A stretch of 64,000 nt of DNA from an uncultured Alphaproteobacteria bacterium (GTDB lineage: Bacteria; Pseudomonadota; Alphaproteobacteria; Rhizobiales; Aestuariivirgaceae): contig CALMZX010000114.1 of NCBI GenBank assembly GCA_937870685.1, positions 1 to 64,000 on the forward strand, written 5' to 3'. Below the pieces are notes generated by a model, which ran no database searches, was not told the DNA's origin, and saw nothing but the letters and a program-made list of their open reading frames with translations. The position numbers and the translations under genes are program-made. Positions 1 to 64,000 of the stretch are shown in pieces; the stretch's first letter is position 1, and each line of letters starts with the position of its first letter.

Positions 1-1
1 G

Positions 2-598
2 CACCGGGCCTTGCAGGACAAGGGCATCGAAGTGTCGATCTGGCGCATCCACCGCCGCATCGGCATGTCGGGCGATCTCTTCACCGCCGCCCTGTCGCGC
101 GAACTGGGCCACGACATCACCGAAGACCTGCGCCGCGAACTGAGTGACCTGCACGCCCACCACTACAACACCCGCACCACGGGCACGGTGGCCCTGCCCG
201 GCGCACGCGAATTGCTGAAGCACCTCACCGAAAACGAAATCCCGTGGGGCATCGCCACCTCTGGCCGCATGCGCACCGCAGGCCCCGTGCTGGAAGCGCT
301 GGGCGTCGATCCCGCCAAGCATGTGGTCATCACCCGCGATCTCGTGCGCTATGCCAAGCCCGACCCCGACCTGTTCATTGCCTGCGCCGAAAAGCTCGGC
401 ATGAACATCGCCCACGCCTGCGTGGTGGGTGACGCGGTCTGGGACATGCTGGCCTCGCGCCGCGCCGGTGCCCTTGGCATCGGCCTCCTCTCCGGCGGCT
501 ATTCCACAGGCGAACTGGAACGCGCCGGCGCCTACCGCGTCTACGAAGACCCGGCTGACCTGCTCAGGCACATCGATGAAGTGGGCGGGCGGCGCTGA
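2..598 (+). CDS. HAD-family hydrolase (5' end outside window)
   Basis: This is the C-terminal 198 residues of a haloacid-dehalogenase-superfamily phosphatase. The frame is open to the window edge, so the start and the nucleophile motif I lie upstream. Visible motifs are motif II in GIATSGRM, the motif III lysine in YAKPDPDLF, and the motif IV acidic pair in VVGDAVWDMLASRRAG. The spacing fits the phosphoglycolate-phosphatase/beta-phosphoglucomutase type, which has an alpha-helical cap after motif I (the WRIHRRIGMSG region). The substrate cannot be told from the sequence. The next two genes point the other way, so this gene ends a forward unit. Confidence 0.85.
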   Translation, partial: HRALQDKGIEVSIWRIHRRIGMSGDLFTAALSRELGHDITEDLRRELSDLHAHHYNTRTTGTVALPGARELLKHLTENEIPWGIATSGRMRTAGPVLEALGVDPAKHVVITRDLVRYAKPDPDLFIACAEKLGMNIAHACVVGDAVWDMLASRRAGALGIGLLSGGYSTGELERAGAYRVYEDPADLLRHIDEVGGRR

Positions 599-616
599 CA
601 GCCGCCCAAGCACCGG

Positions 617-1042
617 TCACTGCCAGTTGTGGGGATTGTCCTTGTCTGCCTTTTCCTCGGCAGCATGGGCACAGAACGTGTCTTTCTTCATCGCGCCCTC
701 CGCCAGGAACAGCCCGTTCGCCGTGCCCAACTGGAACATGACCGCCGTGAGGCGTTGCACCTGCTCTTCCTCACTGAGGGCGCTTCCGCCGGTCACCACC
801 GCGGCAACGCTTGCCGCGAACTTCTTTTCGTCCAGCTTGATGCCGTCACACAGGCGCGCCACTGCGGACTCATAGGCGAGAATGTTGAGGCCCGACACCT
901 GCGCAGGCGACAGCACGCCCTCGTTGTCCTCGACAGCTGCCTTCCATGCATCGTCAAGCCGGTGGTCATCATCGGCGCCCTGCGCCACGCCTGAAACAGC
1001 AAGGAGGGCAAGGGCCGCGAGGCCCATGGTCATGTTCTTCAT
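617..1042 (-). CDS. Small exported protein of unknown function
   Basis: This encodes 141 residues. The N-terminus MKNMTMGLAALALLAVSGVAQGAD is a clear Sec signal peptide with likely cleavage after AQGA, so the product is probably periplasmic. The mature part is helical and acidic with two cysteines, one in ARLCDG and one in TFCAHA, which could form a disulfide. I recognise no family. It starts 3 bp after the stop of the preceding small exported gene, so the two are probably cotranscribed. Confidence 0.7.
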   Translation of the reverse strand: MKNMTMGLAALALLAVSGVAQGADDDHRLDDAWKAAVEDNEGVLSPAQVSGLNILAYESAVARLCDGIKLDEKKFAASVAAVVTGGSALSEEEQVQRLTAVMFQLGTANGLFLAEGAMKKDTFCAHAAEEKADKDNPHNWQ

Positions 1043-1045
1043 GGT

Positions 1046-1390
1046 TTACTCTCCATCGGCGAATTGCATGCGCGTCCACTTGGCCGAAAAATGGCCATTG
1101 GCCTTGTAACAGGCCACCTGGGCGCGATAGCAGGTGATGCCGGCTGCGGGCGAATAGACGTTGTTCCAGTACGTGTCATACCCATTGTCCGGATAGGGCT
1201 CGTAGCTGTCATAGTACATCCGCTTGTGATGCTTGTGGTGTCGCGACGCAGCGGCCACAATGGCCGCACCGACGAGACCCGCCGCAATGGCATCTGCCGT
1301 CTTTCCGGCATGGCTCGGTGAATGCAAGGGCGGCAATGCGAGCAGTCCAAAAGACAACATGCATGCCAGGCCGGTTCTGGAGAACTTCAT
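1046..1390 (-). CDS. Small exported protein, His/Tyr-rich, unknown function
   Basis: This encodes 114 residues. The start is set at MKFSRTGLACMLSFG because the signal peptide begins there; the frame stays open for 27 bases upstream. A glycine/alanine-rich hydrophobic stretch (AIAAGLVGAAIVAAAS) is followed by a basic HHKHHKR cluster and a Tyr-rich segment. The end holds the cysteine motif CYRAQVACYKANGHFSAKWT, which resembles short uncharacterised exported proteins of Rhizobiales. It is first of a two-gene unit with the adjoining exported protein. Function unknown. Confidence 0.65.
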   Translation of the reverse strand: MKFSRTGLACMLSFGLLALPPLHSPSHAGKTADAIAAGLVGAAIVAAASRHHKHHKRMYYDSYEPYPDNGYDTYWNNVYSPAAGITCYRAQVACYKANGHFSAKWTRMQFADGE

Positions 1391-1526
1391 CTGCAACTCC
1401 CGGAGTGAGTAAACCACAACCGAAAGCTAGGCGGCTTTCAAAACATCAACAAGTGCAATCTTAAATATTCTGCGTCACGGCGCATTCTCTCGAAACTCCG
1501 CGAACAGCAAGGCTTCGCTCCTTCAC

Positions 1527-2567
1527 TCACCCCTCACCCAGCGCATGCGCCACCACCTTGCGCATGACGGTGGGCAGCGCTTCCGTGTGAAGCTGCTCGC
1601 GCCCCACCCAACGCGCGCCGGCGAGTGACACTTCATCCAACTCCGCCACCCACACCGTGAGTTCCAGATGGAAATGCGTGAAGGTGTGCGTGACCTTTCC
1701 CGCTGTCTTGCGCCAGTTGGCCGGGAACGGGAAGGCGGCGTCCGGCAGTTTCGCTGCCCAGTCTCCCGATGGCACTTCCATCATGCCGCCGAGCAGGCCC
1801 TTTTCGGGCCGCCGCCGCAGCAGCACCGCGCCATCGGGCCGCGTGATCCAGTAGGCGTGACCGCGCCGGGTGGGCACGGGCTTCTTTGCGGCCTTGCGTG
1901 GCAGTTCAGCCGCGATGCCACGGGCGCGCGCCACGCAATCCTCCGTCCACGGACAAATCAGGCAATTGGGCGACTTCGGCGTGCACAGCGTGGCGCCCAG
2001 GTCCATCATGGCTTGTGCGAAATCCCCGGCACGCCTGAGCGGCACCAGACTTTGCGCCCGCGCACGGATCAGCGGCTTTGAGTCAGGCAGCGGCTCTTCG
2101 ATACAATAGTAGCGTGAGATCACCCGCTCCACATTGCCATCAACGGCCGCATGCGGCTGGTCGAAGGCAATCGCGGCAATCGCCGCCGCCGTGTAGGGCC
2201 CGATGCCCGGCAAGGCCAGCAGGGCGTCAATCTCCGCCGGAAAACGCCCGCCATGCCTGTCCACAACGGCCCGTGCACAGGCGTGGAGATTGCGTGCCCG
2301 CGCGTAATAGCCAAGCCCGGCCCAGGCCCTGAGCACATCATCCAGTTCCGCCGCCGCCAGCGCCTCCACCGTCGGCCACAGCGCCACGAAGTTGCGGAAA
2401 TAGTCGCGCACGGCGGCAACCGTGGTCTGCTGCAACATGATTTCCGAGAGCCAGACGAAATAGGGTTCCTGCCGCGCGCCCGTGGCGTGGCCCTTCACCC
2501 GCCACGGCAGGTCGCGGCCATGTGCATCGTACCAGGCGAGCAAACGCCCTGCCTGATCCAGCCCCAT
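1527..2567 (-). CDS. mutY: A/G-specific adenine glycosylase MutY
   Basis: MutY removes adenine mispaired with 8-oxoguanine in base-excision repair. The 346-residue product has the catalytic Glu segment LSEIMLQQTTV, the helix-hairpin-helix LPGIGPYTAAAI followed by the catalytic Asp in VDGNVERV, and a 4Fe-4S cluster loop C-x6-C-x2-C-x5-C (CTPKSPNCLICPWTEDC). A C-terminal NUDIX-like 8-oxoG recognition domain ends in THTFTHFHL. The start at 2567 follows a good ribosome site (AGAGGGG); an ATG at 2588 is an alternative with no clear site. The gene is divergent from the DUF721 gene, an arrangement common in Rhizobiales. Confidence 0.95.
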   Translation of the reverse strand: MGLDQAGRLLAWYDAHGRDLPWRVKGHATGARQEPYFVWLSEIMLQQTTVAAVRDYFRNFVALWPTVEALAAAELDDVLRAWAGLGYYARARNLHACARAVVDRHGGRFPAEIDALLALPGIGPYTAAAIAAIAFDQPHAAVDGNVERVISRYYCIEEPLPDSKPLIRARAQSLVPLRRAGDFAQAMMDLGATLCTPKSPNCLICPWTEDCVARARGIAAELPRKAAKKPVPTRRGHAYWITRPDGAVLLRRRPEKGLLGGMMEVPSGDWAAKLPDAAFPFPANWRKTAGKVTHTFTHFHLELTVWVAELDEVSLAGARWVGREQLHTEALPTVMRKVVAHALGEG

Positions 2568-2636
2568 TTTCAGCCCCTCTTCCGCCATGGTTTGCGCTAT
2601 GATTCCAATCCAGTACCCACGGCGCACTCTGGCACA

Positions 2637-3110
2637 ATGGAAACCCTCGACAAACACTTCCGCACCCTCACCAAGGCCGCGTTTGAAAAGCACGGCTTCC
2701 AGAGTGCCGACCTGTTGAGCCACTGGCCGGACATTGTGGGTGGCGAAACCGCGGCGCTGTGTACGCCTGAACGCATCACCTGGACGAGGCCGAAGGAGAA
2801 GAGTGAAACACCCTCCGGCACCCTGACGCTCAAGTCCGCCCCCGGCCGCGCCCTCGATGTGCAGTACAAGGCAGAAAGCCTGCGCGAACGCATCAACGCC
2901 TATCTCGGCTATGCAGGCATCGGCAAGATCAAGGTGCTGCCCGGCGGCATGGACAGGCCCGTTGCGCCTGCGCCCGCACCCGCCACCACAGCGGAAACCC
3001 CGCCACCTGCCGCCATGACAGACCTCGAAGACGATTCCCTGAGGCAGGCACTGACCCGCCTAAGACAAGGAATTCTCAGCGAAAAATCACGTTCTCCACA
3101 GGGGCATTAG
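2637..3110 (+). CDS. DUF721 / DciA-like protein
   Basis: This 157-residue protein has the DUF721 core (WPDIVGGETAALCTPERITW, then LTLKSAPGRALDVQYKAESLRERINAYLGYAGIGKIKVL), followed by a Pro/Ala-rich linker and a short charged tail. DUF721 includes DciA, the ancestral bacterial helicase loader that interacts with replicative helicase DnaB, so a replication role is plausible by family membership. The ATG at 2637 is chosen because the family homology begins there; the frame is open far upstream only as a shadow of mutY. It leads the run to the dsbA-like gene and smc. Confidence 0.82.
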   Translation: METLDKHFRTLTKAAFEKHGFQSADLLSHWPDIVGGETAALCTPERITWTRPKEKSETPSGTLTLKSAPGRALDVQYKAESLRERINAYLGYAGIGKIKVLPGGMDRPVAPAPAPATTAETPPPAAMTDLEDDSLRQALTRLRQGILSEKSRSPQGH

Positions 3111-3150
3111 GGCCATGGCCTCTGCCCGCAACATCAAGTAGGAAAGTCCC

Positions 3151-3789
3151 ATGACCAACATGTCCCGCCGTCTTCTCCTGGGCTCGGCTGCCGCTGCTGC
3201 CCTTCTCCCTGTCAGCGCCCTGGCGCAGGACGCCCCCGATCTTTCAAAGCTGGCCGAACCGCCCGCCCATGGCGAGATCGTGGAGGGTGCTGACACGGCC
3301 AAGGTCACCATTATCGAATACGCCTCCGCCAGTTGCCCCCATTGCGCCGACTTCGCCATGAACACCTATCCGGCGCTGAAGAAGGACTACATCGACACCG
3401 GCAAGGTGCGCTTCATCTTCCGCGAATTCCCGCACAATGACGCAGGCCTCGGCGGCTTCATGGTGGCGCGCTGCGCGCCGCCGGACAAATACCGCGCCAT
3501 GGTGGACGCGATGTTCAAGACGCAGGCCACCTGGATGCCCAACCCGCTGGAAGGCCTGAAGGCCATTGCGCGTGAGGCCGGCATGACCGAACAGGCCTTC
3601 AACGACTGTATCAAGAATGTCGACATCGCCAAGAAGATCCTCGAAGAGCGCAAGCGCGCCGAAGGCTTTGGCGTCACCGGCATTCCCACAATCTTCATCA
3701 AGGGTGCCAGCGAGCCGGGCTTCAAGCGCTTTGAAGGCGAAACCTCCATCGAAGGCCTGAAGGCCGTGATCGACCCGCTGCTCGGCTGA
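3151..3789 (+). CDS. DsbA-family thiol:disulfide protein
   Basis: This encodes a 212-residue exported thioredoxin-fold protein. A signal peptide with a twin arginine (MSRRLLLGSAAAAALLPVSALAQ) precedes the fold. The redox motif CPHC lies in YASASCPHCADF, and the cis-proline loop is GVTGIPTIF. The helical insertion between these marks the DsbA/DSBA-oxidoreductase family (thioredoxin_4), which oxidises or isomerises periplasmic thiols. A ribosome site AGGAAAG precedes the ATG. It sits between the DUF721 gene and smc, as in many Rhizobiales. The physiological substrate is unknown. Confidence 0.9.
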   Translation: MTNMSRRLLLGSAAAAALLPVSALAQDAPDLSKLAEPPAHGEIVEGADTAKVTIIEYASASCPHCADFAMNTYPALKKDYIDTGKVRFIFREFPHNDAGLGGFMVARCAPPDKYRAMVDAMFKTQATWMPNPLEGLKAIAREAGMTEQAFNDCIKNVDIAKKILEERKRAEGFGVTGIPTIFIKGASEPGFKRFEGETSIEGLKAVIDPLLG

Positions 3790-3839
3790 GGCGGCGGGCT
3801 GTCAGTAAAGTACTGTCTGTTTAAGGGAACGGGGCAATC

Positions 3840-6800
3840 ATGAAGTTCGCGCGGCTGAGGCTCACTGGCTTCAAGTCATTCGTGGAGCCGACGGAACTGG
3901 TCATCGAGCCGGGGCTGACCGGCATCGTCGGCCCGAACGGCTGCGGCAAATCCAACCTGCTGGAAGCCCTGCGCTGGGCCATGGGTGAGAACTCATACAA
4001 GTCCATGCGCGCCTCCGGCATGGAGGACGTGATCTTCTCAGGCACCACCCAGCGCCCCGCCCGCAACATGGCGGAAGTGCTGATCACGCTCGGCAACGAG
4101 GACCGCTCGGCCCCGCCTGCCTTCAATGACAGCGAAGTGCTGGAAGTAAGCCGCGCCATCGTGCGCGACGATGGCTCGACCTACCGCATCAACGGCCGCG
4201 AGGTGCGCGCCCGCGACGTGCAGCTGCTCTTCGCCGATGCCTCCACCGGCTCGCGCTCGCCAGCCCTCGTGCGGCAGGGACAGATCGCCGAGATCATCAA
4301 TGCCAAGCCACAGGCCCGCCGCCTCATCCTCGAAGAGGCCGCAGGCATCACCGGCCTGCACACCCGCCGCCACGAGGCCGAACTCAAGCTCAAGGCCGCC
4401 GAACAGAATCTCGCCCGCCTTGATGACGTGACGGCGCAATTGGAAAGCCAGCTGAACAGCCTGAAGCGCCAGGCGCGGCAGGCCCAGAAATACAAGCAGG
4501 TATCCGCCGAAATCCGCAAGCTGGAAGCCGCAGGCCTGTTCGTGGCCTGGCGCGATGCCGCCGCCGAAGTGGAACGCGACACCGGCCTTCTGGAAGAGGC
4601 CACCCGGCTTCTGGCCGAGCACACCCGCGCTGCTTCCGAACGCCTGCGCGGACGCGACGAACTGGGCGACACCTTGCCGGGCCTGCGCGAACAGGAAACC
4701 ATCCGCGCTGCTGTGCTCCAGCGACTGACGCTTGAACGCGCCACCCTCGACGATGAGGAAAAGCGCGTCGAAACCCGCATCCATGAACTGAAGCAGCGCC
4801 AGTCCCAGACCCGCGCCGACGTGGCCCGCGAGGAAGGCCTGCTCTCCGACACTGATGGCGTGATCGCCCGCCTCGCCAGTGAAGGCGAAGAGCTGCAAGC
4901 CTCATTCGGTGCCGATGCCGAGCGCCGCAGCGAAGCCGCCGCCGCCATGCAGGCCGCCGCCGACGCGCTGGCCCGCGCCCAGGAAGCCGCCGACGAAGCC
5001 GGCCGCAAACTCGCCGATCTCGCCGCCCAGCGCAGCGCCATGGAGCGCAGCCTGAATGAACAGCAGGGCCGTCTGGCCCGCCTCGACAGCGAATTGCAGT
5101 CCATCGCATCGCGCAAGGCCAACCTCATCGCCCAGTTGGGTGATGTGGGAGATGGCGTGGCGCTTGGCTCTGCCGTGGAAGCCGCTGTTGCCGCCGCAGC
5201 CTCTGCCGAGACCGACGCCAATGGCGCGGAAGCCGGATTGCGCGCCGCCCGCGCCAGCGAAGCCGAGAAGCGCACCGCCCATGACGAGGCCCGCCGCAAG
5301 GCCGACCGCCTCGCCACGGAAGTCCGTACACTGACGAACTTCCTGAAGAACGATGCCAACGGCCTGTGGCCCGCCGTGGTCGATGCCCTGAACGTCGAAC
5401 CCGGATACGAGACCGCACTCGCCGCCGCGCTTGGTGACGACATTGAAGCCTCGTCCGACGAAGGCGCTCCCGTCCATTGGCGCACCCTGCAGCAGCTGGG
5501 CGACATTCCGCCCTTACCGGGAGACGCGACACCGCTCTCGCGCCATGTGGAAGCCCCGCCTGCCCTCTGGCGCACCCTCTCGCATGTGGGCGTGGTCTCG
5601 CGCAGCGTGGGTGCGGCCGTGCAGCCGCAACTGAAGCCCGGCCAGCGCCTCGTCTCGCGCGAGGGCGATGTCTGGCGCTGGGACGGTTTCGTCGCCGCCG
5701 CCGAAGCACCAAGTGCCGCCGCCAAGCGCCTTGCCGAACGCAACCGCCTCGTCTCCCTTGAGGCAGAGATGAAGGACGCGCAGGCTGCTGCCGATGCGGC
5801 CCGCGCCGAACATGAAGAGGCCCGCACCGCTGTCGAAGCCGGGGTGAAGGCCGAACGCGAACGCCGCGAAGCCTGGCGCGCCGCCACCTCCGCCCTCGAT
5901 GTGGCCCGCCGCGCCCTGCAGATGCACGAGCGCAAGCTCGCAGAGCAGACGGCCCAGACCAGCGCGCTCGACGAAGCCCACCGCCGCACCGAGGCGCAGC
6001 GCGCCGAAGTGACGGGTGGCCTTGAAGCGGCCCGCGCCGAGTTTGCAGGCCTTCCTGCCATTGACGGCTTGCAGGCGGAAGCCGCTGCCTTGCGCGATGT
6101 GCTGAACCGCGAACGCACCACCTATGGCGAGGCCCGCGCCCGCCATGACGGCCTGGAACGTGAAGCCCGCCTGCGCAGCGACCGCCTCAAGGCCATTGCG
6201 CAGGAAACCGAACAGTGGCGCGCCCGCGCCGCCAAGGCCCGCGAACAGGTGGAGACCCTCTCCACCCGCCTCGCCGAAACTGAAGCAGGCCTTTCGGACA
6301 TGGCGGCCATGCCGCAGCAACTGGCTGACCGCCGCTTCAAGCTGATGAACATGCTGAGCGAGGCCGAGCGCGACCGCAAGGCCGCTGCCGACGCCTTGCA
6401 GGAGTCCGAGAACGCCGTCCGCGAAGCCGACAAGGCCCTGCGCGAGGCGCAGGAACTGGCTGCCACCTCACGCGAGGATCACGCCCGCCTCGGGGCACGG
6501 CTTGAGGCCTCGAAGCAGCGCCAGGACCATTGCCAGGCCCGCATCGCCGAAACCCTGAATTGCCCGCCCGCTGAAGTCTTGTCGGCGGCTGGCGTGGAAG
6601 CGGAAAAGCTGCCGCCCGCCGAAGAGATCGAGCGCAAGCTCGTCTCGCTGCGTGACGACCGTGAGCGCCTCGGTGCCGTCAACCTGCGCGCCGACGAGGA
6701 AGCCACCGCCGTTGCCGAACAACTCGACAAGATGAAGACCGAGAAGGACGAACTCGTCCAGGCCATTGCCAAGCTGCGCGGCGCCATTGGCTCGCTCAAC

Positions 6801-7298
6801 AAGGAAGGCCGCCAGCGCCTGCTGGACTCATTCGGCACCGTCAACGCCAAGTTCACCGAACTCTTCACTACGCTCTTCGGCGGGGGCGAGGCGGAACTTC
6901 AACTGATCGAGTCGGATGATCCGCTGGAAGCCGGCCTCGAAATCCTGGCGAAGCCGCCGGGCAAGAAGCCGACGACACTCTCACTGCTTTCCGGCGGCGA
7001 ACAGACGCTCACGGCCATGGCCCTGATCTTCGCGGTGTTCCTCACCAACCCTTCGCCCATCTGCGTGCTGGACGAAGTCGACGCGCCCTTGGACGATCAC
7101 AACGTCGAGCGCTTCTGCAACCTCTTGAACGCCATGCTGCAGCGGACCGAGACGCGCTTCCTCATCATCACCCACCACCCCCTCACCATGGCCCGCATGA
7201 ACCGCCTCTTCGGCGTCACCATGATGGAACGCGGCGTCTCGCAACTGGTCTCGGTGAACCTCGAAGAAGCGACAGAACTGGTGGCGGAAGCGGGCTGA
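3840..7298 (+). CDS. smc: Chromosome segregation ATPase SMC
   Basis: This 1152-residue protein is the core of bacterial condensin, which forms a homodimeric ring with ScpA/ScpB to compact and segregate chromosomes. The N-terminal Walker A is GPNGCGKSN (about residues 31-39). Long Ala/Glu/Arg-rich coiled coils flank a central hinge. The C-terminus carries the ABC signature LSGGEQTLTAMAL (about residue 1050), Walker B in PICVLDEVDAPLDD, and the H-loop ITHH. Length and order match the family. scpA and scpB are not in this window. Confidence 0.97.
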   Translation: MKFARLRLTGFKSFVEPTELVIEPGLTGIVGPNGCGKSNLLEALRWAMGENSYKSMRASGMEDVIFSGTTQRPARNMAEVLITLGNEDRSAPPAFNDSEVLEVSRAIVRDDGSTYRINGREVRARDVQLLFADASTGSRSPALVRQGQIAEIINAKPQARRLILEEAAGITGLHTRRHEAELKLKAAEQNLARLDDVTAQLESQLNSLKRQARQAQKYKQVSAEIRKLEAAGLFVAWRDAAAEVERDTGLLEEATRLLAEHTRAASERLRGRDELGDTLPGLREQETIRAAVLQRLTLERATLDDEEKRVETRIHELKQRQSQTRADVAREEGLLSDTDGVIARLASEGEELQASFGADAERRSEAAAAMQAAADALARAQEAADEAGRKLADLAAQRSAMERSLNEQQGRLARLDSELQSIASRKANLIAQLGDVGDGVALGSAVEAAVAAAASAETDANGAEAGLRAARASEAEKRTAHDEARRKADRLATEVRTLTNFLKNDANGLWPAVVDALNVEPGYETALAAALGDDIEASSDEGAPVHWRTLQQLGDIPPLPGDATPLSRHVEAPPALWRTLSHVGVVSRSVGAAVQPQLKPGQRLVSREGDVWRWDGFVAAAEAPSAAAKRLAERNRLVSLEAEMKDAQAAADAARAEHEEARTAVEAGVKAERERREAWRAATSALDVARRALQMHERKLAEQTAQTSALDEAHRRTEAQRAEVTGGLEAARAEFAGLPAIDGLQAEAAALRDVLNRERTTYGEARARHDGLEREARLRSDRLKAIAQETEQWRARAAKAREQVETLSTRLAETEAGLSDMAAMPQQLADRRFKLMNMLSEAERDRKAAADALQESENAVREADKALREAQELAATSREDHARLGARLEASKQRQDHCQARIAETLNCPPAEVLSAAGVEAEKLPPAEEIERKLVSLRDDRERLGAVNLRADEEATAVAEQLDKMKTEKDELVQAIAKLRGAIGSLNKEGRQRLLDSFGTVNAKFTELFTTLFGGGEAELQLIESDDPLEAGLEILAKPPGKKPTTLSLLSGGEQTLTAMALIFAVFLTNPSPICVLDEVDAPLDDHNVERFCNLLNAMLQRTETRFLIITHHPLTMARMNRLFGVTMMERGVSQLVSVNLEEATELVAEAG

Positions 7299-7302
7299 GC
7301 CG

Positions 7303-8133
7303 ATGAAGCAGGCGCTGCCGAAGCCGGTTCAGCGCTCGGCGCTCCGGCTGGCGCTTGGCCGCTTCTACTATGTCAACAGGCGCCGTCTCTCGTGGTACCT
7401 CACGTCAACGCGCTACGCCAGCACGCGGCAGAGTGGCCACCTGCCCCACATGCACATGCAGCACGGCACTCCCATGCTGCGCGAACTCTCCGGCGTGGAC
7501 ATGCAGCTCCAGCGCAACAAGATGGCGAGCCTCGAAATCGCTGCCCGCTGCATTGACGGGCTGGTCCTGAAGCCGGGCGAGACCTTTTCCTTCTGGCGCA
7601 TGGTCGGCAAGCCCACGGCGCGGCGCGGCTTCAAAACAGGTTTCGTGCTCAAGAACGGCAAGCTGGCGCAGGATATTGGCGGCGGACTGTGCCAGATGAC
7701 CAACCTCATCTACTGGATGACCATTCATACCGACCTTGAGGTGATGGAACGCTGGCGGCACGGCTTCGACGTCTTTCCCGATGCGGGACGCACCCAGCCT
7801 TTCGCCTCGGGTGCCACCTGCGCTTACAATTACATCGACCTGCAAATCCGGAACCCGACACAGGACACCTGGCAACTGAGCCTGTGGACCAAGAATGACT
7901 GGCTGCGCGGGGCCTGGCGCTGCTCGGCACCGCAGCGCCACCGCTATGAGGTCTTCGAGAAGAGCCACGAGATCAGGCCGGAATGGTGGGGCGGGTACTC
8001 GCGCCACAACGAACTCTGGCGCAACCGCCGCGATGCGGTTTCGGGCGAAGCGCTGGGCGAGGACTTCATCACCGCCAACCACGCCATCATGATGTATGAA
8101 CCGTTGCTGCCCCGACCGGAAACGTCCGCATGA
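7303..8133 (+). CDS. VanW-family protein
   Basis: This encodes 276 residues with the VanW core: LKPGETFSFWRMVGKPT, RGFKTGFVLKNGKLAQDIGGGLCQMTNLIYW, and a C-terminal segment on ligand-like aromatic residues. VanW was named from a glycopeptide-resistance cluster, but its biochemical role is unknown and most homologues are not resistance genes. It has no signal peptide. It lies 4 bp after smc and overlaps the next HAD gene by 4 bp (ATGA), so the three are probably translated from one transcript. Confidence 0.85.
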   Translation: MKQALPKPVQRSALRLALGRFYYVNRRRLSWYLTSTRYASTRQSGHLPHMHMQHGTPMLRELSGVDMQLQRNKMASLEIAARCIDGLVLKPGETFSFWRMVGKPTARRGFKTGFVLKNGKLAQDIGGGLCQMTNLIYWMTIHTDLEVMERWRHGFDVFPDAGRTQPFASGATCAYNYIDLQIRNPTQDTWQLSLWTKNDWLRGAWRCSAPQRHRYEVFEKSHEIRPEWWGGYSRHNELWRNRRDAVSGEALGEDFITANHAIMMYEPLLPRPETSA

Positions 8134-8726
8134 ACATTGTCTTCGACCTCGGCATGGTGCTGATTGAATGGGATCCGCGCCACCTCTACCGCAAAGTATT
8201 TGACGACGCGGGAAAGATGGAGTGGTTTCTCACCCACGTCTGCCACAACGAGTGGAACCTGGAGCAGGACCGGGGACGAAGGTGGGATGACGCCATTGCC
8301 GAAGCCACCAGCCGCCATCCCGCCATGGCCAGCGAAATCAGGCTCTTCCGTGAGCGCTGGATGGAGATGGTGCCCGGTGCCATTGCAGGCTCTGTCGCCA
8401 TCCTCGAAGACCTGCACAACAGGGGTGCCGCACTCTACGCCATCACCAACTGGAACGGCGAAACCTTCCGCGATACCCGTTCGCGCTTCGGCTTTCTCTC
8501 GCTGTTCCGCGACATCGTGGTCTCGGGCGACGAAGGCATCATCAAGCCCGACCCCGCCATTTTTGCACTGCTGTGCAGTCGCAATGACCTGAACGCACCG
8601 GAGTGCCTGTTCATTGATGACAGCCTGAAGAACGTGCGCGGAGCCGAGGCCGCAGGCTGGCAGGCTCACCATTTCACCTCGCCGGACGCCTTGCGCGCCG
8701 ATCTTCAGTCGCGCGACCTGCTCTGA
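8130..8726 (+). CDS. HAD-family hydrolase (YihX/dehalogenase type)
   Basis: This encodes a 198-residue HAD protein. Motif I is VFDLGMVLIEWDP, where the second Asp typical of phosphatases is replaced, as in YihX-like phosphatases and dehalogenases. Motif II lies in YAITNWN, the motif III lysine in GIIKPDPAIF, and motif IV in CLFIDDSLKNVRGAEAAGW. It overlaps the vanW-like gene by the ATGA junction. A strong hairpin about 30 bp after its stop probably ends this unit. The substrate cannot be inferred. Confidence 0.88.
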   Translation: MNIVFDLGMVLIEWDPRHLYRKVFDDAGKMEWFLTHVCHNEWNLEQDRGRRWDDAIAEATSRHPAMASEIRLFRERWMEMVPGAIAGSVAILEDLHNRGAALYAITNWNGETFRDTRSRFGFLSLFRDIVVSGDEGIIKPDPAIFALLCSRNDLNAPECLFIDDSLKNVRGAEAAGWQAHHFTSPDALRADLQSRDLL

Positions 8727-8756
8727 ACCTGTCGCAGCCTGCCGGAAGGCCGGTTT

Positions 8757-8782
8757 GCCCCCGTGTCTTGCGACACGGGGGC
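8757..8782. terminator. Perfect 11-bp hairpin after the smc-vanW-HAD unit
   Basis: The arms GCCCCCGTGTC and GACACGGGGGC pair perfectly across a TTGC loop. There is no T-run after either arm, so it is a GC-rich hairpin that could stop or protect transcripts rather than a textbook intrinsic terminator. Confidence 0.6.
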
Positions 8783-9177
8783 CCGTACACGAATGGGCCA
8801 CCGCCCATGTGGCGTGACGACCGGGGGGTTAATCACGCCAGCGAGGCAACGGCCCACATGTCCGACCCGGCGAACAGGTTGGTTGGTTCTGGGCCAATTC
8901 ACCTGCGCTGAGCCTCTCTCACATAGTGCAAAAACGTGGCAATTGGTCCAACTGGCCCATGCACCGAGACGACAGGTCGCGAAGTGGATTTTTGGCGCGA
9001 AGTGGCCGGTTTTGCCTGCGTTCCTGACACATCACGGAACGGCGATTTCGCCAGCGGGTGAACCAGACTGAAACAGGCCGCCTTTGGCGCCCGCATGTGC
9101 GGCTCCGGTGCCGGACCGTTGACAAAGCGGTCCGTTGCGGCGTCAAAGGGAAGGCCCGCCAACCGGGGAAGCAGACT
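8783..9177. other. Long non-coding leader upstream of the first LytTR gene
   Basis: I see no credible gene in this stretch. It contains a 10-bp direct repeat CGCGAAGTGG at 8978-8987 and 8996-9005, listed separately, and a ribosome site GGGGAAG just before the ATG at 9178. Local composition is somewhat less GC-rich than the genes. It is the likely promoter and control region of the downstream regulator. Confidence 0.5.
8978..9005. repeat. Direct repeat CGCGAAGTGG x2, possible regulator site
   Basis: Two identical 10-bp copies lie 18 bp apart start to start, each followed by a T-rich run, about 175 bp upstream of the first LytTR gene. LytTR proteins generally bind pairs of direct repeats of about 9 bp spaced roughly two helical turns apart. 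This pair is therefore a candidate autoregulatory site; that is inference only. Confidence 0.35.
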
Positions 9178-10050
9178 ATGTTTTCAGGGATATCAGGTTT
9201 GCTCGGCCAGGGTGGAAAACTGGATCACCGGCCCGACATCAACACGGTTGCGATGATCACGCTGATCATCGCGGGGGCGCTCGTCTTTGTCGGCTTGCCG
9301 GTCTATGCCAAGCTGCAATGGCCCGGATGGTTTGCGCTGTTTGTCGCAACAGCGGCACTTTGGCTCTGGGCCCTGTTCGCCCTGCGGCGGAATTTCGGCC
9401 GGGAAGTTGAACGCCGCCTCGCCACGGCAAGCGCGGCATTGCGCGCGGGTCTCGACATATTGGCCGACATCATGCTGGCCGGCGTCATCGTCGTCTCCAT
9501 CACGTTGCTTGAGGACTTCATCTTCAACTATGACATTTCCCTCGGCGGATGGCGCATTGCCATCCTCTACTACACCGCGATCATTTTCTTTTTCCGCACA
9601 TTGAGGCACCTGCGCACCTCGATGCGCAGGCATGTGCCACCACAGGCCGGTCTGCCTAGCCCCGACGTGCAGCCTGTGGACTCGTTGCCGGGAAACCTGC
9701 CTGTCCCGATCCCGGTGAACACGGGGCCACTCTACTATGTACAGGCGGAGGACCACTACGTGAAAATGGTCTTCTCCGACAATGTCCAGCATCTGCGCGC
9801 CCGTTTTCGGGATGTTGTGGCGGGCCTCGGTGATACGGGCCTGAGGGTTCAGAAATCCTTCTGGGTGAACCGTGACGCCGTGACCGAAACGCGCCGCGTG
9901 GGCAGAAGGCTTCATCTCGTCCTGAAGGATGGCGCTGAAATACCCGTGAGCCGAACCTCCGAACAGATCGTGCAACAGTTCTTTCCCCAGTCGTCGGCCA
10001 AGACAGACACGCGGACTGCTCTGAACGCGTCTCCGCCTGCACCAGAATGA
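9178..10050 (+). CDS. Membrane-anchored LytTR-domain regulator 1
   Basis: This 290-residue protein has four probable membrane helices in the first ~145 residues (for example VAMITLIIAGALVFVGLPVYA and ADIMLAGVIVVSITLLEDFIF). A Pro-rich linker follows, then a C-terminal LytTR DNA-binding domain from about residue 180 (YYVQAEDHYVKMVF, LRVQKSFWVNRDAV, LHLVLKDGAEIPVSR). It has no receiver domain, so sensing is presumably through the membrane part, as in other LytTR-TM regulators. The ATG at 9178 follows GGGGAAG; the frame is open 120 bases further upstream but without coding character. A paralogue lies 536 bp downstream. Confidence 0.85.
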   Translation: MFSGISGLLGQGGKLDHRPDINTVAMITLIIAGALVFVGLPVYAKLQWPGWFALFVATAALWLWALFALRRNFGREVERRLATASAALRAGLDILADIMLAGVIVVSITLLEDFIFNYDISLGGWRIAILYYTAIIFFFRTLRHLRTSMRRHVPPQAGLPSPDVQPVDSLPGNLPVPIPVNTGPLYYVQAEDHYVKMVFSDNVQHLRARFRDVVAGLGDTGLRVQKSFWVNRDAVTETRRVGRRLHLVLKDGAEIPVSRTSEQIVQQFFPQSSAKTDTRTALNASPPAPE

Positions 10051-10053
10051 AAC

Positions 10054-10083
10054 GGCCCCCATGTGTCTGGTCACATGGAGGCC
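10054..10083. terminator. Hairpin after LytTR gene 1
   Basis: The arms GGCCCCCATGTG and CACATGGAGGCC form a 12-bp stem with one mismatch and a TCTGGT loop, starting 3 bp after the stop codon. There is no T-run. It probably marks the transcript end or a processing site. Confidence 0.5.
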
Positions 10084-10088
10084 GCCCA

Positions 10089-10165
10089 CGCATCAGCGGC
10101 CGTGCACCGCGATGATCAGTCACCGCATTCTGGTTTGCGGTGTGATGCGGGCACGCGCTGATGCG
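10089..10165. other. Nested inverted repeats between the LytTR genes
   Basis: Outer arms CGCATCAGCG (10089-10098) and CGCTGATGCG (10156-10165) pair perfectly. After a 2-base bulge they continue with CGTGC/GCACG (10101-10105 with 10151-10155). Inside is a second stem CACCGCA (10121-10127) with TGCGGTG (10136-10142). The fold is a long branched stem in a region with no gene. It could be a small RNA, a leader structure for the second LytTR gene, or a protein-binding palindrome. Confidence 0.45.
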
Positions 10166-10167
10166 TT

Positions 10168-10251
10168 GGTCCGGCAACGGAACACGGTGAAGCCATCCGG
10201 TGCACACGCACGCCCCCAAAGTCTCGGATGATTCGCCGGTCCAGCAACGGA
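10168..10251. repeat. 14-bp direct repeat GGTCC(G/A)GCAACGGA
   Basis: Copies at 10168-10181 and 10238-10251 differ at one base and are 70 bp apart. They follow directly on the nested inverted repeat, inside the 536-bp gap (10051-10586) between the LytTR genes. No convincing gene is seen in that gap. They may be regulator sites for the second gene. Confidence 0.35.
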
Positions 10252-10586
10252 CAGGCGGCTTCATAGTCCGGGAAATGCTCACATGCGGTGGCGCGAGCAG
10301 CGGCGCGTCATGAAAGGACAGGATGTGACGTCAACGGTCGCGCTGGTGACACCCTCTCCGCGCATCGGCAAGAAGAACGGCATGCAATGCGCGCAGCACG
10401 CGATGCCAAGGCCGCTGGTCTGCCGTCTTTACAAACAGTCGCACTGCCTTACACATCTTCGCCGATCACTGGCGGCCACACGGCACGGCACTTGCAGATA
10501 CTGGCGTGTGTATCGCAACAGGACGCGGATGGGGATTTGCGTTCTGGGCTGAAGCGTATGCTGCGGCTTGACGAAATGGGGGGAAC

Positions 10587-11405
10587 GTGGGGGATTCTGA
10601 TCAACAGGCGCAATCCAGCGGGCGTGGCAAAACGACAGCGGCAAGGTCCCGCTGGACATTTGCATTGATTGGCGGGTTGCTGATGCTGGCTGGCAGCATC
10701 TTCTGTGCGCCGGTCCTTGATGCCATGGCCGTGGCGCCCGGTGCCTTTGTCCTGTTCATGGCCTGCCTTGCCGCCATCACCGCGAGCGCGCTGGTTCTGC
10801 GACATTCATGGTCCGACCATACCGGACAGACGGCAAGGCACAAGCTGCCGCGCGAACTCCTCGCCGATCTCGTCTTCACATGCGCCCTGACCGTGGCCTT
10901 CATGAAACTTTGCGAATTCTCCTTCGGCCACGCTCCGCCCGTTTCGGAATATGCCGAGAGCTTTCTTTATATCGGACTGGTGGCCAGTTTCGACCGGCTG
11001 TTGCGGCGGGCCCCCGCACCACTGCCTGCAACCGACGGGCAGCCATCGCCCGCTGCCACGCCATCCGCCACGGCCTCGCCCGTACCCGTTGGGGATGAAC
11101 TGCACTACGTCGAGGCCGAGGACCACTATGTGAAATTTGTCTACCGCGACCGGGTGGAACACAAGCGCGCCCGTTTCAGTGACGTGATCAGCGGGCTGGG
11201 AGCGTCCGGCCACAGGGTGCACAAGTCCTTTTGGGTCAGTTGCAGCGCGGTTCGCGGGTCGCGCCGGGCCGGGCGGCAGCTGATGCTGGTGCTGCATGAC
11301 GGCACGGAAATACCGGTGGGCCGGGGCAACGAGCGCATGGTCGCGGACATTCTTGCCACGCGCAACGGCGGGATTCGCATCAACTCCTCCGCCCCCCGCT
11401 CCTGA
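10587..11405 (+). CDS. Membrane-anchored LytTR-domain regulator 2
   Basis: This 272-residue paralogue of the preceding regulator has about four hydrophobic helices in residues 25-130 (FALIGGLLMLAGSIFCAPVL, FVLFMACLAAITASALVL and others), an Ala/Pro linker, and a C-terminal LytTR domain (LHYVEAEDHYVKFVY, HRVHKSFWVSCSAV, LMLVLHDGTEIPVGR). The start is GTG at 10587 after a GGGGGA ribosome site. The DNA-binding halves of the two paralogues are much more alike than the membrane halves, suggesting different signals read into similar sites. The targets are unknown. Confidence 0.83.
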   Translation: MGDSDQQAQSSGRGKTTAARSRWTFALIGGLLMLAGSIFCAPVLDAMAVAPGAFVLFMACLAAITASALVLRHSWSDHTGQTARHKLPRELLADLVFTCALTVAFMKLCEFSFGHAPPVSEYAESFLYIGLVASFDRLLRRAPAPLPATDGQPSPAATPSATASPVPVGDELHYVEAEDHYVKFVYRDRVEHKRARFSDVISGLGASGHRVHKSFWVSCSAVRGSRRAGRQLMLVLHDGTEIPVGRGNERMVADILATRNGGIRINSSAPRS

Positions 11406-11567
11406 CTCAATGCCGCAGCGCCACAATCGTCTGAATACACAAGAGATTTCAATACTTTGGAACAAGAATCCAATTCTTGACACACTTTCGCCCCCGAACT
11501 AAGGAGAGCGCGCTTTGGAAAGGCCTCTTTCCGGACGCGTTGATCTTTGCCCGGAGACTGTGACGAC

Positions 11568-11969
11568 ATGGCCGACCCGCGCAAACCCGAGACGTCCGAA
11601 AGCGAGGCCAGCCCGGAGCTGGGTGATCTTTCCAACCGACTGAAAGACCTGTCGGCCCGCATCGCGGCCGAAAAGTCGGACCAGTCGGCGGCCAGGCGGC
11701 CCTCAAACCGCTACGACGGTGCCAAGGATTATTCCAAGGGCTACCGCCTCGCCAGCGAGTTTGTGGCGGGCGTGCTGGTCGGTGGCCTGATCGGTTACGG
11801 GCTGGATTACCTCGTGGGAACGCTTCCGCTGTTCCTGATCGTGTTTCTGTTCCTCGGCTTTGGTGCCGGCCTCCTGAACATGTCGCGCGCCGCGAACAGG
11901 AGCCAGCCCACGGCGGAAGAGCTTCGCAAAATGACGCCGCCAAACGCGGATGATGAAGAAGAGGACTGA
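11568..11969 (+). CDS. atpI: ATP synthase assembly protein I (AtpI)
   Basis: This encodes 133 residues with a charged N-terminus ([12 protein letters not shown]) and two transmembrane helices ([19 protein letters not shown] and [19 protein letters not shown]) ending in an acidic tail. It matches AtpI, which helps assemble the c-ring of F-type ATP synthase. The ATG follows GGAGA at proper spacing. It is first of the F0 operon and lies 2 bp before atpB. Confidence 0.9.
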
Positions 11970-11971
11970 TC

Positions 11972-12724
11972 GTGGCCAACGATCCGATTCACCAGTTCCA
12001 GATCCAGGACCTCACGGGGTCGTTCAATCTCGGTGGCTATGACATCAGCTTCACCAACTCCGCTCTCTTCATGGGCGCCACGGTGACGGTGATCACGGCC
12101 TTCCTCTGGCTGGCCTCGCGCAAGGCCGAACTGGTGCCGGGCCGCGTGCAGTCGGTGGGTGAACTCTGGTACGGCATGATCGACAACATGGTGAACAACG
12201 TGCTTGGGCACGACGGGAAGAAGTTCTTCCCGCTGGTCTTCTCGCTGTTTTCCTTCGTCCTCGTTGCCAACATGCTTGGCATGTTCCCCTATTTCTTCAC
12301 CGTCACGAGCCACGTGATCGTGACCGCCTCGCTGGCGCTGTTTGTCGTCGCCCTCGTCGTGGTGGTCGGCATCTACAAGCACGGCCTCGGCTGGTTCAAA
12401 CTCTTCGTGCCCTCCGGAGTGCCGCTGGCAATCCTGCCCTTCATTTCGCTGATCGAAATCATTTCCTTCCTCTCGCGCCCGATCTCGCTCGGCCTTCGTC
12501 TGTTCGGCAACATGCTGGCCGGCCACATCGTTCTCAAGGTCTTCGCCGGCTTCGTCGTGAGCCTTGGCGCGCTTGGCATTGGCGGTATCCTCGGCGCCAT
12601 CGCGCCTCTCGCAATGGCCGTAGCGCTGACGGCCCTTGAATTCCTCGTGGCCTTCCTGCAGGCCTTCGTCTTCGCCATTCTGACGTGCGTCTATCTCAAC
12701 GACGCGCTTCATACCCACCACTAA
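11972..12724 (+). CDS. atpB: F0 ATP synthase subunit a
   Basis: This 250-residue membrane protein forms the proton half-channels next to the c-ring. The essential arginine lies in [21 protein letters not shown], and the final helices hold [23 protein letters not shown]. It starts with GTG at 11972, just after the atpI stop. Length and motif placement are normal for alphaproteobacterial subunit a. Confidence 0.96.
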
Positions 12725-12753
12725 ACGCAATCCATCACTCAAGGAGAACTCAA

Positions 12754-12981
12754 ATGGATCCAGCAGCAGCAAAGCTTATCGGCGCCGGTATCGCCTGCAT
12801 CGGCATGGGTGGCGCCGGCATCGGCGTGGGCCACATTTTCGGCAACTATCTGGCTGGTGCGCTCCGCAACCCCGCCGCTGCCGGTGCCCAGTTCACCAAC
12901 GCGCTGATCGGTGCCGCCCTCGCTGAAGGCCTCGGCATCTTCTCGCTCGTTGTGGCGCTTCTCCTCCTCTTCGTCGCCTAA
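12754..12981 (+). CDS. atpE: F0 ATP synthase subunit c
   Basis: This 75-residue hairpin forms the rotor ring. The glycine-rich first helix [20 protein letters not shown], the polar loop RNPAA and the proton-binding glutamate in [21 protein letters not shown] are all present. The start ATG at 12754 follows a strong AAGGAGA site; the open frame upstream has no coding character. Confidence 0.97.
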
Positions 12982-13065
12982 GACGAACCAGGACTGAACA
13001 CCTGATCCGGGCCGGAGCCTCCTCCACGGGGCGCTCCGGTCCAACCACCTATTCGAGGAAGTGTG

Positions 13066-13713
13066 ATGTCGCAGAGCACGGCAGCAACCACGGCTGAATT
13101 CCAGGTCGCCGAAGAAACCACCACTGCTCCCGAAGGTGCTGCACCTGCGGGCGAGGCCCATGGTGAGGCGGCTGGCGGTGAAGCCCACGGAACCACGGCT
13201 GGAACCGAGGCCCATGGCGGCGGTCATGGCGGTGGCGTGTTCCCGCCGCTCGACACCAAGACCTTCCCGTCCCAGCTGTTCTGGCTGGTGATCTTCTTCG
13301 CGGCGCTCTACCTGCTGATGAGCCGGTTTGCGCTGCCACGCCTTGCCGCCATTCTCGGCAACCGCAAGGCCCGCATTGATTCCGACCTCGCCCGCGCCCA
13401 GTCCCTCAAGGACGAAACGGAAGCGGCCGTAAAGTCTTACGAAAAGGCCCTCGCCGACGCCCGCGGCAAGGCCACCGACATTGCCCGCGAAACGCGCGAT
13501 GCCGTGAACAAGGACGTGGACGCCGAAAGCCACAAGCTGGACGAGGCGCTCTCCAAGAAAATCGCAGCGGCTGAATCCAAGATCGCCGCCAGCAAGGCCA
13601 AGGCGCTGGAAGCGGTGGAAGACATCGCTGCCGACTCGGCCGCCGAAATCGTCGCTGCCTTGGGTGGCGGCAAGGTCACCAAGGCGGCCATCGCCAAGGC
13701 CCTCAAGGGATAA
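13066..13713 (+). CDS. atpF': F0 ATP synthase subunit b'
   Basis: This encodes 215 residues. A long Ala/Gly/His/Glu-rich N-terminal extension (about 60 residues with repeated EAHG) precedes one membrane helix (LFWLVIFFAALYLLMSRFALP) and a long charged coiled coil. It is the b' stator subunit, which pairs with b in phototrophs and many alphaproteobacteria. An ATG at 13066 directly follows a GTG at 13063, and GAGGAA lies upstream. The gap from atpE (about 85 bp) is the longest in the operon. Confidence 0.92.
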   Translation: MSQSTAATTAEFQVAEETTTAPEGAAPAGEAHGEAAGGEAHGTTAGTEAHGGGHGGGVFPPLDTKTFPSQLFWLVIFFAALYLLMSRFALPRLAAILGNRKARIDSDLARAQSLKDETEAAVKSYEKALADARGKATDIARETRDAVNKDVDAESHKLDEALSKKIAAAESKIAASKAKALEAVEDIAADSAAEIVAALGGGKVTKAAIAKALKG

Positions 13714-13719
13714 TCCGCC

Positions 13720-14238
13720 ATGAACACGCTCCCCGTTGTCCTCGCCGCCGGTCTCGCCATCGACGCGACATTCTTCGCCCTTGTGGCGCTCATCATCTTC
13801 CTCGGCATCGTCTTCTGGGCCGGTGCCCACAAGACCGCAGGCAAGATGCTGGACGACCGTTCGGCCCAGATCGCCAAGGACCTGAGCGACGCCAGGCGCC
13901 TGCGCGAAGAGGCCGAAGCACTGCTTGCCGAATACAAGCAGAAGCGCATCGACGCCGAAAAGGAAGCTGGCGAGATCGTCGCCCGCGCCAAGGCCGATGC
14001 CGCATCCTACGCTGAAGAATCGAAGAAGAAGCTGGGTGAGGCCATCGAACGCCGCACCAAGCAAGCCGAAACCAAGATCGCCCAGGCCGAAGCCGCCGCC
14101 GCCAAGGACGTGCGCGCCCGCGCCGCCGACCTCGCGGTCGCTGCCGCAACGAGCCTTCTCAAGGACGGCATGAAGGGCAAGGGCGGCGAAAGCCTGATCG
14201 CCGAATCCATCGCCGCCGTGAAGGCGCGCCTGAACTGA
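13720..14238 (+). CDS. atpF: F0 ATP synthase subunit b
   Basis: This 172-residue stator subunit has an N-terminal membrane anchor (FFALVALIIFLGIVFWAGA) and a long helical Lys/Glu/Ala-rich stalk (KRIDAEKEAGEIVARAKADA). It links the membrane part to delta and F1. It is the last gene of the F0 operon; the F1 genes are elsewhere, as usual in alphaproteobacteria. An intrinsic terminator follows within 25 bp. Confidence 0.95.
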   Translation: MNTLPVVLAAGLAIDATFFALVALIIFLGIVFWAGAHKTAGKMLDDRSAQIAKDLSDARRLREEAEALLAEYKQKRIDAEKEAGEIVARAKADAASYAEESKKKLGEAIERRTKQAETKIAQAEAAAAKDVRARAADLAVAAATSLLKDGMKGKGGESLIAESIAAVKARLN

Positions 14239-14260
14239 TACATCCGGTCCACTGACCACG

Positions 14261-14291
14261 AAAAAACCCGGCTTCATCAGCCGGGTTTTTT
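14261..14291. terminator. Bidirectional intrinsic terminator between atpF and gcvP
   Basis: The stem AAAAAACCCGGCT / AGCCGGGTTTTTT with a 5-base TCATC loop gives a GC-rich hairpin with a T-run in both directions. It lies between the convergent atp and gcv units and can end both. Confidence 0.92.
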
Positions 14292-14309
14292 GTTGGCTGT
14301 AGGAAATTC

Positions 14310-17213
<2,904 letters not shown>

Positions 17214-17220
17214 GTCGGCC

Positions 17221-17589
17221 TCACTTGCCCACGAATTTGTCGTAGGCCGCACGGTCCATCATGCTGTCGAGCTGGGCGGGATTGGCGATCTTGATCTTCA
17301 TGAACCAGGCGCCGCCTTCCGGATCGCTGTTTACCAGCGACGGCTCATCGGCGATGGACTTGTTCACTTCGACGATCTCGCCATCGATGGGCGCATAGAC
17401 TTCGCTCGCCGCCTTGACGCTTTCGACAACGGCCGCTTCCTTGCCCTGCTCCACCTTCTTGCCGATGGCGGGCAGGTCCACGAACACCACATCGCCCAGC
17501 TGCTCGGCCGCGTGCGTGGTGATGCCGACGGTGGCAACGCCGCCCGCAACGGTGATCCATTCATGTTCTTCGGTAAATTTCACAGACAT
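17221..17589 (-). CDS. gcvH: Glycine cleavage system H protein
   Basis: This 122-residue lipoyl carrier shuttles the aminomethyl group between GcvP and GcvT. The lipoylated lysine is in [15 protein letters not shown]. The start [11 protein letters not shown] at 17589 follows GGGAGAATGAA. It lies between gcvT and gcvP in the operon. A short repeat element sits in the gap before gcvT. Confidence 0.97.
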
Positions 17590-17610
17590 TTCATTCTCCC
17601 ATATGGTTTT

Positions 17611-17633
17611 CCCTCCTCCTTGTGGGGAGGGAG
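17611..17633. repeat. REP-like GC-rich intergenic repeat (single arm)
   Basis: The sequence CCCTCCTCCTTGTGGGGAGG continues to a GGAG tail between gcvT and gcvH. It is nearly identical to both arms of the inverted repeat at 27008-27126. Such short GC-rich elements are scattered between genes in many Rhizobiales; here it is intercistronic. Confidence 0.6.
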
Positions 17634-17642
17634 CAATTGAGT

Positions 17643-18761
17643 TCACCGCTTGAACCTGTTCGGAACAAAGGGAAGCTTGACGACAGTGGCGGGGATCGCC
17701 TTGTCGCGGACGACGAGGAAGAGTGGCGTGCCGGGGGCGGCATGGGCCTTGTCCACATATCCCATGGCCACCGGGCCATTGACCGTGGGGCCGAAACCAC
17801 CCGAGGTGACCTTGCCGATCTCGCGGCCCGCCGCCGACTGGATCACGCTGCCCTCACGTGCGGGCAGACGCCCCTCCGGCTTGATGCCGACACGCTGGCG
17901 CTTGAGGCCGGTGGTCAGTTCGTTCTTGATGCGCGTGAAGCCGGGATAGCCACCCTGCTCGCGGCGGTGTTTGGCGATCGACCAGACAAGACCCGCCTCG
18001 ATGGGCGAGGTCGTCTCGTCGATGTCATGGCCATAGAGGCACAGGCCGCCTTCGAGACGCAGCGAATCGCGTGCGCCCAGGCCAATGGGCTTCACCCGCG
18101 CATCCTTGAGCAGGATGCTCCACAGCGTCACCACATCGGCAGCGGAGAGCGAGAGTTCAAACCCGTCCTCGCCAGTGTAGCCGGAACGCGAGACATGCAC
18201 GTCCTTGATCCCTGCGATGTCCAGTAGCTTGAAATGCATGAAATCAATGTCGCGGACCTGCGGATTGAGGGCGGCGAGCACCGCTTCCGCCTCCGGCCCC
18301 TGCAAGGCGATCAGGCCTTCACCATCGAGCCGCTCCAGCTTCACGTCCGGCGGCAGGCGGGACGCGATGTGGGCGTAGTCCTGTTCCTTGCGCGCCGCGT
18401 TCACGACCACGTAGAGACGGCCCGGATAAGCCGAGCGCGAGATCATCAAATCATCGAGGATGCCGCCATCATCGGCCAGCAGCTGCGAATAGCGCTGCTG
18501 CAGCGGTGCCAGCCCCCTGATGTCGGCGGGCACCAGCGCTTCCATGGCTTCCGCGGCACGCTCGAAGCTCTCCGCCACGATGAAGCACTGGCCCATGTGC
18601 GAGACGTCAAACAGGCCCGCGTGTTCGCGGGTCCAGGTGTGCTCGGTCATGATTCCGGTGGGGTATTGCACCGGCATGTCATAGCCGGCGAACGGCACCA
18701 TCCTGGCCTTCAAGGCCACATGGGCGTCATACAAGGGTGTGCGCTGGATTGTTTCGCTCAT
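17643..18761 (-). CDS. gcvT: Aminomethyltransferase (glycine cleavage T protein)
   Basis: This 372-residue enzyme transfers the methylene group from GcvH to tetrahydrofolate and releases ammonia. Family features are [13 protein letters not shown], the catalytic-site segment [25 protein letters not shown], and the C-terminal [12 protein letters not shown]. Two ATG codons (18764 and 18761) are adjacent, with a GGAG site upstream. It is the first gene of the operon and directly follows the glycine riboswitch. Confidence 0.96.
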
Positions 18762-18810
18762 CAAAAGCTCCGGAACATGGGTTGCCCGCCTGGCGGAAAT
18801 GCCAGCCGTG

Positions 18811-19018
18811 CCCCCTCTGTCAGGAACCTGAGAGTTTTCGCCGTTCCGTCACTCCGACACGGACCAGCTTTCTCCTTCGGTGAGCGATGCCGTTCCCGGC
18901 ACCTCTGCTCTCCAGAGTGTACTGAACCCTTGCGCGGTCCTTCTGCCTGAGAGTTTCCGGGGCGGTTGCTCCTTCGGCGCCACAGCATCGCGTGCCGCAG
19001 TCTCTCCCGCGCGCGGGA
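18811..19018 (-). ncRNA. Tandem glycine riboswitch upstream of gcvT
   Basis: Read on the minus strand, two successive aptamers are seen. The first has GGGAGAGACUGCGG, then GCGCCGAAGGAGCAA, then AAACUCUCAGGCAGAAGGACC. The second has CUCUGGAGAG, then CACCGAAGGAGAAAG, then AAACUCUCAGGUUCCUGACAG. This is the standard glycine-riboswitch pattern of paired aptamers turning on gcv operons when glycine is plentiful. A short hairpin (CTGGC/GCCAG, 18790-18805) between the aptamer and the gcvT ribosome site may be the expression platform. Confidence 0.93.
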
Positions 19019-19033
19019 AATCACTTGTGGCGG

Positions 19034-19061
19034 AGACTAGGCCCGGCCACGGCAATGTCAA
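19034..19061 (-). promoter_or_regulatory. Putative promoter of the gcv riboswitch operon
   Basis: On the minus strand CTTGACA (-35 at 19056-19061) is followed after 16 bases by TAGTCT (-10 at 19034-19039). This fits the alphaproteobacterial sigma-70-type pattern and would start transcription just before the first glycine aptamer. The transposon's target duplication begins 8 bp upstream of the -35. Confidence 0.6.
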
Positions 19062-19068
19062 GCCTGCT

Positions 19069-19076
19069 GACCAATC
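19069..19076. repeat. 8-bp target site duplication, left copy
   Basis: GACCAATC directly abuts the left inverted repeat and recurs exactly at 22275-22282 after the right inverted repeat. This shows insertion by transposition with 8-bp staggered cuts. Confidence 0.93.
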
Positions 19077-19096
19077 GGTAGTGGGTCAGTCTGAAA
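19077..19096. repeat. Left terminal inverted repeat (20 bp)
   Basis: GGTAGTGGGTCAGTCTGAAA pairs perfectly with the right end (22255-22274). It has the GG...TG start typical of IS1-group ends. The transposase stop codon lies inside it. Confidence 0.93.
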
Positions 19097-19970
19097 TTTT
19101 CTTGCGATAGGGACCGCGCGTCCTGTCAACCTCGGCTTCCTCTGCTTCGACAAGGGCAACAATGTCGCCAATCTCCCACAGACGGTCAGAGACGCCAGCG
19201 GCCATTGCGGGCGAGGTGCGCAGCTTGGAATGCAGCTTCACAAAGTTGTAGTACATCATGTGAAGGGCAACGGCATAAGCGTGGTTCTCAACCTTCTTTG
19301 AAAAACCGTTGGTCAAACGGGTGAAGCGGCGCATGTGCATCCTCATTGTGAGGTTGGAGCGCTCCACATAGGATGTGCTGACATGCTTCAAATCAGGCTC
19401 ACCTTCGATACGATGCTTTTGCGTTCCGACACATTCAGCGGGGCTGTACTTGCCCTTCATGCTTTCGGGGCTTGAGCCATAGACCTTGTGCAGGATGGCA
19501 TAGTCGATATCGCCACCAAACGCGCCTTCGACTGCTTCCAGATATGCCTTGTGACCATCGCTGGTAAGCTGAATGCGCCCGGCAAGTCGGCTGCGCAGAT
19601 CATCCACAAACCACATGGCGCACTCGCCATCACGACCGCCCACGAAATAGGACAAGATCATCTTGGATTCAGCATCAAGCGCCGTCCATGTCCAAACGTC
19701 ACCTGCACCATCAACAGGTTGCTTCATCGCCGAGACGTTCTTTTGTTTGGCTGCAACAAAGGCCCAAATCTCATCAACCTGAACCCTCTTTACCTTCACG
19801 TCCCGCACATTGGCATCATGGAAGGCCATGCAGGCCCGTCCCGCGTCGATTAGCAACTTGATGACCGTGTTTTTGCTGGCACCTGTCAGGCGGGTGACGG
19901 AACGGATGCTATTGCCCTCGCAGAGAAGGTGAAGGATTTGGCAGCGAGTCTGGCGATCCAATATTTTCAT
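19086..19970 (-). CDS. IS1-like family DDE transposase
   Basis: This 294-residue single-frame transposase has an N-terminal helix-turn-helix (SIRSVTRLTGASKNTVIKLL), then catalytic residues D66 (VQVDEIWAFV), D138 (LTSDGHKAY) and E203 (SYVERSNLTMRMHMRR). It resembles the long one-frame transposases annotated as IS1 family in Rhizobiales rather than the frameshifted E. coli IS1 InsAB. The start at 19970 (MKILDRQTRC) follows AAAGG. It is intact and divergent from the ParA-like gene. Confidence 0.9.
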   Translation of the reverse strand: MKILDRQTRCQILHLLCEGNSIRSVTRLTGASKNTVIKLLIDAGRACMAFHDANVRDVKVKRVQVDEIWAFVAAKQKNVSAMKQPVDGAGDVWTWTALDAESKMILSYFVGGRDGECAMWFVDDLRSRLAGRIQLTSDGHKAYLEAVEGAFGGDIDYAILHKVYGSSPESMKGKYSPAECVGTQKHRIEGEPDLKHVSTSYVERSNLTMRMHMRRFTRLTNGFSKKVENHAYAVALHMMYYNFVKLHSKLRTSPAMAAGVSDRLWEIGDIVALVEAEEAEVDRTRGPYRKKISD

Positions 19971-20013
19971 ACTGACCTTTATGCCAGCATCCGAGTGCAG
20001 GGACAAGAAAAAA

Positions 20014-20087
20014 CTGCAGGTCATGCACTATCACCTGCACAATTTCGGTTGACCTGCAGGCCCTGCGGGAATATGGATGACCTGCAG
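20014..20087. promoter_or_regulatory. Repeated TGACCTGCAG motif in the divergent promoter
   Basis: Between the transposase and ParA-like starts, TGACCTGCAG occurs directly at 20050-20059 and 20078-20087 (28 bp apart) and inverted at 20014-20023 (CTGCAGGTCA). A weaker copy TCACCTGCAC lies at 20031-20040. Four copies in 74 bp suggest an operator or centromere-like array, perhaps bound by a cargo protein or the transposase. Confidence 0.55.
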
Positions 20088-20107
20088 CACCAGCCAAAGG
20101 AATATCA

Positions 20108-21148
20108 ATGACCACATCACTTGAAAAAGTACTCGAAACTCACTCAAAGGTTGTGGAGGAGGGTTTTACCCATCCGGGTGGCCTGAAGTACCGGAATTAT
20201 GCGGTCTCGACACTGCGTGGGGGCGTCGGCAAGTCCACGATTGCCTTCAACCTGGCCTACGAAATGTCCGTCTCACGTCAGCTTCTGATCGCAGACCTGT
20301 GCGCCCAGTGTAACCTCACTGAAAATCTGATGAGAGACGCTGATCGCGAAGTGACGGTGCTTCATTCCCTGCAACCTATCTTGCTCGGTCCTGCATTTGG
20401 TGCGGCACCAAGCGACGCTTCTTATCGCATTTCACATTATTGCGATCCGTTCAAAGCTGTGCGCGCCAGCTACCTTATGCCGGGTAACGCCGAACTTTTT
20501 GCGTTTCCTTCGATGCTTTATCAGCAACTTCAAACTGCTCACGCACAGCAAAACAAAAGCGCCGTGAAGGCACTTCTTGAAAGCCTTAAGACAGCACTTG
20601 ATGCTGAGGCCAAAGACAAGGGGACCGAAGGAGTATTACTTGATACCAGTCCCTTTTATGCTGGCGGCACCCATCTTGCTTGGTGTGCCGCCGACGCCAT
20701 CATCATTCCGGTCCGCGTCGATGAACATTCCTTGGAATCACTTGAGTTGACGTTGGACCTTCTGTCAAATCCCGCCCGCGACTTCATGACATGGAACGAA
20801 AGGGCCGGTGGACGCAAAACTCCCAAGGTGGCTGCTATTGTGATGACAATGGTTGGTTCAAAAAGCCAGATGAAAGCTACACCTGATAGCGCATCGCGCA
20901 TGTACATCGGGCGCGCCCTAGATATCGCGCAAAGGTATCCAAAACTTTTTGATTTTCCTGATCCGGCAGATGCTTTTGTGATTACGGACGACTTTGTGTC
21001 TTCTGGCCGTATCAGTGGCGCAAAAAGTCTGCCCATCTCGAAACTCAAAATTGGCAGCTTCCACACCGTGGATGGAAAGCGGTTGCAGGTCAACGCGTCC
21101 GCAACGCGCTACCAACGCGAAATCTCGTACCTTCTTAGTGTGCTATGA
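20108..21148 (+). CDS. ParA/MinD-superfamily ATPase (transposon cargo)
   Basis: This 346-residue protein has a deviant Walker A at residues 37-44 (RGGVGKST), the switch region LIADLCAQCNLT, and the Walker B-like LLDTSPF. It follows the ParA plan, but the signature lysine of KGGxGK(T/S), which contacts nucleotide across the dimer, is Arg here. A 30-residue N-terminal extension precedes the fold. No ParB is adjacent; its partner may be the neighbouring small basic or DinD-like protein. The ATG follows AAAGGA. It converges on the small basic gene with a 6-bp overlap. Confidence 0.85.
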   Translation: MTTSLEKVLETHSKVVEEGFTHPGGLKYRNYAVSTLRGGVGKSTIAFNLAYEMSVSRQLLIADLCAQCNLTENLMRDADREVTVLHSLQPILLGPAFGAAPSDASYRISHYCDPFKAVRASYLMPGNAELFAFPSMLYQQLQTAHAQQNKSAVKALLESLKTALDAEAKDKGTEGVLLDTSPFYAGGTHLAWCAADAIIIPVRVDEHSLESLELTLDLLSNPARDFMTWNERAGGRKTPKVAAIVMTMVGSKSQMKATPDSASRMYIGRALDIAQRYPKLFDFPDPADAFVITDDFVSSGRISGAKSLPISKLKIGSFHTVDGKRLQVNASATRYQREISYLLSVL

Positions 21149-21349
21149 TTTAGTCCATCTTTTTGAGGCGGCGCGCTTCGCCAATTTCTTACGGTCCGTT
21201 TCCGACAGTTTAGAAATACGTTTTGCGCCGCCTGCCGACCTTGAAGGAACGGTCCGCTCTATAGGTTCTTTTTCTTCGCCGCTGGCTATATCGACCACCA
21301 TCTTTGCAAGCTGGTTCAGGTCGCGCGGGCGTTTCGGATGCTTGTCCAT
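21143..21349 (-). CDS. Small basic protein (transposon cargo)
   Basis: This encodes 68 residues, rich in Lys/Arg. The start (MDKHPKRPRDLNQLAKMVVD) and the end (KLAKRAASKRW) match a pattern I recall in small uncharacterised proteins with an N-terminal RPRDxNQLAK motif and a C-terminal AAxxRW helix. A nucleic-acid-binding or adaptor role is conceivable but unproven. Its ATG overlaps the DinD-like stop as TGATG, indicating translational coupling. Its 3' end overlaps the ParA-like gene's 3' end by 6 bp. Confidence 0.7.
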   Translation of the reverse strand: MDKHPKRPRDLNQLAKMVVDIASGEEKEPIERTVPSRSAGGAKRISKLSETDRKKLAKRAASKRWTKS

Positions 21350-22167
21350 CACTTCTTCTTCGGTCCATCGAGCTTGGCAAATTCCTTACCCGCCTTTTTA
21401 AGTCCCGCCTTCACTTCCCTAATGTCGCCTTCAAGAGGCAAATTCTCTGGTGAGGTACCGCTTATGCGCCTCATTGACTGGCGAACTTCCTGCCCCACCG
21501 ATTCATGAGCCTTTTCGAGTGCCCTCTGGCCCTTGATGTTTTGGTTTGAAATCTTTTCCTCTGTTTGGGTGATCCGGAAAAGATTGGCAGCAAGCTCGGT
21601 CTTTCCCATGAAATCCAAAAGAGACCGCCCGTCTGGGGCACCTTTGAATTTTTTCAGTTCCTGCATGTTCATATTGTACATGCCACGATAGCCAGCGTTT
21701 TGGAAAAAAGCGTAGTTATCGACGCCGCGCCCATGGACGGCTGTACTGAGTGATTTTTCGCGCTCCGAAACTTCCCCGCGAATTAGTACCCGTTCCACCC
21801 CTTCTGCTGACTGAACATATTGGCGGAATGCCTCTGCCATCGTCACAAAGTACGCTTGAGCGGCGGCCACCTTCGGATTGCGTGAATTGCCGTTCATCAC
21901 TGTCAGATAACAGGCGAACCGCGACAAACACCAATCCTTCCCAACGCCTTCGGTCTCAACTTCCTTGAAGTTGTCATTGATGGAAACGCCAAGGTTGGCG
22001 CAGGCAGCGATTGCCTTGTTCACGGCTTTGTTCAATGCCTCAAGGCTGGGGTACTCAAGCATCTTGACGAGATCGGACGCCAGCCAATGTCTGAATCCAT
22101 TGTCGCGCCCGTACGCCTCAAAATTCGGACGGTCGCCGTCAAAATGGAAAATATCAAGTTCAGACAT
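21349..22167 (-). CDS. DinD-like protein (transposon cargo)
   Basis: This 272-residue protein resembles DNA-damage-inducible protein D: an N-terminal BRO/KilA-like segment (FRHWLASDLVKMLEYPS), CLSRFACYLTVMN, then YAFFQNAGYRGMYN, MGKTELAANLFRITQTEEKI and SVGQEVRQSMRRISGTSPENLPLEGDI. In E. coli DinD has been reported to inhibit RecA activities; DinD-like genes often sit in mobile elements. The frame is open to 22254, directly beside the right inverted repeat. The start at 22167 is chosen because GGAG precedes it and a TATGAT -10 box lies at 22195-22200. No LexA box is seen. Confidence 0.85.
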   Translation of the reverse strand: MSELDIFHFDGDRPNFEAYGRDNGFRHWLASDLVKMLEYPSLEALNKAVNKAIAACANLGVSINDNFKEVETEGVGKDWCLSRFACYLTVMNGNSRNPKVAAAQAYFVTMAEAFRQYVQSAEGVERVLIRGEVSEREKSLSTAVHGRGVDNYAFFQNAGYRGMYNMNMQELKKFKGAPDGRSLLDFMGKTELAANLFRITQTEEKISNQNIKGQRALEKAHESVGQEVRQSMRRISGTSPENLPLEGDIREVKAGLKKAGKEFAKLDGPKKK

Positions 22168-22194
22168 GGCCTGGCTCCAACGATGGACCGCGTC

Positions 22195-22200
22195 ATCATA
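22195..22200 (-). promoter_or_regulatory. Putative -10 box for the DinD-like gene
   Basis: On the minus strand TATGAT lies about 28 bp upstream of the chosen ATG, with a GGAG ribosome site at 22175-22178. The matching -35 is weak. It supports the internal start at 22167 over the one abutting the inverted repeat. Confidence 0.4.
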
Positions 22201-22254
22201 CACCCTTAATATTTGAGGCGAAACCCGCGCCGGGGAGTTGTCAATAGCTGCCAT

Positions 22255-22274
22255 TTTCAGACTGACCCACTACC
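22255..22274. repeat. Right terminal inverted repeat (20 bp)
   Basis: TTTCAGACTGACCCACTACC is the exact complement of the left end (19077-19096) and is followed by the target duplication. Confidence 0.93.
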
Positions 22275-22282
22275 GACCAATC
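22275..22282. repeat. 8-bp target site duplication, right copy
   Basis: GACCAATC directly follows the right inverted repeat and equals 19069-19076. Removing the transposon and one copy restores a continuous gap between the gcv promoter and the outer-membrane protein gene. Confidence 0.93.
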
Positions 22283-22295
22283 CCCTTCACAACGC

Positions 22296-22324
22296 AAAAC
22301 GCGCCCGGTTTGACCCAGGGCGCG
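22296..22324 (-). terminator. Intrinsic terminator after the outer-membrane protein gene
   Basis: On the minus strand the stem CGCGCCC / GGGCGCG is followed by TTTT. It lies about 50 bp after the stop of the outer-membrane protein and ends transcription before the transposon. Confidence 0.7.
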
Positions 22325-22374
22325 TCCCGTGGCGGGTCACGCGCGATTGCGGACCCGCGAAGCTGTGTTGTGGC

Positions 22375-22941
22375 TCAGAAGCTGAAGCGCAGGCCCACCG
22401 TGGCCTGGTGCTCCTTGGTATCGCTGCCCGAGACCATGATGTCACGGAAGCGGTAGCCGGTATCGACGGCGAGATTGTTGGTGAGGTCGATGGAGATGCC
22501 GGCTGCGGCGCCAACGGCAAAGCCGCTGTCGTCACCCGCGAGGCCCGATCCATTGACCCAGCCATAGCCCGCGCCCACGCCGATGTAAGGCGTGAACATG
22601 GAGTCGTTGGCCCAGTCGAAATAGACGTTGCCGAGAACCGTCGTCGTGGAGATTTCAGCACCCGGCGCGATACTGTAGTCACCGCTCCAGTCAGCCGTGA
22701 TGTCGGCGCGCACGTTGTCGGAATAGCGGTAGCCGACGCCACCACCCGCGACGAAGGCATTGTCATCATTGCCGCCACTCCATTCCAGGAACGACCAGCC
22801 TGCATCGGCGCGCAGGTAGAGGCCCATCATCGCCGGATCGGCAGCCGCAGGCACATCCGGATCGAGATCCGCCGCCTGCGCCGTCACGGCTGCAGGAGCG
22901 AGAACCACACCGGCAAGAAGCAGAACCTTGAACATCTTCAT
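22375..22941 (-). CDS. Outer-membrane beta-barrel protein (porin/Omp25-31-like)
   Basis: This encodes 188 residues: a signal peptide (MKMFKVLLLAGVVLAPAAVTAQA), then alternating aromatic strands typical of an eight-stranded barrel (LYLRADAGWSFLEW, GVGYRYSDNVRADITADW, FTPYIGVGAGYGWV, LAVDTGYRFRDI), ending with the outer-membrane signature TVGLRFSF with C-terminal Phe. It resembles Omp25/31 and Lom-type proteins of Rhizobiales. The start is set at MKMFKV after a GAGG site; the longer open frame upstream is not signal-like. Confidence 0.88.
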   Translation of the reverse strand: MKMFKVLLLAGVVLAPAAVTAQAADLDPDVPAAADPAMMGLYLRADAGWSFLEWSGGNDDNAFVAGGGVGYRYSDNVRADITADWSGDYSIAPGAEISTTTVLGNVYFDWANDSMFTPYIGVGAGYGWVNGSGLAGDDSGFAVGAAAGISIDLTNNLAVDTGYRFRDIMVSGSDTKEHQATVGLRFSF

Positions 22942-23149
22942 CACACACCTCATTCGCGTTCGGGCTCGTTCAGTCCCGTTCGGGTTATTCGATGGGTGCA
23001 AGATGGCCTGCGGAAACGGCGTGAGACGGGCCGAAAAAAGGCGTGAATGTGACGCCTGCGATTTGTGGTATCTGGGCCACAGCAATTCGTTCGAATCCCG
23101 CGCAATCTGTTGAGCGCCGGTTAAGGTTAACGGCATCACGCAAGAGATC

Positions 23150-24049
23150 ATGGCCTATCGCATCACCCTTTTTGACTGGTTCCTGTTTTCGATTCTCGTC
23201 GTTTGCTGGGGAACCTCCTTCGCCATGAGCAAGGTGGCCTTGCAGACCGTGACGCCGGAATGGATCGCTGCCGCAAGACTTTGTGTCGGAGGCCTTGTGC
23301 TGCTGGCTGTGGTGCTTGCCAAACGCGAGGCGATGCCGCTCGACCAAAAATTCATCGGGCGCTATCTCTGGCTCGGCCTCATCGGCAACGCGGCCCCCTT
23401 CTTCATCATCACCTGGGGCATGCAGTTCATCGCCAGCGGTGTCGCAGGCCTGCTGATGGGAACTATCCCGCTCATCATCATCCTCATGGCGCACTTCGCC
23501 CTGCCCGGCGAACGCCTGACACTGCCGCGCGCGGCCGGTTTCATTCTCGGCTTCTCCGGCATTGTTGTGCTGATGGGACCGGAGAACCTGATGAACATCA
23601 AGGCGCACGGTCAGGAATTGATCGGCGAACTCGCTGTCGTCGCTGGCTGTCTCCTCTATGGCATCAACGCCATCAGCGCCAAGCGCATGAAGCTGCCGGG
23701 CACGATCTCCGTGTCGGCGGGCGTGCTGCTGGCGGGTGCCGTGCTGGCAACGCTGGCGGCGTTTGCGCAGTCGCCCTTCCGCCTGCATGAAGCCTCCGTG
23801 CCATCACTGCTCGCCCTTGTCGGTCTCGGGCTGTTTCCCACCGGCCTTGCCACCGTTGTGTGGTTCAAGGCCATGGAGCGGACCAGCCCCACCTTCACCA
23901 CCATGTCCAACTATCTCGTGCCGGTGTTTGCGCTCGGTTTCGGCGCCTTGACTCTGGGCGAGCACATTGGCTGGAATGTGCTCTCCGCCCTGCTGCTGGT
24001 GCTCAGCGGCATTTTCGTGAGCCGCATTCCCGCCGGGAGAAAAGCATGA
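23150..24049 (+). CDS. EamA-family (DMT) transporter
   Basis: This 299-residue protein has ten hydrophobic helices in two repeats, starting with FLFSILVVCWGTSFAMSKVAL, the usual opening of the drug/metabolite transporter superfamily, and ending GFGALTLGEHIGWNVLSALLLVLSGIFVS. Such proteins export amino acids or other small metabolites; the substrate cannot be told. It overlaps the following small exported gene by 4 bp (ATGA). Confidence 0.92.
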   Translation: MAYRITLFDWFLFSILVVCWGTSFAMSKVALQTVTPEWIAAARLCVGGLVLLAVVLAKREAMPLDQKFIGRYLWLGLIGNAAPFFIITWGMQFIASGVAGLLMGTIPLIIILMAHFALPGERLTLPRAAGFILGFSGIVVLMGPENLMNIKAHGQELIGELAVVAGCLLYGINAISAKRMKLPGTISVSAGVLLAGAVLATLAAFAQSPFRLHEASVPSLLALVGLGLFPTGLATVVWFKAMERTSPTFTTMSNYLVPVFALGFGALTLGEHIGWNVLSALLLVLSGIFVSRIPAGRKA

Positions 24050-24576
24050 AGCCATTCGGCACGATGACATGGAGCATGGCCATCGCCGCGCTGCTGCTGG
24101 CCACGCCTGCCCGCGCCGCCACCTGCGACCTTGAGAAGGCAGGCGGGATCGAGGCCCTGCCCGCCCCGGAAAAGGCTGATCAGGAAATCGATGTCGCCGA
24201 TCAACAGAGCGTGGAAGGCGGATCGTGGAACATCTATCTCGACGCGGACAGGAAGCCCCGCCGCATCATCCGCACCGACTACGGCGAAACCGGGCGTGCC
24301 ATCCACGAACTCATCACCACCGCCGGCGATGATTACATCCTGCGCGTGACCATGATCAGATATTCCGCGCCCATCCAGGAGGACGGCAGTGACGTCATCC
24401 GTGAGGAAACCGACCGCTTCGTTTTCTGTGACGGTGAACTGCAGGTGCCGCAGAACTGGGCGCCCCAGGAGTCCTATCTGGCAGCGGCAAAGTCTGCCGC
24501 CGCCGCATTCTTCTCAGCGCCGGAAATTGCAGGCGAGGTGAAAGCCGCCGGGCTTACGCCGCCGCTTTGGAAATGA
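24046..24576 (+). CDS. Exported protein of unknown function
   Basis: This encodes 176 residues with signal peptide [24 protein letters not shown] and a soluble mature part with cysteines in [10 protein letters not shown] and FVFCDGEL, able to form one disulfide. The ATG overlaps the transporter stop, so it is translationally coupled. Its 3' end overlaps the convergent glmM end by 23 bp. I do not recognise the family. Confidence 0.78.
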
Positions 24577-25900
24577 CACCGCAGAGGTCATCGACCACCG
24601 TTGTCACCAGCTTGCCGTCATCGCCTTCCGCCATCACGCGGATCAGCGGTTCCGTGCCGGACGGACGGATGACAAGACGGCCCTGATTGCCAAGACGCGC
24701 TTCGGCGTCGCGGATGGCGTCCTTCACATGCTGGTCGCCCAGCGGATTGCCGCCCTTGAACTTCACGTTCTTCAGGACCTGCGGCAGCGGCTCGAACAGG
24801 CTGCACACCTCGCTTACGGGCTTCTGCTGGTGCACCACTTCGGCCAGCACCTGAAGGGCTGCCAGCAATCCGTCTCCCGTGGTGGCGTAATCCGAGAGCA
24901 CGATGTGGCCGGACTGCTCGCCACCCACGTTGAAGCCATGGCCGCGCATGTGCTCCACCACATAGCGGTCACCCACCTTGGTGCGCGCCAGTGAAAGTTT
25001 CTGCTCCTGCATGTAGCGCTCCAGCCCGAGGTTGGACATGATGGTGGCGACAAGGCCGCCACCCTTCAGCTGTCCGCGGCTGGCCCAGCTGGTGGCGACA
25101 AGCGCCATGATCTGGTCGCCGTCGATGACACGGCCCTTTTCGTCAGCGATGATCACGCGGTCCGCGTCACCATCGAGCGCGATGCCGATGTCGGCGCGCA
25201 GTTCGCGCACCTTCTCGCACATCACTTCCGGATGGGTGGAGCCGCACTTCTCGTTGATGTTCGTACCGTTGGGATCCTGCCCGATCTCGATGATCTCGGC
25301 GCCCAGTTCCCAGAGCGCCGTGGGAGCCGTCTTGTAAGCCGCGCCATTGGCGGTATCGATGACAATGCGCATGCCATCGAGGTTGCTCTCGCCCGGATAG
25401 GTGCGCTTGGCGAATTCGATGTAGCGGGCACCGGCGTCCTCGATCCGCTTGGCGCGGCCGATCTCGGCAGGTCCCGCGAGCGTCACCTTGCCCGGATTGT
25501 CGATCAGGTCCTCGATCTTCAGTTCCTGCGCGTCCGACATCTTGTAGCCGTCAGGCCCGAAGATCTTGATGCCGTTGTCGGCGAAGGGATTGTGCGAGGC
25601 GGAAATCATCACGCCCAGGTCGGCGCGCATGGAACGCGTCAGCATGGCAACAGCGGGCGTCGGCACGGGCCCGAGCAGGAACACATCCATGCCAGACGCG
25701 AGAAGCCCTGCCGTCAGCGCCTGTTCGATCATATAGCCGGACAGCCGCGTGTCCTTGCCGATCACCACCCGGTGGCGGTGTGCGCCCTTGCCGTAGATAT
25801 GGCCCACGGCCATGCCTATCTTCATCACCACGTCGGGTGCCATGGAGCCCACATTGGCCCGGCCCCGCACGCCATCCGTTCCGAAATACTTGCGCGTCAT
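24554..25900 (-). CDS. glmM: Phosphoglucosamine mutase
   Basis: This 448-residue enzyme converts glucosamine-6-phosphate to glucosamine-1-phosphate for UDP-GlcNAc, the precursor of peptidoglycan and lipid A. The phosphoserine loop [15 protein letters not shown], the metal loop DGDADRVI and the sugar-binding [12 protein letters not shown] are present. The start [13 protein letters not shown] at 25900 follows GGGGA. It follows folP in the same orientation, the usual end of the ftsH-folP-glmM string. Confidence 0.97.
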
Positions 25901-25937
25901 CGTTTTCCCCAATCCATCGCTCCCATACTAGCAGAAC

Positions 25938-26984
25938 CTAAAGGTCTGCTGAATCGGGATGCAGTGCCGCGGTAAACACCGAAAGCGCCTCCCGTGTGGC
26001 CTTCACGTCATGGACCCGCAGCATGTGCGCGCCCGCCATGGCCGCCTGCAAAGCCCCGCCCACCGATCCGTTGACGCGGTGTCCGGCCGTCTTTTCGCCC
26101 GTCAGGGCCCCGACAAAGCCCTTGCGGGACAGGCCGACCAGCAGCGGCAGGCCGAGCCCGTGGAAAAGCGTTAACCCTGCCATCAGATCGAGATTCTGCC
26201 GGAATGTCTTGCCGAAACCGATACCGGGATCAATGGCGATGCAGGAGCGGGGAATGCCCGCCGCCTCCGCCGCCGCCACGCGCGCCTCCAGCCCGTCATA
26301 AACGTCCAGCAGAACGTCCTCATAGCGCGGCTGCAACTGCATGGTCTTGGGCTCCCCTTGGGCATGCATCAGCACGATAGGCACTCCGGCCTTGGCAACC
26401 ACGCCAGCGCTCTTCGGGTCATGCCCCAGCGCTGAAACATCATTGACGATGGTTGCTCCCGCCGCCAGCGCCTCCGTCATCACCCCGGCCTTGCGCGTGT
26501 CAGCGGAGACGATCCCGGTCTTGGCCAGCGCCGCGATCACCGGAATGATGCGGCGCAGTTCTTCCGCGTCATCCACAGAATCCGAGCCGGGCCGCGTGGA
26601 TTCGCCCCCCACATCCAGAATGTCAGCCCCTTCCGCCGCCAGTTGCTCGCCATGGGCAATGGCCGCGGCTGTGGAGGAGAGCTTGCCACCATCGGAGAAA
26701 CTGTCCGGCGTGACATTGACGATGCCCATGAGTCGCGGCGCGGTCATGTCAAGCGGACCAAAGCCGGGCCGCGCCGCCGAGAGGCGTTCCAGCGCTGCGG
26801 AATCATCCACACCTGATATGCGCTGCATGTCCCGTTCGATGATGCCATCGGCCCGCGTGATCACGTCGACGTGGGTAAAGGCCACATGGGCCATCCCTGC
26901 CAGTGGCAGGGCATCGCCATCGCGCACCATGCGCCCGGCATCAGCACCGAAAACAAGGCCCGTGGGGCGGTGGTAGGTTTTCAT
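25938..26984 (-). CDS. folP: Dihydropteroate synthase
   Basis: This 348-residue enzyme joins p-aminobenzoate to the pterin pyrophosphate in folate synthesis and is the sulfonamide target family. The core starts at LMGIVNVTPDSFSDGG and has DVGGESTRPGS, IVNDVSAL, IAIDPGIGFGKT and LLVGLSRKGF. About 85 residues precede the core, longer than in E. coli FolP; N-terminal extensions are common in alphaproteobacteria. It lies between ftsH and glmM, separated from ftsH by a repeat element. Confidence 0.95.
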   Translation of the reverse strand: MKTYHRPTGLVFGADAGRMVRDGDALPLAGMAHVAFTHVDVITRADGIIERDMQRISGVDDSAALERLSAARPGFGPLDMTAPRLMGIVNVTPDSFSDGGKLSSTAAAIAHGEQLAAEGADILDVGGESTRPGSDSVDDAEELRRIIPVIAALAKTGIVSADTRKAGVMTEALAAGATIVNDVSALGHDPKSAGVVAKAGVPIVLMHAQGEPKTMQLQPRYEDVLLDVYDGLEARVAAAEAAGIPRSCIAIDPGIGFGKTFRQNLDLMAGLTLFHGLGLPLLVGLSRKGFVGALTGEKTAGHRVNGSVGGALQAAMAGAHMLRVHDVKATREALSVFTAALHPDSADL

Positions 26985-27007
26985 GGATGTCTTCCACTCC
27001 AGAGAAT

Positions 27008-27126
27008 CTCCCTCCCCCTTGTGGGGAGGGCCGGGGTGGGGGTCGGACGGTCTTGGCAGTTGTGGGGCAACCAGACTGCAGGGTGCAGCGCAACCCCCAC
27101 CCTAGCCCTCCCCACAAGGGAGAGGG
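27008..27126. repeat. REP-like inverted repeat pair between folP and ftsH
   Basis: Left arm 27008-27043 contains CCTCCCCCTTGTGGGGAGGG followed by a GGGGTGGGGGT tract. Right arm 27093-27126 is its near-complement, with CCCTCCCCACAAGGGAGAGG preceded by ACCCCCACCC. Together they could form a large hairpin between the two genes. A single arm occurs at 17611-17633, and a weaker relative (CCCTCCC...GGGAGAGGG) at about 44883-44914. This is a bacterial interspersed repeat, not a CRISPR. Confidence 0.75.
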
Positions 27127-27136
27127 AATTGCGATG

Positions 27137-29050
27137 TCATTGCGGCTGCGGTTCCGGTTCGAGCCCGCCCCGGCCGCCGCGCTTGGCGCCGGCCTTTGGC
27201 ACGCTTGTGCCACCCGTGCCGGAACGCTTGCCCGGCTTCTCGTCGCGGTCGATCGTCTCGCCCTTGAGAACGCGCGCCACCTCGTCGCCCGAGAGCGTTT
27301 CGTATTCCAGCAGCGCCTTGGCCAGCGTGTGCAGGTCTTCGCGCTTCTTCTTGAGGATGAGCTTGGCCTGGGCCTCGCCCTCGTGGATCAGGCGGCGCAC
27401 TTCCTCGTCGATGATCTGCGCAGTGCCTTCCGACACGTTCTTGCTCTGCGTGACGCTGTGGCCGAGGAACACTTCCTGTTCGTTGGCTGAATAGCGCACG
27501 CGGCCAAGTTTTTCGCTCATGCCCCACTCGGTGATCATGGCACGTGACAGCTGAGTCGCCATCTGGATGTCGCCCATGGCACCGTTGGTCACGTTCTTGT
27601 CGCCACCGAGGATGAGTTCGGCCTCGCGTCCGCCGAAGAGCACGGCAAGGCGCGCCTCGCACCACTCGCGGGTGCGGCTGTGACGGTCGCCTTCCGGCAG
27701 GTTCATGGTAACACCCAGCGCCCGGCCACGCGGAATGATCGTGACCTTGTGCAGCGGATCGTATTTCACGTTGAGGCCGACGATGGCATGGCCTGCCTCA
27801 TGATAGGCGGTGTTGCGGCGTTCGTCATCGCTCATCACCATGGACTTGCGCTCGGCCCCCATCATCACCTTGTCCTTGGCATCTTCGAATTCGGACTGGG
27901 TGATCATGCGCTTGTTGCGGCGGGCAGCCAGAAGGGCGGCCTCGTTGCACAGGTTGGCGAGATCGGCGCCCGAGAAACCGGGCGTGCCGCGGGCCAGCAC
28001 CTTGGGATCAATGTCCGGAGCCAGCGGCTTGTCCTTCATGTGGACACGGAGAATCTGCTCGCGGCCCTTCACGTCCGGATTGCCGACCGTGATCTGACGG
28101 TCGAAGCGGCCGGGGCGAAGCAGCGCCGGGTCCAGCACGTCAGGACGGTTGGTGGCGGCGATGATGATCACGCCTTCATTGGCCTCGAAACCATCCATCT
28201 CCACAAGCAGCTGGTTCAGCGTCTGCTCGCGCTCGTCGTTGCCGCCGCCAAGGCCCGCACCACGATGGCGGCCCACGGCGTCAATTTCATCGATGAAGAC
28301 AATGCAGGGCGCATTCTTCTTGGCCTGCTCGAACATGTCACGCACGCGGCTCGCACCGACGCCCACGAACATTTCCACGAAGTCCGACCCGGAGATGGTG
28401 AAGAACGGCACGTTGGCTTCGCCCGCGATGGCGCGCGCCAGCAGCGTCTTGCCGGTGCCCGGAGGACCGACGAGCAGCGCGCCGCGCGGAATCTTGCCGC
28501 CAAGCCGCTGGAACTTGTGCGGGTCCTTGAGGAAGTCCACGATCTCCACAACGTCGTCCTTGGCCTCATCGACGCCAGCGACGTCGGAGAAGGTGACACG
28601 GCCCTGCTTCTCGGTGAGCAGCTTGGCGCGACTCTTGCCGAAGCCCATGGCCTTGCCGGAACCCGCCTGCATCTGGCGGATGAAGAAAATCCACACGCCC
28701 AGCATCAGCAGCATGGGGAAGGCATAGACCAGTGCCGTCGAGAGGAAGGATTCAGATTGCGGCGGACGGAACTCGGCAGCCACGTTCTTCTCGCGGATGG
28801 TCTTGAGGAAGTCCTCCGACACCGGCGCATAAGTGGTGAAGGTGCGGCCGTCGGATGTCTTGGCAACGACGTCACCGTTCATCGATGCGGTGATGCTGCT
28901 GATCTCGCCATTGTTGATCTTGGCGAGGAACTCCGAATAGGTGATCTCGCTGCTGCTGGTGCGCATGCTCTGGCCCTGGAACAGGCTGAAGAGGGCAAAC
29001 AGCAGGAGGGCAATGACAATCCAAACGGCGAAACTGCGGAACTGGTTCAC
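27137..29050 (-). CDS. ftsH: ATP-dependent zinc metalloprotease FtsH
   Basis: This 637-residue membrane-anchored protease degrades damaged membrane proteins and regulators such as LpxC. Two N-terminal helices ([19 protein letters not shown] and [16 protein letters not shown]) flank a periplasmic part. The AAA domain has Walker A GPPGTGKT, Walker [10 protein letters not shown] and the SRH arginines. The zinc site is HEAGH. The GTG at 29050 ([10 protein letters not shown]) follows TTGAGGA and is preferred over a longer frame lacking a ribosome site. Confidence 0.97.
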
Positions 29051-29170
29051 GTCGATCCTCAATTCTGGAAGCGGCCATGGCCAGACTTCCGAAATCCATC
29101 CCAAAAACTGTTGCCTAACATAGGTCCGGCACGGGCAGAATCCAAGCGCGGCAACACCGTAAATACGAGA

Positions 29171-30394
29171 CTAAAGGTGAAATCGTTCACCAAGGGTGAC
29201 AGCGAACGGTCCGCCGCGCTCGAAATGCGGAAAAAACGGGCCTTGCCGCGCCATTTTGATCACCGGCAAACCCGCGAGGACAAAGTCCGGAAGGCGGGTG
29301 TCCTGCACCGGGCGCAATTGTCCGGCCACCTGCACGGTGGCACCCCCGGGACCGGCGATCCGGAAGCGGTCATCCCACAGCACCTCGCCGGAGGGCGGAA
29401 TGACGACGGCATCAGGTGCAATCCGCCCCGGTTCCCGCCCGATCACAATCTCCCGCGCACGGCCAGCCACCAGTGCACCGCCAAGGCTGCGGCGGAACAC
29501 CGCCGTGCCTGCCGTCACATCAGAAAGCCGCTGCATATCGGCCCGCTCCGGCCTGACACCGGAGCCACAGAGCATGATGGCCCGGCCAAGCACAGCGGCG
29601 CGGGTTTCCGGCAATTCGTCATGGAGGGCCGCTCGCGCCAGGGTGATGAATCCTGCGGGGTGCAGGTGTGCATGCGCCCTGAGCCAGGCTTGCGTCTGCG
29701 CCTCAATGGTTCGCGTTTCCGCCTGTGCCGCAAGCGCTTCAGCCCCGAGGGCTGCAATGTCCCGCTGCCGCAGGCTGCGCCGGATGCGGACCCGTTCAAA
29801 GTCCGTGTTCACGTTGCTGGGATCATCCAGCCAACCCTGCCCGATGGACTTGAGATGGGCCCGCAAGGCGCAACGCGTGACCCCGAGCAAAGGACGCAAG
29901 ACGCGCACGCCCCGCCACTCTGTCTCCGGCCAGATGCCGGCAAGGCTCGCGGCACTGCTGGTCCGGCGCTTGCGCATCACGACGGTTTCAGCCTGATCAT
30001 TCAGTGTGTGGGCAGTGAGCAAGGCCCCAGCCCCATGCGCGCGGCACCAATCGGTCATGAGATCATAGCGTGCCGACCGCGCCTTCGCCTGAATGCCGGT
30101 GGCGGGCTTCGCGCCGTCCCACGTGAGGAGGGTGTGGGGAATGTCGAGTGCCGCGCACCAGCGCCCCACCTGTTCCGCCTCGGCGCGCGAACCGCCGCGC
30201 AGGCCGTGGTCCACCGTGAGCGCCACAAGGCCCTGCCCGCGCCACGCGGCCAGCAGGCGCAAGAGCGCCATGGAGTCGGAACCGCCCGACACCGCAACGG
30301 CGATGCAAGGCACGTCATTCAGATCATGAAAGAGATGGCCGACCTCAAGGCCCGCATCAGTGCAGGACAGTGCCTCTGCCTCAGCAGCCGGCAC
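29171..30394 (-). CDS. tilS: tRNA(Ile)-lysidine synthase
   Basis: This 407-residue N-type ATP pyrophosphatase converts C34 of tRNA-Ile(CAU) to lysidine so that AUA is read as Ile. The PP-loop is AVSGGSDSMALL, with LTVDHGLRGGS and LLTAHTLNDQAETVVM following. The start is GTG at 30394, overlapping the cpoB end by 14 bp. Position between cpoB and ftsH is conserved in Rhizobiales. Confidence 0.93.
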   Translation of the reverse strand: MPAAEAEALSCTDAGLEVGHLFHDLNDVPCIAVAVSGGSDSMALLRLLAAWRGQGLVALTVDHGLRGGSRAEAEQVGRWCAALDIPHTLLTWDGAKPATGIQAKARSARYDLMTDWCRAHGAGALLTAHTLNDQAETVVMRKRRTSSAASLAGIWPETEWRGVRVLRPLLGVTRCALRAHLKSIGQGWLDDPSNVNTDFERVRIRRSLRQRDIAALGAEALAAQAETRTIEAQTQAWLRAHAHLHPAGFITLARAALHDELPETRAAVLGRAIMLCGSGVRPERADMQRLSDVTAGTAVFRRSLGGALVAGRAREIVIGREPGRIAPDAVVIPPSGEVLWDDRFRIAGPGGATVQVAGQLRPVQDTRLPDFVLAGLPVIKMARQGPFFPHFERGGPFAVTLGERFHL

Positions 30395-31331
30395 GCTTGT
30401 ATTCAGCCTGGGCCTTCTTCTTGGCCTCGACGGCGCGCGGGAACTCCGTTCCGACGGAGTTGAGCGCGGCGCAGGCCTGTTCCTTCTGGCCCATCTTGTT
30501 GAGGGCCATGCCGAGCTTCAACAGGCTGTCAGGCGCGCGGCGGCTCTTCGGGTAGGTCTTGTAGGCCTGCAGGAAATTCTGCGCGGCCTGCTTGGAATCG
30601 CCCTGCACGTAGAAAGTCTCGCCGAGCCAGTACTGGGCGCTGCCCGCCAGCGAGTGGTCCGGGTACTTCGTCAGGAAGCTGCGGAAACCTGCTTCCGCCT
30701 CGCCGAACTGGCGGCGGAGCAAAGCCTCGTTGGCCGACTTGTAAAGCTCATCCGGCGTTTCGGCCGGTTGCAGCGACACCTGCTCGATGCCATCCTGCTG
30801 CTGCACGCCATCGGTCGTGACAGGCTGTCCGGCCTGGGCAGGCTGGGTGGCCTGGGCCGTCTGGGTTTCGCCTGCGTCCGGCACCAGAACCTGGCCTTCA
30901 AACGTGCCGTCTTCGGCACCCGCCTTCTTGAACGGAACCTGCGCGGGGGCGACTTCCATCGTGCCACTTTCCGTGCCGAGAACTTCCGCATTGAGTGATT
31001 TGGGTTTGGAGGCCGGCGTATCCTCGATCACTTCAATGCCATCGGCGGCCGTTCCGTCCTGGACCGCAGGGGTTTCGGCAAACTGCTTCTGCACCGGTTT
31101 CTTGAGGGCGGGCGGCGGCGTCATCTCGCCTGCGTCACCCTGCTTCTGGCCCAGCTGCCTTTGCAGCTGGTTCACGGTGAAGGTGAGTTCCTCAACCTGC
31201 CCGGTGAGGGCGCGGATGCGCTCCTCCATCTGGAAAATGCGGGTGGCGATGTCCTGCGCGCCTGCGGGCACCGAGGCGGGCAAGGCGGCTGACGCGAGCA
31301 GGACGGCGGCAAACAGACTGCGCTTGAACAT
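30381..31331 (-). CDS. cpoB: Tol-Pal system protein CpoB (YbgF)
   Basis: This 316-residue periplasmic protein coordinates Tol-Pal with peptidoglycan synthesis. It has a signal peptide (MFKRSLFAAVLLASAALPAS), an N-terminal coiled coil (FQMEERIRALTGQVEELTFT), a Thr/Gln/Ala-rich linker, and C-terminal TPR repeats (PDELYKSANEALLRRQFGEA, LAGSAQYWLGETFYVQGD). The start at 31331 is chosen for the signal peptide. It follows the pal genes and precedes tilS. Confidence 0.93.
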   Translation of the reverse strand: MFKRSLFAAVLLASAALPASVPAGAQDIATRIFQMEERIRALTGQVEELTFTVNQLQRQLGQKQGDAGEMTPPPALKKPVQKQFAETPAVQDGTAADGIEVIEDTPASKPKSLNAEVLGTESGTMEVAPAQVPFKKAGAEDGTFEGQVLVPDAGETQTAQATQPAQAGQPVTTDGVQQQDGIEQVSLQPAETPDELYKSANEALLRRQFGEAEAGFRSFLTKYPDHSLAGSAQYWLGETFYVQGDSKQAAQNFLQAYKTYPKSRRAPDSLLKLGMALNKMGQKEQACAALNSVGTEFPRAVEAKKKAQAEYKRAGC

Positions 31332-31418
31332 GTCAAAACCTGACGAATGAAACCGGGTTACCGGGAACCTTGGCCTTGAAAGACGGAGAAATTGAGGCTT
31401 TCGCCCCAACTGGCCCCA

Positions 31419-31925
31419 TCAGTTAGTGCCGCCGGTGATCACCGTCACGGCGCGGCGGTTCTGCGACCAGCACTCTTCGGCGTCACACAGCGAGGCCGGA
31501 CGCTCCTTGCCATAGGCGATGGAGGAAATGCGGTTGCCGGGCACGCCCTGCTGGATCAGGTAGTTGCGAGACGCCGTGGCGCGGCGGGCCGACAGCGAGA
31601 TGTTGTATTCGCGGGTGCCGCGCTCGTCGGCATGGCCTTCCACCTGCACGGTGACATTCGGGTACTGCAGCAGCCATGCCGCCTGCTTGGACAGCGTGTC
31701 CTGGGCTTCCGGCGTCAGCGTCACCGTATCGACGATGAAGTAGATGCGGTCGCCCACATTGGTTTCGAAATCGGCCTTGGAGCCGGGCGTCGCCTGACCC
31801 ATGCCGATGCCACCGGCTCCGGGGCCGGCTTCCAGGTCAGGCGTGTTCTTCTTGGAACAGGCGGCGAGCGCCAGAAAACAGGTCAACAGGGCTGCCGTCT
31901 TGAAACCGGCCGATCGGGTCATCAT
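31419..31925 (-). CDS. pal: Peptidoglycan-associated lipoprotein, copy 1
   Basis: This 168-residue lipoprotein tethers the outer membrane to peptidoglycan and binds TolB. The lipobox is LALAACSKK; the OmpA-like domain has VTVQVEGHADERGTREYN, LSARRATASRNYL and the tail CDAEECWSQNRRAVTV. It is one of two tandem copies; the two share the whole OmpA-like core. This copy lies just before cpoB. A terminator lies upstream of it, so it may have its own promoter. Confidence 0.93.
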   Translation of the reverse strand: MMTRSAGFKTAALLTCFLALAACSKKNTPDLEAGPGAGGIGMGQATPGSKADFETNVGDRIYFIVDTVTLTPEAQDTLSKQAAWLLQYPNVTVQVEGHADERGTREYNISLSARRATASRNYLIQQGVPGNRISSIAYGKERPASLCDAEECWSQNRRAVTVITGGTN

Positions 31926-31992
31926 CAATCCCACTCCTAAAAGGTCCCCTTCCGAAGGCCGTCCCGGGCCCCGAAGTCTGGGTCTCTGCATG

Positions 31993-32011
31993 AAAAGCCC
32001 TCCGGGAGGGC
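31993..32011 (-). terminator. Intrinsic terminator between the two pal genes
   Basis: On the minus strand GCCCTCCCGGAGGGC is followed by TTTT, a compact GC hairpin with a T-run, about 100 bp after the stop of copy 2. It would separate or attenuate transcription of copy 1 and cpoB from the upstream tol genes. Confidence 0.75.
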
Positions 32012-32114
32012 CCTTTGCAGCAGGCCATTGCGCAAATTGCCACCGCACGCAAGTGTGGTGGCAACTGAGTTAACAAATTGTCACAGGGCCATGGAGAGAC
32101 CCTCCCGGGGAGAC

Positions 32115-32645
32115 TCAGCTCGTCCGGGCTCCGCCCGTGATAACCGTGACAGCACGGCGATTTTGTGACCAACACTCTTCCGCGTCACACAAAGAGGCCG
32201 GACGCTCCTTGCCGTAGGCGATCGAAGAGATGCGGCTGGAAGCGACGCCTTCGCTGATCAGGAAATTGCGCACCGCCGTCGCTCTGCGTGCCGAAAGCGA
32301 CAGGTTGTACTCGCGGGTGCCACGCTCGTCGGCATGGCCTTCGATCTGGATCTGCACGTCGGCATACTGGTTCAGCCAGCTGGCCTGCTTGCGCAGCGCG
32401 TCCTTGCCCTCGGCGGTGAGCGTCACCTGGTCCATCTGGAAGAAAACGCGGTCGCCGATGGCGGTCTGGAACTCCTCGACCGAGCCGGGTGAAGCGCTGC
32501 CAGCGGCGAGTTCCGTGCCCGTGCCACTGGCACCATTGAGGCCGGCGTTCAGGCTGTTGGGGTTCTTCTTGGAGCAGGCCGCAAGCGAAATGGCACAGGC
32601 CAATGCAAGGGCAATCCGGAAACCGGTCGTCTTCGAGTTCATCAT
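32115..32645 (-). CDS. Peptidoglycan-associated lipoprotein, copy 2
   Basis: This 176-residue second Pal lipoprotein lies directly after tolB. It has the lipobox ISLAACSKK, then a Gly/Ser/Thr-rich linker and the OmpA-like domain (VQIQIEGHADERGTREYN, LSARRATAVRNFL, CDAEECWSQNRRAVTV). ATG codons at 32645 and 32642 are both possible, with AGGTGG upstream. Its position after tolB is the canonical pal position. The near-identity with copy 1 shows a local duplication; the linker and N-terminus differ most. Confidence 0.93.
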   Translation of the reverse strand: MMNSKTTGFRIALALACAISLAACSKKNPNSLNAGLNGASGTGTELAAGSASPGSVEEFQTAIGDRVFFQMDQVTLTAEGKDALRKQASWLNQYADVQIQIEGHADERGTREYNLSLSARRATAVRNFLISEGVASSRISSIAYGKERPASLCDAEECWSQNRRAVTVITGGARTS

Positions 32646-32759
32646 GATCAAGGTCCACCTAATTCAAAGTCTGGAGCCCCCCGGCCCCAACCATCCTTGG
32701 GACCGTAATGACCTGATAACCTGAAGACCGGCTTACGGAACGTGGTTAAGGGAAGGTGA

Positions 32760-34085
32760 TCAATTCAGCCGCGGCGACCAGGCGGGATCGCTGGAGAAGC
32801 CCGGTGTCGGCACCTTCTGTTCGTTGTAGCCGGTGACATCCACCGAATAGAGTTGCGGGCCGCCATTCTCGCCGCCGGACTCGCGGAAGAACATGATGAC
32901 GCGGCTGTTCGGTGCCCAGGTAGGGCCTTCGTTGTGGTAGCCCTCGGTGAGCACGCGTTCGCCCGAACCATCCGGCTTCATCACACCGATGGCAAATTTT
33001 CCGCCCGCGTTCTTGGTGAAGGCAATCCATTTGCCGTCCGGCGACCAGACCGGCGTGGAATAGCGGCCCTTGCCGAAGGAAATGCGCTGCGCCTCGCCAC
33101 CGCCTGCCCCCATCACATAAATCTGCTGGTTGCCGCCACGGTCGGACTCGAAAGCAAGGGCCGATCCATCAGGAGCATATGACGGGGCCGTGTTGATCGC
33201 CGCCACATTGGTGACCTGACGCAGCTGCCGCGACTGCAGGTTCATCTCGAACAGGTTGGAGTTCACCATGTCCTCGGACTGCAGCGACATGATGATGCGC
33301 CCGCCATCCGGCGAGAAGCGCGGCGCGAAACTCATGTTGGGAAAATCGCCGACGATTTCCTTCTGGTTCGTATCGATGTTGTAGATGAAGACGCGCGGTA
33401 CACCGGTGCCGAAGGAGAGGAACGTGACTTCATTCGCCGTGGGTGAAAAACGCGGCGTGAGCAGCAGGTCGCCCTGCACCGGAAGCGTGCGCGGATTGAA
33501 GCCGTCCTGGTCCATGATGGCGAGCTTCTTCACCCGCTGCGACTTGGGGCCGGATTCGTCAATGAACACCACGCGCGTGTCAAAGTAGCCTTCAAAACCC
33601 GTGAGCGCCTTGTAGATCTGGTCGGAGATGCGGTGCGCCAAGCGCCGCGCCACCTTGGGCGACGCCGCAAGCGACTGCGAGGCCAGCATCTGCCCGGAGT
33701 TCACGTCGAAGAGCTTGAAGGCCACGCGCAGCTTGCCGCCATCCATGTAGGCCTGGCCCGTGACCAGCGCCTTGGCCTGCACCTGCCGCCAGGATTCAAG
33801 ATTGGGCTGGGCCTCGAAATCGGAAATGCGCTCGATGAAGCTTTCCGGCGGCAGCGGGTTGAAATAGCCCGAGCGTCCGAGGTTGTTGGCGATGACGCCG
33901 GAGACGGTGGCCGCCGCATCCTCCGAACCGGAGCCGGCAAGGAACGGTGCAATGGCGATGGGCAGCGGATTGATCTTGCCGCCCGAGACATCCACATCCA
34001 GCGCCCAGGCAGGAACGGTCCCCGCCAGCGCCACGAATGATGCAGCGCCCGTGGCCGCCAGAAGGTTACGTCGATTGAGCTTCAT
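32760..34085 (-). CDS. tolB: Tol-Pal system protein TolB
   Basis: This 441-residue periplasmic protein binds Pal and TolA. An N-terminal domain is followed by WD40-like beta-propeller repeats (FSPDGGRIIMSLQS, YAPDGSALAFESDRGG, WSPDGKWIAFTKNAGG, WAPNSRVIMFF). The signal MKLNRRNLLAATGAAS contains a twin arginine before the hydrophobic stretch, suggesting possible Tat export; E. coli TolB uses Sec. The start at 34085 is set by the signal peptide. Confidence 0.95.
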   Translation of the reverse strand: MKLNRRNLLAATGAASFVALAGTVPAWALDVDVSGGKINPLPIAIAPFLAGSGSEDAAATVSGVIANNLGRSGYFNPLPPESFIERISDFEAQPNLESWRQVQAKALVTGQAYMDGGKLRVAFKLFDVNSGQMLASQSLAASPKVARRLAHRISDQIYKALTGFEGYFDTRVVFIDESGPKSQRVKKLAIMDQDGFNPRTLPVQGDLLLTPRFSPTANEVTFLSFGTGVPRVFIYNIDTNQKEIVGDFPNMSFAPRFSPDGGRIIMSLQSEDMVNSNLFEMNLQSRQLRQVTNVAAINTAPSYAPDGSALAFESDRGGNQQIYVMGAGGGEAQRISFGKGRYSTPVWSPDGKWIAFTKNAGGKFAIGVMKPDGSGERVLTEGYHNEGPTWAPNSRVIMFFRESGGENGGPQLYSVDVTGYNEQKVPTPGFSSDPAWSPRLN

Positions 34086-34129
34086 CCCATTCCACCCAGA
34101 TTGCAAAGGGGCCCCCACATTTCAAACAC

Positions 34130-35107
34130 TCAGCCGGCCATCATGTCCGGCGTGAAATTCACGGTAATCTCCTGCCACATATCATAGCGGTCGGCAGGCA
34201 GGAAATCATAAGGCGCGCACTCCATGACAGCTGAAACGGCCGATTGCGCCGTGGCATCCGACAGCGTGTCGCCACCGCCGGAAATCACGATGGGCAGTCC
34301 TTCCACCGACTTGTCCTTGCGCAGGTTGAAGCGCACCTTGACGGTGATCGAGGCCTCGCGAGCCCCCGGCGGCACGGTCCAGCATTCCGACAGGCGGCTG
34401 CGCAGCGCATCAATGAGTGTGGCAGCGATGGCCGCGTCATCGCCCTGTGCCTCGTTTTCGCCCTGCACCGGGGAACCGTCAGTCTCGCCGGATTTCTTGG
34501 GCGCGGTGCGTTCGTCGTTTTCCTTGTTGAGAAGGGCATCCAAAGCGGCAACGTCGAGTTTCTGCTTTTTCTTCTTTTCGGCCTCGGCCTTCTTCTTCGC
34601 CTCGTCAGCCTTTTTCTTTTTCTCGGCTTCGGCCTTCTTCTTCTCTTCCGCTTCCTTCTTCTTTTCCTCGGCAGCCTTCTTTTCGGCGAGCGCCGCTTCC
34701 TCGGCCACCTTCTTTTCTTCCTCAAGCTTCTGCTCTTCGAGCAGTTCCTTCAGCGGATCAGAATCAAGCGGCTTGTCCTCGGCCTTCTTGGGCTCCGGCT
34801 TCTTGACGGGTTCAGGTTCGGGCTCCGGCTCCTTGGGCTTGGCCGCGAGCACTTCCTCTTCCGCCACCTTCGGTGCGGGCTTCACCTGCTTGGTCACTTC
34901 AGTTTTTTGCGCCGCCGACTTTTCCGGCGTCGGCACGGCTTCCTTCGTCGTCGCCATGACCTTGGTCACGTCACCGATGTTGGAGATATCGACCTGCACC
35001 GCGTTCTGCGGCTCCACCTTGAAGGGCTCTGGCGACGGCAAGCCCACAAGCACCGCCAGAAGCAGCGCCGCATGCACAACAGCAGAGCTGGTGACGCTGC
35101 CCTTCAT
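34130..35107 (-). CDS. tolA: Tol-Pal system protein TolA
   Basis: This 325-residue inner-membrane protein spans the periplasm. The N-terminal helix is SSAVVHAALLLAVLVGLP. A very Lys/Glu/Ala-rich helical domain (residues ~100-200, KKKEAEEKKKAEAEKKKK type) precedes a C-terminal globular domain (LSECWTVPPGA, VKVRFNLRKDKSVEGLP). Its ATG overlaps the tolR stop by 4 bp. It works with TolQ/TolR to constrict the outer membrane at division. Confidence 0.93.
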   Translation of the reverse strand: MKGSVTSSAVVHAALLLAVLVGLPSPEPFKVEPQNAVQVDISNIGDVTKVMATTKEAVPTPEKSAAQKTEVTKQVKPAPKVAEEEVLAAKPKEPEPEPEPVKKPEPKKAEDKPLDSDPLKELLEEQKLEEEKKVAEEAALAEKKAAEEKKKEAEEKKKAEAEKKKKADEAKKKAEAEKKKKQKLDVAALDALLNKENDERTAPKKSGETDGSPVQGENEAQGDDAAIAATLIDALRSRLSECWTVPPGAREASITVKVRFNLRKDKSVEGLPIVISGGGDTLSDATAQSAVSAVMECAPYDFLPADRYDMWQEITVNFTPDMMAG

Positions 35108-35565
35108 GGCGCGACAGGTTTCTCCGTCTGCAGGGTGACAAGGCCGATCTTCTTGTAGCCGGCGGAGTTGAGCACACCCATCACCTCCATGACGGCACCA
35201 TAGTCCGTCGAGGTATCGGCGCGCACGAAGAGCTGTTCCTCATTGCCGTTCTTGACGATGGCCTGAAGCTTGGCGGCCAGTTCGCCGAGCGGAATCTGGG
35301 TTTCCTGCAGGTAGACGCTGCGGTCCTTCTGCACCGTGATGTAGAGCGGGTCCTTCGGTGCATCCATGGACTTGGCTTCCGTCTTGGGAAGCTCGACCGG
35401 CACGCCGACGGTCATGAGGGGGGCTGCCACCATGAAGACGATGAGCAGCACCAACATCACGTCAACGAGCGGCGTGACGTTGATCTCGCTGATGGCGCCA
35501 TGGCGCGAGCCGCGGCGTCCGCGCCTCGCATTGGCAGCCTTGGCACCTCCGACCGATGCACCCAT
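35104..35565 (-). CDS. tolR: Tol-Pal system protein TolR
   Basis: This 153-residue ExbD/TolR protein has an N-terminal cytosolic tail (ISEINVTPLVDVMLVLLIVFMV), where the Asp in VDVML is the proton-channel residue, and a periplasmic domain. It lies 3 bp after tolQ and overlaps tolA. Confidence 0.95.
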   Translation of the reverse strand: MGASVGGAKAANARRGRRGSRHGAISEINVTPLVDVMLVLLIVFMVAAPLMTVGVPVELPKTEAKSMDAPKDPLYITVQKDRSVYLQETQIPLGELAAKLQAIVKNGNEEQLFVRADTSTDYGAVMEVMGVLNSAGYKKIGLVTLQTEKPVAP

Positions 35566-35568
35566 GGA

Positions 35569-36276
35569 TCAGGACCTTTCGTCGAGCTGGCGCGAGATGA
35601 TGGCGGAGAATTCGTCGGCGAAATTCTCCAGCCGCGACTGCACCTTGGCTGCGTCGGCAGAGTACATATTGTAGAAGATTGTCGCCGGTATGGCAGCCAC
35701 AAGACCGATGGCCGTGGCGAACAGGGCTTCGGCAATGCCGGGAGCCACAACGGCAAGATTGGTCTGGCCGGAATTGGCGATGCCCTGGAACGAGGTCATG
35801 ATGCCCCACACCGTGCCGAACAGGCCGATGAAGGGTGCGGCCGAGCCGATGGTGGCGAGGAAGAGGAGATTGGATTCCAGTTCGCTCATTTCCTTCTGAA
35901 TGGCAACATCCATGACCTTCTCAATGCGCTTCTGCACGCCGGCAAAGCCTGCGCGCATGGCGGCACCCTGGCTCTGCTTCCACTCCTGCATGGCGGCAAT
36001 GAAGATGGAGGCCATGCCGTTGGTGGCGCGGCCACCGAGCCCGCGATAGAGATCCTCCAGCGACTGCCCGGACCAGAACGACTGCTCGAAGCGGTCATTG
36101 GCGGCATGCTCGCGGCGGAAAGTGAAGTACTTGTTGAAAATGATGGCCCAGCACCACACCGAGGCAAGGCCCAGGCCCAGCATGACGAAGAACACCGGCC
36201 ACGAGGCCTGCATGACCAGATGCCAGAGCGAGATTTCGGCGGTCTGCGTCACCGCGGTTTCAGTGATGGTTTCCAT
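35569..36276 (-). CDS. tolQ: Tol-Pal system protein TolQ
   Basis: This 235-residue MotA/TolQ/ExbB channel protein has a first helix FVMLGLGLASVWCWAIIF and the conserved pair in FLATIGSAAPFIGLFGTVWGIMTSF and GIAEALFATAIGLVAAIPATIFYN. With TolR it harvests proton flow to energise TolA. The start METITETAVTQ at 36276 is chosen because family homology begins there. It follows ybgC after a 186-bp gap that probably holds the tol promoter. Confidence 0.95.
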   Translation of the reverse strand: METITETAVTQTAEISLWHLVMQASWPVFFVMLGLGLASVWCWAIIFNKYFTFRREHAANDRFEQSFWSGQSLEDLYRGLGGRATNGMASIFIAAMQEWKQSQGAAMRAGFAGVQKRIEKVMDVAIQKEMSELESNLLFLATIGSAAPFIGLFGTVWGIMTSFQGIANSGQTNLAVVAPGIAEALFATAIGLVAAIPATIFYNMYSADAAKVQSRLENFADEFSAIISRQLDERS

Positions 36277-36462
36277 GTGATCCGTTGCGTCCCAAGTCGG
36301 CCCCTGTCCCGAAGGCGTCACGGCAGCCGCTCCCGCCTGCCTCAAACCGTCAAAATCTGTCGAAACTGCGGCCTTTTCCACAGATTCGGCAAACCGGCGG
36401 CGCACCGGCAGGGTTCCGGCGCTCGACCATCAGTGCTTGAATCACTTATGGTTAACAAAGGG

Positions 36463-36891
36463 TTAGGAAATGGCCTTGGCGAGCCTTTGAGCCATCTCCG
36501 GCGGCACCCGTTTGGGCCGCCCCCGGCCATCAATCAGCGCCACCGTCACATCGGCTGTGAACAGCACCTCTCCGCCACGCATCACCCGTTGGGCCAGTTC
36601 GAAGCGTGCACCCGCCATCTCGCCGCCGCACGTCTCCACGGTCAGCAGATCATCAAAACGCGCCGGCCGGAGGAAATCGCAAACCATGCGGCGGACCACA
36701 AACATGATGGGCTCGCCCGCAGCGAACAGGGCGTTCTGGTCAATGCCAGCCTCCCGCAGGAAATCCGAACGCGCCCGCTCCGCGAATTTCAGGTAGTTGG
36801 CGTGATAGACATTGCCGGAAAAATCCGTGTCCTCGTAATAGACGCGGACCTCCAGATAGTGGGTGCCGTTCCTGAAGTGGCCGCCGCTCAC
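36463..36891 (-). CDS. ybgC: Tol-Pal-associated acyl-CoA thioesterase YbgC
   Basis: This 142-residue hotdog-fold 4-hydroxybenzoyl-CoA-thioesterase-like protein has the catalytic motif [19 protein letters not shown]. YbgC proteins hydrolyse acyl-CoA or acyl-carrier esters and are regularly found at the head of tol-pal operons. Its start overlaps the ruvB stop by 4 bp, so it is coupled to the ruv operon. Confidence 0.93.
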
Positions 36892-37928
36892 TGTTCCCCC
36901 TCCAGCGGCAGGATGCCTTGCGTGATCTCCGGGCGGTTGGGCACGGCCAAGCCCAGATGCTTGAAGGCATGATGGGTCAACAGCCGCCCGCGCGGCGTAC
37001 GGTTGAGGAAGCCGAGTTGCAGGAGATAGGGTTCCACCACATCCTCCAGCGCATCGCGGCCTTCCGAAAGCGAGGCGGCGATGGTGTCGATGCCGACAGG
37101 CCCGCCGCCAAAATTGAGCGCGATGCAGTTGAGATAGCGGTGGTCCAGCGCATCAAGCCCGGCATGATCCACATCCAGCGCCCGCAAGGCCCGGTCTGCC
37201 GCCGCCGCATCCACTTTGGATTGCCCGCCCACCACAGCGAAGTCGCGCACCCGGCGCAACAGGCGGCCGGCGATGCGCGGCGTGCCGCGTGAGCGCTTGG
37301 CGATTTCGCGCGCCCCGTCATCGGTGAGCGCGAGCGCCAGGATACGCGCACCCCGGCGCACGATCTCCAGCAATTCCGCCTCGCCATAGAACTCCAGCCG
37401 CACCGGAATGCCGAAACGGTCGCGCAGCGGCGTGGTGAGGAGGCCGGTGCGCGTGGTGGCGCCCACGAGCGTGAACTTCGCCAGATCGATCTTTACGCTG
37501 CGCGCCGCGGGCCCTTCGCCGATGATGAGATCGAGTTGGAAATCCTCCATCGCCGGGTAGAGCACCTCCTCCACCGCCGGATTGAGGCGGTGAATTTCGT
37601 CGATGAACAGAACGTCGCGCTCCTCAAGGTTGGTGAGGATCGCCGCCAGATCGCCCGCCTTGGCAATGACGGGGCCGGAGGTGGAGCGGAAATTGACGCC
37701 CATCTCGCGCGCCATGATTTGCGCGAGTGTCGTCTTGCCAAGACCCGGCGGCCCGGCAAACAGCACATGGTCCAGCGCCTCACCGCGCGCCCGCGCCGCC
37801 TCGATGAAAACCTTGAGGTTGGATTTCTGCTTGGTCTGGCCAATGAACTCATCCAGCTTCTGCGGGCGCAGATGGGTGTCGAGTGCATCCTCGGGGGCCT
37901 TGCCGTGATCGAGAATGGCGCGGGTCAT
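36888..37928 (-). CDS. ruvB: Holliday junction helicase motor RuvB
   Basis: This 346-residue AAA+ hexameric motor drives branch migration with RuvA. It has Walker [12 protein letters not shown], Walker [11 protein letters not shown], sensor 1 [11 protein letters not shown], the arginine-finger region PLRDRFG, and a C-terminal winged helix ([20 protein letters not shown]). Its ATG overlaps ruvA by 4 bp. Confidence 0.97.
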
Positions 37929-38542
37929 GCTGTCGCCAGCTCCTTCAGTGCCAGACGGATCAGTTTCTCCGTAGGCTGATCATCGCCTGCCTTCCTGAGC
38001 GCCGCAGAGACCGCCTGAGCGGTTTGCGTCTGCCCGTATCCCAGATTGACCAGTGCCGAGACCGCGTCGCTGACGGCAGATGATTTCGGCGCCGACATAT
38101 CCGCCGCCACCTGCGTCAGGCCCACGTCCGCCGCAGTGTAGGCAGGTGCCTTGTCCTTCAGTTCCAGCACGATGCGTTCAGCAAGCTTTTTGCCCACACC
38201 ATTGGCCCGCCCGATCATCGCCTTGTCCTGCAGCGCGATGGCAGACGCCAATTCACCCGGCCCCAGTACCGACAGGATCGCCAGCGCCACCCGCGCGCCA
38301 ACGCCCTGCACACTCTGCAACAGCTTGAACCATTCCTTTTCCAGATGCGTGGCAAAGCCCACGAGGCGAATGGAATCCTGGCTCACCAGCATCTCGGTGT
38401 GCAATTCGCACGCCTCCCCCAAGCCCGGCAGCGCAGCCAGTGTCTTGGCGGAACAGGAGACGAAATAGACGACGCCGTTCACATCTACCATGGCCCAGTC
38501 CGGCCCGGCAGAATCCATGCGTCCCTTGAGTTTTCCGATCAT
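37925..38542 (-). CDS. ruvA: Holliday junction helicase subunit RuvA
   Basis: This 205-residue tetrameric DNA-binding subunit starts [13 protein letters not shown] (OB fold), has helix-hairpin-helix motifs ([37 protein letters not shown]), a linker and the C-terminal domain III ([18 protein letters not shown]) that contacts RuvB. It starts 10 bp after the vapC stop, so it is read from the same transcript as the toxin-antitoxin pair. Confidence 0.96.
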
Positions 38543-38552
38543 ACAGCAGCTT

Positions 38553-38963
38553 TCATGGATGGCTGTCGGGCGCGATCACCTCGACCTCCGGAAAATAGGA
38601 ACGGTAGCGCGAGGCATCGCGCGTGAGAATGCGGTAGCCCCCGGTGACGGCATGGGCCCCGATCAAAAAGTCAGGCAAAACGCGTTCACGCCTGCCGCCG
38701 TTGGTGCGGTAGCTGCGATGCGCCAGTCCGGCGCGATGTGCAGCCGCTGCCGATATGTCCTCGAACGCAAAACCGAACTGGGCAAATGCAGATTGTGCGT
38801 CATCAAGGGCAGGAAACTCGACAGCCGACTCCGCAAACACGACAGCATTGGTCACCAGCCCGTCCGTGGCACAGGCCTCCAGCCACTTGCGCGACCACGC
38901 GAAATAAAGTGAGTCCCGGTGAAGCAGATCAAGGACGACGTTGGAATCCGGGATCGTCGGCAT
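38553..38963 (-). CDS. vapC: PIN-domain toxin (VapC-like RNase)
   Basis: This 136-residue PIN nuclease has the four acidic positions: D6 in IPDSNVVLDLL, E in VVFAESAVEF, D in VLPDFLIGAHA, and D in LTRDASRYRSYFP. VapC toxins cut tRNA or rRNA and are held inactive by VapB. The start overlaps the antitoxin 3' end by 35 bp, the usual tight arrangement. It lies between ruvC and ruvA, interrupting the common ruvC-ruvA-ruvB order. Confidence 0.87.
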   Translation of the reverse strand: MPTIPDSNVVLDLLHRDSLYFAWSRKWLEACATDGLVTNAVVFAESAVEFPALDDAQSAFAQFGFAFEDISAAAAHRAGLAHRSYRTNGGRRERVLPDFLIGAHAVTGGYRILTRDASRYRSYFPEVEVIAPDSHP

Positions 38964-39231
38964 CCTCGCTATACCCCCTCAAATCATCCATGTGCGCATC
39001 GACGCTTTTTCCGAGCGGGAGCACACGTCCCTCCCGCCGCAATTTGTCAATGAAGTCGAGTGCCTTCTCAATGCGTCCGCCAATGGACGCCTGTCCACCC
39101 TCGCCGCCACCTCCTTCAAGAATGACCTGTTGTCCCTCCTCGCGGAAGCCGATCTCGTCGCCGGGCCGGACGCCCAGCTTCTCGCGGATGTGTTTGGGGA
39201 TCGTCACTTGTCCCTTGGATGTCAGGCGCAT
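38929..39231 (-). CDS. vapB: AbrB/SpoVT-type antitoxin (VapB-like)
   Basis: This 100-residue protein has an N-terminal swapped-hairpin AbrB domain (MRLTSKGQVTIPKHIREKLG, GDEIGFREEGQQVIL). A Gly-rich hinge and a C-terminal part (FIDKLRREGRVLPLGKSV, MDDLRGYSED) that should wrap the toxin follow. The start at 39231 is 1 bp from an 8-bp inverted repeat that is its likely operator. Confidence 0.87.
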   Translation of the reverse strand: MRLTSKGQVTIPKHIREKLGVRPGDEIGFREEGQQVILEGGGGEGGQASIGGRIEKALDFIDKLRREGRVLPLGKSVDAHMDDLRGYSEDADDPGFQRRP

Positions 39232-39232
39232 G

Positions 39233-39260
39233 GTATTACTCTCGACCTCAAAAGTAATAC
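39233..39260. promoter_or_regulatory. Inverted-repeat operator upstream of vapB
   Basis: GTATTACT (39233-39240) and AGTAATAC (39253-39260) form a perfect 8-bp inverted repeat with 12-base spacing, ending 2 bp before the vapB start codon. Position and symmetry fit autoregulation by the AbrB-type antitoxin. The distal arm overlaps the putative -10 region. Confidence 0.65.
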
Positions 39261-39274
39261 TGCCCGAAAAACCA

Positions 39275-39289
39275 GAACAAGTCAAGAAC
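39275..39289. promoter_or_regulatory. Putative LexA (SOS) box and -35 of vapBC-ruvAB
   Basis: GAAC-AAGTCAA-GAAC matches the alphaproteobacterial LexA box (GAAC/GTTC direct repeats with 7-base spacing). On the minus strand its centre contains TTGACT, a plausible -35, with -10-like CAGTAT 17 bases on. It overlaps the ruvC stop codon, so damage-induced transcription would read vapB, vapC, ruvA and ruvB. Confidence 0.6.
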
Positions 39290-39785
39290 GAACCAACACA
39301 TCCTTCAGGCGCTGCGAGCCCCGGTGGTGGGCGTGGCAGATGGCAATGGCCAACGCATCGGTCGAATCCGCCGTGTGTAACGCAGCCTTGGGCAGCAGCA
39401 GTTTCACCATGTGCTTGACCTGCGTCTTTTCGGCATGGCCCGCCCCCACCACCGATTTCTTGATCTGGTTCGGGGCATACTCCGCGACGGGAACTTTGCA
39501 GGCCGCCGGTGCAAGCATGACCGCTCCCCGCGCCTGCCCCAGCTTCAGGGTGGCGCGCGCATCGGTGTTGACGAAGGTTTCCTCGATCGCCGCTTCGTCC
39601 GGCGTGAACTGGCGCAGCACCTCCAGCACCTGCGTGTGGATCTGCAACAGCCGCTCGGCCAGCGGAGCCTCCGGATCGGAGTGGACCGCGCCATCCGCCA
39701 CATAGATCAGGCGCGTGCCCTCCGCCTCGATGACACCCCAGCCCGTGTTGCGCAGGCCCGGGTCCAGGCCGATGATTCTCACCAT
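39282..39785 (-). CDS. ruvC: Crossover junction endodeoxyribonuclease RuvC
   Basis: This 167-residue resolvase cuts Holliday junctions symmetrically. Acidic catalytic residues are D7 in [15 protein letters not shown] in AIEETFVN, and a pair near the C-terminus in [15 protein letters not shown]. It is 9 bp downstream of the acetamidase-like gene. The vapBC pair separates it from ruvAB. Confidence 0.96.
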
Positions 39786-39794
39786 GCCGCAACC

Positions 39795-40718
39795 TTACGC
39801 GCGCCGCGCGAATCCGGCGAGAACTTGCTTCTCCAGGCGGCAGGCCACCGAGAAGGCGGGATTGAAGACATTGGCAATGTCGTAGCGCACATGCATGCCC
39901 AGCAGATGCGAGGCGCTGACCGGGTCCAGGCCAAAATCCTGCTCCAGCCAATCCAGCATCTCCGATGTTGCATGCTGCAGTGCCTGTTCGATCGGGCGGG
40001 CGTTGCCGACGGTGAAAATGCAATCATCATCCTCGCCACGCGGCCAGCCCATGCGCCGCCCCTTGATCAGGCGGATGGAAAACTCGGTTTCCGATGACGT
40101 CTCGATGCCCGTGCCCGCGATCTCGCCATCGCCCTGCGCGGCATGGGCGTCGCCGAGAAAGAATAACGCACCTTCCACGGCAACGGGGAAATACACGGTC
40201 GCGCCCTCGCCGAAGCGGTTGTAGTCCATGTTGCCACCGTGCGGTCCGCTGGTGGCGGTGGAGATGAACTCGCCGCCAGCCGGTGCCACGCCAAAACAGC
40301 CAAGCATGGGCTTGAGCGGAACGCTCCACAACGCCAGCGCAGGCGTTGAAGTTTCAGGGCGCGCGCATCCCGCATTGTCATCGATGCGCCAGGTGATCCT
40401 CTCGCGCGCCGGCATCTCCCGCACACGGGCAGGATCAACCACGTTCCAGGCAAGGCCCTGCCTGGTCCAGCCCATCACACGGTTCATGCGGATGCGTTTG
40501 ATGTGGACGCACAGCACGTCACCGGGCTCTGCCCCTTCGATGAAGAAGGGCCCGGTCATCGGGTTGGTGTCACCGCCGCACTTGGCGTTGTCATGGTCGA
40601 AGCCATGGGCATCAACGGTGGTTGTGATGACGCTGTCGCCATCCTGCACGCGCAATACGGGCGCGTGCGCACCCAGCGTCGAATGGAACTGCGCGGGCGT
40701 GAAGCGGTGCGTGGCCAT
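39795..40718 (-). CDS. Acetamidase/formamidase family protein
   Basis: This 307-residue protein has family features: the N-terminal PGDVLCVHIKRI, the central GPHGGNMDYN, and FLGDAHAAQGDGEIAGTGIE with conserved His and Asp. Members hydrolyse formamide or acetamide to ammonia and acid. Its start overlaps the yebC stop by one base, an unusual partner for ruvC; the true substrate is uncertain. Confidence 0.88.
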   Translation of the reverse strand: MATHRFTPAQFHSTLGAHAPVLRVQDGDSVITTTVDAHGFDHDNAKCGGDTNPMTGPFFIEGAEPGDVLCVHIKRIRMNRVMGWTRQGLAWNVVDPARVREMPARERITWRIDDNAGCARPETSTPALALWSVPLKPMLGCFGVAPAGGEFISTATSGPHGGNMDYNRFGEGATVYFPVAVEGALFFLGDAHAAQGDGEIAGTGIETSSETEFSIRLIKGRRMGWPRGEDDDCIFTVGNARPIEQALQHATSEMLDWLEQDFGLDPVSASHLLGMHVRYDIANVFNPAFSVACRLEKQVLAGFARRA

Positions 40719-41464
40719 CAGCCGTTCAGCTTTTCAAGAATGGCATCGGGAATGTCGGCGTTGGTGAAAACCACCTGCACGTCATCGTCCTCGTCCAGTG
40801 CATCAACCAGTTTCATCAGGCTCTCGGCCTTGTCCTGGTCGGCAAGCGGTGCCGTCACGTTCGGTTTCCAGACAACCTTCACGGACTCGGCATCGCCAAA
40901 CCGGGCGGACAATGCCGACGACACCTCGCCAATGCTCTCGAAGGCGCAGGTCACCACATGCTGCTCTTCGCTTGCTGCATCATCGGCCCCCGCCTCGATC
41001 GCCGCCTCAAGCATCTGGTCAGCCGTGATCTTGCCCAGCGGATAGACGATCTCGCCCACGCGCACGAACATGAAGGAGACCGAGCCTGACTCGCCCATGT
41101 TGCCGCCGTACTTGGCGAAGAGCGAACGCACCACAGGTGCCGTGCGGGCGCGATTGTCGGTCAGTGCCTCGACGATCACCGCAACACCGCCGGGGCCATA
41201 GCCCTCGTAGCGCACGTTGTCATAGCTCTCGGCATCTCCGCCCGCAGCCTTCTTGATGGCACGCTCGATGTTGTCCTTGGGCAGGTTTTCGGCGCGCGCG
41301 TTCTGGATGGCAAGGCGCAACCGGGAATTGGCATCCGGGTCCGGCAGGCCGGCCTTGGCGGCCACGGTGATTTCGCGGGCCAGCTTCGAGAAGATCTTGG
41401 CGCGTTGGGCATCCTGCTTGCCCTTGCGGTGCATGATATTCTTGAACTGCGAATGGCCTGCCAT
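40718..41464 (-). CDS. yebC: YebC/PmpR-family DNA-binding regulator
   Basis: This 248-residue protein starts [18 protein letters not shown] and has the acidic loop [19 protein letters not shown]. YebC proteins bind DNA as regulators or assist ribosomes at proline stretches. It usually lies near ruvC, as here. The start at 41464 is set by the invariant N-terminus. Confidence 0.96.
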
Positions 41465-41623
41465 GATATCCTCGGTTGTGACACTTGCCCCGCATGCCGC
41501 AGGGCCTGTTGCCACGCCCTATAGCCAAGCCGCGCGCTGCTGCACAAGCCACCCTTTAACCTGCCCTTAACGCTGTTCATTCACCATGAAGCCTCGTTCA
41601 GTGTGTTTGTGGAGTAAAGTGTC

Positions 41624-41941
41624 ATGGCAACGGCAGCCAAACCGGCAATTGAGATGTTTTCCTTCGGCGGCGAACCCGCCGGCATTGCGGGTGCAGCGGC
41701 CCTTCGAAAGGTCAAATCCTTGGCTGAAACGGCACCCCAGGGACGGCTCTTCGCCGCAATTTCCACACTGGCTGACACCTCTTCTTCCGCTGCCCAGGCC
41801 TATGAGGCCGCAGGGCTCGCGGAATTGCGCTCGGTTTCAGATGCCCATCTCGCCCGTGGCAACCGTATCGCCACACGTCTCAAGGAAGCGCTGGGTGCGG
41901 AAGTGGCAACGCCACTGCCCGCCTTCATGCGCAAGCGCTGA
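41624..41941 (+). CDS. Small helical protein of unknown function
   Basis: This encodes 105 residues, Ala/Ser/Leu-rich and predicted helical, without signal peptide or recognised motif. Segments such as AAISTLADTSSSAAQAYEAAGL suggest an amphipathic bundle, loosely phasin-like in composition only. GGAGTAAAG precedes the ATG. It stands alone between yebC and a DUF1194 gene. Confidence 0.6.
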   Translation: MATAAKPAIEMFSFGGEPAGIAGAAALRKVKSLAETAPQGRLFAAISTLADTSSSAAQAYEAAGLAELRSVSDAHLARGNRIATRLKEALGAEVATPLPAFMRKR

Positions 41942-42019
41942 GCCCCCTCCTCTCAAACCTGTCGCCATTGGCCGCGCCCCGGACTAGCATCCGCCCTTCC
42001 GGAAAGGGTGGAGCAGCCG

Positions 42020-42700
42020 ATGCGCGGCACTGTCTTTCTCGCAACCTTGCTGCTGGGCGTGAGCTGTGCGCAGGCGCATGCCGAGATGCCGGTGGATGTG
42101 GCGCTTGTGCTGGCGACCGACATCTCCGCCAGTGTGGACGCCGCCGAATACCGGATGCAGATGGCGGGCCTGGCCGCAGCAATTGCCAGTGAACCCGTTC
42201 TGGATGCCATCGCGGCGGCGCCGCGCAAGAGGATCGCCGTTGCCGTGACCCAATGGTCCGGCCTGCGGGTGCAGCGCATCACAATTCCCTGGACCATCGT
42301 TGATGGCGAAGCATCCGCCCAGAACCTGGCACGCCGCATTCTCTCTGCTCCGCGTGCCGACAGCGGCGGCGGCACATCCCTGTCACTGGCACTGGAACAC
42401 GCCGCGAAACTGCTGGCGGCGGCACCACCCGCCACGCGCCGCGTGATCGACATCTCGACGGACGGCATCAACAATATCGGTCCGCCACTCGATGCCATCC
42501 GCGACCAGATCACCCGCAGCAAGATCACCGTGAACGGCCTCGCCATCACCAGTGAATGGCCCAAGCTGGCGCGCTATCTGGATGAGAATGTCATCACCGG
42601 AACAGCCGCCTTCACGCTGGAAACGGATGGCTATGGCGACTACGGTGCCGCCATGCTCACGAAACTGCTGCGCGAAATCCGCGGGCCGGGCCTGAGTTGA
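42020..42700 (+). CDS. DUF1194 (VWA-like) exported protein, copy 1
   Basis: This 226-residue protein has a signal peptide (MRGTVFLATLLLGVSCAQAHA) and a von Willebrand A-like fold with the metal-site motif LATDISASVD, then DSGGGTSLSLAL, RRVIDISTDGINN and VNGLAI. DUF1194 proteins are exported and uncharacterised; the DxSxS pattern suggests metal-dependent binding. The start follows GGTGGAG. A paralogue of the same length is at 52331-53011. Confidence 0.87.
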   Translation: MRGTVFLATLLLGVSCAQAHAEMPVDVALVLATDISASVDAAEYRMQMAGLAAAIASEPVLDAIAAAPRKRIAVAVTQWSGLRVQRITIPWTIVDGEASAQNLARRILSAPRADSGGGTSLSLALEHAAKLLAAAPPATRRVIDISTDGINNIGPPLDAIRDQITRSKITVNGLAITSEWPKLARYLDENVITGTAAFTLETDGYGDYGAAMLTKLLREIRGPGLS

Positions 42701-42704
42701 CGGG

Positions 42705-43532
42705 TCAGGAGCGGATGCCGCGCAGGCGCTCGCTGCGCCTCCGCAAGAGTTCGACAGTCACCAGCATCAGCGTCGAAAGGATGATGAGCACCGTCGCCGC
42801 CGCCGTGATGGTGGGCGATATCTGTTCGCGGATGCCGGAGAACATCTGGCGCGGCAGGGTGCGCTGTTCCGGCCCTGCGATGAAGATCACCGCGATCACC
42901 TCGTCGAATGACGTGCCGAAGGCAAAGAGTGCGCCGGAAATCATGCCCGGCAGGATGAGCGGCATGACCACACGGAAAAACACCGTTGTTGGCGAGGCCC
43001 CCAGGCTTTCCCCGGCCCGCATCAGTGTGCGGTCAAAGGACGAGAGCGTCGCCGTGACCGTGATGACCACAAACGGGGTCGCCAGTGCCGTGTGCGCCAG
43101 CACCAGTCCGGGCAACGTGCCGAGCAGGTTCAGTTTGGCGTAGAAGAAGAACATGCCCAGCGCCGAGATGATGATCGGCACGATCATCGGCGAGATCAGC
43201 ACCGCCATGATGGTGGCGCGGAACGGGATGTTGCCGCGCGACAGACCCAGTGCGGCAAGGGTGCCCAGCGTCGTTGAGAAGATGGTCGTCAGAATGGCGA
43301 GAATGACAGACAGGCGCAGGGCGCTCTGCCAGCGGTCATTGGTGAAGAAATCCTCGTACCAGCGGAGTGAGAAGCCAGGCATGGGATAGCTGAAGAACAT
43401 GTCGGAATTGAACGACAGGGGCATGATCGCGAGGATGGGCGCGATCAGGAAGAGCAGCACGAGGCCGACAAAAACCCGCAAGCCCCAATAGGCAATCTTC
43501 TCGGAGGGTGTCGCGTAGGCAGGAAGGGACAT
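42705..43532 (-). CDS. ABC transporter permease, PotC/PotI type
   Basis: This 275-residue inner-membrane permease has six helices and the EAA loop RAGESLGASPTTVFFRVVMPLILPG, which docks with the ATPase. It resembles the second permease of spermidine/putrescine importers. It lies 3 bp after the other permease; together with the binding protein they form an importer whose ATPase is not in this window. Confidence 0.9.
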   Translation of the reverse strand: MSLPAYATPSEKIAYWGLRVFVGLVLLFLIAPILAIMPLSFNSDMFFSYPMPGFSLRWYEDFFTNDRWQSALRLSVILAILTTIFSTTLGTLAALGLSRGNIPFRATIMAVLISPMIVPIIISALGMFFFYAKLNLLGTLPGLVLAHTALATPFVVITVTATLSSFDRTLMRAGESLGASPTTVFFRVVMPLILPGMISGALFAFGTSFDEVIAVIFIAGPEQRTLPRQMFSGIREQISPTITAAATVLIILSTLMLVTVELLRRRSERLRGIRS

Positions 43533-43535
43533 GGC

Positions 43536-44822
43536 TCAGCCCAGTTTCATGCGGTCGATGCCGACAAGCTTGTTGTAGACGTAGTAGAGGATCATGGTCG
43601 CGGTGAGCAGCACCGCGCCCAGGGCCGAGGCCTTTCCCCAGTTGTTTTCCTGGTTCATGGCGCTGTCGATGAAACCGGAAATCATGTTGTCCGTGGGGCC
43701 GCCCACAAGGGCTGGCGTGATGTAGTAGCCCAGACAGAGAATGAAGGTGAGCAGGCATCCTGCCGCCACGCCTGGCAGCGTCTGCGGCATGTACACCCGC
43801 CAATAGGCATAGCCGGGCTTTGCCCCCAGTGAGCGCGCGGCGCGCATGTATGTGGGCGAAATGGTTTTCATGACCGAATAGATCGGCAGCAGCGTGAAAG
43901 GCAGCTGGATGTGAACCATGGCCATGACCGTGGCGAAACGAGTCTTGAACAGCTGCGGCTCGCCCGAGATCAGTCCAAGCGCGTTGAGCAGCCAGGTGAT
44001 TCCGGTGATAGACATGAACTGCGTGACCACGCCGCCATCCTGCAACAGGATGGACCAGGCGGTTGTGCGCACCAGCAATGATGTCCAGAACGGCAGCAGC
44101 ACAAGGATCATCAAGAGGCTCGCCGTCTTCTGTGGCACGGTGGCCAGCATGTAGGCGACGGGAAACCCGAGGATGAGGGTGATGACCGTGACGAGAAAGG
44201 AAATGCCGAGCGTGCGCCAGAGCACATCCCGGTAGATCTTGCGGTTGTCCTCGACAGTGGTGATGTGTCCGTCGGCAGTCTGCTTGAGGTCCATCACGTT
44301 GAGGAGATAAAACGGCGTGTAGGTGGAACTGGCGCGCTTGATCGTCGCCCAGGTTTCCGGTTCGCCCCACACCGGATCAATGGCGATGACCGCCTCTTTC
44401 CATGGGCCCGCCTCGATCTTGTCGAGCTTCCGTGCCGTGACAGTGACCTTGGATTTCAGCGTCGGCACTTCGTAGTTCAGGCGCTTGCCGATTTGCGCCG
44501 AGGACTTTGCCTTGTGGGCAGCCTTCATGTCGGCCACAAAAGCGGCGAACACGGTTTCATCCGGAAGGCTCTGGCCGTCCCACGTCTCGATTGCCGCCAC
44601 CGTCTGCGGCATCTGGTCATGGATGTCAGGATCGTAAAACGCGTTCATCAGCATGGCACCGATCGGCACCAGGAAGCTGATGACAATGAACAGGAAGAGC
44701 GGGGCAATCAGGGCGAGCGCCTTCATCTGAGCCGCACGCTGGGCCTGGGCCAGCTTCTGCTTCAGCGGCGTGCCGTCGGCCGCGCGCATGATCGAGTCAG
44801 GTGTAACGGGTACGGAAGTCAT
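43536..44822 (-). CDS. ABC transporter permease, PotB/PotH type
   Basis: This 428-residue permease is longer than usual (about 280-310). After the first helix (ALIAPLFLFIVISFLVPIGAM) a periplasmic insert of about 140 residues precedes the five remaining helices. The EAA loop is RAARSLGAKPGYAYWRVYMPQTLPG. Similar large-insert permeases occur in alphaproteobacterial polyamine-type importers. Confidence 0.9.
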   Translation of the reverse strand: MTSVPVTPDSIMRAADGTPLKQKLAQAQRAAQMKALALIAPLFLFIVISFLVPIGAMLMNAFYDPDIHDQMPQTVAAIETWDGQSLPDETVFAAFVADMKAAHKAKSSAQIGKRLNYEVPTLKSKVTVTARKLDKIEAGPWKEAVIAIDPVWGEPETWATIKRASSTYTPFYLLNVMDLKQTADGHITTVEDNRKIYRDVLWRTLGISFLVTVITLILGFPVAYMLATVPQKTASLLMILVLLPFWTSLLVRTTAWSILLQDGGVVTQFMSITGITWLLNALGLISGEPQLFKTRFATVMAMVHIQLPFTLLPIYSVMKTISPTYMRAARSLGAKPGYAYWRVYMPQTLPGVAAGCLLTFILCLGYYITPALVGGPTDNMISGFIDSAMNQENNWGKASALGAVLLTATMILYYVYNKLVGIDRMKLG

Positions 44823-44932
44823 ATGGCGCCCCTTGCCCCGGCAGGCATGGACCCGGCTTCCGCCAAGGTCCGTCTTGCGTGATCCCTCCCCCGCACACGC
44901 CGCACGGGAGAGGGCAATCGTGTCCGCTTGGC

Positions 44933-45976
44933 TTACTGCGAGAGCCAGGCGTTGAAGCGTTCCTTCAGCTGGTCGCCGTTGTCGGCCCAGAACTGCGTGT
45001 CAAGGTTCCACGCCGTCTTCAGGTTGTCCGGCGCGGTGGGGAGCGACGGCAGGGTCTTGGGATCGACATTCGGAATGGCGTCAGCATTGGCAGGGCCATA
45101 GGCGATGTACTTGGTCTGCTCGGCCTGGGGAACGGCACCTGAGGCAAAGGCGAGGAAGCGGTAGGCTTCTTCCATCTTCGGTGTGCCCTTGGCGATGGAC
45201 CAGAGGTCCCAATCCAGGGCCTGGTGGTCCCAGACGATCTTGAAGGGCTTGCCGTCCTTGTCGATCGGCGTCTGCAGGCGGCCGTTCCACGCCGAAGTCA
45301 TGACGACCTGGCCGTCAGCCAGAAGCTGCGGGGCCTGGGCACCGGCTTCCCACCAGATGATTTCCGACTTGATGGTGTCGAGCTTCTTGAAGGCGCGGTC
45401 CACCCCTTCCGGCGTCGCCAGCACCTTGTAGACGTCTGCCGCGGGAACACCGTCAGCGATCAGGGCCCATTCCAGGTTCACCGTCGGGTTCTTCTGCAGG
45501 CCGCGCTTGCCGGGGAACTTGGCAAGGTCGAACAGGTCATTGACGGAGGTCGGGCCGTCTTTCAGCTTGGACGTGTCATAGCCGAAGACCGTGCCGAACA
45601 CGATTGTCGGAACCGAGCACTCCGAGACATCGGCACCCAGCATCTTGGCTTTGTCGACGCCAACCTTGGCCCAGTCGATCACTTCCAGCGCACCTTCTGC
45701 GCAGCCCTGGAGAGCCGTTGCGGAGTCCACGTCGATCACGTCCCAGGTGATGGCATTGGCTTCCACCATGGCCTTGATCTTGGCGACTTCGCCATTGTAC
45801 TCGGCTTCGGTGATCTTGTGGCCCTGGGCGATATAGGGCTTGTAATAGGCTTCGCGCTGCGAATCCTGATAGGCACCACCCCACGACGTGATCGTGAGTT
45901 CGTCAGCGCGCGCCACGCCGACAAGTGCCGATCCGGCGAGCAGGCCTGCGCCAAGAACGGTGATGAGTTTCTTCAT
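44933..45976 (-). CDS. Extracellular solute-binding protein, PotD type
   Basis: This 347-residue periplasmic protein starts with signal peptide MKKLITVLGAGLLAGSALVGVARA and then LTITSWGGAYQDSQREAYYK, the opening of the spermidine/putrescine-binding group. It is first of the three-gene importer set. The 294 bp upstream (45977-46270) hold no gene I can support and probably its promoter. Confidence 0.92.
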   Translation of the reverse strand: MKKLITVLGAGLLAGSALVGVARADELTITSWGGAYQDSQREAYYKPYIAQGHKITEAEYNGEVAKIKAMVEANAITWDVIDVDSATALQGCAEGALEVIDWAKVGVDKAKMLGADVSECSVPTIVFGTVFGYDTSKLKDGPTSVNDLFDLAKFPGKRGLQKNPTVNLEWALIADGVPAADVYKVLATPEGVDRAFKKLDTIKSEIIWWEAGAQAPQLLADGQVVMTSAWNGRLQTPIDKDGKPFKIVWDHQALDWDLWSIAKGTPKMEEAYRFLAFASGAVPQAEQTKYIAYGPANADAIPNVDPKTLPSLPTAPDNLKTAWNLDTQFWADNGDQLKERFNAWLSQ

Positions 45977-46270
45977 GTCATTCCTCCAAAATGATCCGGC
46001 TTTGCCGGTGATGAGAAAAATTCATGGGGAATTTTCGGTCAAACGACACTGAGAATCCGTGGGTTGCGCCAGTCGCGCCGGAATTCAGACCTTGATCGGC
46101 CACCTCCCCGATGACCCGTCAGACCCTTGTTTCAAAGAACCTCGGCAACCCTGTGCCCGGCGCTTCATATTGTTATGTGTGGTCCGTCGAAGCCAGAATG
46201 ATAGCAACTGCGCGGGGAACGTCACCCCCTATTTTGTCGCGGCTGCTTCAAAATTGCCTCATGCTTTCGT

Positions 46271-47092
46271 CTACCAGAACGGCACAGGCGATGGCGCCAG
46301 CAGCCCGCCGATGCGGATGGGTGCAATCTTGACCGCCAGTCCGGTCGCATCGTCCGTCTCGACGGCGAGGCCACACAGAGTGGCCTCTCCTTCGGCGGGC
46401 TTCATCCGTTCGACGGGAAGTTTACGCAGGAATCGCTGGAGCGGTTCGGCCTTTTCCATGCCGATGACAGAATCATAGTCGCCGCACATCCCCGCATCCG
46501 TCTGGTAGGCGGTGCCGCCCCTGAGGATATGATGATCTGCGGTGGGCGTATGGGTGTGCGTACCGACAACGACACTGGCGCGGCCATCGCAGAAATGCCC
46601 CATGGCCATCTTCTCGGAAGACACCTCGCCATGGAAATCGAGGAGGATCGCGTCACAGTCCTGTCCAAGGCGGCACTGTTCGAGTTCGCGGTCCACGGCG
46701 GGAAACGGATCATCCAACACCGGCTCTACCATCACACGGCCCATGGCGTTGATTACCAGAACGCGGCGGCCCGATGCGGTTTCAACCATTGTGCTGCCCC
46801 GGCCCGGACAGCCCTTCGGCCAGTTGACGGGGCGGATAAGCCGGTCTTCCCGGTCGATCACCGTGAGGAGTTCGCGCTGGTCAAAGGCATGATTGCCAAG
46901 GGTGATGACATCAGCACCGGCATCGCGCAGCAATTGGTAGTGCTCGTAACTCAGTCCGAAGCCATGGGTGGCGTTCTCGCCGTTCACCACCACACAGTCA
47001 GGAGCATGTTGCGCCCGCAATTGCGGGAGATGGCGGCACACGGCCTCCCGGCCACTCCTGCCCAACACGTCACCCAGAAAAATCAACCGCAC
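46271..47092 (-). CDS. YmdB-family metallophosphoesterase
   Basis: This 273-residue protein has the dinuclear metal-site motifs GDVLGRSGR, VVNGENATHGFG, LGNHAFDQ, DFHGEVSSEK and VGTHTHTPTAD. It belongs to the YmdB family of cyclic-nucleotide phosphodiesterases. Its start overlaps the folate cyclo-ligase end by 10 bp, so the two are cotranscribed. Confidence 0.92.
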   Translation of the reverse strand: MRLIFLGDVLGRSGREAVCRHLPQLRAQHAPDCVVVNGENATHGFGLSYEHYQLLRDAGADVITLGNHAFDQRELLTVIDREDRLIRPVNWPKGCPGRGSTMVETASGRRVLVINAMGRVMVEPVLDDPFPAVDRELEQCRLGQDCDAILLDFHGEVSSEKMAMGHFCDGRASVVVGTHTHTPTADHHILRGGTAYQTDAGMCGDYDSVIGMEKAEPLQRFLRKLPVERMKPAEGEATLCGLAVETDDATGLAVKIAPIRIGGLLAPSPVPFW

Positions 47093-47661
47093 GTCATCAG
47101 CTCTTGTTCAGTCATCACATAATTGAGGAGTTGGTCATGGGCGTCGTGGATGACACTGTCAACTTCCTGAACCGAATAGGCGATGCCGATGGCGACGACC
47201 GGCTTTTTCGCCCGCAGTTTTTCCAGCGTGCGGTCATAGAAACCGCCGCCATAGCCGAGCCGGTAGCCCCGGCGGTCAAAGGCCAGGAGTGGCACAAGCA
47301 GCACGTCTGGTTCCACAAGGGGCGCATCCTCCGGCGGCCTCGGGATGTCCCACTTGCCGGGAATGGTGGGCGAGCCCGGCAGCCAGCGCCGGAACTCCAG
47401 GGGCTGGCCCAGCGCCAGGACAATGGGCAGCGCCGTTGTCCAGCCTTCGCCCGCCAGTTTGCCGAGCAGCGGCCGCGTGTCGATCTCGCTTTGATAGGGA
47501 TAGAACGCCGAAACAGTGGAACGTCCGGACTGTGGCATCACCGGGAATGGATGCACCATCAACCGCTCCGCCGCATGCTCTTTCAAGCGGTCATGGGCGG
47601 CATTGCGCCGGGTCATGGCTTCGGCACGGGCGGCTTTCTTGAGGGGGGCGAGCGGGTCCAT
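47083..47661 (-). CDS. 5-formyltetrahydrofolate cyclo-ligase
   Basis: This 192-residue enzyme converts 5-formyl-THF to 5,10-methenyl-THF using ATP. Motifs are FYPYQSEIDTRPLL, the Pro/Gly-rich LLVPLLAFDRRGYRLGYGGGFYDRTL, and VAIGIAYSVQEV. It is a well-known neighbour of the 6S RNA gene, here about 55 bp downstream of it. Confidence 0.95.
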   Translation of the reverse strand: MDPLAPLKKAARAEAMTRRNAAHDRLKEHAAERLMVHPFPVMPQSGRSTVSAFYPYQSEIDTRPLLGKLAGEGWTTALPIVLALGQPLEFRRWLPGSPTIPGKWDIPRPPEDAPLVEPDVLLVPLLAFDRRGYRLGYGGGFYDRTLEKLRAKKPVVAIGIAYSVQEVDSVIHDAHDQLLNYVMTEQELMTCG

Positions 47662-47715
47662 GGCGCAAGACTAGCAAGGCGCGCCCGGCAGGGCAGTCTG
47701 AAATCGACGCGAAAA

Positions 47716-47883
47716 GTGGCGAGACCACCATGGGCCGTGGGAACGTACGATCCCGGGTCCCTACTTGCGTAGGTGGGCGCCGTGTATGCCAGGCCACGGC
47801 CCGGCACAGGGACAGCTCCCAAGATGATCGTTTATAGGCCCCAGGGAATAAAGGTTCCTTCACGCACCGGGCAGTCTCGCCAC
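47716..47883 (-). ncRNA. ssrS: 6S RNA (SsrS)
   Basis: On the minus strand, an RNA of about 168 nt is closed by a perfect 10-bp stem (GTGGCGAGAC at the 5' end, GTCTCGCCAC at the 3' end). It has a long imperfect central helix and an inner hairpin CCTAC-GCAA-GTAGG. It lies directly upstream of the folate cyclo-ligase, the usual site of 6S RNA. 6S RNA binds sigma-70 RNA polymerase as a promoter mimic. TACATA about 10 bp upstream is a possible -10. Confidence 0.75.
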
Positions 47884-47928
47884 ACCCTATGTAGGGTCAG
47901 CCGCGCCCGATGTCCATGCTTGCCGCCA

Positions 47929-50049
47929 TCACTGCAGGGTATCGATATCTTCCTGCGTGACGGTGTACTGCTCGGTGAATGTCACGGTGTCATTCAGTCC
48001 CAACTGGGCCCACACCGTACCGCCCGGCGTGCCGCTGCTGTCTCCGGCGGGCGCGACATTGGTGATTGCCGCACCGCCGGGATTGACGGGGAAGCTGCCC
48101 GAGCCATTGTGCGCGTCCGTCACCGACACATTGGTGGCGGGCGTATTGCCTGTATTGAGCACCGCATAGGTGTATTCGATGACATCGCCGGGATCGGCCT
48201 GGCCCGCAACGCCGCCGTCGGTGATGAAGACGTGTGTCTTTGTCAGGCTGAGAACGGGCATCGCAAGGTCGTTGGTGAACACACAGGTGATATCGGCGCC
48301 GTTCACGATGCGCGCCGCACCGATGACAATGGTGGCACCCGTTGCCGTGGCGACGGGCGTGGGATTTCCGGTCACTGCGGCATTGCTGTCCGTGCAGGTC
48401 ACGCCGCCGCTGAGCCACGTGGACGGGAAGCCCTCGGTGAGCGTGACGGATGCCCCGGTGGTGGACACCAGATGGGCTGTTGGCGAGGCGGGTGTCGCAC
48501 TGTTGGCGGCCGTGGTGCTGATGCCGCCCGGTGTCGTCGCCAGATTGGGCGGGGTGCCCTGCGTGAAGGTGAAGGGGCCGCCAAAGCCGCCAGTGGTGAT
48601 TTTCTGCACCCGCACAACCGGAGTCTTGTTGTTGGTGAAGGTGCAGACGATGTTGGCCGTGGCGGCGGTGGCGGCGGCGTTCAGCGTCAACACGTTCCCC
48701 GCAAGCGTGGCGGTTCCGCCGCCGGCCATGCCAGTGCAGGTAGCGGAGGCCAGCGTCCAGCCGGTTGGGACTGTTTCGGTGATGGTGGTGACTGTTCCGG
48801 CCGCGGTAAGCGTCACCACCGATGAACTTTGCGGATTGGCGAGGCTCGTATCAAGGCTCGCGCCACCGAAGCCATTGCTCCCCGTGAAATCAAATGACCC
48901 GGTGTTACCGACAGACTGCTTGCGCACCTGCAGTGTCGGGCGCTTGCCGTTGATGATGGCACAGGTAATGATGGCGCTGGGCCGCACGTTGGTCGCCGCA
49001 ACGGTCACATCATAGCCGGACACCGTGGCCGAGAAGCTGGCGGGATTGCCAGAAGCGGCGCTGTTGGAATCCGTGCAGGTCACGGGCGAGGATGTGATCA
49101 GCCAGCCTGCGGCACCAGTCTCGGAGATCGTCGTGGCGGTGTTGGTGGCATAGAGCCGCGTGAAGGCACCATTGACGGCCGTGCCCGCCGTGGCGGTGGT
49201 GATGGATGTGGCCAGCGTCTGCGATGACCACGGCGTCGTGCCGAGATTGAGCACATTGGGAATGCTGAAATTGAAGGTGCCGACACCCCCGTTCGAAGTC
49301 TTCTGCAGGCGCAGCTGCGGCGCGCGGGAGAAGGTGACGGTCTCGATGTAGATGAACTGCTGCGTCGGGTTGGTGACCGTGCTGTTCGCGCCGGAAATGT
49401 GGCGGATGGTCAGCGTGCGGATGGGACCGGCAAAGGTGACCGTGACATCGCCCGCGTTGGTGGTGACATTCTGGTTGGTTGAAAGCGCCCGGCCCGTGCC
49501 GGCGTTCCAGGTGACGATGGATGAATTGACCGGCACGCCCGAGGTCGGCAGGATGGTGGCGCCCGTGATGTCGATGGCGCGGAACTCGACGATGTCATTG
49601 AAGGCGGCGCCGGAAATGTTGAAGGTTGGGCCGCCGTCAATGTCGCCGACGATCACGCTGGCATTGTAGACCGGCTCATTGAAATTGATGGTCGTGATCT
49701 GGATCGAGGTTTCATTGTCGACGGTCGCATTCATCGTCGAGTTGATGTAGCCGGTTGTGCCGTTGGATGTTGATCCGGGCTCGATGGCTAGCGTGTTGGG
49801 GCCCGCACCATCGAATGCGCCCGACGTGCTGCCGCTGGTTGTCACCGTAAGGAGCGTTGGCGCGCTGCCATAGGTTGGTGAGTCGGTGCCGCCAGTGCGC
49901 AGGTTGGTGGCCGGCCGCGTGTTCCAGTTGATCGTCTCGGCGGAGGCGGCGAGACAGGACGCAAACACAAACAGCAGGGCCGCGATGGCGCCAACCACGC
50001 CATTCTTCGCACCCCCGAAATCAACACACTTCAGTGCCCCGGAACTCAT
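47929..50049 (-). CDS. Exported repeat-containing surface protein (DUF11-like C-terminus)
   Basis: This 706-residue protein has a signal peptide (GAIAALLFVFASCLAASAE), then an N-terminal beta-rich domain. At least three prealbumin/SpaA-like repeats begin LRLQKTSNGG, LQVRKQSVGN and VRVQKITTGG, each ending with a cysteine pair (ITCAI, IVCTFTN, ITCVFTN). A final DUF11 domain starts at about residue 600 (LSLTKTHVFITDGG). The protein stops at YTVTQEDIDTLQ, inside what is usually the last strand of DUF11, so it looks C-terminally shortened. Confidence 0.8.
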   Translation of the reverse strand: MSSGALKCVDFGGAKNGVVGAIAALLFVFASCLAASAETINWNTRPATNLRTGGTDSPTYGSAPTLLTVTTSGSTSGAFDGAGPNTLAIEPGSTSNGTTGYINSTMNATVDNETSIQITTINFNEPVYNASVIVGDIDGGPTFNISGAAFNDIVEFRAIDITGATILPTSGVPVNSSIVTWNAGTGRALSTNQNVTTNAGDVTVTFAGPIRTLTIRHISGANSTVTNPTQQFIYIETVTFSRAPQLRLQKTSNGGVGTFNFSIPNVLNLGTTPWSSQTLATSITTATAGTAVNGAFTRLYATNTATTISETGAAGWLITSSPVTCTDSNSAASGNPASFSATVSGYDVTVAATNVRPSAIITCAIINGKRPTLQVRKQSVGNTGSFDFTGSNGFGGASLDTSLANPQSSSVVTLTAAGTVTTITETVPTGWTLASATCTGMAGGGTATLAGNVLTLNAAATAATANIVCTFTNNKTPVVRVQKITTGGFGGPFTFTQGTPPNLATTPGGISTTAANSATPASPTAHLVSTTGASVTLTEGFPSTWLSGGVTCTDSNAAVTGNPTPVATATGATIVIGAARIVNGADITCVFTNDLAMPVLSLTKTHVFITDGGVAGQADPGDVIEYTYAVLNTGNTPATNVSVTDAHNGSGSFPVNPGGAAITNVAPAGDSSGTPGGTVWAQLGLNDTVTFTEQYTVTQEDIDTLQ

Positions 50050-50190
50050 TCAACTGACCCACCCGCTGTCCCGCAACGGACAGCAACTCAAGACAACGCA
50101 CAGCCTCAAAAGGTTGCGCAAAGTCGAGTGCTAGCCGCTTATGGTAAAAGCAGACTTAATGGGCCCCGCTGCTGGTTTTCGGGACTGCTG

Positions 50191-50838
50191 TCAGCCGAAT
50201 TTGAACCCGGTGACATGGGCTGGCGGCGTGAGCCCCGGCAAGAGGCGGGGATCGTCCGCAGGCGGCCCGAAGCGATAGCCGATGGGCATGACCCCGGCCC
50301 ACACAGGCAGGGCATAATCCGCCTCATCATCGCCGGGCGGGCCTGAGCGCACCTTTGCGGAAACCTCCTTCAGTTCCAGCCCGAGCACGGTGGTGGATTT
50401 CAGCTCTTGCCCTGTCATCGGGCGCAGCATGTCCCACCGTCCCGGAAAGAGCGCCTCGGTGAAGGCCTTCAGGCGTGCTTCCTTCTCGGCCACGTCCTTC
50501 ACCTTGAAGGCCCGGCCAAAGGCCATGACGGAGCGGTAGTTGCAGGAATGGTTATAGGCCGAGCGTGCCATCACCATGCCATCGAAAATCGTGACATTGA
50601 CACAGACCTCGGCGTCTTCGGCGTGTTCCAGCATACGGCTGGCGGACGAGCCGTGCCAGTAGATGTGATTGCCCTCACGCCACTGCAGCGTTGGCGTCAC
50701 CACCGGGTGACCATCAAAGACGTAGCCAACCGTGCAAAGCGGCTGCGCATCCAGGATCGGATGGATGGTCGCTTCGTCATAATGGGCGCGCTTGTTCATG
50801 CGCTTGACACGGGTGCGTTCGCTGGGGGCACTGGACAT
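50191..50838 (-). CDS. Pyridoxamine 5'-phosphate oxidase-family flavoprotein
   Basis: This 215-residue split-barrel FMN-binding protein has the entry TIHPILDAQPLCTVGYVFDGHPVVTP and IYWHGSSASRML. It resembles the flavin-nucleotide-binding NimA/pyridoxamine-oxidase-like group. It is divergent from the MocR/PdxR-type regulator with only 60 bp between starts, which suggests it is the regulator's target. Confidence 0.87.
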   Translation of the reverse strand: MSSAPSERTRVKRMNKRAHYDEATIHPILDAQPLCTVGYVFDGHPVVTPTLQWREGNHIYWHGSSASRMLEHAEDAEVCVNVTIFDGMVMARSAYNHSCNYRSVMAFGRAFKVKDVAEKEARLKAFTEALFPGRWDMLRPMTGQELKSTTVLGLELKEVSAKVRSGPPGDDEADYALPVWAGVMPIGYRFGPPADDPRLLPGLTPPAHVTGFKFG

Positions 50839-50898
50839 GGTGGTTCTCCAAAGTTGCCAAAGGGCTTAGCGGCCTGTATGGACTGGTGAAAAGAACCA

Positions 50899-52362
50899 AT
50901 GTCCACCCCCAAGACCAGACCACTTCAGGCCACCGCCACGCTGGAACTCGGCATCGACCGGGATGACGGCGAGCCGTTCCAGTCGCAGATTGCGCGCCAG
51001 GTGCGCGAGTTGGTGCTGTCCGGCCGTCTCAAGCCGGGTGCCAAGCTCCCCTCCAGCCGCGCCCTCAGCGAGCAATTGGGCGTGGCCCGCGCCACCGTCG
51101 TGGATGCCTATGAGCAGCTGATCGGCGAAGGCTATCTCGAAACCCGCATGGGCTCGGGAACCGCCGTGGCGGCGGAACTGCCGGAAACGCTTCTGGCCCT
51201 GGGCAAGGGCAAATCCGCCGCCCCGGCATCGGCCGCGCGGCAGAAACGCGAACCGGCCAGGCCTTTCCGCGCCGGTCTCGTGGACTGGGAACACTTCCCC
51301 CACGATGACTGGGGCCGCATCCTGGGGCGCTACTGGCGCAACCCGCCGATCACACTGCTCGAACACAATGATCCCTTCGGCTGGCTGCCGCTCCGCAAGG
51401 CCATCGCCAGCCACCTCTATGACTGGCGCGGCATTGCCTGCGATGCCGAACAGGTGATCATGACAGCAGGCGGCAGCGATGCCTTCGACCTTGTGCGCCG
51501 CTCTGTCTTCAATCCCGGCGACCAGCTGCTGCTGGAGGACCCCGGCTATCCCACGGCCCGGCGCATCTTTGCCCTGGGCGGCGTGAAGGTCGAAGCGGTT
51601 GCCATCGACAGCGAAGGCCTCGTTGTCAGCGACGCCGTCCGGCAGCACCCCGACGCCAAGGGAGCCTTCGTCACCCCGGCCCGGCAATATCCGACCGGTG
51701 TCACCATGCCGCTCACCCGCCGCCTGGAACTGCTGGCCTGGGCCAAGGACGCCAACGCCATCATCATCGAGGACGACTACGACAGCGAATACCGCTATGT
51801 CGGCCGCCCGCTCCCTGCCCTCATGAGCCTCGACCGCGATGCCCGCGTGATCTACTCCGGCACATTTTCCAAGGTTTTTTCACCGATCATCCGGCTCGGC
51901 TTCATCGTTGTGCCACGGCCCCTCATCGAAACCTTCCGCCATGAACGCACCGTCTTTGGCGCCCCCCCGTCGTTGCTGGTGCAGCCCGCGCTGGCGCAGT
52001 TCATGGAGGATGGCCAGTTCGCCGTTCACATCCGCCGCATGCGCAGGCTCTACTCCACCCGGCGCGATGCCTTGATCAAGGCGCTTTCACCGGCCACGCC
52101 TTCCCTGTTCACCCTGGATGCACCGCCTTCAGGCCTGATGCTGCTGCTGCGCTTTCCCGACACGGCTGATGATGCATCACTTCAATCCGCTCTGCTGCGC
52201 GCGGGCATCGAGACCCAGACCCTGTCGAGCCATTGCACGGGCCGTGCCCGGGAACAGGGATTGCTGCTGAGCTTCGCGGGTTTCCACGAGGACGACCTGC
52301 AGAAGGCCGCGGACCAGTTGATCGCCGTTCTCAGGAACCAAGCGGGCGCAGTTCCCGGATGA
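50899..52362 (+). CDS. MocR/PdxR-type regulator (GntR + aminotransferase-like)
   Basis: This 487-residue regulator has an N-terminal GntR winged helix (GRLKPGAKLPSSRALSEQLGVARATVVDAYEQLIGEG) and a C-terminal fold-type-I aminotransferase-like domain. The PLP-binding lysine lies in IYSGTFSKVFSPIIRLGF. MocR proteins sense PLP and a ligand and control vitamin B6 or amino-compound genes. The 60-bp divergent gap contains TGGTTCT (50841-50847) and AGAACCA (50892-50898), symmetric around both starts. Its end overlaps the DUF1194 gene by 32 bp. Confidence 0.92.
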   Translation: MSTPKTRPLQATATLELGIDRDDGEPFQSQIARQVRELVLSGRLKPGAKLPSSRALSEQLGVARATVVDAYEQLIGEGYLETRMGSGTAVAAELPETLLALGKGKSAAPASAARQKREPARPFRAGLVDWEHFPHDDWGRILGRYWRNPPITLLEHNDPFGWLPLRKAIASHLYDWRGIACDAEQVIMTAGGSDAFDLVRRSVFNPGDQLLLEDPGYPTARRIFALGGVKVEAVAIDSEGLVVSDAVRQHPDAKGAFVTPARQYPTGVTMPLTRRLELLAWAKDANAIIIEDDYDSEYRYVGRPLPALMSLDRDARVIYSGTFSKVFSPIIRLGFIVVPRPLIETFRHERTVFGAPPSLLVQPALAQFMEDGQFAVHIRRMRRLYSTRRDALIKALSPATPSLFTLDAPPSGLMLLLRFPDTADDASLQSALLRAGIETQTLSSHCTGRAREQGLLLSFAGFHEDDLQKAADQLIAVLRNQAGAVPG

Positions 52363-53011
52363 GCTTCTCGCGGATGGCCCGCGCATAGTCACTGAAATCC
52401 GCCGCTGGTTCGACGAAGGCGTCCGTGCCGATGATCACCTTGTTGCGGAAATAGTCCGTGAGCCCCACGCCATCGGCATCAATGGGCAGGCCGTTCACCA
52501 CAATGCCGCTGGCGAGGGCGAGGTCACGCGCCGCATCAAGATCAAGACCACCGTTGTCCACGCCATCGCCCGACACATCGATGACCCGGCGCTCTCCCGC
52601 ATAGGCGTTTTCTTCGATGACTTGCACGCCATGCGCCAGCGCCGTTGCAAGGGAGGTGGACGATGCCTGAAAGGCGCGCCGCGCCCGGCTGATGCGGAAT
52701 CCGAAGGCCCGGGCTTCGCGGGAAGACGACAGCCGCGTGAACGGCACGATGACCTTTGCTTCATCAGCCCCGCCCCACTGCGTGACGGCTACGGCCACAC
52801 CTTTCGGTCCAAGGTTTTTCAGGGCCTCAAGCACGGCGGGGTCACGGAAGGCTGCCGCCAGTCCCTTGATCTGAAGGTCAAACTCCGCCCGGTCCATGCT
52901 GGCCGAGGCATCCAGCGCCAGCACCAGCTCGACAGCGACGGGCGCTGCCTCGGCCCGTGCCGGGCAGGCCGCCGCCGCCAGAATGGCACAGGCAAGGATT
53001 CGCGGCGCCAT
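52331..53011 (-). CDS. DUF1194 (VWA-like) exported protein, copy 2
   Basis: This 226-residue paralogue of the protein at 42020-42700 has a signal peptide (MAPRILACAILAAAACPARA), metal-site motif LALDASASMDRAEF, SSTSLATALAHG, RRVIDVSGDGVDN and VNGLPIDAD. An alternative ATG at 53056 would overlap the divergent copper-chaperone gene. Its 3' end overlaps the MocR-type gene by 32 bp. Confidence 0.85.
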   Translation of the reverse strand: MAPRILACAILAAAACPARAEAAPVAVELVLALDASASMDRAEFDLQIKGLAAAFRDPAVLEALKNLGPKGVAVAVTQWGGADEAKVIVPFTRLSSSREARAFGFRISRARRAFQASSTSLATALAHGVQVIEENAYAGERRVIDVSGDGVDNGGLDLDAARDLALASGIVVNGLPIDADGVGLTDYFRNKVIIGTDAFVEPAADFSDYARAIREKLIRELRPLGS

Positions 53012-53054
53012 GCCGCGCCACAATGCCTGCACGATTGCTGCTATGATCACTGCC

Positions 53055-53525
53055 ATGATCACGCTCCGCTCCCTGCTTCTCTCCCCCGCCGCCCTGCTTG
53101 CCCTTGCCGCCACGGCCTTCGCAAGTGACATCATGGTGATGGATGCCAAGGCCCCCGCCTCGCTCACCCCCTCGGCCAAGACCGCCGCCATCTACATGGT
53201 GCTGATGAATCACGGCATGGAGACCGATGTGCTGCAGGGTGTGTCCACGCCTGCCGCAGACCACGCTTCGGCGCACCGGACCATTGACGACAACGGCGTC
53301 ATGAAAATGCGCGAGATCGAAAAGCTGGAACTGAACCCGCACGATACCGTGACCTTCGCGCCCGGCGGAAACCACATCATGCTGATGGGCCTGAAGGCGC
53401 CGCTGAAGGCGGGCGACACCCTGCCGCTGGTCATGACTTTCGCCAAGGCAGGAGAGGTCAAGATCGACGTGCAGGTGGTGGACAAGGTCGACGGCTCTGC
53501 CGCCGAACACGAGCACAGCGAATAG
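53055..53525 (+). CDS. Copper chaperone PCu(A)C family protein
   Basis: This 156-residue periplasmic protein has a signal peptide (MITLRSLLLSPAALLALAATAFA) and the Met/His copper motif: YMVLMNHG, HASAHRTIDDNGVMKM and FAPGGNHIMLMGLK. PCu(A)C delivers Cu(I) to cytochrome oxidase CuA. The His-rich tail EHEHSE may add metal binding. No oxidase genes adjoin. Confidence 0.9.
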   Translation: MITLRSLLLSPAALLALAATAFASDIMVMDAKAPASLTPSAKTAAIYMVLMNHGMETDVLQGVSTPAADHASAHRTIDDNGVMKMREIEKLELNPHDTVTFAPGGNHIMLMGLKAPLKAGDTLPLVMTFAKAGEVKIDVQVVDKVDGSAAEHEHSE

Positions 53526-53527
53526 GC

Positions 53528-53887
53528 CTAGCTCCGGTCCTCGACCACGACCCGCAGCACCAGTCCGTCATCGTCGAACGTCACGGTCTCGATTCCGTGC
53601 CGTTCCACCTCCGCGCCCGTGCGCTTGTTGGTGCCGCGCAGCCGCCACAGGCTTTGCGCGCTTCGCGGACCGGTCGCCTTGACCTCGTCATCAAAGGCCT
53701 GATGGTCCGGGCTCGTGGCAAAATACTCCCGCATGGACTGCAACACGGCTTCACGTCCCCTCACGTCGCCGACGCCTGCAGACACGTAGTGGACCTCCGG
53801 CGCCAGCAAGAGCGCCACGCCATCCACGTCATGGGCATCGAGAAGCGCGTGGTAGTGCACCAGTGCCGCTGCGGGATCAAACGTCAC
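53528..53887 (-). CDS. SnoaL/NTF2-like domain protein
   Basis: This 119-residue protein has the cone-shaped NTF2-like pattern (YHALLDAHDVDGVALLLAPEVHYVS, REAVLQSMREYF, VTFDDDGLVLRVVVED). Family members are small enzymes or ligand-binding proteins; the function is not assignable. Its start overlaps the first M20 peptidase by 4 bp. Confidence 0.82.
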   Translation of the reverse strand: MTFDPAAALVHYHALLDAHDVDGVALLLAPEVHYVSAGVGDVRGREAVLQSMREYFATSPDHQAFDDEVKATGPRSAQSLWRLRGTNKRTGAEVERHGIETVTFDDDGLVLRVVVEDRS

Positions 53888-55281
53888 TTGCCCAACTCCG
53901 CCATGATGCGCACCCAGCTCCGCATGCCGTGATGGAAGCTGGAGACGTTGTACTTCTCGTTGGGAGAATGGATCGCGTCATCATCCAGGCCAAAGCCCAC
54001 CAGCACGCTGTCCATGCCGAGAATGTCCTTGAAGTAGCGGACAATGGGAATCGAGCCGCCACCGCCCATCATCACCGTCTCGCGCTTGAATTCAGCCTTG
54101 AGCGCGGCCGCGGAGGCGCGGATGTAGGGGTTCTTCTCGTCGATGGTCGAAGCCGGACTGCCGCCCCCCTTGCCGGAGAAGCTGATCTTGGCATCTCCCG
54201 TCATCTGCTTCTTGGCAAACGCCTGGAACGCCTTGATGACCTTCTTCGGATCCTGCTTGCCGACGAGCCGGAAAGTGAATTTGGCGTGGGCTTGTGAGGG
54301 GATCACCGTCTTGGTGCCAGCCCCGGTATAACCGCCCCACATGCCGTTCACCTCGGCCGTGGGCCTCGCCCAGATCTGCTCCAGCACGCTGTAGCCTTTT
54401 TCACCCGCTGCAGACTTCAGTCCGACATCACCGAGGAACTTCTTTTCCGAGAACCTGAGCGAGCGCCACTGCTTTTTGACCGCAGCAGGCAATTCGGAAA
54501 CGCCCGTGTAGAAGCCCGGAATGGTGACCTTTCCCTTCTTGTCGTGGAGGGCTGCCACCATTTTTGAGAGCGCACGGATCGGATTCATGGCTGGGCCACC
54601 GAACATGCCGGAATGGAGATCAATCGAGGGTCCCGTGACCGTCACCTCTTCATGGGCAAGACCGCGCAGGCGCGTGGTGATGGCTGGTGTTTTCACGTCC
54701 CACATGTTGCTGTCGCAGACAAAGGCGGCATCGCAGGCCAGTTCCTTCTTGTTGGCCTGCAGGAAGGGCACGAGCGACGGCGAGCCGCTCTCCTCTTCAC
54801 CCTCGATGAGGAAGGTTGCGCGGATCGGCAATTTGCCATCCGCCTTGATCAGGGCACGGGCCGCTTCCACAAAGGTCATGAGCTGGCCCTTGTCATCAGC
54901 CGTGCCGCGGCCCACCAGCTGGTCCACACCCTTCTTGTTCTTGCGCCGGACCGGCTCGAACGGAGGCGAATCCCACAATTCCAGCGGATCGGCGGGCTGC
55001 ACGTCATAGTGCCCGTAGAACAGAACATGCGGTGTCTTGGCCGTGGCATCCGGCGGGGTGTAGTGCCCCACAACCATGGGACGCCCCGGCGTGGGCCGCA
55101 CCGAAGCCTCGCAGCCGATCGACGCCAGTTCCGCGCAGATCCACTGTGCCGCCTTTTCACATTCTCCGGCATAGGCCGGATCAGCTGAAATCGAGGGGAT
55201 GCGCAGGAAAGAAAACAGCCGCGCGATGATCTGGTCCAGCGAATTGTCGATATCGGCAAGTGCTGCATTCACATTGGTCAT
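53884..55281 (-). CDS. M20-family dipeptidase, copy 1
   Basis: This 465-residue dizinc peptidase has the metal-ligand motifs FYGHYDVQPADP, GRGTADDKGQLM, LIEGEEESGSP and CDSNMWD, and the dimerisation domain follows. It belongs to the M20 dipeptidase group (CPG2/DapE-like). It overlaps its neighbours by 4 bp on both sides and pairs with a second copy. Confidence 0.92.
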   Translation of the reverse strand: MTNVNAALADIDNSLDQIIARLFSFLRIPSISADPAYAGECEKAAQWICAELASIGCEASVRPTPGRPMVVGHYTPPDATAKTPHVLFYGHYDVQPADPLELWDSPPFEPVRRKNKKGVDQLVGRGTADDKGQLMTFVEAARALIKADGKLPIRATFLIEGEEESGSPSLVPFLQANKKELACDAAFVCDSNMWDVKTPAITTRLRGLAHEEVTVTGPSIDLHSGMFGGPAMNPIRALSKMVAALHDKKGKVTIPGFYTGVSELPAAVKKQWRSLRFSEKKFLGDVGLKSAAGEKGYSVLEQIWARPTAEVNGMWGGYTGAGTKTVIPSQAHAKFTFRLVGKQDPKKVIKAFQAFAKKQMTGDAKISFSGKGGGSPASTIDEKNPYIRASAAALKAEFKRETVMMGGGGSIPIVRYFKDILGMDSVLVGFGLDDDAIHSPNEKYNVSSFHHGMRSWVRIMAELGK

Positions 55282-56702
55282 GATTCAAGTTCCCTGATGA
55301 TTTCGCCAATGAAGCGCGCCCAGGCGCGTGCTCCCTTGTGATAGCTTTCGACCTTGTAGTTTTCGTCCGGACTGTGCAGCGCATCGTCTTCATTGACAAA
55401 ACCCATGAGCACGCTGTCCATCCTGAGGTGGCGCGCAAAGCTCTCCACCACCGGAATGGAGCCGCCCTCGCCCGCAAGAACAGGTTCCCGCCCCCATTCA
55501 TCCTTCAGGGCGCGGCTGGCTTTCGTGATCCAGTGGCTATCGTGGGGAATGGAGGCCGCCGCTCCGCCGCCGTGGGAGGTGAAGCGCGCTTTGCAGCCGT
55601 CCGGCAGTTGCGCCCGAACAAAGGCGCGGAAGGCCTTGATGAGCTTTGCCGGGTTCTGCCCCGGTACGAGCCGGAACGTGAGTTTGGCATGGGCTTCGGC
55701 GGGCAACACCGTCTTGCCGCCAGCGCCCGTATAGCCGCCCCAGAAGCCGTTCACCTCCGCCGTCGGCCTGACCCAGACCTGCTCGAGCACCGAAAAATCC
55801 TTTTCGCCTGCCGCGGTCTTCAACCCGACGCCACCCAGGAAACCGCGTTCATCAAAGCCCAACCGCTTCCAGGACTTGCGTTGCGCGAGTGATGGCGTCT
55901 TCACGCCATCATAGAACCCCGGAACGGTAACCTTCCCCGTCTTGTCATGCAGGCTGGCAAGGATGCGCGACAGCACCTTGATCGGATTGACCACCGGGCC
56001 GCCATAGTAGCCGGAATGCAGGTCAATGCGTGGCCCGGTGATGGTCACATCCTCGCCGATGTAGCCGCGCAGCGATGTGACGATGGAAGGGGTTTTCGCG
56101 TCCCACATGCCGGTGTCGCAGACCAGCGCCACATCAGCCTTCAGAAGGTCCTTGTTCGCGGCAATGAAGCGGTCGAGGTGGGCGGCGTCTCCCTCTTCAT
56201 CCCCTTCAATGAGGAAGGTCAGGCGGAACGGCAGAGACCCGCGCTTCGCCAGCCAGACCCGGCTGGCTTCGGCAAAGGTCATCACTTGGCCCTTGTCGTC
56301 GGCGGCACCCCGCGCAAAGATGCAGTCTCGGCCGTCTTTTCCCTTGGCGACCCGCGGCTCGAAGGGCGGGCTGGTCCAGAGGTTCAGGGGATCAGCGGGC
56401 TGAACATCATAGTGGCCATAGAACAGGATGTGAGGGACATGGGGCCGACCGGCCACTGCCGCCGCAGGCGGTTCGTACCGCGCAACCACCACGGGCTGGC
56501 CCGAGGTGGCGTGAACGGTTGTGGCAAGGCCAAGCCCGTCGAACATCGTCTTCAGCCATTGCGCCGTGGCGCGGCAATCGGCGTGATGGGCAGGATCGGT
56601 GCCGACGCTCGCAAAGCGCAGGAACTCAACCAGCCGGGCCATGCTGGCGTCAAATTCCCGGTCGATCGTCGCCAGAACCTGTTCCGTTGCCGCAGCCGTC
56701 AT
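55278..56702 (-). CDS. M20-family dipeptidase, copy 2
   Basis: This 474-residue paralogue of the preceding peptidase has FYGHYDVQPADP, ARGAADDKGQVM, LIEGDEEGDA and CDTGMWD. Compared with copy 1 it has EGDEEGD instead of EGEEESG at the third metal motif, still consistent with activity. It is upstream of copy 1, and the starts and stops overlap, showing a tandem duplication. Confidence 0.92.
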   Translation of the reverse strand: MTAAATEQVLATIDREFDASMARLVEFLRFASVGTDPAHHADCRATAQWLKTMFDGLGLATTVHATSGQPVVVARYEPPAAAVAGRPHVPHILFYGHYDVQPADPLNLWTSPPFEPRVAKGKDGRDCIFARGAADDKGQVMTFAEASRVWLAKRGSLPFRLTFLIEGDEEGDAAHLDRFIAANKDLLKADVALVCDTGMWDAKTPSIVTSLRGYIGEDVTITGPRIDLHSGYYGGPVVNPIKVLSRILASLHDKTGKVTVPGFYDGVKTPSLAQRKSWKRLGFDERGFLGGVGLKTAAGEKDFSVLEQVWVRPTAEVNGFWGGYTGAGGKTVLPAEAHAKLTFRLVPGQNPAKLIKAFRAFVRAQLPDGCKARFTSHGGGAAASIPHDSHWITKASRALKDEWGREPVLAGEGGSIPVVESFARHLRMDSVLMGFVNEDDALHSPDENYKVESYHKGARAWARFIGEIIRELES

Positions 56703-56749
56703 TGCGAATCCCCTGTTGATGCGGTGAAGCTAAACCAAAGGATGGCAGC

Positions 56750-58342
56750 ATGACAGGGCCGGAAATGTCGCCGGAGATGGGACCAGTGGCAGCCGTGGCG
56801 GACGGCCCGGCCTTCAACCTGGCGCGCGACAGCCTGCTGGCCCATGAGCCCGTGGCAGGCCTCACCCGGGTGCGCCGGCGGGGTTATCTCCGCTACCGCA
56901 AATTCGCCAATGCCGTAGACATGGCGCTGTTGTGGAAGCGGCGCTGGTTCATCGTCACCATGCTTCTCGGTTTCTCGCTGATGTCAGCGCCGACACCCGC
57001 AGGCCTCACCCACGACGGCCAGATCGTGCTGGTGATGTCTCTCATGGCGACCATGCTGTTCATCACCGAACCTGTTCCCCTGCCCTCCGTGGCGCTGCTT
57101 ATCGTTGTGGGACAAGTGGTGCTGCTCGGCCTCGATTCCACCAAGGTGGCGAAAAGCCTGATGACGGACTCCGTGCTGTTCATCATGGGCTCGCTGATGC
57201 TGGCCGTTGCCGTGGTCAAGCAGAAACTGGACAAGCGGATCGCCCTTGCCATCGTGCGCATGACCGGGACCAGCGTGTTCTGGATTTCCTTCGGCATCGT
57301 TGCCGTCTGCGGCTTCCTGGCCTCCTTTATCGGCGAACACACCGTTGCCGCGATGATGCTGCCGGTGGGCGTGACCCTCATCACACTCACCTCCAACGAG
57401 CCGAAGAAGGTCCACAACCTCGCGGCCGTGATCCTCTTTTCCATTTCCTTCGGCTGCTCGATCGCAGGTGTCACCACACCGTCCGGCGGGGCCCGCAACG
57501 CCATCATCATCAGCTACTGGAAGGACTTCTTCTACGACCCGGCCAACCCTGCGACCTGGCGCTACCTGATGGACTACCTGACATGGACGCTTTACGCCTT
57601 CCCCATGTTCCTGCTGCGACTGCCGCTGGTGAGCCTGCTGCTCATCCTCACCTTCAAGCCGGAAACCCGTGACCTCTCCCGCGCCGTCAGCCGCCTGCGC
57701 ACACAGGTGAAACTCGAAGGCCCCATGCAGGTCTCCGGCTGGATGACGGTGATCGTCTTCACCATTGTCATCATCGGCTGGGCCTTCTTCTCCTCAACGC
57801 TGGGTCTGGGGATCGTGGCCATCGCAGGCGCGCTGGCCTTCCTTGTCCTCGGGCTGGTGCGCTGGGAGGACATCAACTCCGGCGTCAACTGGGGCATTGT
57901 CCTGCTCTATGCCGCGGCGATTTCATTGGGCGTCGAGATGAAGGAAACCGGCGCCGCCGAATGGCTGGCCAATGGCGCGCTTCACGCCGTGCAATCCGCG
58001 GCCGGAAACAGCACGCTGGCTTTCGAGGCGGCGATCTCCCTGCTCACGGTCTTTGTCTCCAACACCATGACAGCAGGAGCCGCCGTGGCAGTTCTCTCAC
58101 CCATTGTCCTCAAGATGTCGGTGGCGGCCAACCAGGATCCGCTGATCGCGGGCTTCCTCACCGCCATTTCATCGGCCTCCGGCTACCTCACGCCCGCGGC
58201 CCAGCCGGCCTTCACCATCATCTATGCCTCCGGCTACCTGAAGGCCGCCGACTTCTTCAAGATCGGTTCGCGCATGATGCTGCTCTCCTTCCTCATCCTC
58301 ATGGCGGTCTCCACCCTCTACTGGCCGCAGCTGGGAGGATAG
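56750..58342 (+). CDS. SLC13/DASS-family anion transporter
   Basis: This 530-residue transporter of the divalent anion:Na+ symporter family has a 60-residue cytosolic N-terminus and two inverted membrane repeats, seen in GFLASFIGEHTVAAMMLPVG and SNTMTAGAAVAVLSPI (the Ser-Asn-Thr type motif). Family substrates are dicarboxylates or sulfate. The universal stress gene follows 4 bp after it, so the two are cotranscribed. Confidence 0.88.
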   Translation: MTGPEMSPEMGPVAAVADGPAFNLARDSLLAHEPVAGLTRVRRRGYLRYRKFANAVDMALLWKRRWFIVTMLLGFSLMSAPTPAGLTHDGQIVLVMSLMATMLFITEPVPLPSVALLIVVGQVVLLGLDSTKVAKSLMTDSVLFIMGSLMLAVAVVKQKLDKRIALAIVRMTGTSVFWISFGIVAVCGFLASFIGEHTVAAMMLPVGVTLITLTSNEPKKVHNLAAVILFSISFGCSIAGVTTPSGGARNAIIISYWKDFFYDPANPATWRYLMDYLTWTLYAFPMFLLRLPLVSLLLILTFKPETRDLSRAVSRLRTQVKLEGPMQVSGWMTVIVFTIVIIGWAFFSSTLGLGIVAIAGALAFLVLGLVRWEDINSGVNWGIVLLYAAAISLGVEMKETGAAEWLANGALHAVQSAAGNSTLAFEAAISLLTVFVSNTMTAGAAVAVLSPIVLKMSVAANQDPLIAGFLTAISSASGYLTPAAQPAFTIIYASGYLKAADFFKIGSRMMLLSFLILMAVSTLYWPQLGG

Positions 58343-58346
58343 TTTC

Positions 58347-59366
58347 ATGGCCATCTTCGACTTCTTCCGACGCACTGATCTCTCCGACCGCCAGGAGGCT
58401 GCCGTCATCAAGACGCTGCAGAGCCTGCGGTCCCAGCGCCGCAATCGCTTCCGCATCCTCGCCTGCATCGATGGCAGCGAAGAGGCCATGAACAGCGTGC
58501 GCTTTGCTGCCCGCCTGTCCGTCACCAGCAACTGCGACATCATCATTCTCTATGTCCGCCCCATCGACATGGGCCTTCATTCCGGTGGCCTGCAGGTGCG
58601 GCTCGCCCGCCAGAACATGATCGATGCCGGCTTCGAATTGCCCGGGGTCTCGAACCTGAAGAAGTCCCTCGATGTCCTGAAGCAGGAGGGAATCGATGTC
58701 TCCGGCTGGGCCCAGTCCGGCGCACACCAGGAAAGCTGGGGCGATGCCGCCGGTGACACCAAGGTCGAATACACCTCGCCCGAAGGCCGCAGCGTTGTCC
58801 TCAAGCTCAAGACCGCACCGGACGAAGCGGGCGGCATCCTCGACCAGTACGAGCTTGGCCCGTACAACCTGATCATTCTCGGCCAGCCCTCCCACTGGCG
58901 TGGCGAACTGCGCTCCTTCTTTGGCGCTGGTGTGACCCAGACCGTCACCACCATGGCGCCGTGTTCGGTGCTGGTGGCGCGCGCCAGCCTGGACCGCAAG
59001 GGCTTCTTCATCTGCACGGACGGCTCTTCGCGGTCACTGCAGGCGGTGCGCCGGGCGGCGGTGCTGGCCACCATGACCGGAGAGCCGGTGACGCTGTTCT
59101 CGGTCGCCCCCGATGCCGAGGCCCTGCCTGCCGCGGAAGAGGCGGTGAACAATGCCAAGGCGCTTCTCAAGGCACTGAAAATCAATGTCGCCGAGACCAA
59201 GACGGCCGTGGGCGACGTGATTGAGGAAATCGTCGAGCGCGGCTCACTCTACCGCATGATTGTCGTCACCGACGAGGGCCGCAGCCGCCTTCAGCGCCTT
59301 TTCAAGGGCTCGCGTGCCAGTGAAGTGGTACGCCGCGCCCGCACCAGCGTTCTGGACGTACGCTAG
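58347..59366 (+). CDS. Tandem universal stress protein (UspA family)
   Basis: This 339-residue protein has two UspA-like halves: the first (FRILACIDGSEEAMNSVRFA, ending NLIILGQPSHWRGELRSFFGAGVTQTV) and the second (GFFICTDGSSRSLQAVRRAA, ending RMIVVTDEGRSRLQRLFKGS). The nucleotide-site glycines are partly kept. Cotranscription with the DASS transporter suggests it may regulate that transporter. Confidence 0.85.
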   Translation: MAIFDFFRRTDLSDRQEAAVIKTLQSLRSQRRNRFRILACIDGSEEAMNSVRFAARLSVTSNCDIIILYVRPIDMGLHSGGLQVRLARQNMIDAGFELPGVSNLKKSLDVLKQEGIDVSGWAQSGAHQESWGDAAGDTKVEYTSPEGRSVVLKLKTAPDEAGGILDQYELGPYNLIILGQPSHWRGELRSFFGAGVTQTVTTMAPCSVLVARASLDRKGFFICTDGSSRSLQAVRRAAVLATMTGEPVTLFSVAPDAEALPAAEEAVNNAKALLKALKINVAETKTAVGDVIEEIVERGSLYRMIVVTDEGRSRLQRLFKGSRASEVVRRARTSVLDVR

Positions 59367-60277
59367 TCGGTGAGCGGAACGGGCTTTGCCTTGAACGCCT
59401 TGGCGCGCTTTTCGGCTTCTGCCCGCTGTTCCTTGGTGAGCTGAGTCATCAGGCCTTCGAGCGAGGCATCAGGCCTGCCACCCTTCCCGGCGAGAATGTT
59501 CCACATCGCCGCTTCGACAGGATCGGGGGCGATGCCCGTGCCTGCCGCATAGAGCCGTGCCAGCCGGTTCTGCGCCACCGGGTGGCCGTGTTCGGCGGCG
59601 TAGCGCAGCCACTTCACGCCGATGCCGATGTCGCGCTCCACGCCTTCGCCCCGGATCACCAGAACGCCATATTCCAGCGCCGCTTCCGGCATGCCTTTGA
59701 GCGCCGCCTTGGAGAGCCAGTCTGCTGCCGCGACCGGATTTTTCGCGACCCCTTTGCCGTCAAGATAGAGCAGGCCGAGATTGTATTGCGCGTCAGCGCT
59801 GCCGGACGCCGCAGCCTTGCCGAACCACTCCACTGCCTTGGGCCAGTCCGGATCTGCGCCATACTGTCCGGCATAGATGAGGGCCAGATTGAACTGTGCC
59901 TTGCTGTTGCCATTGCCCGCCGACTTGGCCAGCCAGGATGCGGCGGCGGCGGGATCAATATCACCACTGCCTTCGTCCAGCAGCAGCAGGGCATAGGCCA
60001 GTTGCGCTTCCGCATCTCCTGCCTCGGCGGCCTTGCCGAACCAGACGCGGGCTTTTTCCCCGGACGCCTCAACGCCTTCACCTTTCTGGTAGAGTGTGCC
60101 CAGCAGCACCATGGCGCGGACATCACCCGAAGACGCAAGGCCCTCGGCAACGGTCCGTGCTTCGCTGTAGTTCTTGTCACTGTAGAGGGCGAGTGCCTCT
60201 TCAATGGTCGCAGCGCCAGCACCGCTGACAATGCAGGCCATCAGCGCCAGGGCAAGCGCCAGCGTTTTGGCCTTCAT
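59363..60277 (-). CDS. Exported Sel1-repeat (TPR-like) protein
   Basis: This 304-residue protein has signal peptide MKAKTLALALALMACIVSGAGA and about six Sel1 repeats (AEAQLAYALLLLDEGSGD, AQFNLALIYAGQYGAD, AQYNLGLLYLDGKGVAK, AQNRLARLYAAGTGIAP). Such solenoids mediate protein contacts in the periplasm. Its ATG overlaps the ThiE-like gene's stop by 4 bp, so it is coupled. Confidence 0.88.
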   Translation of the reverse strand: MKAKTLALALALMACIVSGAGAATIEEALALYSDKNYSEARTVAEGLASSGDVRAMVLLGTLYQKGEGVEASGEKARVWFGKAAEAGDAEAQLAYALLLLDEGSGDIDPAAAASWLAKSAGNGNSKAQFNLALIYAGQYGADPDWPKAVEWFGKAAASGSADAQYNLGLLYLDGKGVAKNPVAAADWLSKAALKGMPEAALEYGVLVIRGEGVERDIGIGVKWLRYAAEHGHPVAQNRLARLYAAGTGIAPDPVEAAMWNILAGKGGRPDASLEGLMTQLTKEQRAEAEKRAKAFKAKPVPLTD

Positions 60278-60843
60278 CGCATCGCCTGCGCCAGAGCAGT
60301 GATTTCGTCTTTCGCCCTTGCCACGCTGTCCCACATCACATCCATAGGCCGGATAAAGTCCGGCTTCTGCGGCAGCAGTGTGGCGAGACCTGCGGCATCG
60401 ACGGGATCAAAGGCCACGGCCGGAACCTCGAAGATGTCCTGCCACCACAACAGCAGCGGCTCGCCCTGCTGTTGCGACCCTTGCGCGAAGGCCACATAGT
60501 CCGCCCCTGCTTCCACAGCCTCCATGGCGATGTGGCGCGAGGTGGCGGCAAAGACACCGATGCTCTCGTTCTTGAGTGCAGCACGCAAATTCTTCACCGG
60601 CTGCGACCGCGCGATCTGGATGCCGTCCGCCTTCAAGTGGTGCACGAGGCGTGGTTCGCAGTCGCGGATGATGACCGCGAGGCCAAGCGCCTGCAGTTTC
60701 GGCACGGCAGTGGGCGAAATGTTTTCCCCCACCAGGATGGAGGCACAATCGCCAGCAGCACAGGCGGCAGCGGCGCATTCAAGCAGGTGGCTTTCCGGCA
60801 ATTCACCGGCGGGGGCGACAAGAAACAGGCGGGGCAATGTCAT
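60274..60843 (-). CDS. Thiamine-phosphate-synthase-like (ThiE-like) protein
   Basis: This 189-residue TIM-barrel-like protein resembles the ThiE fold (LVHHLKADGIQIARS, VFAATSRHIAMEAVEAGADYVAF). Its substrate-binding signature is weaker than in true ThiE, so a different function is possible. There are no other thiamine genes nearby. Confidence 0.6.
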   Translation of the reverse strand: MTLPRLFLVAPAGELPESHLLECAAAACAAGDCASILVGENISPTAVPKLQALGLAVIIRDCEPRLVHHLKADGIQIARSQPVKNLRAALKNESIGVFAATSRHIAMEAVEAGADYVAFAQGSQQQGEPLLLWWQDIFEVPAVAFDPVDAAGLATLLPQKPDFIRPMDVMWDSVARAKDEITALAQAMR

Positions 60844-60875
60844 GGCCCGCCTCTAACACCGCCCGCCATGATTTG

Positions 60876-62081
60876 TCACCGGGTGCGCGGCAGGAGGAAG
60901 GCCAGCAGTCCCAGCGCGGGCAGGAAGGCACAGATGCGGAAGACGAAATCGATGCTGGTGTGGTCCGCCACGATGCCCAATGCCGCCGCACCCAGCCCTG
61001 CCATGCCGAAAGCGAGGCCGAAGAACAGCCCGGAAATCATGCCGATCCGGCCTGGCAGAAGCTCCTGCGCATAGACTACCATGGCTGAAAAGGCAGACGA
61101 AATGATGAGGCCGATGGGCACGGTGAGCGCCACGGTCCAGAACAGGTTGGTGTAGGGCAGTGCCAGCGTGAAGGGCAGCGCGCCGAGGATGGACATCCAG
61201 ATCACCGCCTTGGTGCCGATCCTGTCGCCGATGGGACCACCGGCGAAGGTACCGACCGCCATGGCACCAAAGAGCACGAAGAGATAGATCTGCGCGTCCT
61301 GTGGCGTCACCTTGAAATGGTCGATGAGATAGAAGCTGTAGTAGCTGTGCAGGCTCGATGTGTAGACGAACTTCGAGAACATCAGCAGCAGCAACACCAC
61401 AAGCGCGCCCGTGATCTGGCCGGAACTGAGGCTGTGGGCCGCGACCTTCGCAGCGGCCTTGCGCGCATGCTCCCTGAGCCAGCCTGCGTACCACCGCCCC
61501 ACATAGGAGAGCAGCAGGAAAGCCGCCACAGCGAAAATGGCGAACCAGGAAATCGCCCCCTGCCCGCGCGGCAGAACGATGGCCGCCGCGAGCAGCGGCC
61601 CGATGGCCGTGCCCACATTGCCGCCCACCTGGAAGGTGGACTGGGCGAAGCCGAAACGCCCGCCGGATGAGAGCCGCGCCACGCGCGAGGCGTCCGGATG
61701 GAAAATGGAGGAGCCGATGCCGATCATGCCTGCGGCCAGCAGGATGGCCGGATAGGAATGGGCAAAGGCCAGCAGCAGGAGACCCGCCAGCGTGCACAGC
61801 GGCGCCAGCGGCATGGCATAGGGCAGCGGATATTTGTCGGTGAAGGTGCCGACGACCGGCTGCAGGATCGAGGCCGTCACCTGGAAGACCAGCGTGATCA
61901 TGCCGATCTGCGCGAAGGTGAGCGCGTAGTTGTCACGCAGCAGCGGATAGACCGAGAGCAGCACCGCCTGCATGGTGTCGTTGATGCCATGGCACAGCGC
62001 CACGGCAAAGAGCACGGTGAAGACCGTGCCCTGCGCTTGCTGTGCCTGTGTTTGCTGGGATGGAGCGGTGGTGGCAGTCAT
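60876..62081 (-). CDS. MFS transporter, fosmidomycin-resistance (Fsr) type
   Basis: This 401-residue major-facilitator transporter has 12 hydrophobic helices. The motif DAGMIGIGSSIFHPDASRVAR-like region and SGGRFGFAQSTFQVGGNVGTAIGP match the Fsr group of exporters. The start at 62081 (MTATTAPSQQTQ) is set because helix 1 follows and the longer frame lacks signal or homology. The substrate is unknown. Confidence 0.85.
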   Translation of the reverse strand: MTATTAPSQQTQAQQAQGTVFTVLFAVALCHGINDTMQAVLLSVYPLLRDNYALTFAQIGMITLVFQVTASILQPVVGTFTDKYPLPYAMPLAPLCTLAGLLLLAFAHSYPAILLAAGMIGIGSSIFHPDASRVARLSSGGRFGFAQSTFQVGGNVGTAIGPLLAAAIVLPRGQGAISWFAIFAVAAFLLLSYVGRWYAGWLREHARKAAAKVAAHSLSSGQITGALVVLLLLMFSKFVYTSSLHSYYSFYLIDHFKVTPQDAQIYLFVLFGAMAVGTFAGGPIGDRIGTKAVIWMSILGALPFTLALPYTNLFWTVALTVPIGLIISSAFSAMVVYAQELLPGRIGMISGLFFGLAFGMAGLGAAALGIVADHTSIDFVFRICAFLPALGLLAFLLPRTR

Positions 62082-62158
62082 AAGCCGCCGTTTTTGGCGG
62101 AGTGCAGCGCGCGCGGCAAGCCGCCTTTTCGCAAGGCAGCCATCCGCAAGGGGCCCCC

Positions 62159-63343
62159 TCAGACCTCCAGCGCTTTCACACCCGGCAGGGCCTTGCCTTC
62201 CAGCCATTCGAGGAAGGCGCCGCCTGCCGTGGAGATATAGGTAAAATCGCCAGCAGCCCCCGCGTGGTTGAGCGCCGATACGGTGTCACCGCCGCCCGCC
62301 ACCGTCACCAGCCTGCCGGCCTTGGTGAGTGCCGCGGCATGCTGCGCCACGGCATTGGTCGCCACATCGAAGGGTGAGATCTCGAACGCGCCCATGGGGC
62401 CGTTCCACACGACGGTCTTTGCCGCATCGAAACAGGTCTTCACCTTCGCAATGGAGGCCGGGCCGACATCGAGGATCATCTCATCGACGCCAACATCCGC
62501 AAGGGCAACCGTGCGCGAGGCGGCACCGGCCTTGAACTCCTTCGCCGCCACAGCGTCATCCGGCAGCAGCAGCGTGCAGCCCTTGGACTTGGCGGTGGCC
62601 ATGATCTCTTTCGCCGTCGGAATGAGGTCATGCTCGCACAGTGATTTGCCCACATTGACGCCCTGTGCCGCGAGGAAGGTGTTGGCCATGCCACCGCCGA
62701 TGACAATGGTGTTGGCAATGCCCGAGAGATTGCCCAGCAGTTCCAGCTTCGATGACACCTTGGCCCCGCCAACCACGGCGACAAGCGGACGGGTGGGCTT
62801 TTCCAGCGCCGCCTGCAGGGCCTTCAGTTCGGCCTCCATGGCGCGGCCGGCATAGGCCGGGATGACATGGGCGATGCCTTCGGTGGAGGAATGCGCCCGG
62901 TGCGCTGCCGAGAAGGCATCGTTCACGAAAATGTCGCCGAGCCCGCCCAGCATCCTGGCGAAGCCTGCATCGTTCTTTTCCTCGCCGCCGTGATAGCGGG
63001 TATTTTCCATCAGCGTCACCGTGCCCGGTTTGGCATCGACAGCGGGCGCGGACTGCCAGTCGGTGAAGGCAAACGAGACCTTGGTGCCCAGCGCCTTTTC
63101 CAGCGCCGGTGCCACCGGCTTCAGCGACATCTCCGGAATGACCTTGCCCTTGGGACGGTCGAAATGGGCGAGCACGATGACGGCCGCCCCCTTCTTCAAC
63201 AGCTCCTGCAACGTCGGCACCACCCGGTCGATGCGCGTTGTGTCGGTGACAATCCCGTCCTTGATTGGCACGTTGAGATCAAGGCGGATCACCACCTTCT
63301 TGTTGGCGACGTTGACATCATCAAGGGTGCGGAAAGCGGGCAT
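62159..63343 (-). CDS. pgk: Phosphoglycerate kinase
   Basis: This 394-residue glycolytic enzyme makes ATP from 1,3-bisphosphoglycerate. Motifs are [44 protein letters not shown] and [11 protein letters not shown]. It is full length. Neighbouring gap and other glycolytic genes, often near in Rhizobiales (gap-pgk), are outside the window or absent here. Confidence 0.97.
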
Positions 63344-63435
63344 TTCGGTTCTCCATCGGATTTCGGTGAGGTGCGTACCTCAGAGCCGTGACGATTTCAA
63401 TGTGGCAAATCCCGCTTGCCCCAAATCCTTAGGCA

Positions 63436-64000
63436 TCACGGTACGGCGGAGATGAGCAGGAACATGGCGAAGATCGACAGATGCACGGCACCGAACAGGA
63501 TGTTGGTGCGGCCATTGCCCAGCGTCAGGGCGCTGACAAAAAGCGCCAGCACCAGCAGCACTGTCTGCGCCGGCGAAACACCGAGCGCGATGTTGAAGCC
63601 GCCGATCAGGTCCGCCATCGCCACCGCCGGAATGGTGAGGCCGATGGTGGCAAGCCCTGAGCCAAGGGCAAGATTGATGCTGACCTGCAACCGGTTGGCC
63701 AGGGCAGCGCGCACGGCCGCGATGCCTTCCGGCAGCAGCACCACGGTAGCGATGATGACGCCGGTGAAACTGAACGGCAGGCCCGCCCCGGTGATGACAC
63801 CGGCCAGCACCGGCGAAAGGGACTTGGCCAGCAGGATGACCGCCGCCAGCGCCACGCAGAGCAGCACGGCGCTGCTCCAGAAGGTGCGTTGCGACGGCAC
63901 GTCATGCACGCCATCGCCGTCCTGGTCTTCGGGCAGGAAATACTCGCGGTGCCGCACCGTCTGCACGAACAGGAAAGCACAGTAGAGCACCAGCGACGTG
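63436..64000 (-). CDS. Ca2+/H+ antiporter, C-terminal part (5' end outside window)
   Basis: This is the last ~187 residues of a CaCA-superfamily transporter. The second alpha-repeat is clear (FTGVIIATVVLLPEGIAAVRAA, then NLALGSGLATIGLTIPAV), as in ChaA-type Ca2+/H+ antiporters. An acidic loop PEDQDGDGVHD lies before it. The frame is open to the window edge, so the N-terminal repeat lies beyond it. Confidence 0.85.
   Translation of the reverse strand, partial: TSLVLYCAFLFVQTVRHREYFLPEDQDGDGVHDVPSQRTFWSSAVLLCVALAAVILLAKSLSPVLAGVITGAGLPFSFTGVIIATVVLLPEGIAAVRAALANRLQVSINLALGSGLATIGLTIPAVAMADLIGGFNIALGVSPAQTVLLVLALFVSALTLGNGRTNILFGAVHLSIFAMFLLISAVP

Follow-up and report, generated by a model that had tools for sequence, protein, structure and literature searches.

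Why would a bacterium keep two Pal lipoproteins side by side in a single tol-pal cluster? Pal has two jobs, the tethering of the outer membrane and septal gathering through TolB, and a pair of Pals, one possibly tied to tolQRAB and the other to cpoB, may naturally separate both. Such a pair is carried by the 64,000-nucleotide stretch of DNA analysed here (the window), which comes from an uncultured member of the Aestuariivirgaceae, in the alphaproteobacterial order Rhizobiales. We followed up an earlier note on this DNA, made from the sequence alone, by comparing the locus with genomes of the same genus, family, order and class.

The minus strand of the window carries, in this order, ruvB, ybgC, tolQ, tolR, tolA, tolB, palA, palB, cpoB, tilS and ftsH, which makes a complete tol-pal cluster; the labels of ruvB, tilS and ftsH were taken from the sequence, without a family search. 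Family models identified ybgC (36463..36891, TIGR02799), tolQ (35569..36405, TIGR02796), tolA (34130..35107, TIGR02794, 72.4 bits), tolB (32760..34118, TIGR02800, 421 bits) and cpoB (ybgF; 30381..31331, TIGR02795), all on the minus strand. The tolR gene (35104..35565, minus strand) was assigned from its operon position together with a TIGR02801 score of 127.2 bits, just short of the 127.3 required; its product scores a little higher with two ExbD models, which stay further below their own cut-offs. The true start of tolQ is probably downstream of the GTG used, as the HMM match starts at residue 59. Outside the cluster, between ftsH and its downstream gene, a G+C-rich stretch (26941-27213) looked inverted-repeat-like when ORF translations were inspected by eye, and resembles the type often met as intergenic repeats.

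Between tolB and cpoB, the earlier note had seen two tandem pal genes, each encoding a lipobox and an OmpA-like domain, and two intact reading frames do stand there. The TolB-proximal palA (32115..32642, minus strand) encodes 175 amino acids, with an alternative start possible 3 bases upstream, and the CpoB-proximal palB (31419..31925, minus strand) encodes 168 amino acids and is, as judged by signal peptide and tail, orthologous to the lone pal gene found in relatives. Both pass the cut-off of the Pal model TIGR02802 (132.9 bits for palA and 131.3 for palB, cut-off 125.35) and have one Pfam OmpA domain each (80.0 and 78.8 bits, cut-off 27.2), and a signal peptide with a lipobox cysteine (LAAC-S) was read by eye in both, without a dedicated predictor. 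The two products are 65% identical, and the C-terminal stretch that the note had described as shared proved longer than first noted, with 33 identical residues (SSIAYGKERP...VITGG) encoded by DNA that differs at 16 of 99 bases. The solved structures nearest to the window Pals by sequence are Pal proteins, and Pal structures (1oap, 2hqs) were also the top PDB matches of a PalA model built on 11 sequences (mean pLDDT 67.5, pTM 0.59, residues 1-46 below 50). In other places, the window genome has five further, more remote OmpA-domain matches.

The pair is widespread among close relatives. Both copies were found in 21 of 37 genomes of g1, the genus of the window, in the one g29 genome and in all five g33 genomes, hence in 27 genomes of three genera (window genome included), and they sit between tolB and cpoB wherever a contig spans both. 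Some g1 pairs are on incomplete contigs: that of G024 starts inside palA, palB of G026 is split over two contigs, and the contig of G011 stops after palB. A single pal was found in 12 of the 37 g1 genomes (G003, G012-G016, G019, G020, G022, G027, G033 and G036), which offer ready comparisons for the species with a pair. On a second contig of G003, tolB is directly followed by the upstream region of its single pal; the contig of G015 ends right after pal, so that a further downstream copy is possible; and the single pal of G019 lies apart from tolB. In this last genome (locus L066), the ORFs upstream of pal resemble, by eye, a DNA cytosine methyltransferase and a Vsr-type nuclease, which would fit the insertion of a module at this place. 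G028 has tolB and then the start of a PalA-type gene (by eye), cut by the contig end, and the three remaining g1 genomes are G008 (neither tolB nor pal matched), G030 (contig ending at tolB) and G031 (pal interrupted where the contig ends). Within g26, two of six genomes carry a pair, three a single copy, and one is cut by a contig end. The remaining 20 genomes of the family gave one match in 17 cases and none in three, with some contigs ending near pal. The locus of G077 (L098) differs by a third Pal-like ORF between palA and palB, which shares 47-50% identity with the window Pals where they align, has an apparent signal peptide without lipobox cysteine and is perhaps a soluble periplasmic OmpA-domain protein.

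At the scale of the order, the statement of the note that most Rhizobiales carry one copy was borne out. Among 249 sampled genomes, of which 238 are outside the window's family, just one of these 238 (G037) gave two Pal matches when the threshold was set at E 1e-28, which would miss weaker second copies, and eight gave none; the two matches of G037 are on different contigs. The same genome (L112) has, between pal and cpoB, an ORF that combines a repeat-bearing stretch (by eye) with an OmpA-like domain, without lipobox. In a sample of 192 genomes of the class, 14 besides the window's gave at least two Pal matches. The check for arrays covered the four whose listed matches are closely spaced, and all four revealed tandem arrays between tolB and cpoB (L140-L143), with two genes in G381 and in G472, three in G412, including one diverged copy, and four in G440. 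G381 and G472 belong to one family, and the four genomes represent three families of other orders. The second match was distant on the same contig in G338 and G448 and on a different contig in G358 and G407; its position was not listed for G335, G362, G363, G396, G441 and G455, which have at least two matches each. Outside the family, pal pairs are rare in the order; across the class, tandem expansion of pal recurs. Among the matches listed by a literature search, none dealt with Pal lipoprotein genes in tandem or in duplicate, which is no proof of absence, and the available excerpt of a study of tol-pal evolution (PMC12204202) makes no mention of them.

What could two Pals do differently? The note had suggested TolB binding, timing or surface linkage. 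Pal is reported to use the same residues for TolB and for peptidoglycan (PMC7391070), and in E. coli Pal R104 is described as contacting peptidoglycan and E102 as contacting TolB (PMC11559426). With residues numbered via chain 9rle_P, the R104-equivalent arginine (LSARR) is present in all 88 Pal copies examined in the family, and because it is kept in both window copies, peptidoglycan binding is expected of both. The E102 position is Ala in the same 88 copies, single ones and both window copies included; the TolB contact can therefore not be read from the E. coli residues, at this position PalA and PalB show no difference, and the residue does not serve to define Pal in this family. The idea of a different surface linkage found no support, the lipobox being of the same type in both copies, with Ser at +2. 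Since Lpp homologs are reported as absent from most Alphaproteobacteria (PMC10470522), Pal may bear more of the tethering load in this class.

A difference between the copies does appear at the very C-terminus. The window PalA ends in Arg-Thr-Ser (codons at 32118..32126, minus strand), which a comparison of tails among copies marks as PalA-specific: a [KR]TS end is found in 26 of 27 PalA copies of g1, g29 and g33, the exception being G021 (Asn-Ala-Ser), and in none of the 26 PalB and none of the 12 single copies of these genera. The Thr is encoded by ACG, ACC, ACA or ACT, the Ser by AGC, AGT, TCA, TCC, TCG or TCT, and all three stop codons are used; as this synonymous variation spans two Ser codon families, the tail appears to be kept as residues and not as DNA. 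On this codon evidence, the [KR]TS tail is conserved at the protein level and specific to PalA, and it constitutes the strongest sign that PalA is no spare. When columns with a total variation of at least 0.45 between copies were considered, two tail columns nearly separated PalA from PalB (0.96 and 1.00). Fixed differences in the OmpA domain were also sought and rejected, the top columns there reaching 0.60-0.80 and none fully separating the copies. Both genes are under purifying selection, with dN/dS ranging over 11 ortholog pairs from 0.014 to 0.18 for PalA and from 0.021 to 0.142 for PalB; PalA usually evolves faster, with the higher value in 9 of the 11 pairs, some of which share a genome. 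The two genes are paralogs lodged between tolB and cpoB, and the PalA tail is copy-specific in g1, g29 and g33.

The position of the two genes also raises the question of their transcription. In E. coli, the described units are ybgC-tolQRA and tolB-pal-cpoB (PMC11559426). For Rhodobacter sphaeroides, Caulobacter crescentus and other Alphaproteobacteria, tolB is reported within tolQRAB and pal-cpoB as a separate unit, and in R. sphaeroides tolQRAB, but not pal-cpoB, is described as a direct target of CenR (PMC9275681). As palA neighbours tolB and palB neighbours cpoB, the simplest reading is that palA may have joined tolQRAB while palB stayed with the pal-cpoB promoter. The difference in timing or expression proposed in the note fits these split units described elsewhere (PMC9275681), and for the window it may hold by analogy with them.

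The spacers offer traits on both sides of this split. Between palA and palB, a hairpin followed by UUUU (31993..32014, minus strand; -20.2 kcal/mol, z -3.2) is predicted, from its fold energy and the UUUU after the stem, to be a credible but weak terminator; the note had called a terminator here, and the hairpin fold and UUUU are indeed present, but a consensus scan that requires 5 T in 8 misses the site. Over the region, that scan returned 4 terminator-like sites against 3.5 expected by shuffling, and a sigma-70 scan found no promoter on the minus strand. A second hairpin (32037..32064, minus strand), a candidate terminator or leader, is conserved among nearby species, 5' of palB or of their single pal, in an alignment of eight spacers picked by eye, six from pairs and two from single-copy genomes; the fold of 32020-32090 has a z of -2.95. 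A crude hairpin filter, run without a control, flags the palA-palB spacer of 14 of the 20 g1 pairs with a spacer, of g29 and of all five g33 genomes, and is negative for the four beta genomes, G010 and G035; it flags single-copy spacers too.

Other elements were followed through the same spacers. Between tolB and palA, the window has a GGGG-loop hairpin (32671..32690, minus strand) whose fold is no better than that of shuffles (z -1.35), and G-loop hairpins stand 5' of palA in 15 of the 20 spacers from g1 and in all five from g33, not in g29. As a regulatory element repeated over the genome, this hairpin was rejected, with one exact match and one match with one mismatch in the genome. Upstream of palB lies a GTTAAC (32069..32074, minus strand) whose wider 16-base element is clear in g33, g29 and the g1 alpha group except G002, and has 4-8 mismatches in single-copy g1 genomes; in the window it is at chance level, and as a palB promoter there it was rejected (7 of 16 mismatches, shuffle mean 6.5). 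A third element, block 1 (GCCACAAATTCGCCGCGCT-like, 19 bases), stands upstream of the single pal in all 12 single-copy g1 genomes (at most 5 mismatches) and between palA and palB in all five g33 pairs (at most 3), and is missing from the g1 pairs (at least 7 mismatches in 21 of 21, two of these spacers being incomplete: G002, where the palB start was set too early, and G024, where the contig begins in palA), the palA-palB spacer of the window among them; g29 has 9 mismatches. As a control, the lowest of 60 shuffles per genome had 5-8 mismatches. The contrast between single and pair genomes amounts to 4 independent pairs (p 0.125) for a pattern chosen after looking at the data, and the apparent link of block 1 to copy number is a lead only. 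In favour of split transcription, we retain as traits the hairpin shared by 6 pair and 2 single genomes, the placement of block 1 and the window hairpin with its UUUU. Against it, the filter flags single-copy spacers and misses the beta group, predicted terminators in the window are at chance level with no sigma-70 promoter found on the minus strand, block 1 is missing there, and the GTTAAC element matches at chance level.

We tentatively favour, at slightly less than an even chance, an operon-coupled PalA beside a separately expressed PalB tether, both derived from an old duplication followed by losses of palA. The duplication would have placed palA upstream of the ancestral pal-cpoB promoter, making it the last gene of the tolQRAB unit, and palB would have stayed in the separate pal-cpoB unit. 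Both products would be outer-membrane lipoproteins binding peptidoglycan and mobilised by one TolB, with PalA synthesis tracking that of TolQRAB, and so division and envelope demand, and PalB acting as a bulk tether expressed on its own. Through its [KR]TS tail, PalA would gain a partner, a stability or a localisation not available to PalB. A bolder version, which we consider doubtful, would make PalA a distinct Tol-Pal component, encoded in the tolQRAB unit and with its tail read by a partner, that forms a division-coupled pool beside a constitutive PalB. If true, one TolB would serve both the division-coupled PalA pool and the constitutive PalB tether, and tandem pal expansion between tolB and cpoB would represent a recurrent way for Lpp-less Alphaproteobacteria to split tethering from septal constriction.

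The main competitor is a pure effect of dosage, in which two equal and interchangeable Pals simply supply more outer-membrane tether to bacteria that lack Lpp. It would explain the duplication itself equally well, and we hold it to be possible, at roughly one chance in three. The identical binding-face motifs of both copies and the 12 of 37 g1 genomes that show one copy are consistent with it, as are the reported absence of Lpp homologs in most Alphaproteobacteria (PMC10470522) and the presence of block 1 in all 12 single-copy g1 genomes but not in the g1 pairs, as if an extra gene and an extra promoter were alternatives. However, g33 carries both the second gene and block 1, and the block 1 contrast itself has the few independent pairs and the after-the-fact choice given above. 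Interchangeable copies would also not be expected to keep a PalA-only tail at the protein level over three genera, nor G-loop hairpins 5' of palA in most g1 and all g33 spacers.

In a quick tree of seven neighbour proteins, built without bootstrap and with half the columns or fewer in eight rows, g1, g29 and g33 form one clade of 40 genomes (SH-aLRT 100), and the g26 pairs fall outside it, so that the g26 pair is, according to this tree, a separate duplication event. The presence of the pair needs at least 7 changes over the 56 scored genomes and at least 4 over g1, g29 and g33. The single copies of g1 carry a PalB-type signal peptide, with Arg at column 55 (12 of 12), Phe at column 72 (12 of 12) and Ala at column 57 (10 of 12), residues found in 24, 24 and 25 of 25 PalB and in 9, 6 and 7 of 25 PalA; from these leaders, PalB is identified as the ancestral-type copy. 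The best reading is one tandem duplication before the split of g1, g29 and g33, with palA later lost in some.

The OmpA domain tells a less simple story. In its tree, PalA and PalB cluster by lineage and not by copy, and a single PalA clade is rejected (p-AU 0.0015 with all 26 rows, 0.014 with the 20 of g1), so that the argument for a single origin is borne by the tail, the position and the leader. Over 25 genomes, identity between PalA and PalB in this domain is 0.84 within a genome, 0.85 within a lineage and 0.78 between lineages, and signal-peptide identity stands at 0.49 in all three comparisons. This lineage pattern suggests that the domain was homogenised long ago within lineages, that it changed in parallel or that the duplications were separate; co-evolution with TolB could also produce it. 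Recent gene conversion was rejected for the window pair, its own PalB being only the 4th of 25 nearest to its PalA by bases and the 3rd of 25 at third positions, and identity within genomes being about that within lineages; conversion may have acted in the lineage stems. At third positions, the own PalB is the nearest to PalA in G011, G017, G021, G029 and G077.

Several independent tandem duplications in the g33, g29 and g1 lineages, in place of one followed by losses, would account for the lineage-wise domain tree and its rejection of one PalA clade; independent arrays are known in g26 and in the four genomes of other orders, and PalA signal peptides of different lineages share 0.42 identity, no closer than PalA to PalB. 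We judge this scenario unlikely, given that the [KR]TS tail is common to g1, g29 and g33, that the G-loop hairpin recurs 5' of palA in g1 and g33 (though not in g29), and that single-copy signal peptides match PalB and not PalA. Finally, an artefact of assembly, which the note had itself named as its refutation, or of recent duplication is refuted by the present data with near certainty: contigs do end inside pal in G024, G026, G028, G031 and G061, where a repeat may trouble assembly, but the window genes differ in one base out of about six over a stretch of identical residues, their OmpA-domain dS is 0.95, and both copies recur in more than half of the g1 genomes and in three genera.

Compared with known systems, the two proteins share with the Pal family (TIGR02802), as known from E. 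coli and Caulobacter, the lipobox, the linker, the OmpA-like domain, the tolB and cpoB neighbours and the R104 equivalent, and differ by the presence of two copies, the [KR]TS tail of PalA and the Ala at the E102 position. The gene order, tolQRAB and then pal-cpoB, is that reported for R. sphaeroides and C. crescentus (PMC9275681), in contrast to which an extra pal closes what may be the tolQRAB unit in the window. The arrays of G381, G472, G412 and G440 similarly place tandem Pal-like genes between tolB and cpoB, but their sequences are different and none of the ORFs read ends in [KR]TS. DalA, a divisome lipoprotein of Rhodobacterales, resembles PalA as a lineage-specific outer-membrane protein that works beside Pal, but is not described as a Pal duplicate in the available excerpt (PMC10470522). 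Set against these systems, the protein family found here is an ordinary one; what is uncommon is its tandem arrangement, which is old and has been maintained, and for which a division of labour between the two Pals is a specific and testable prediction.
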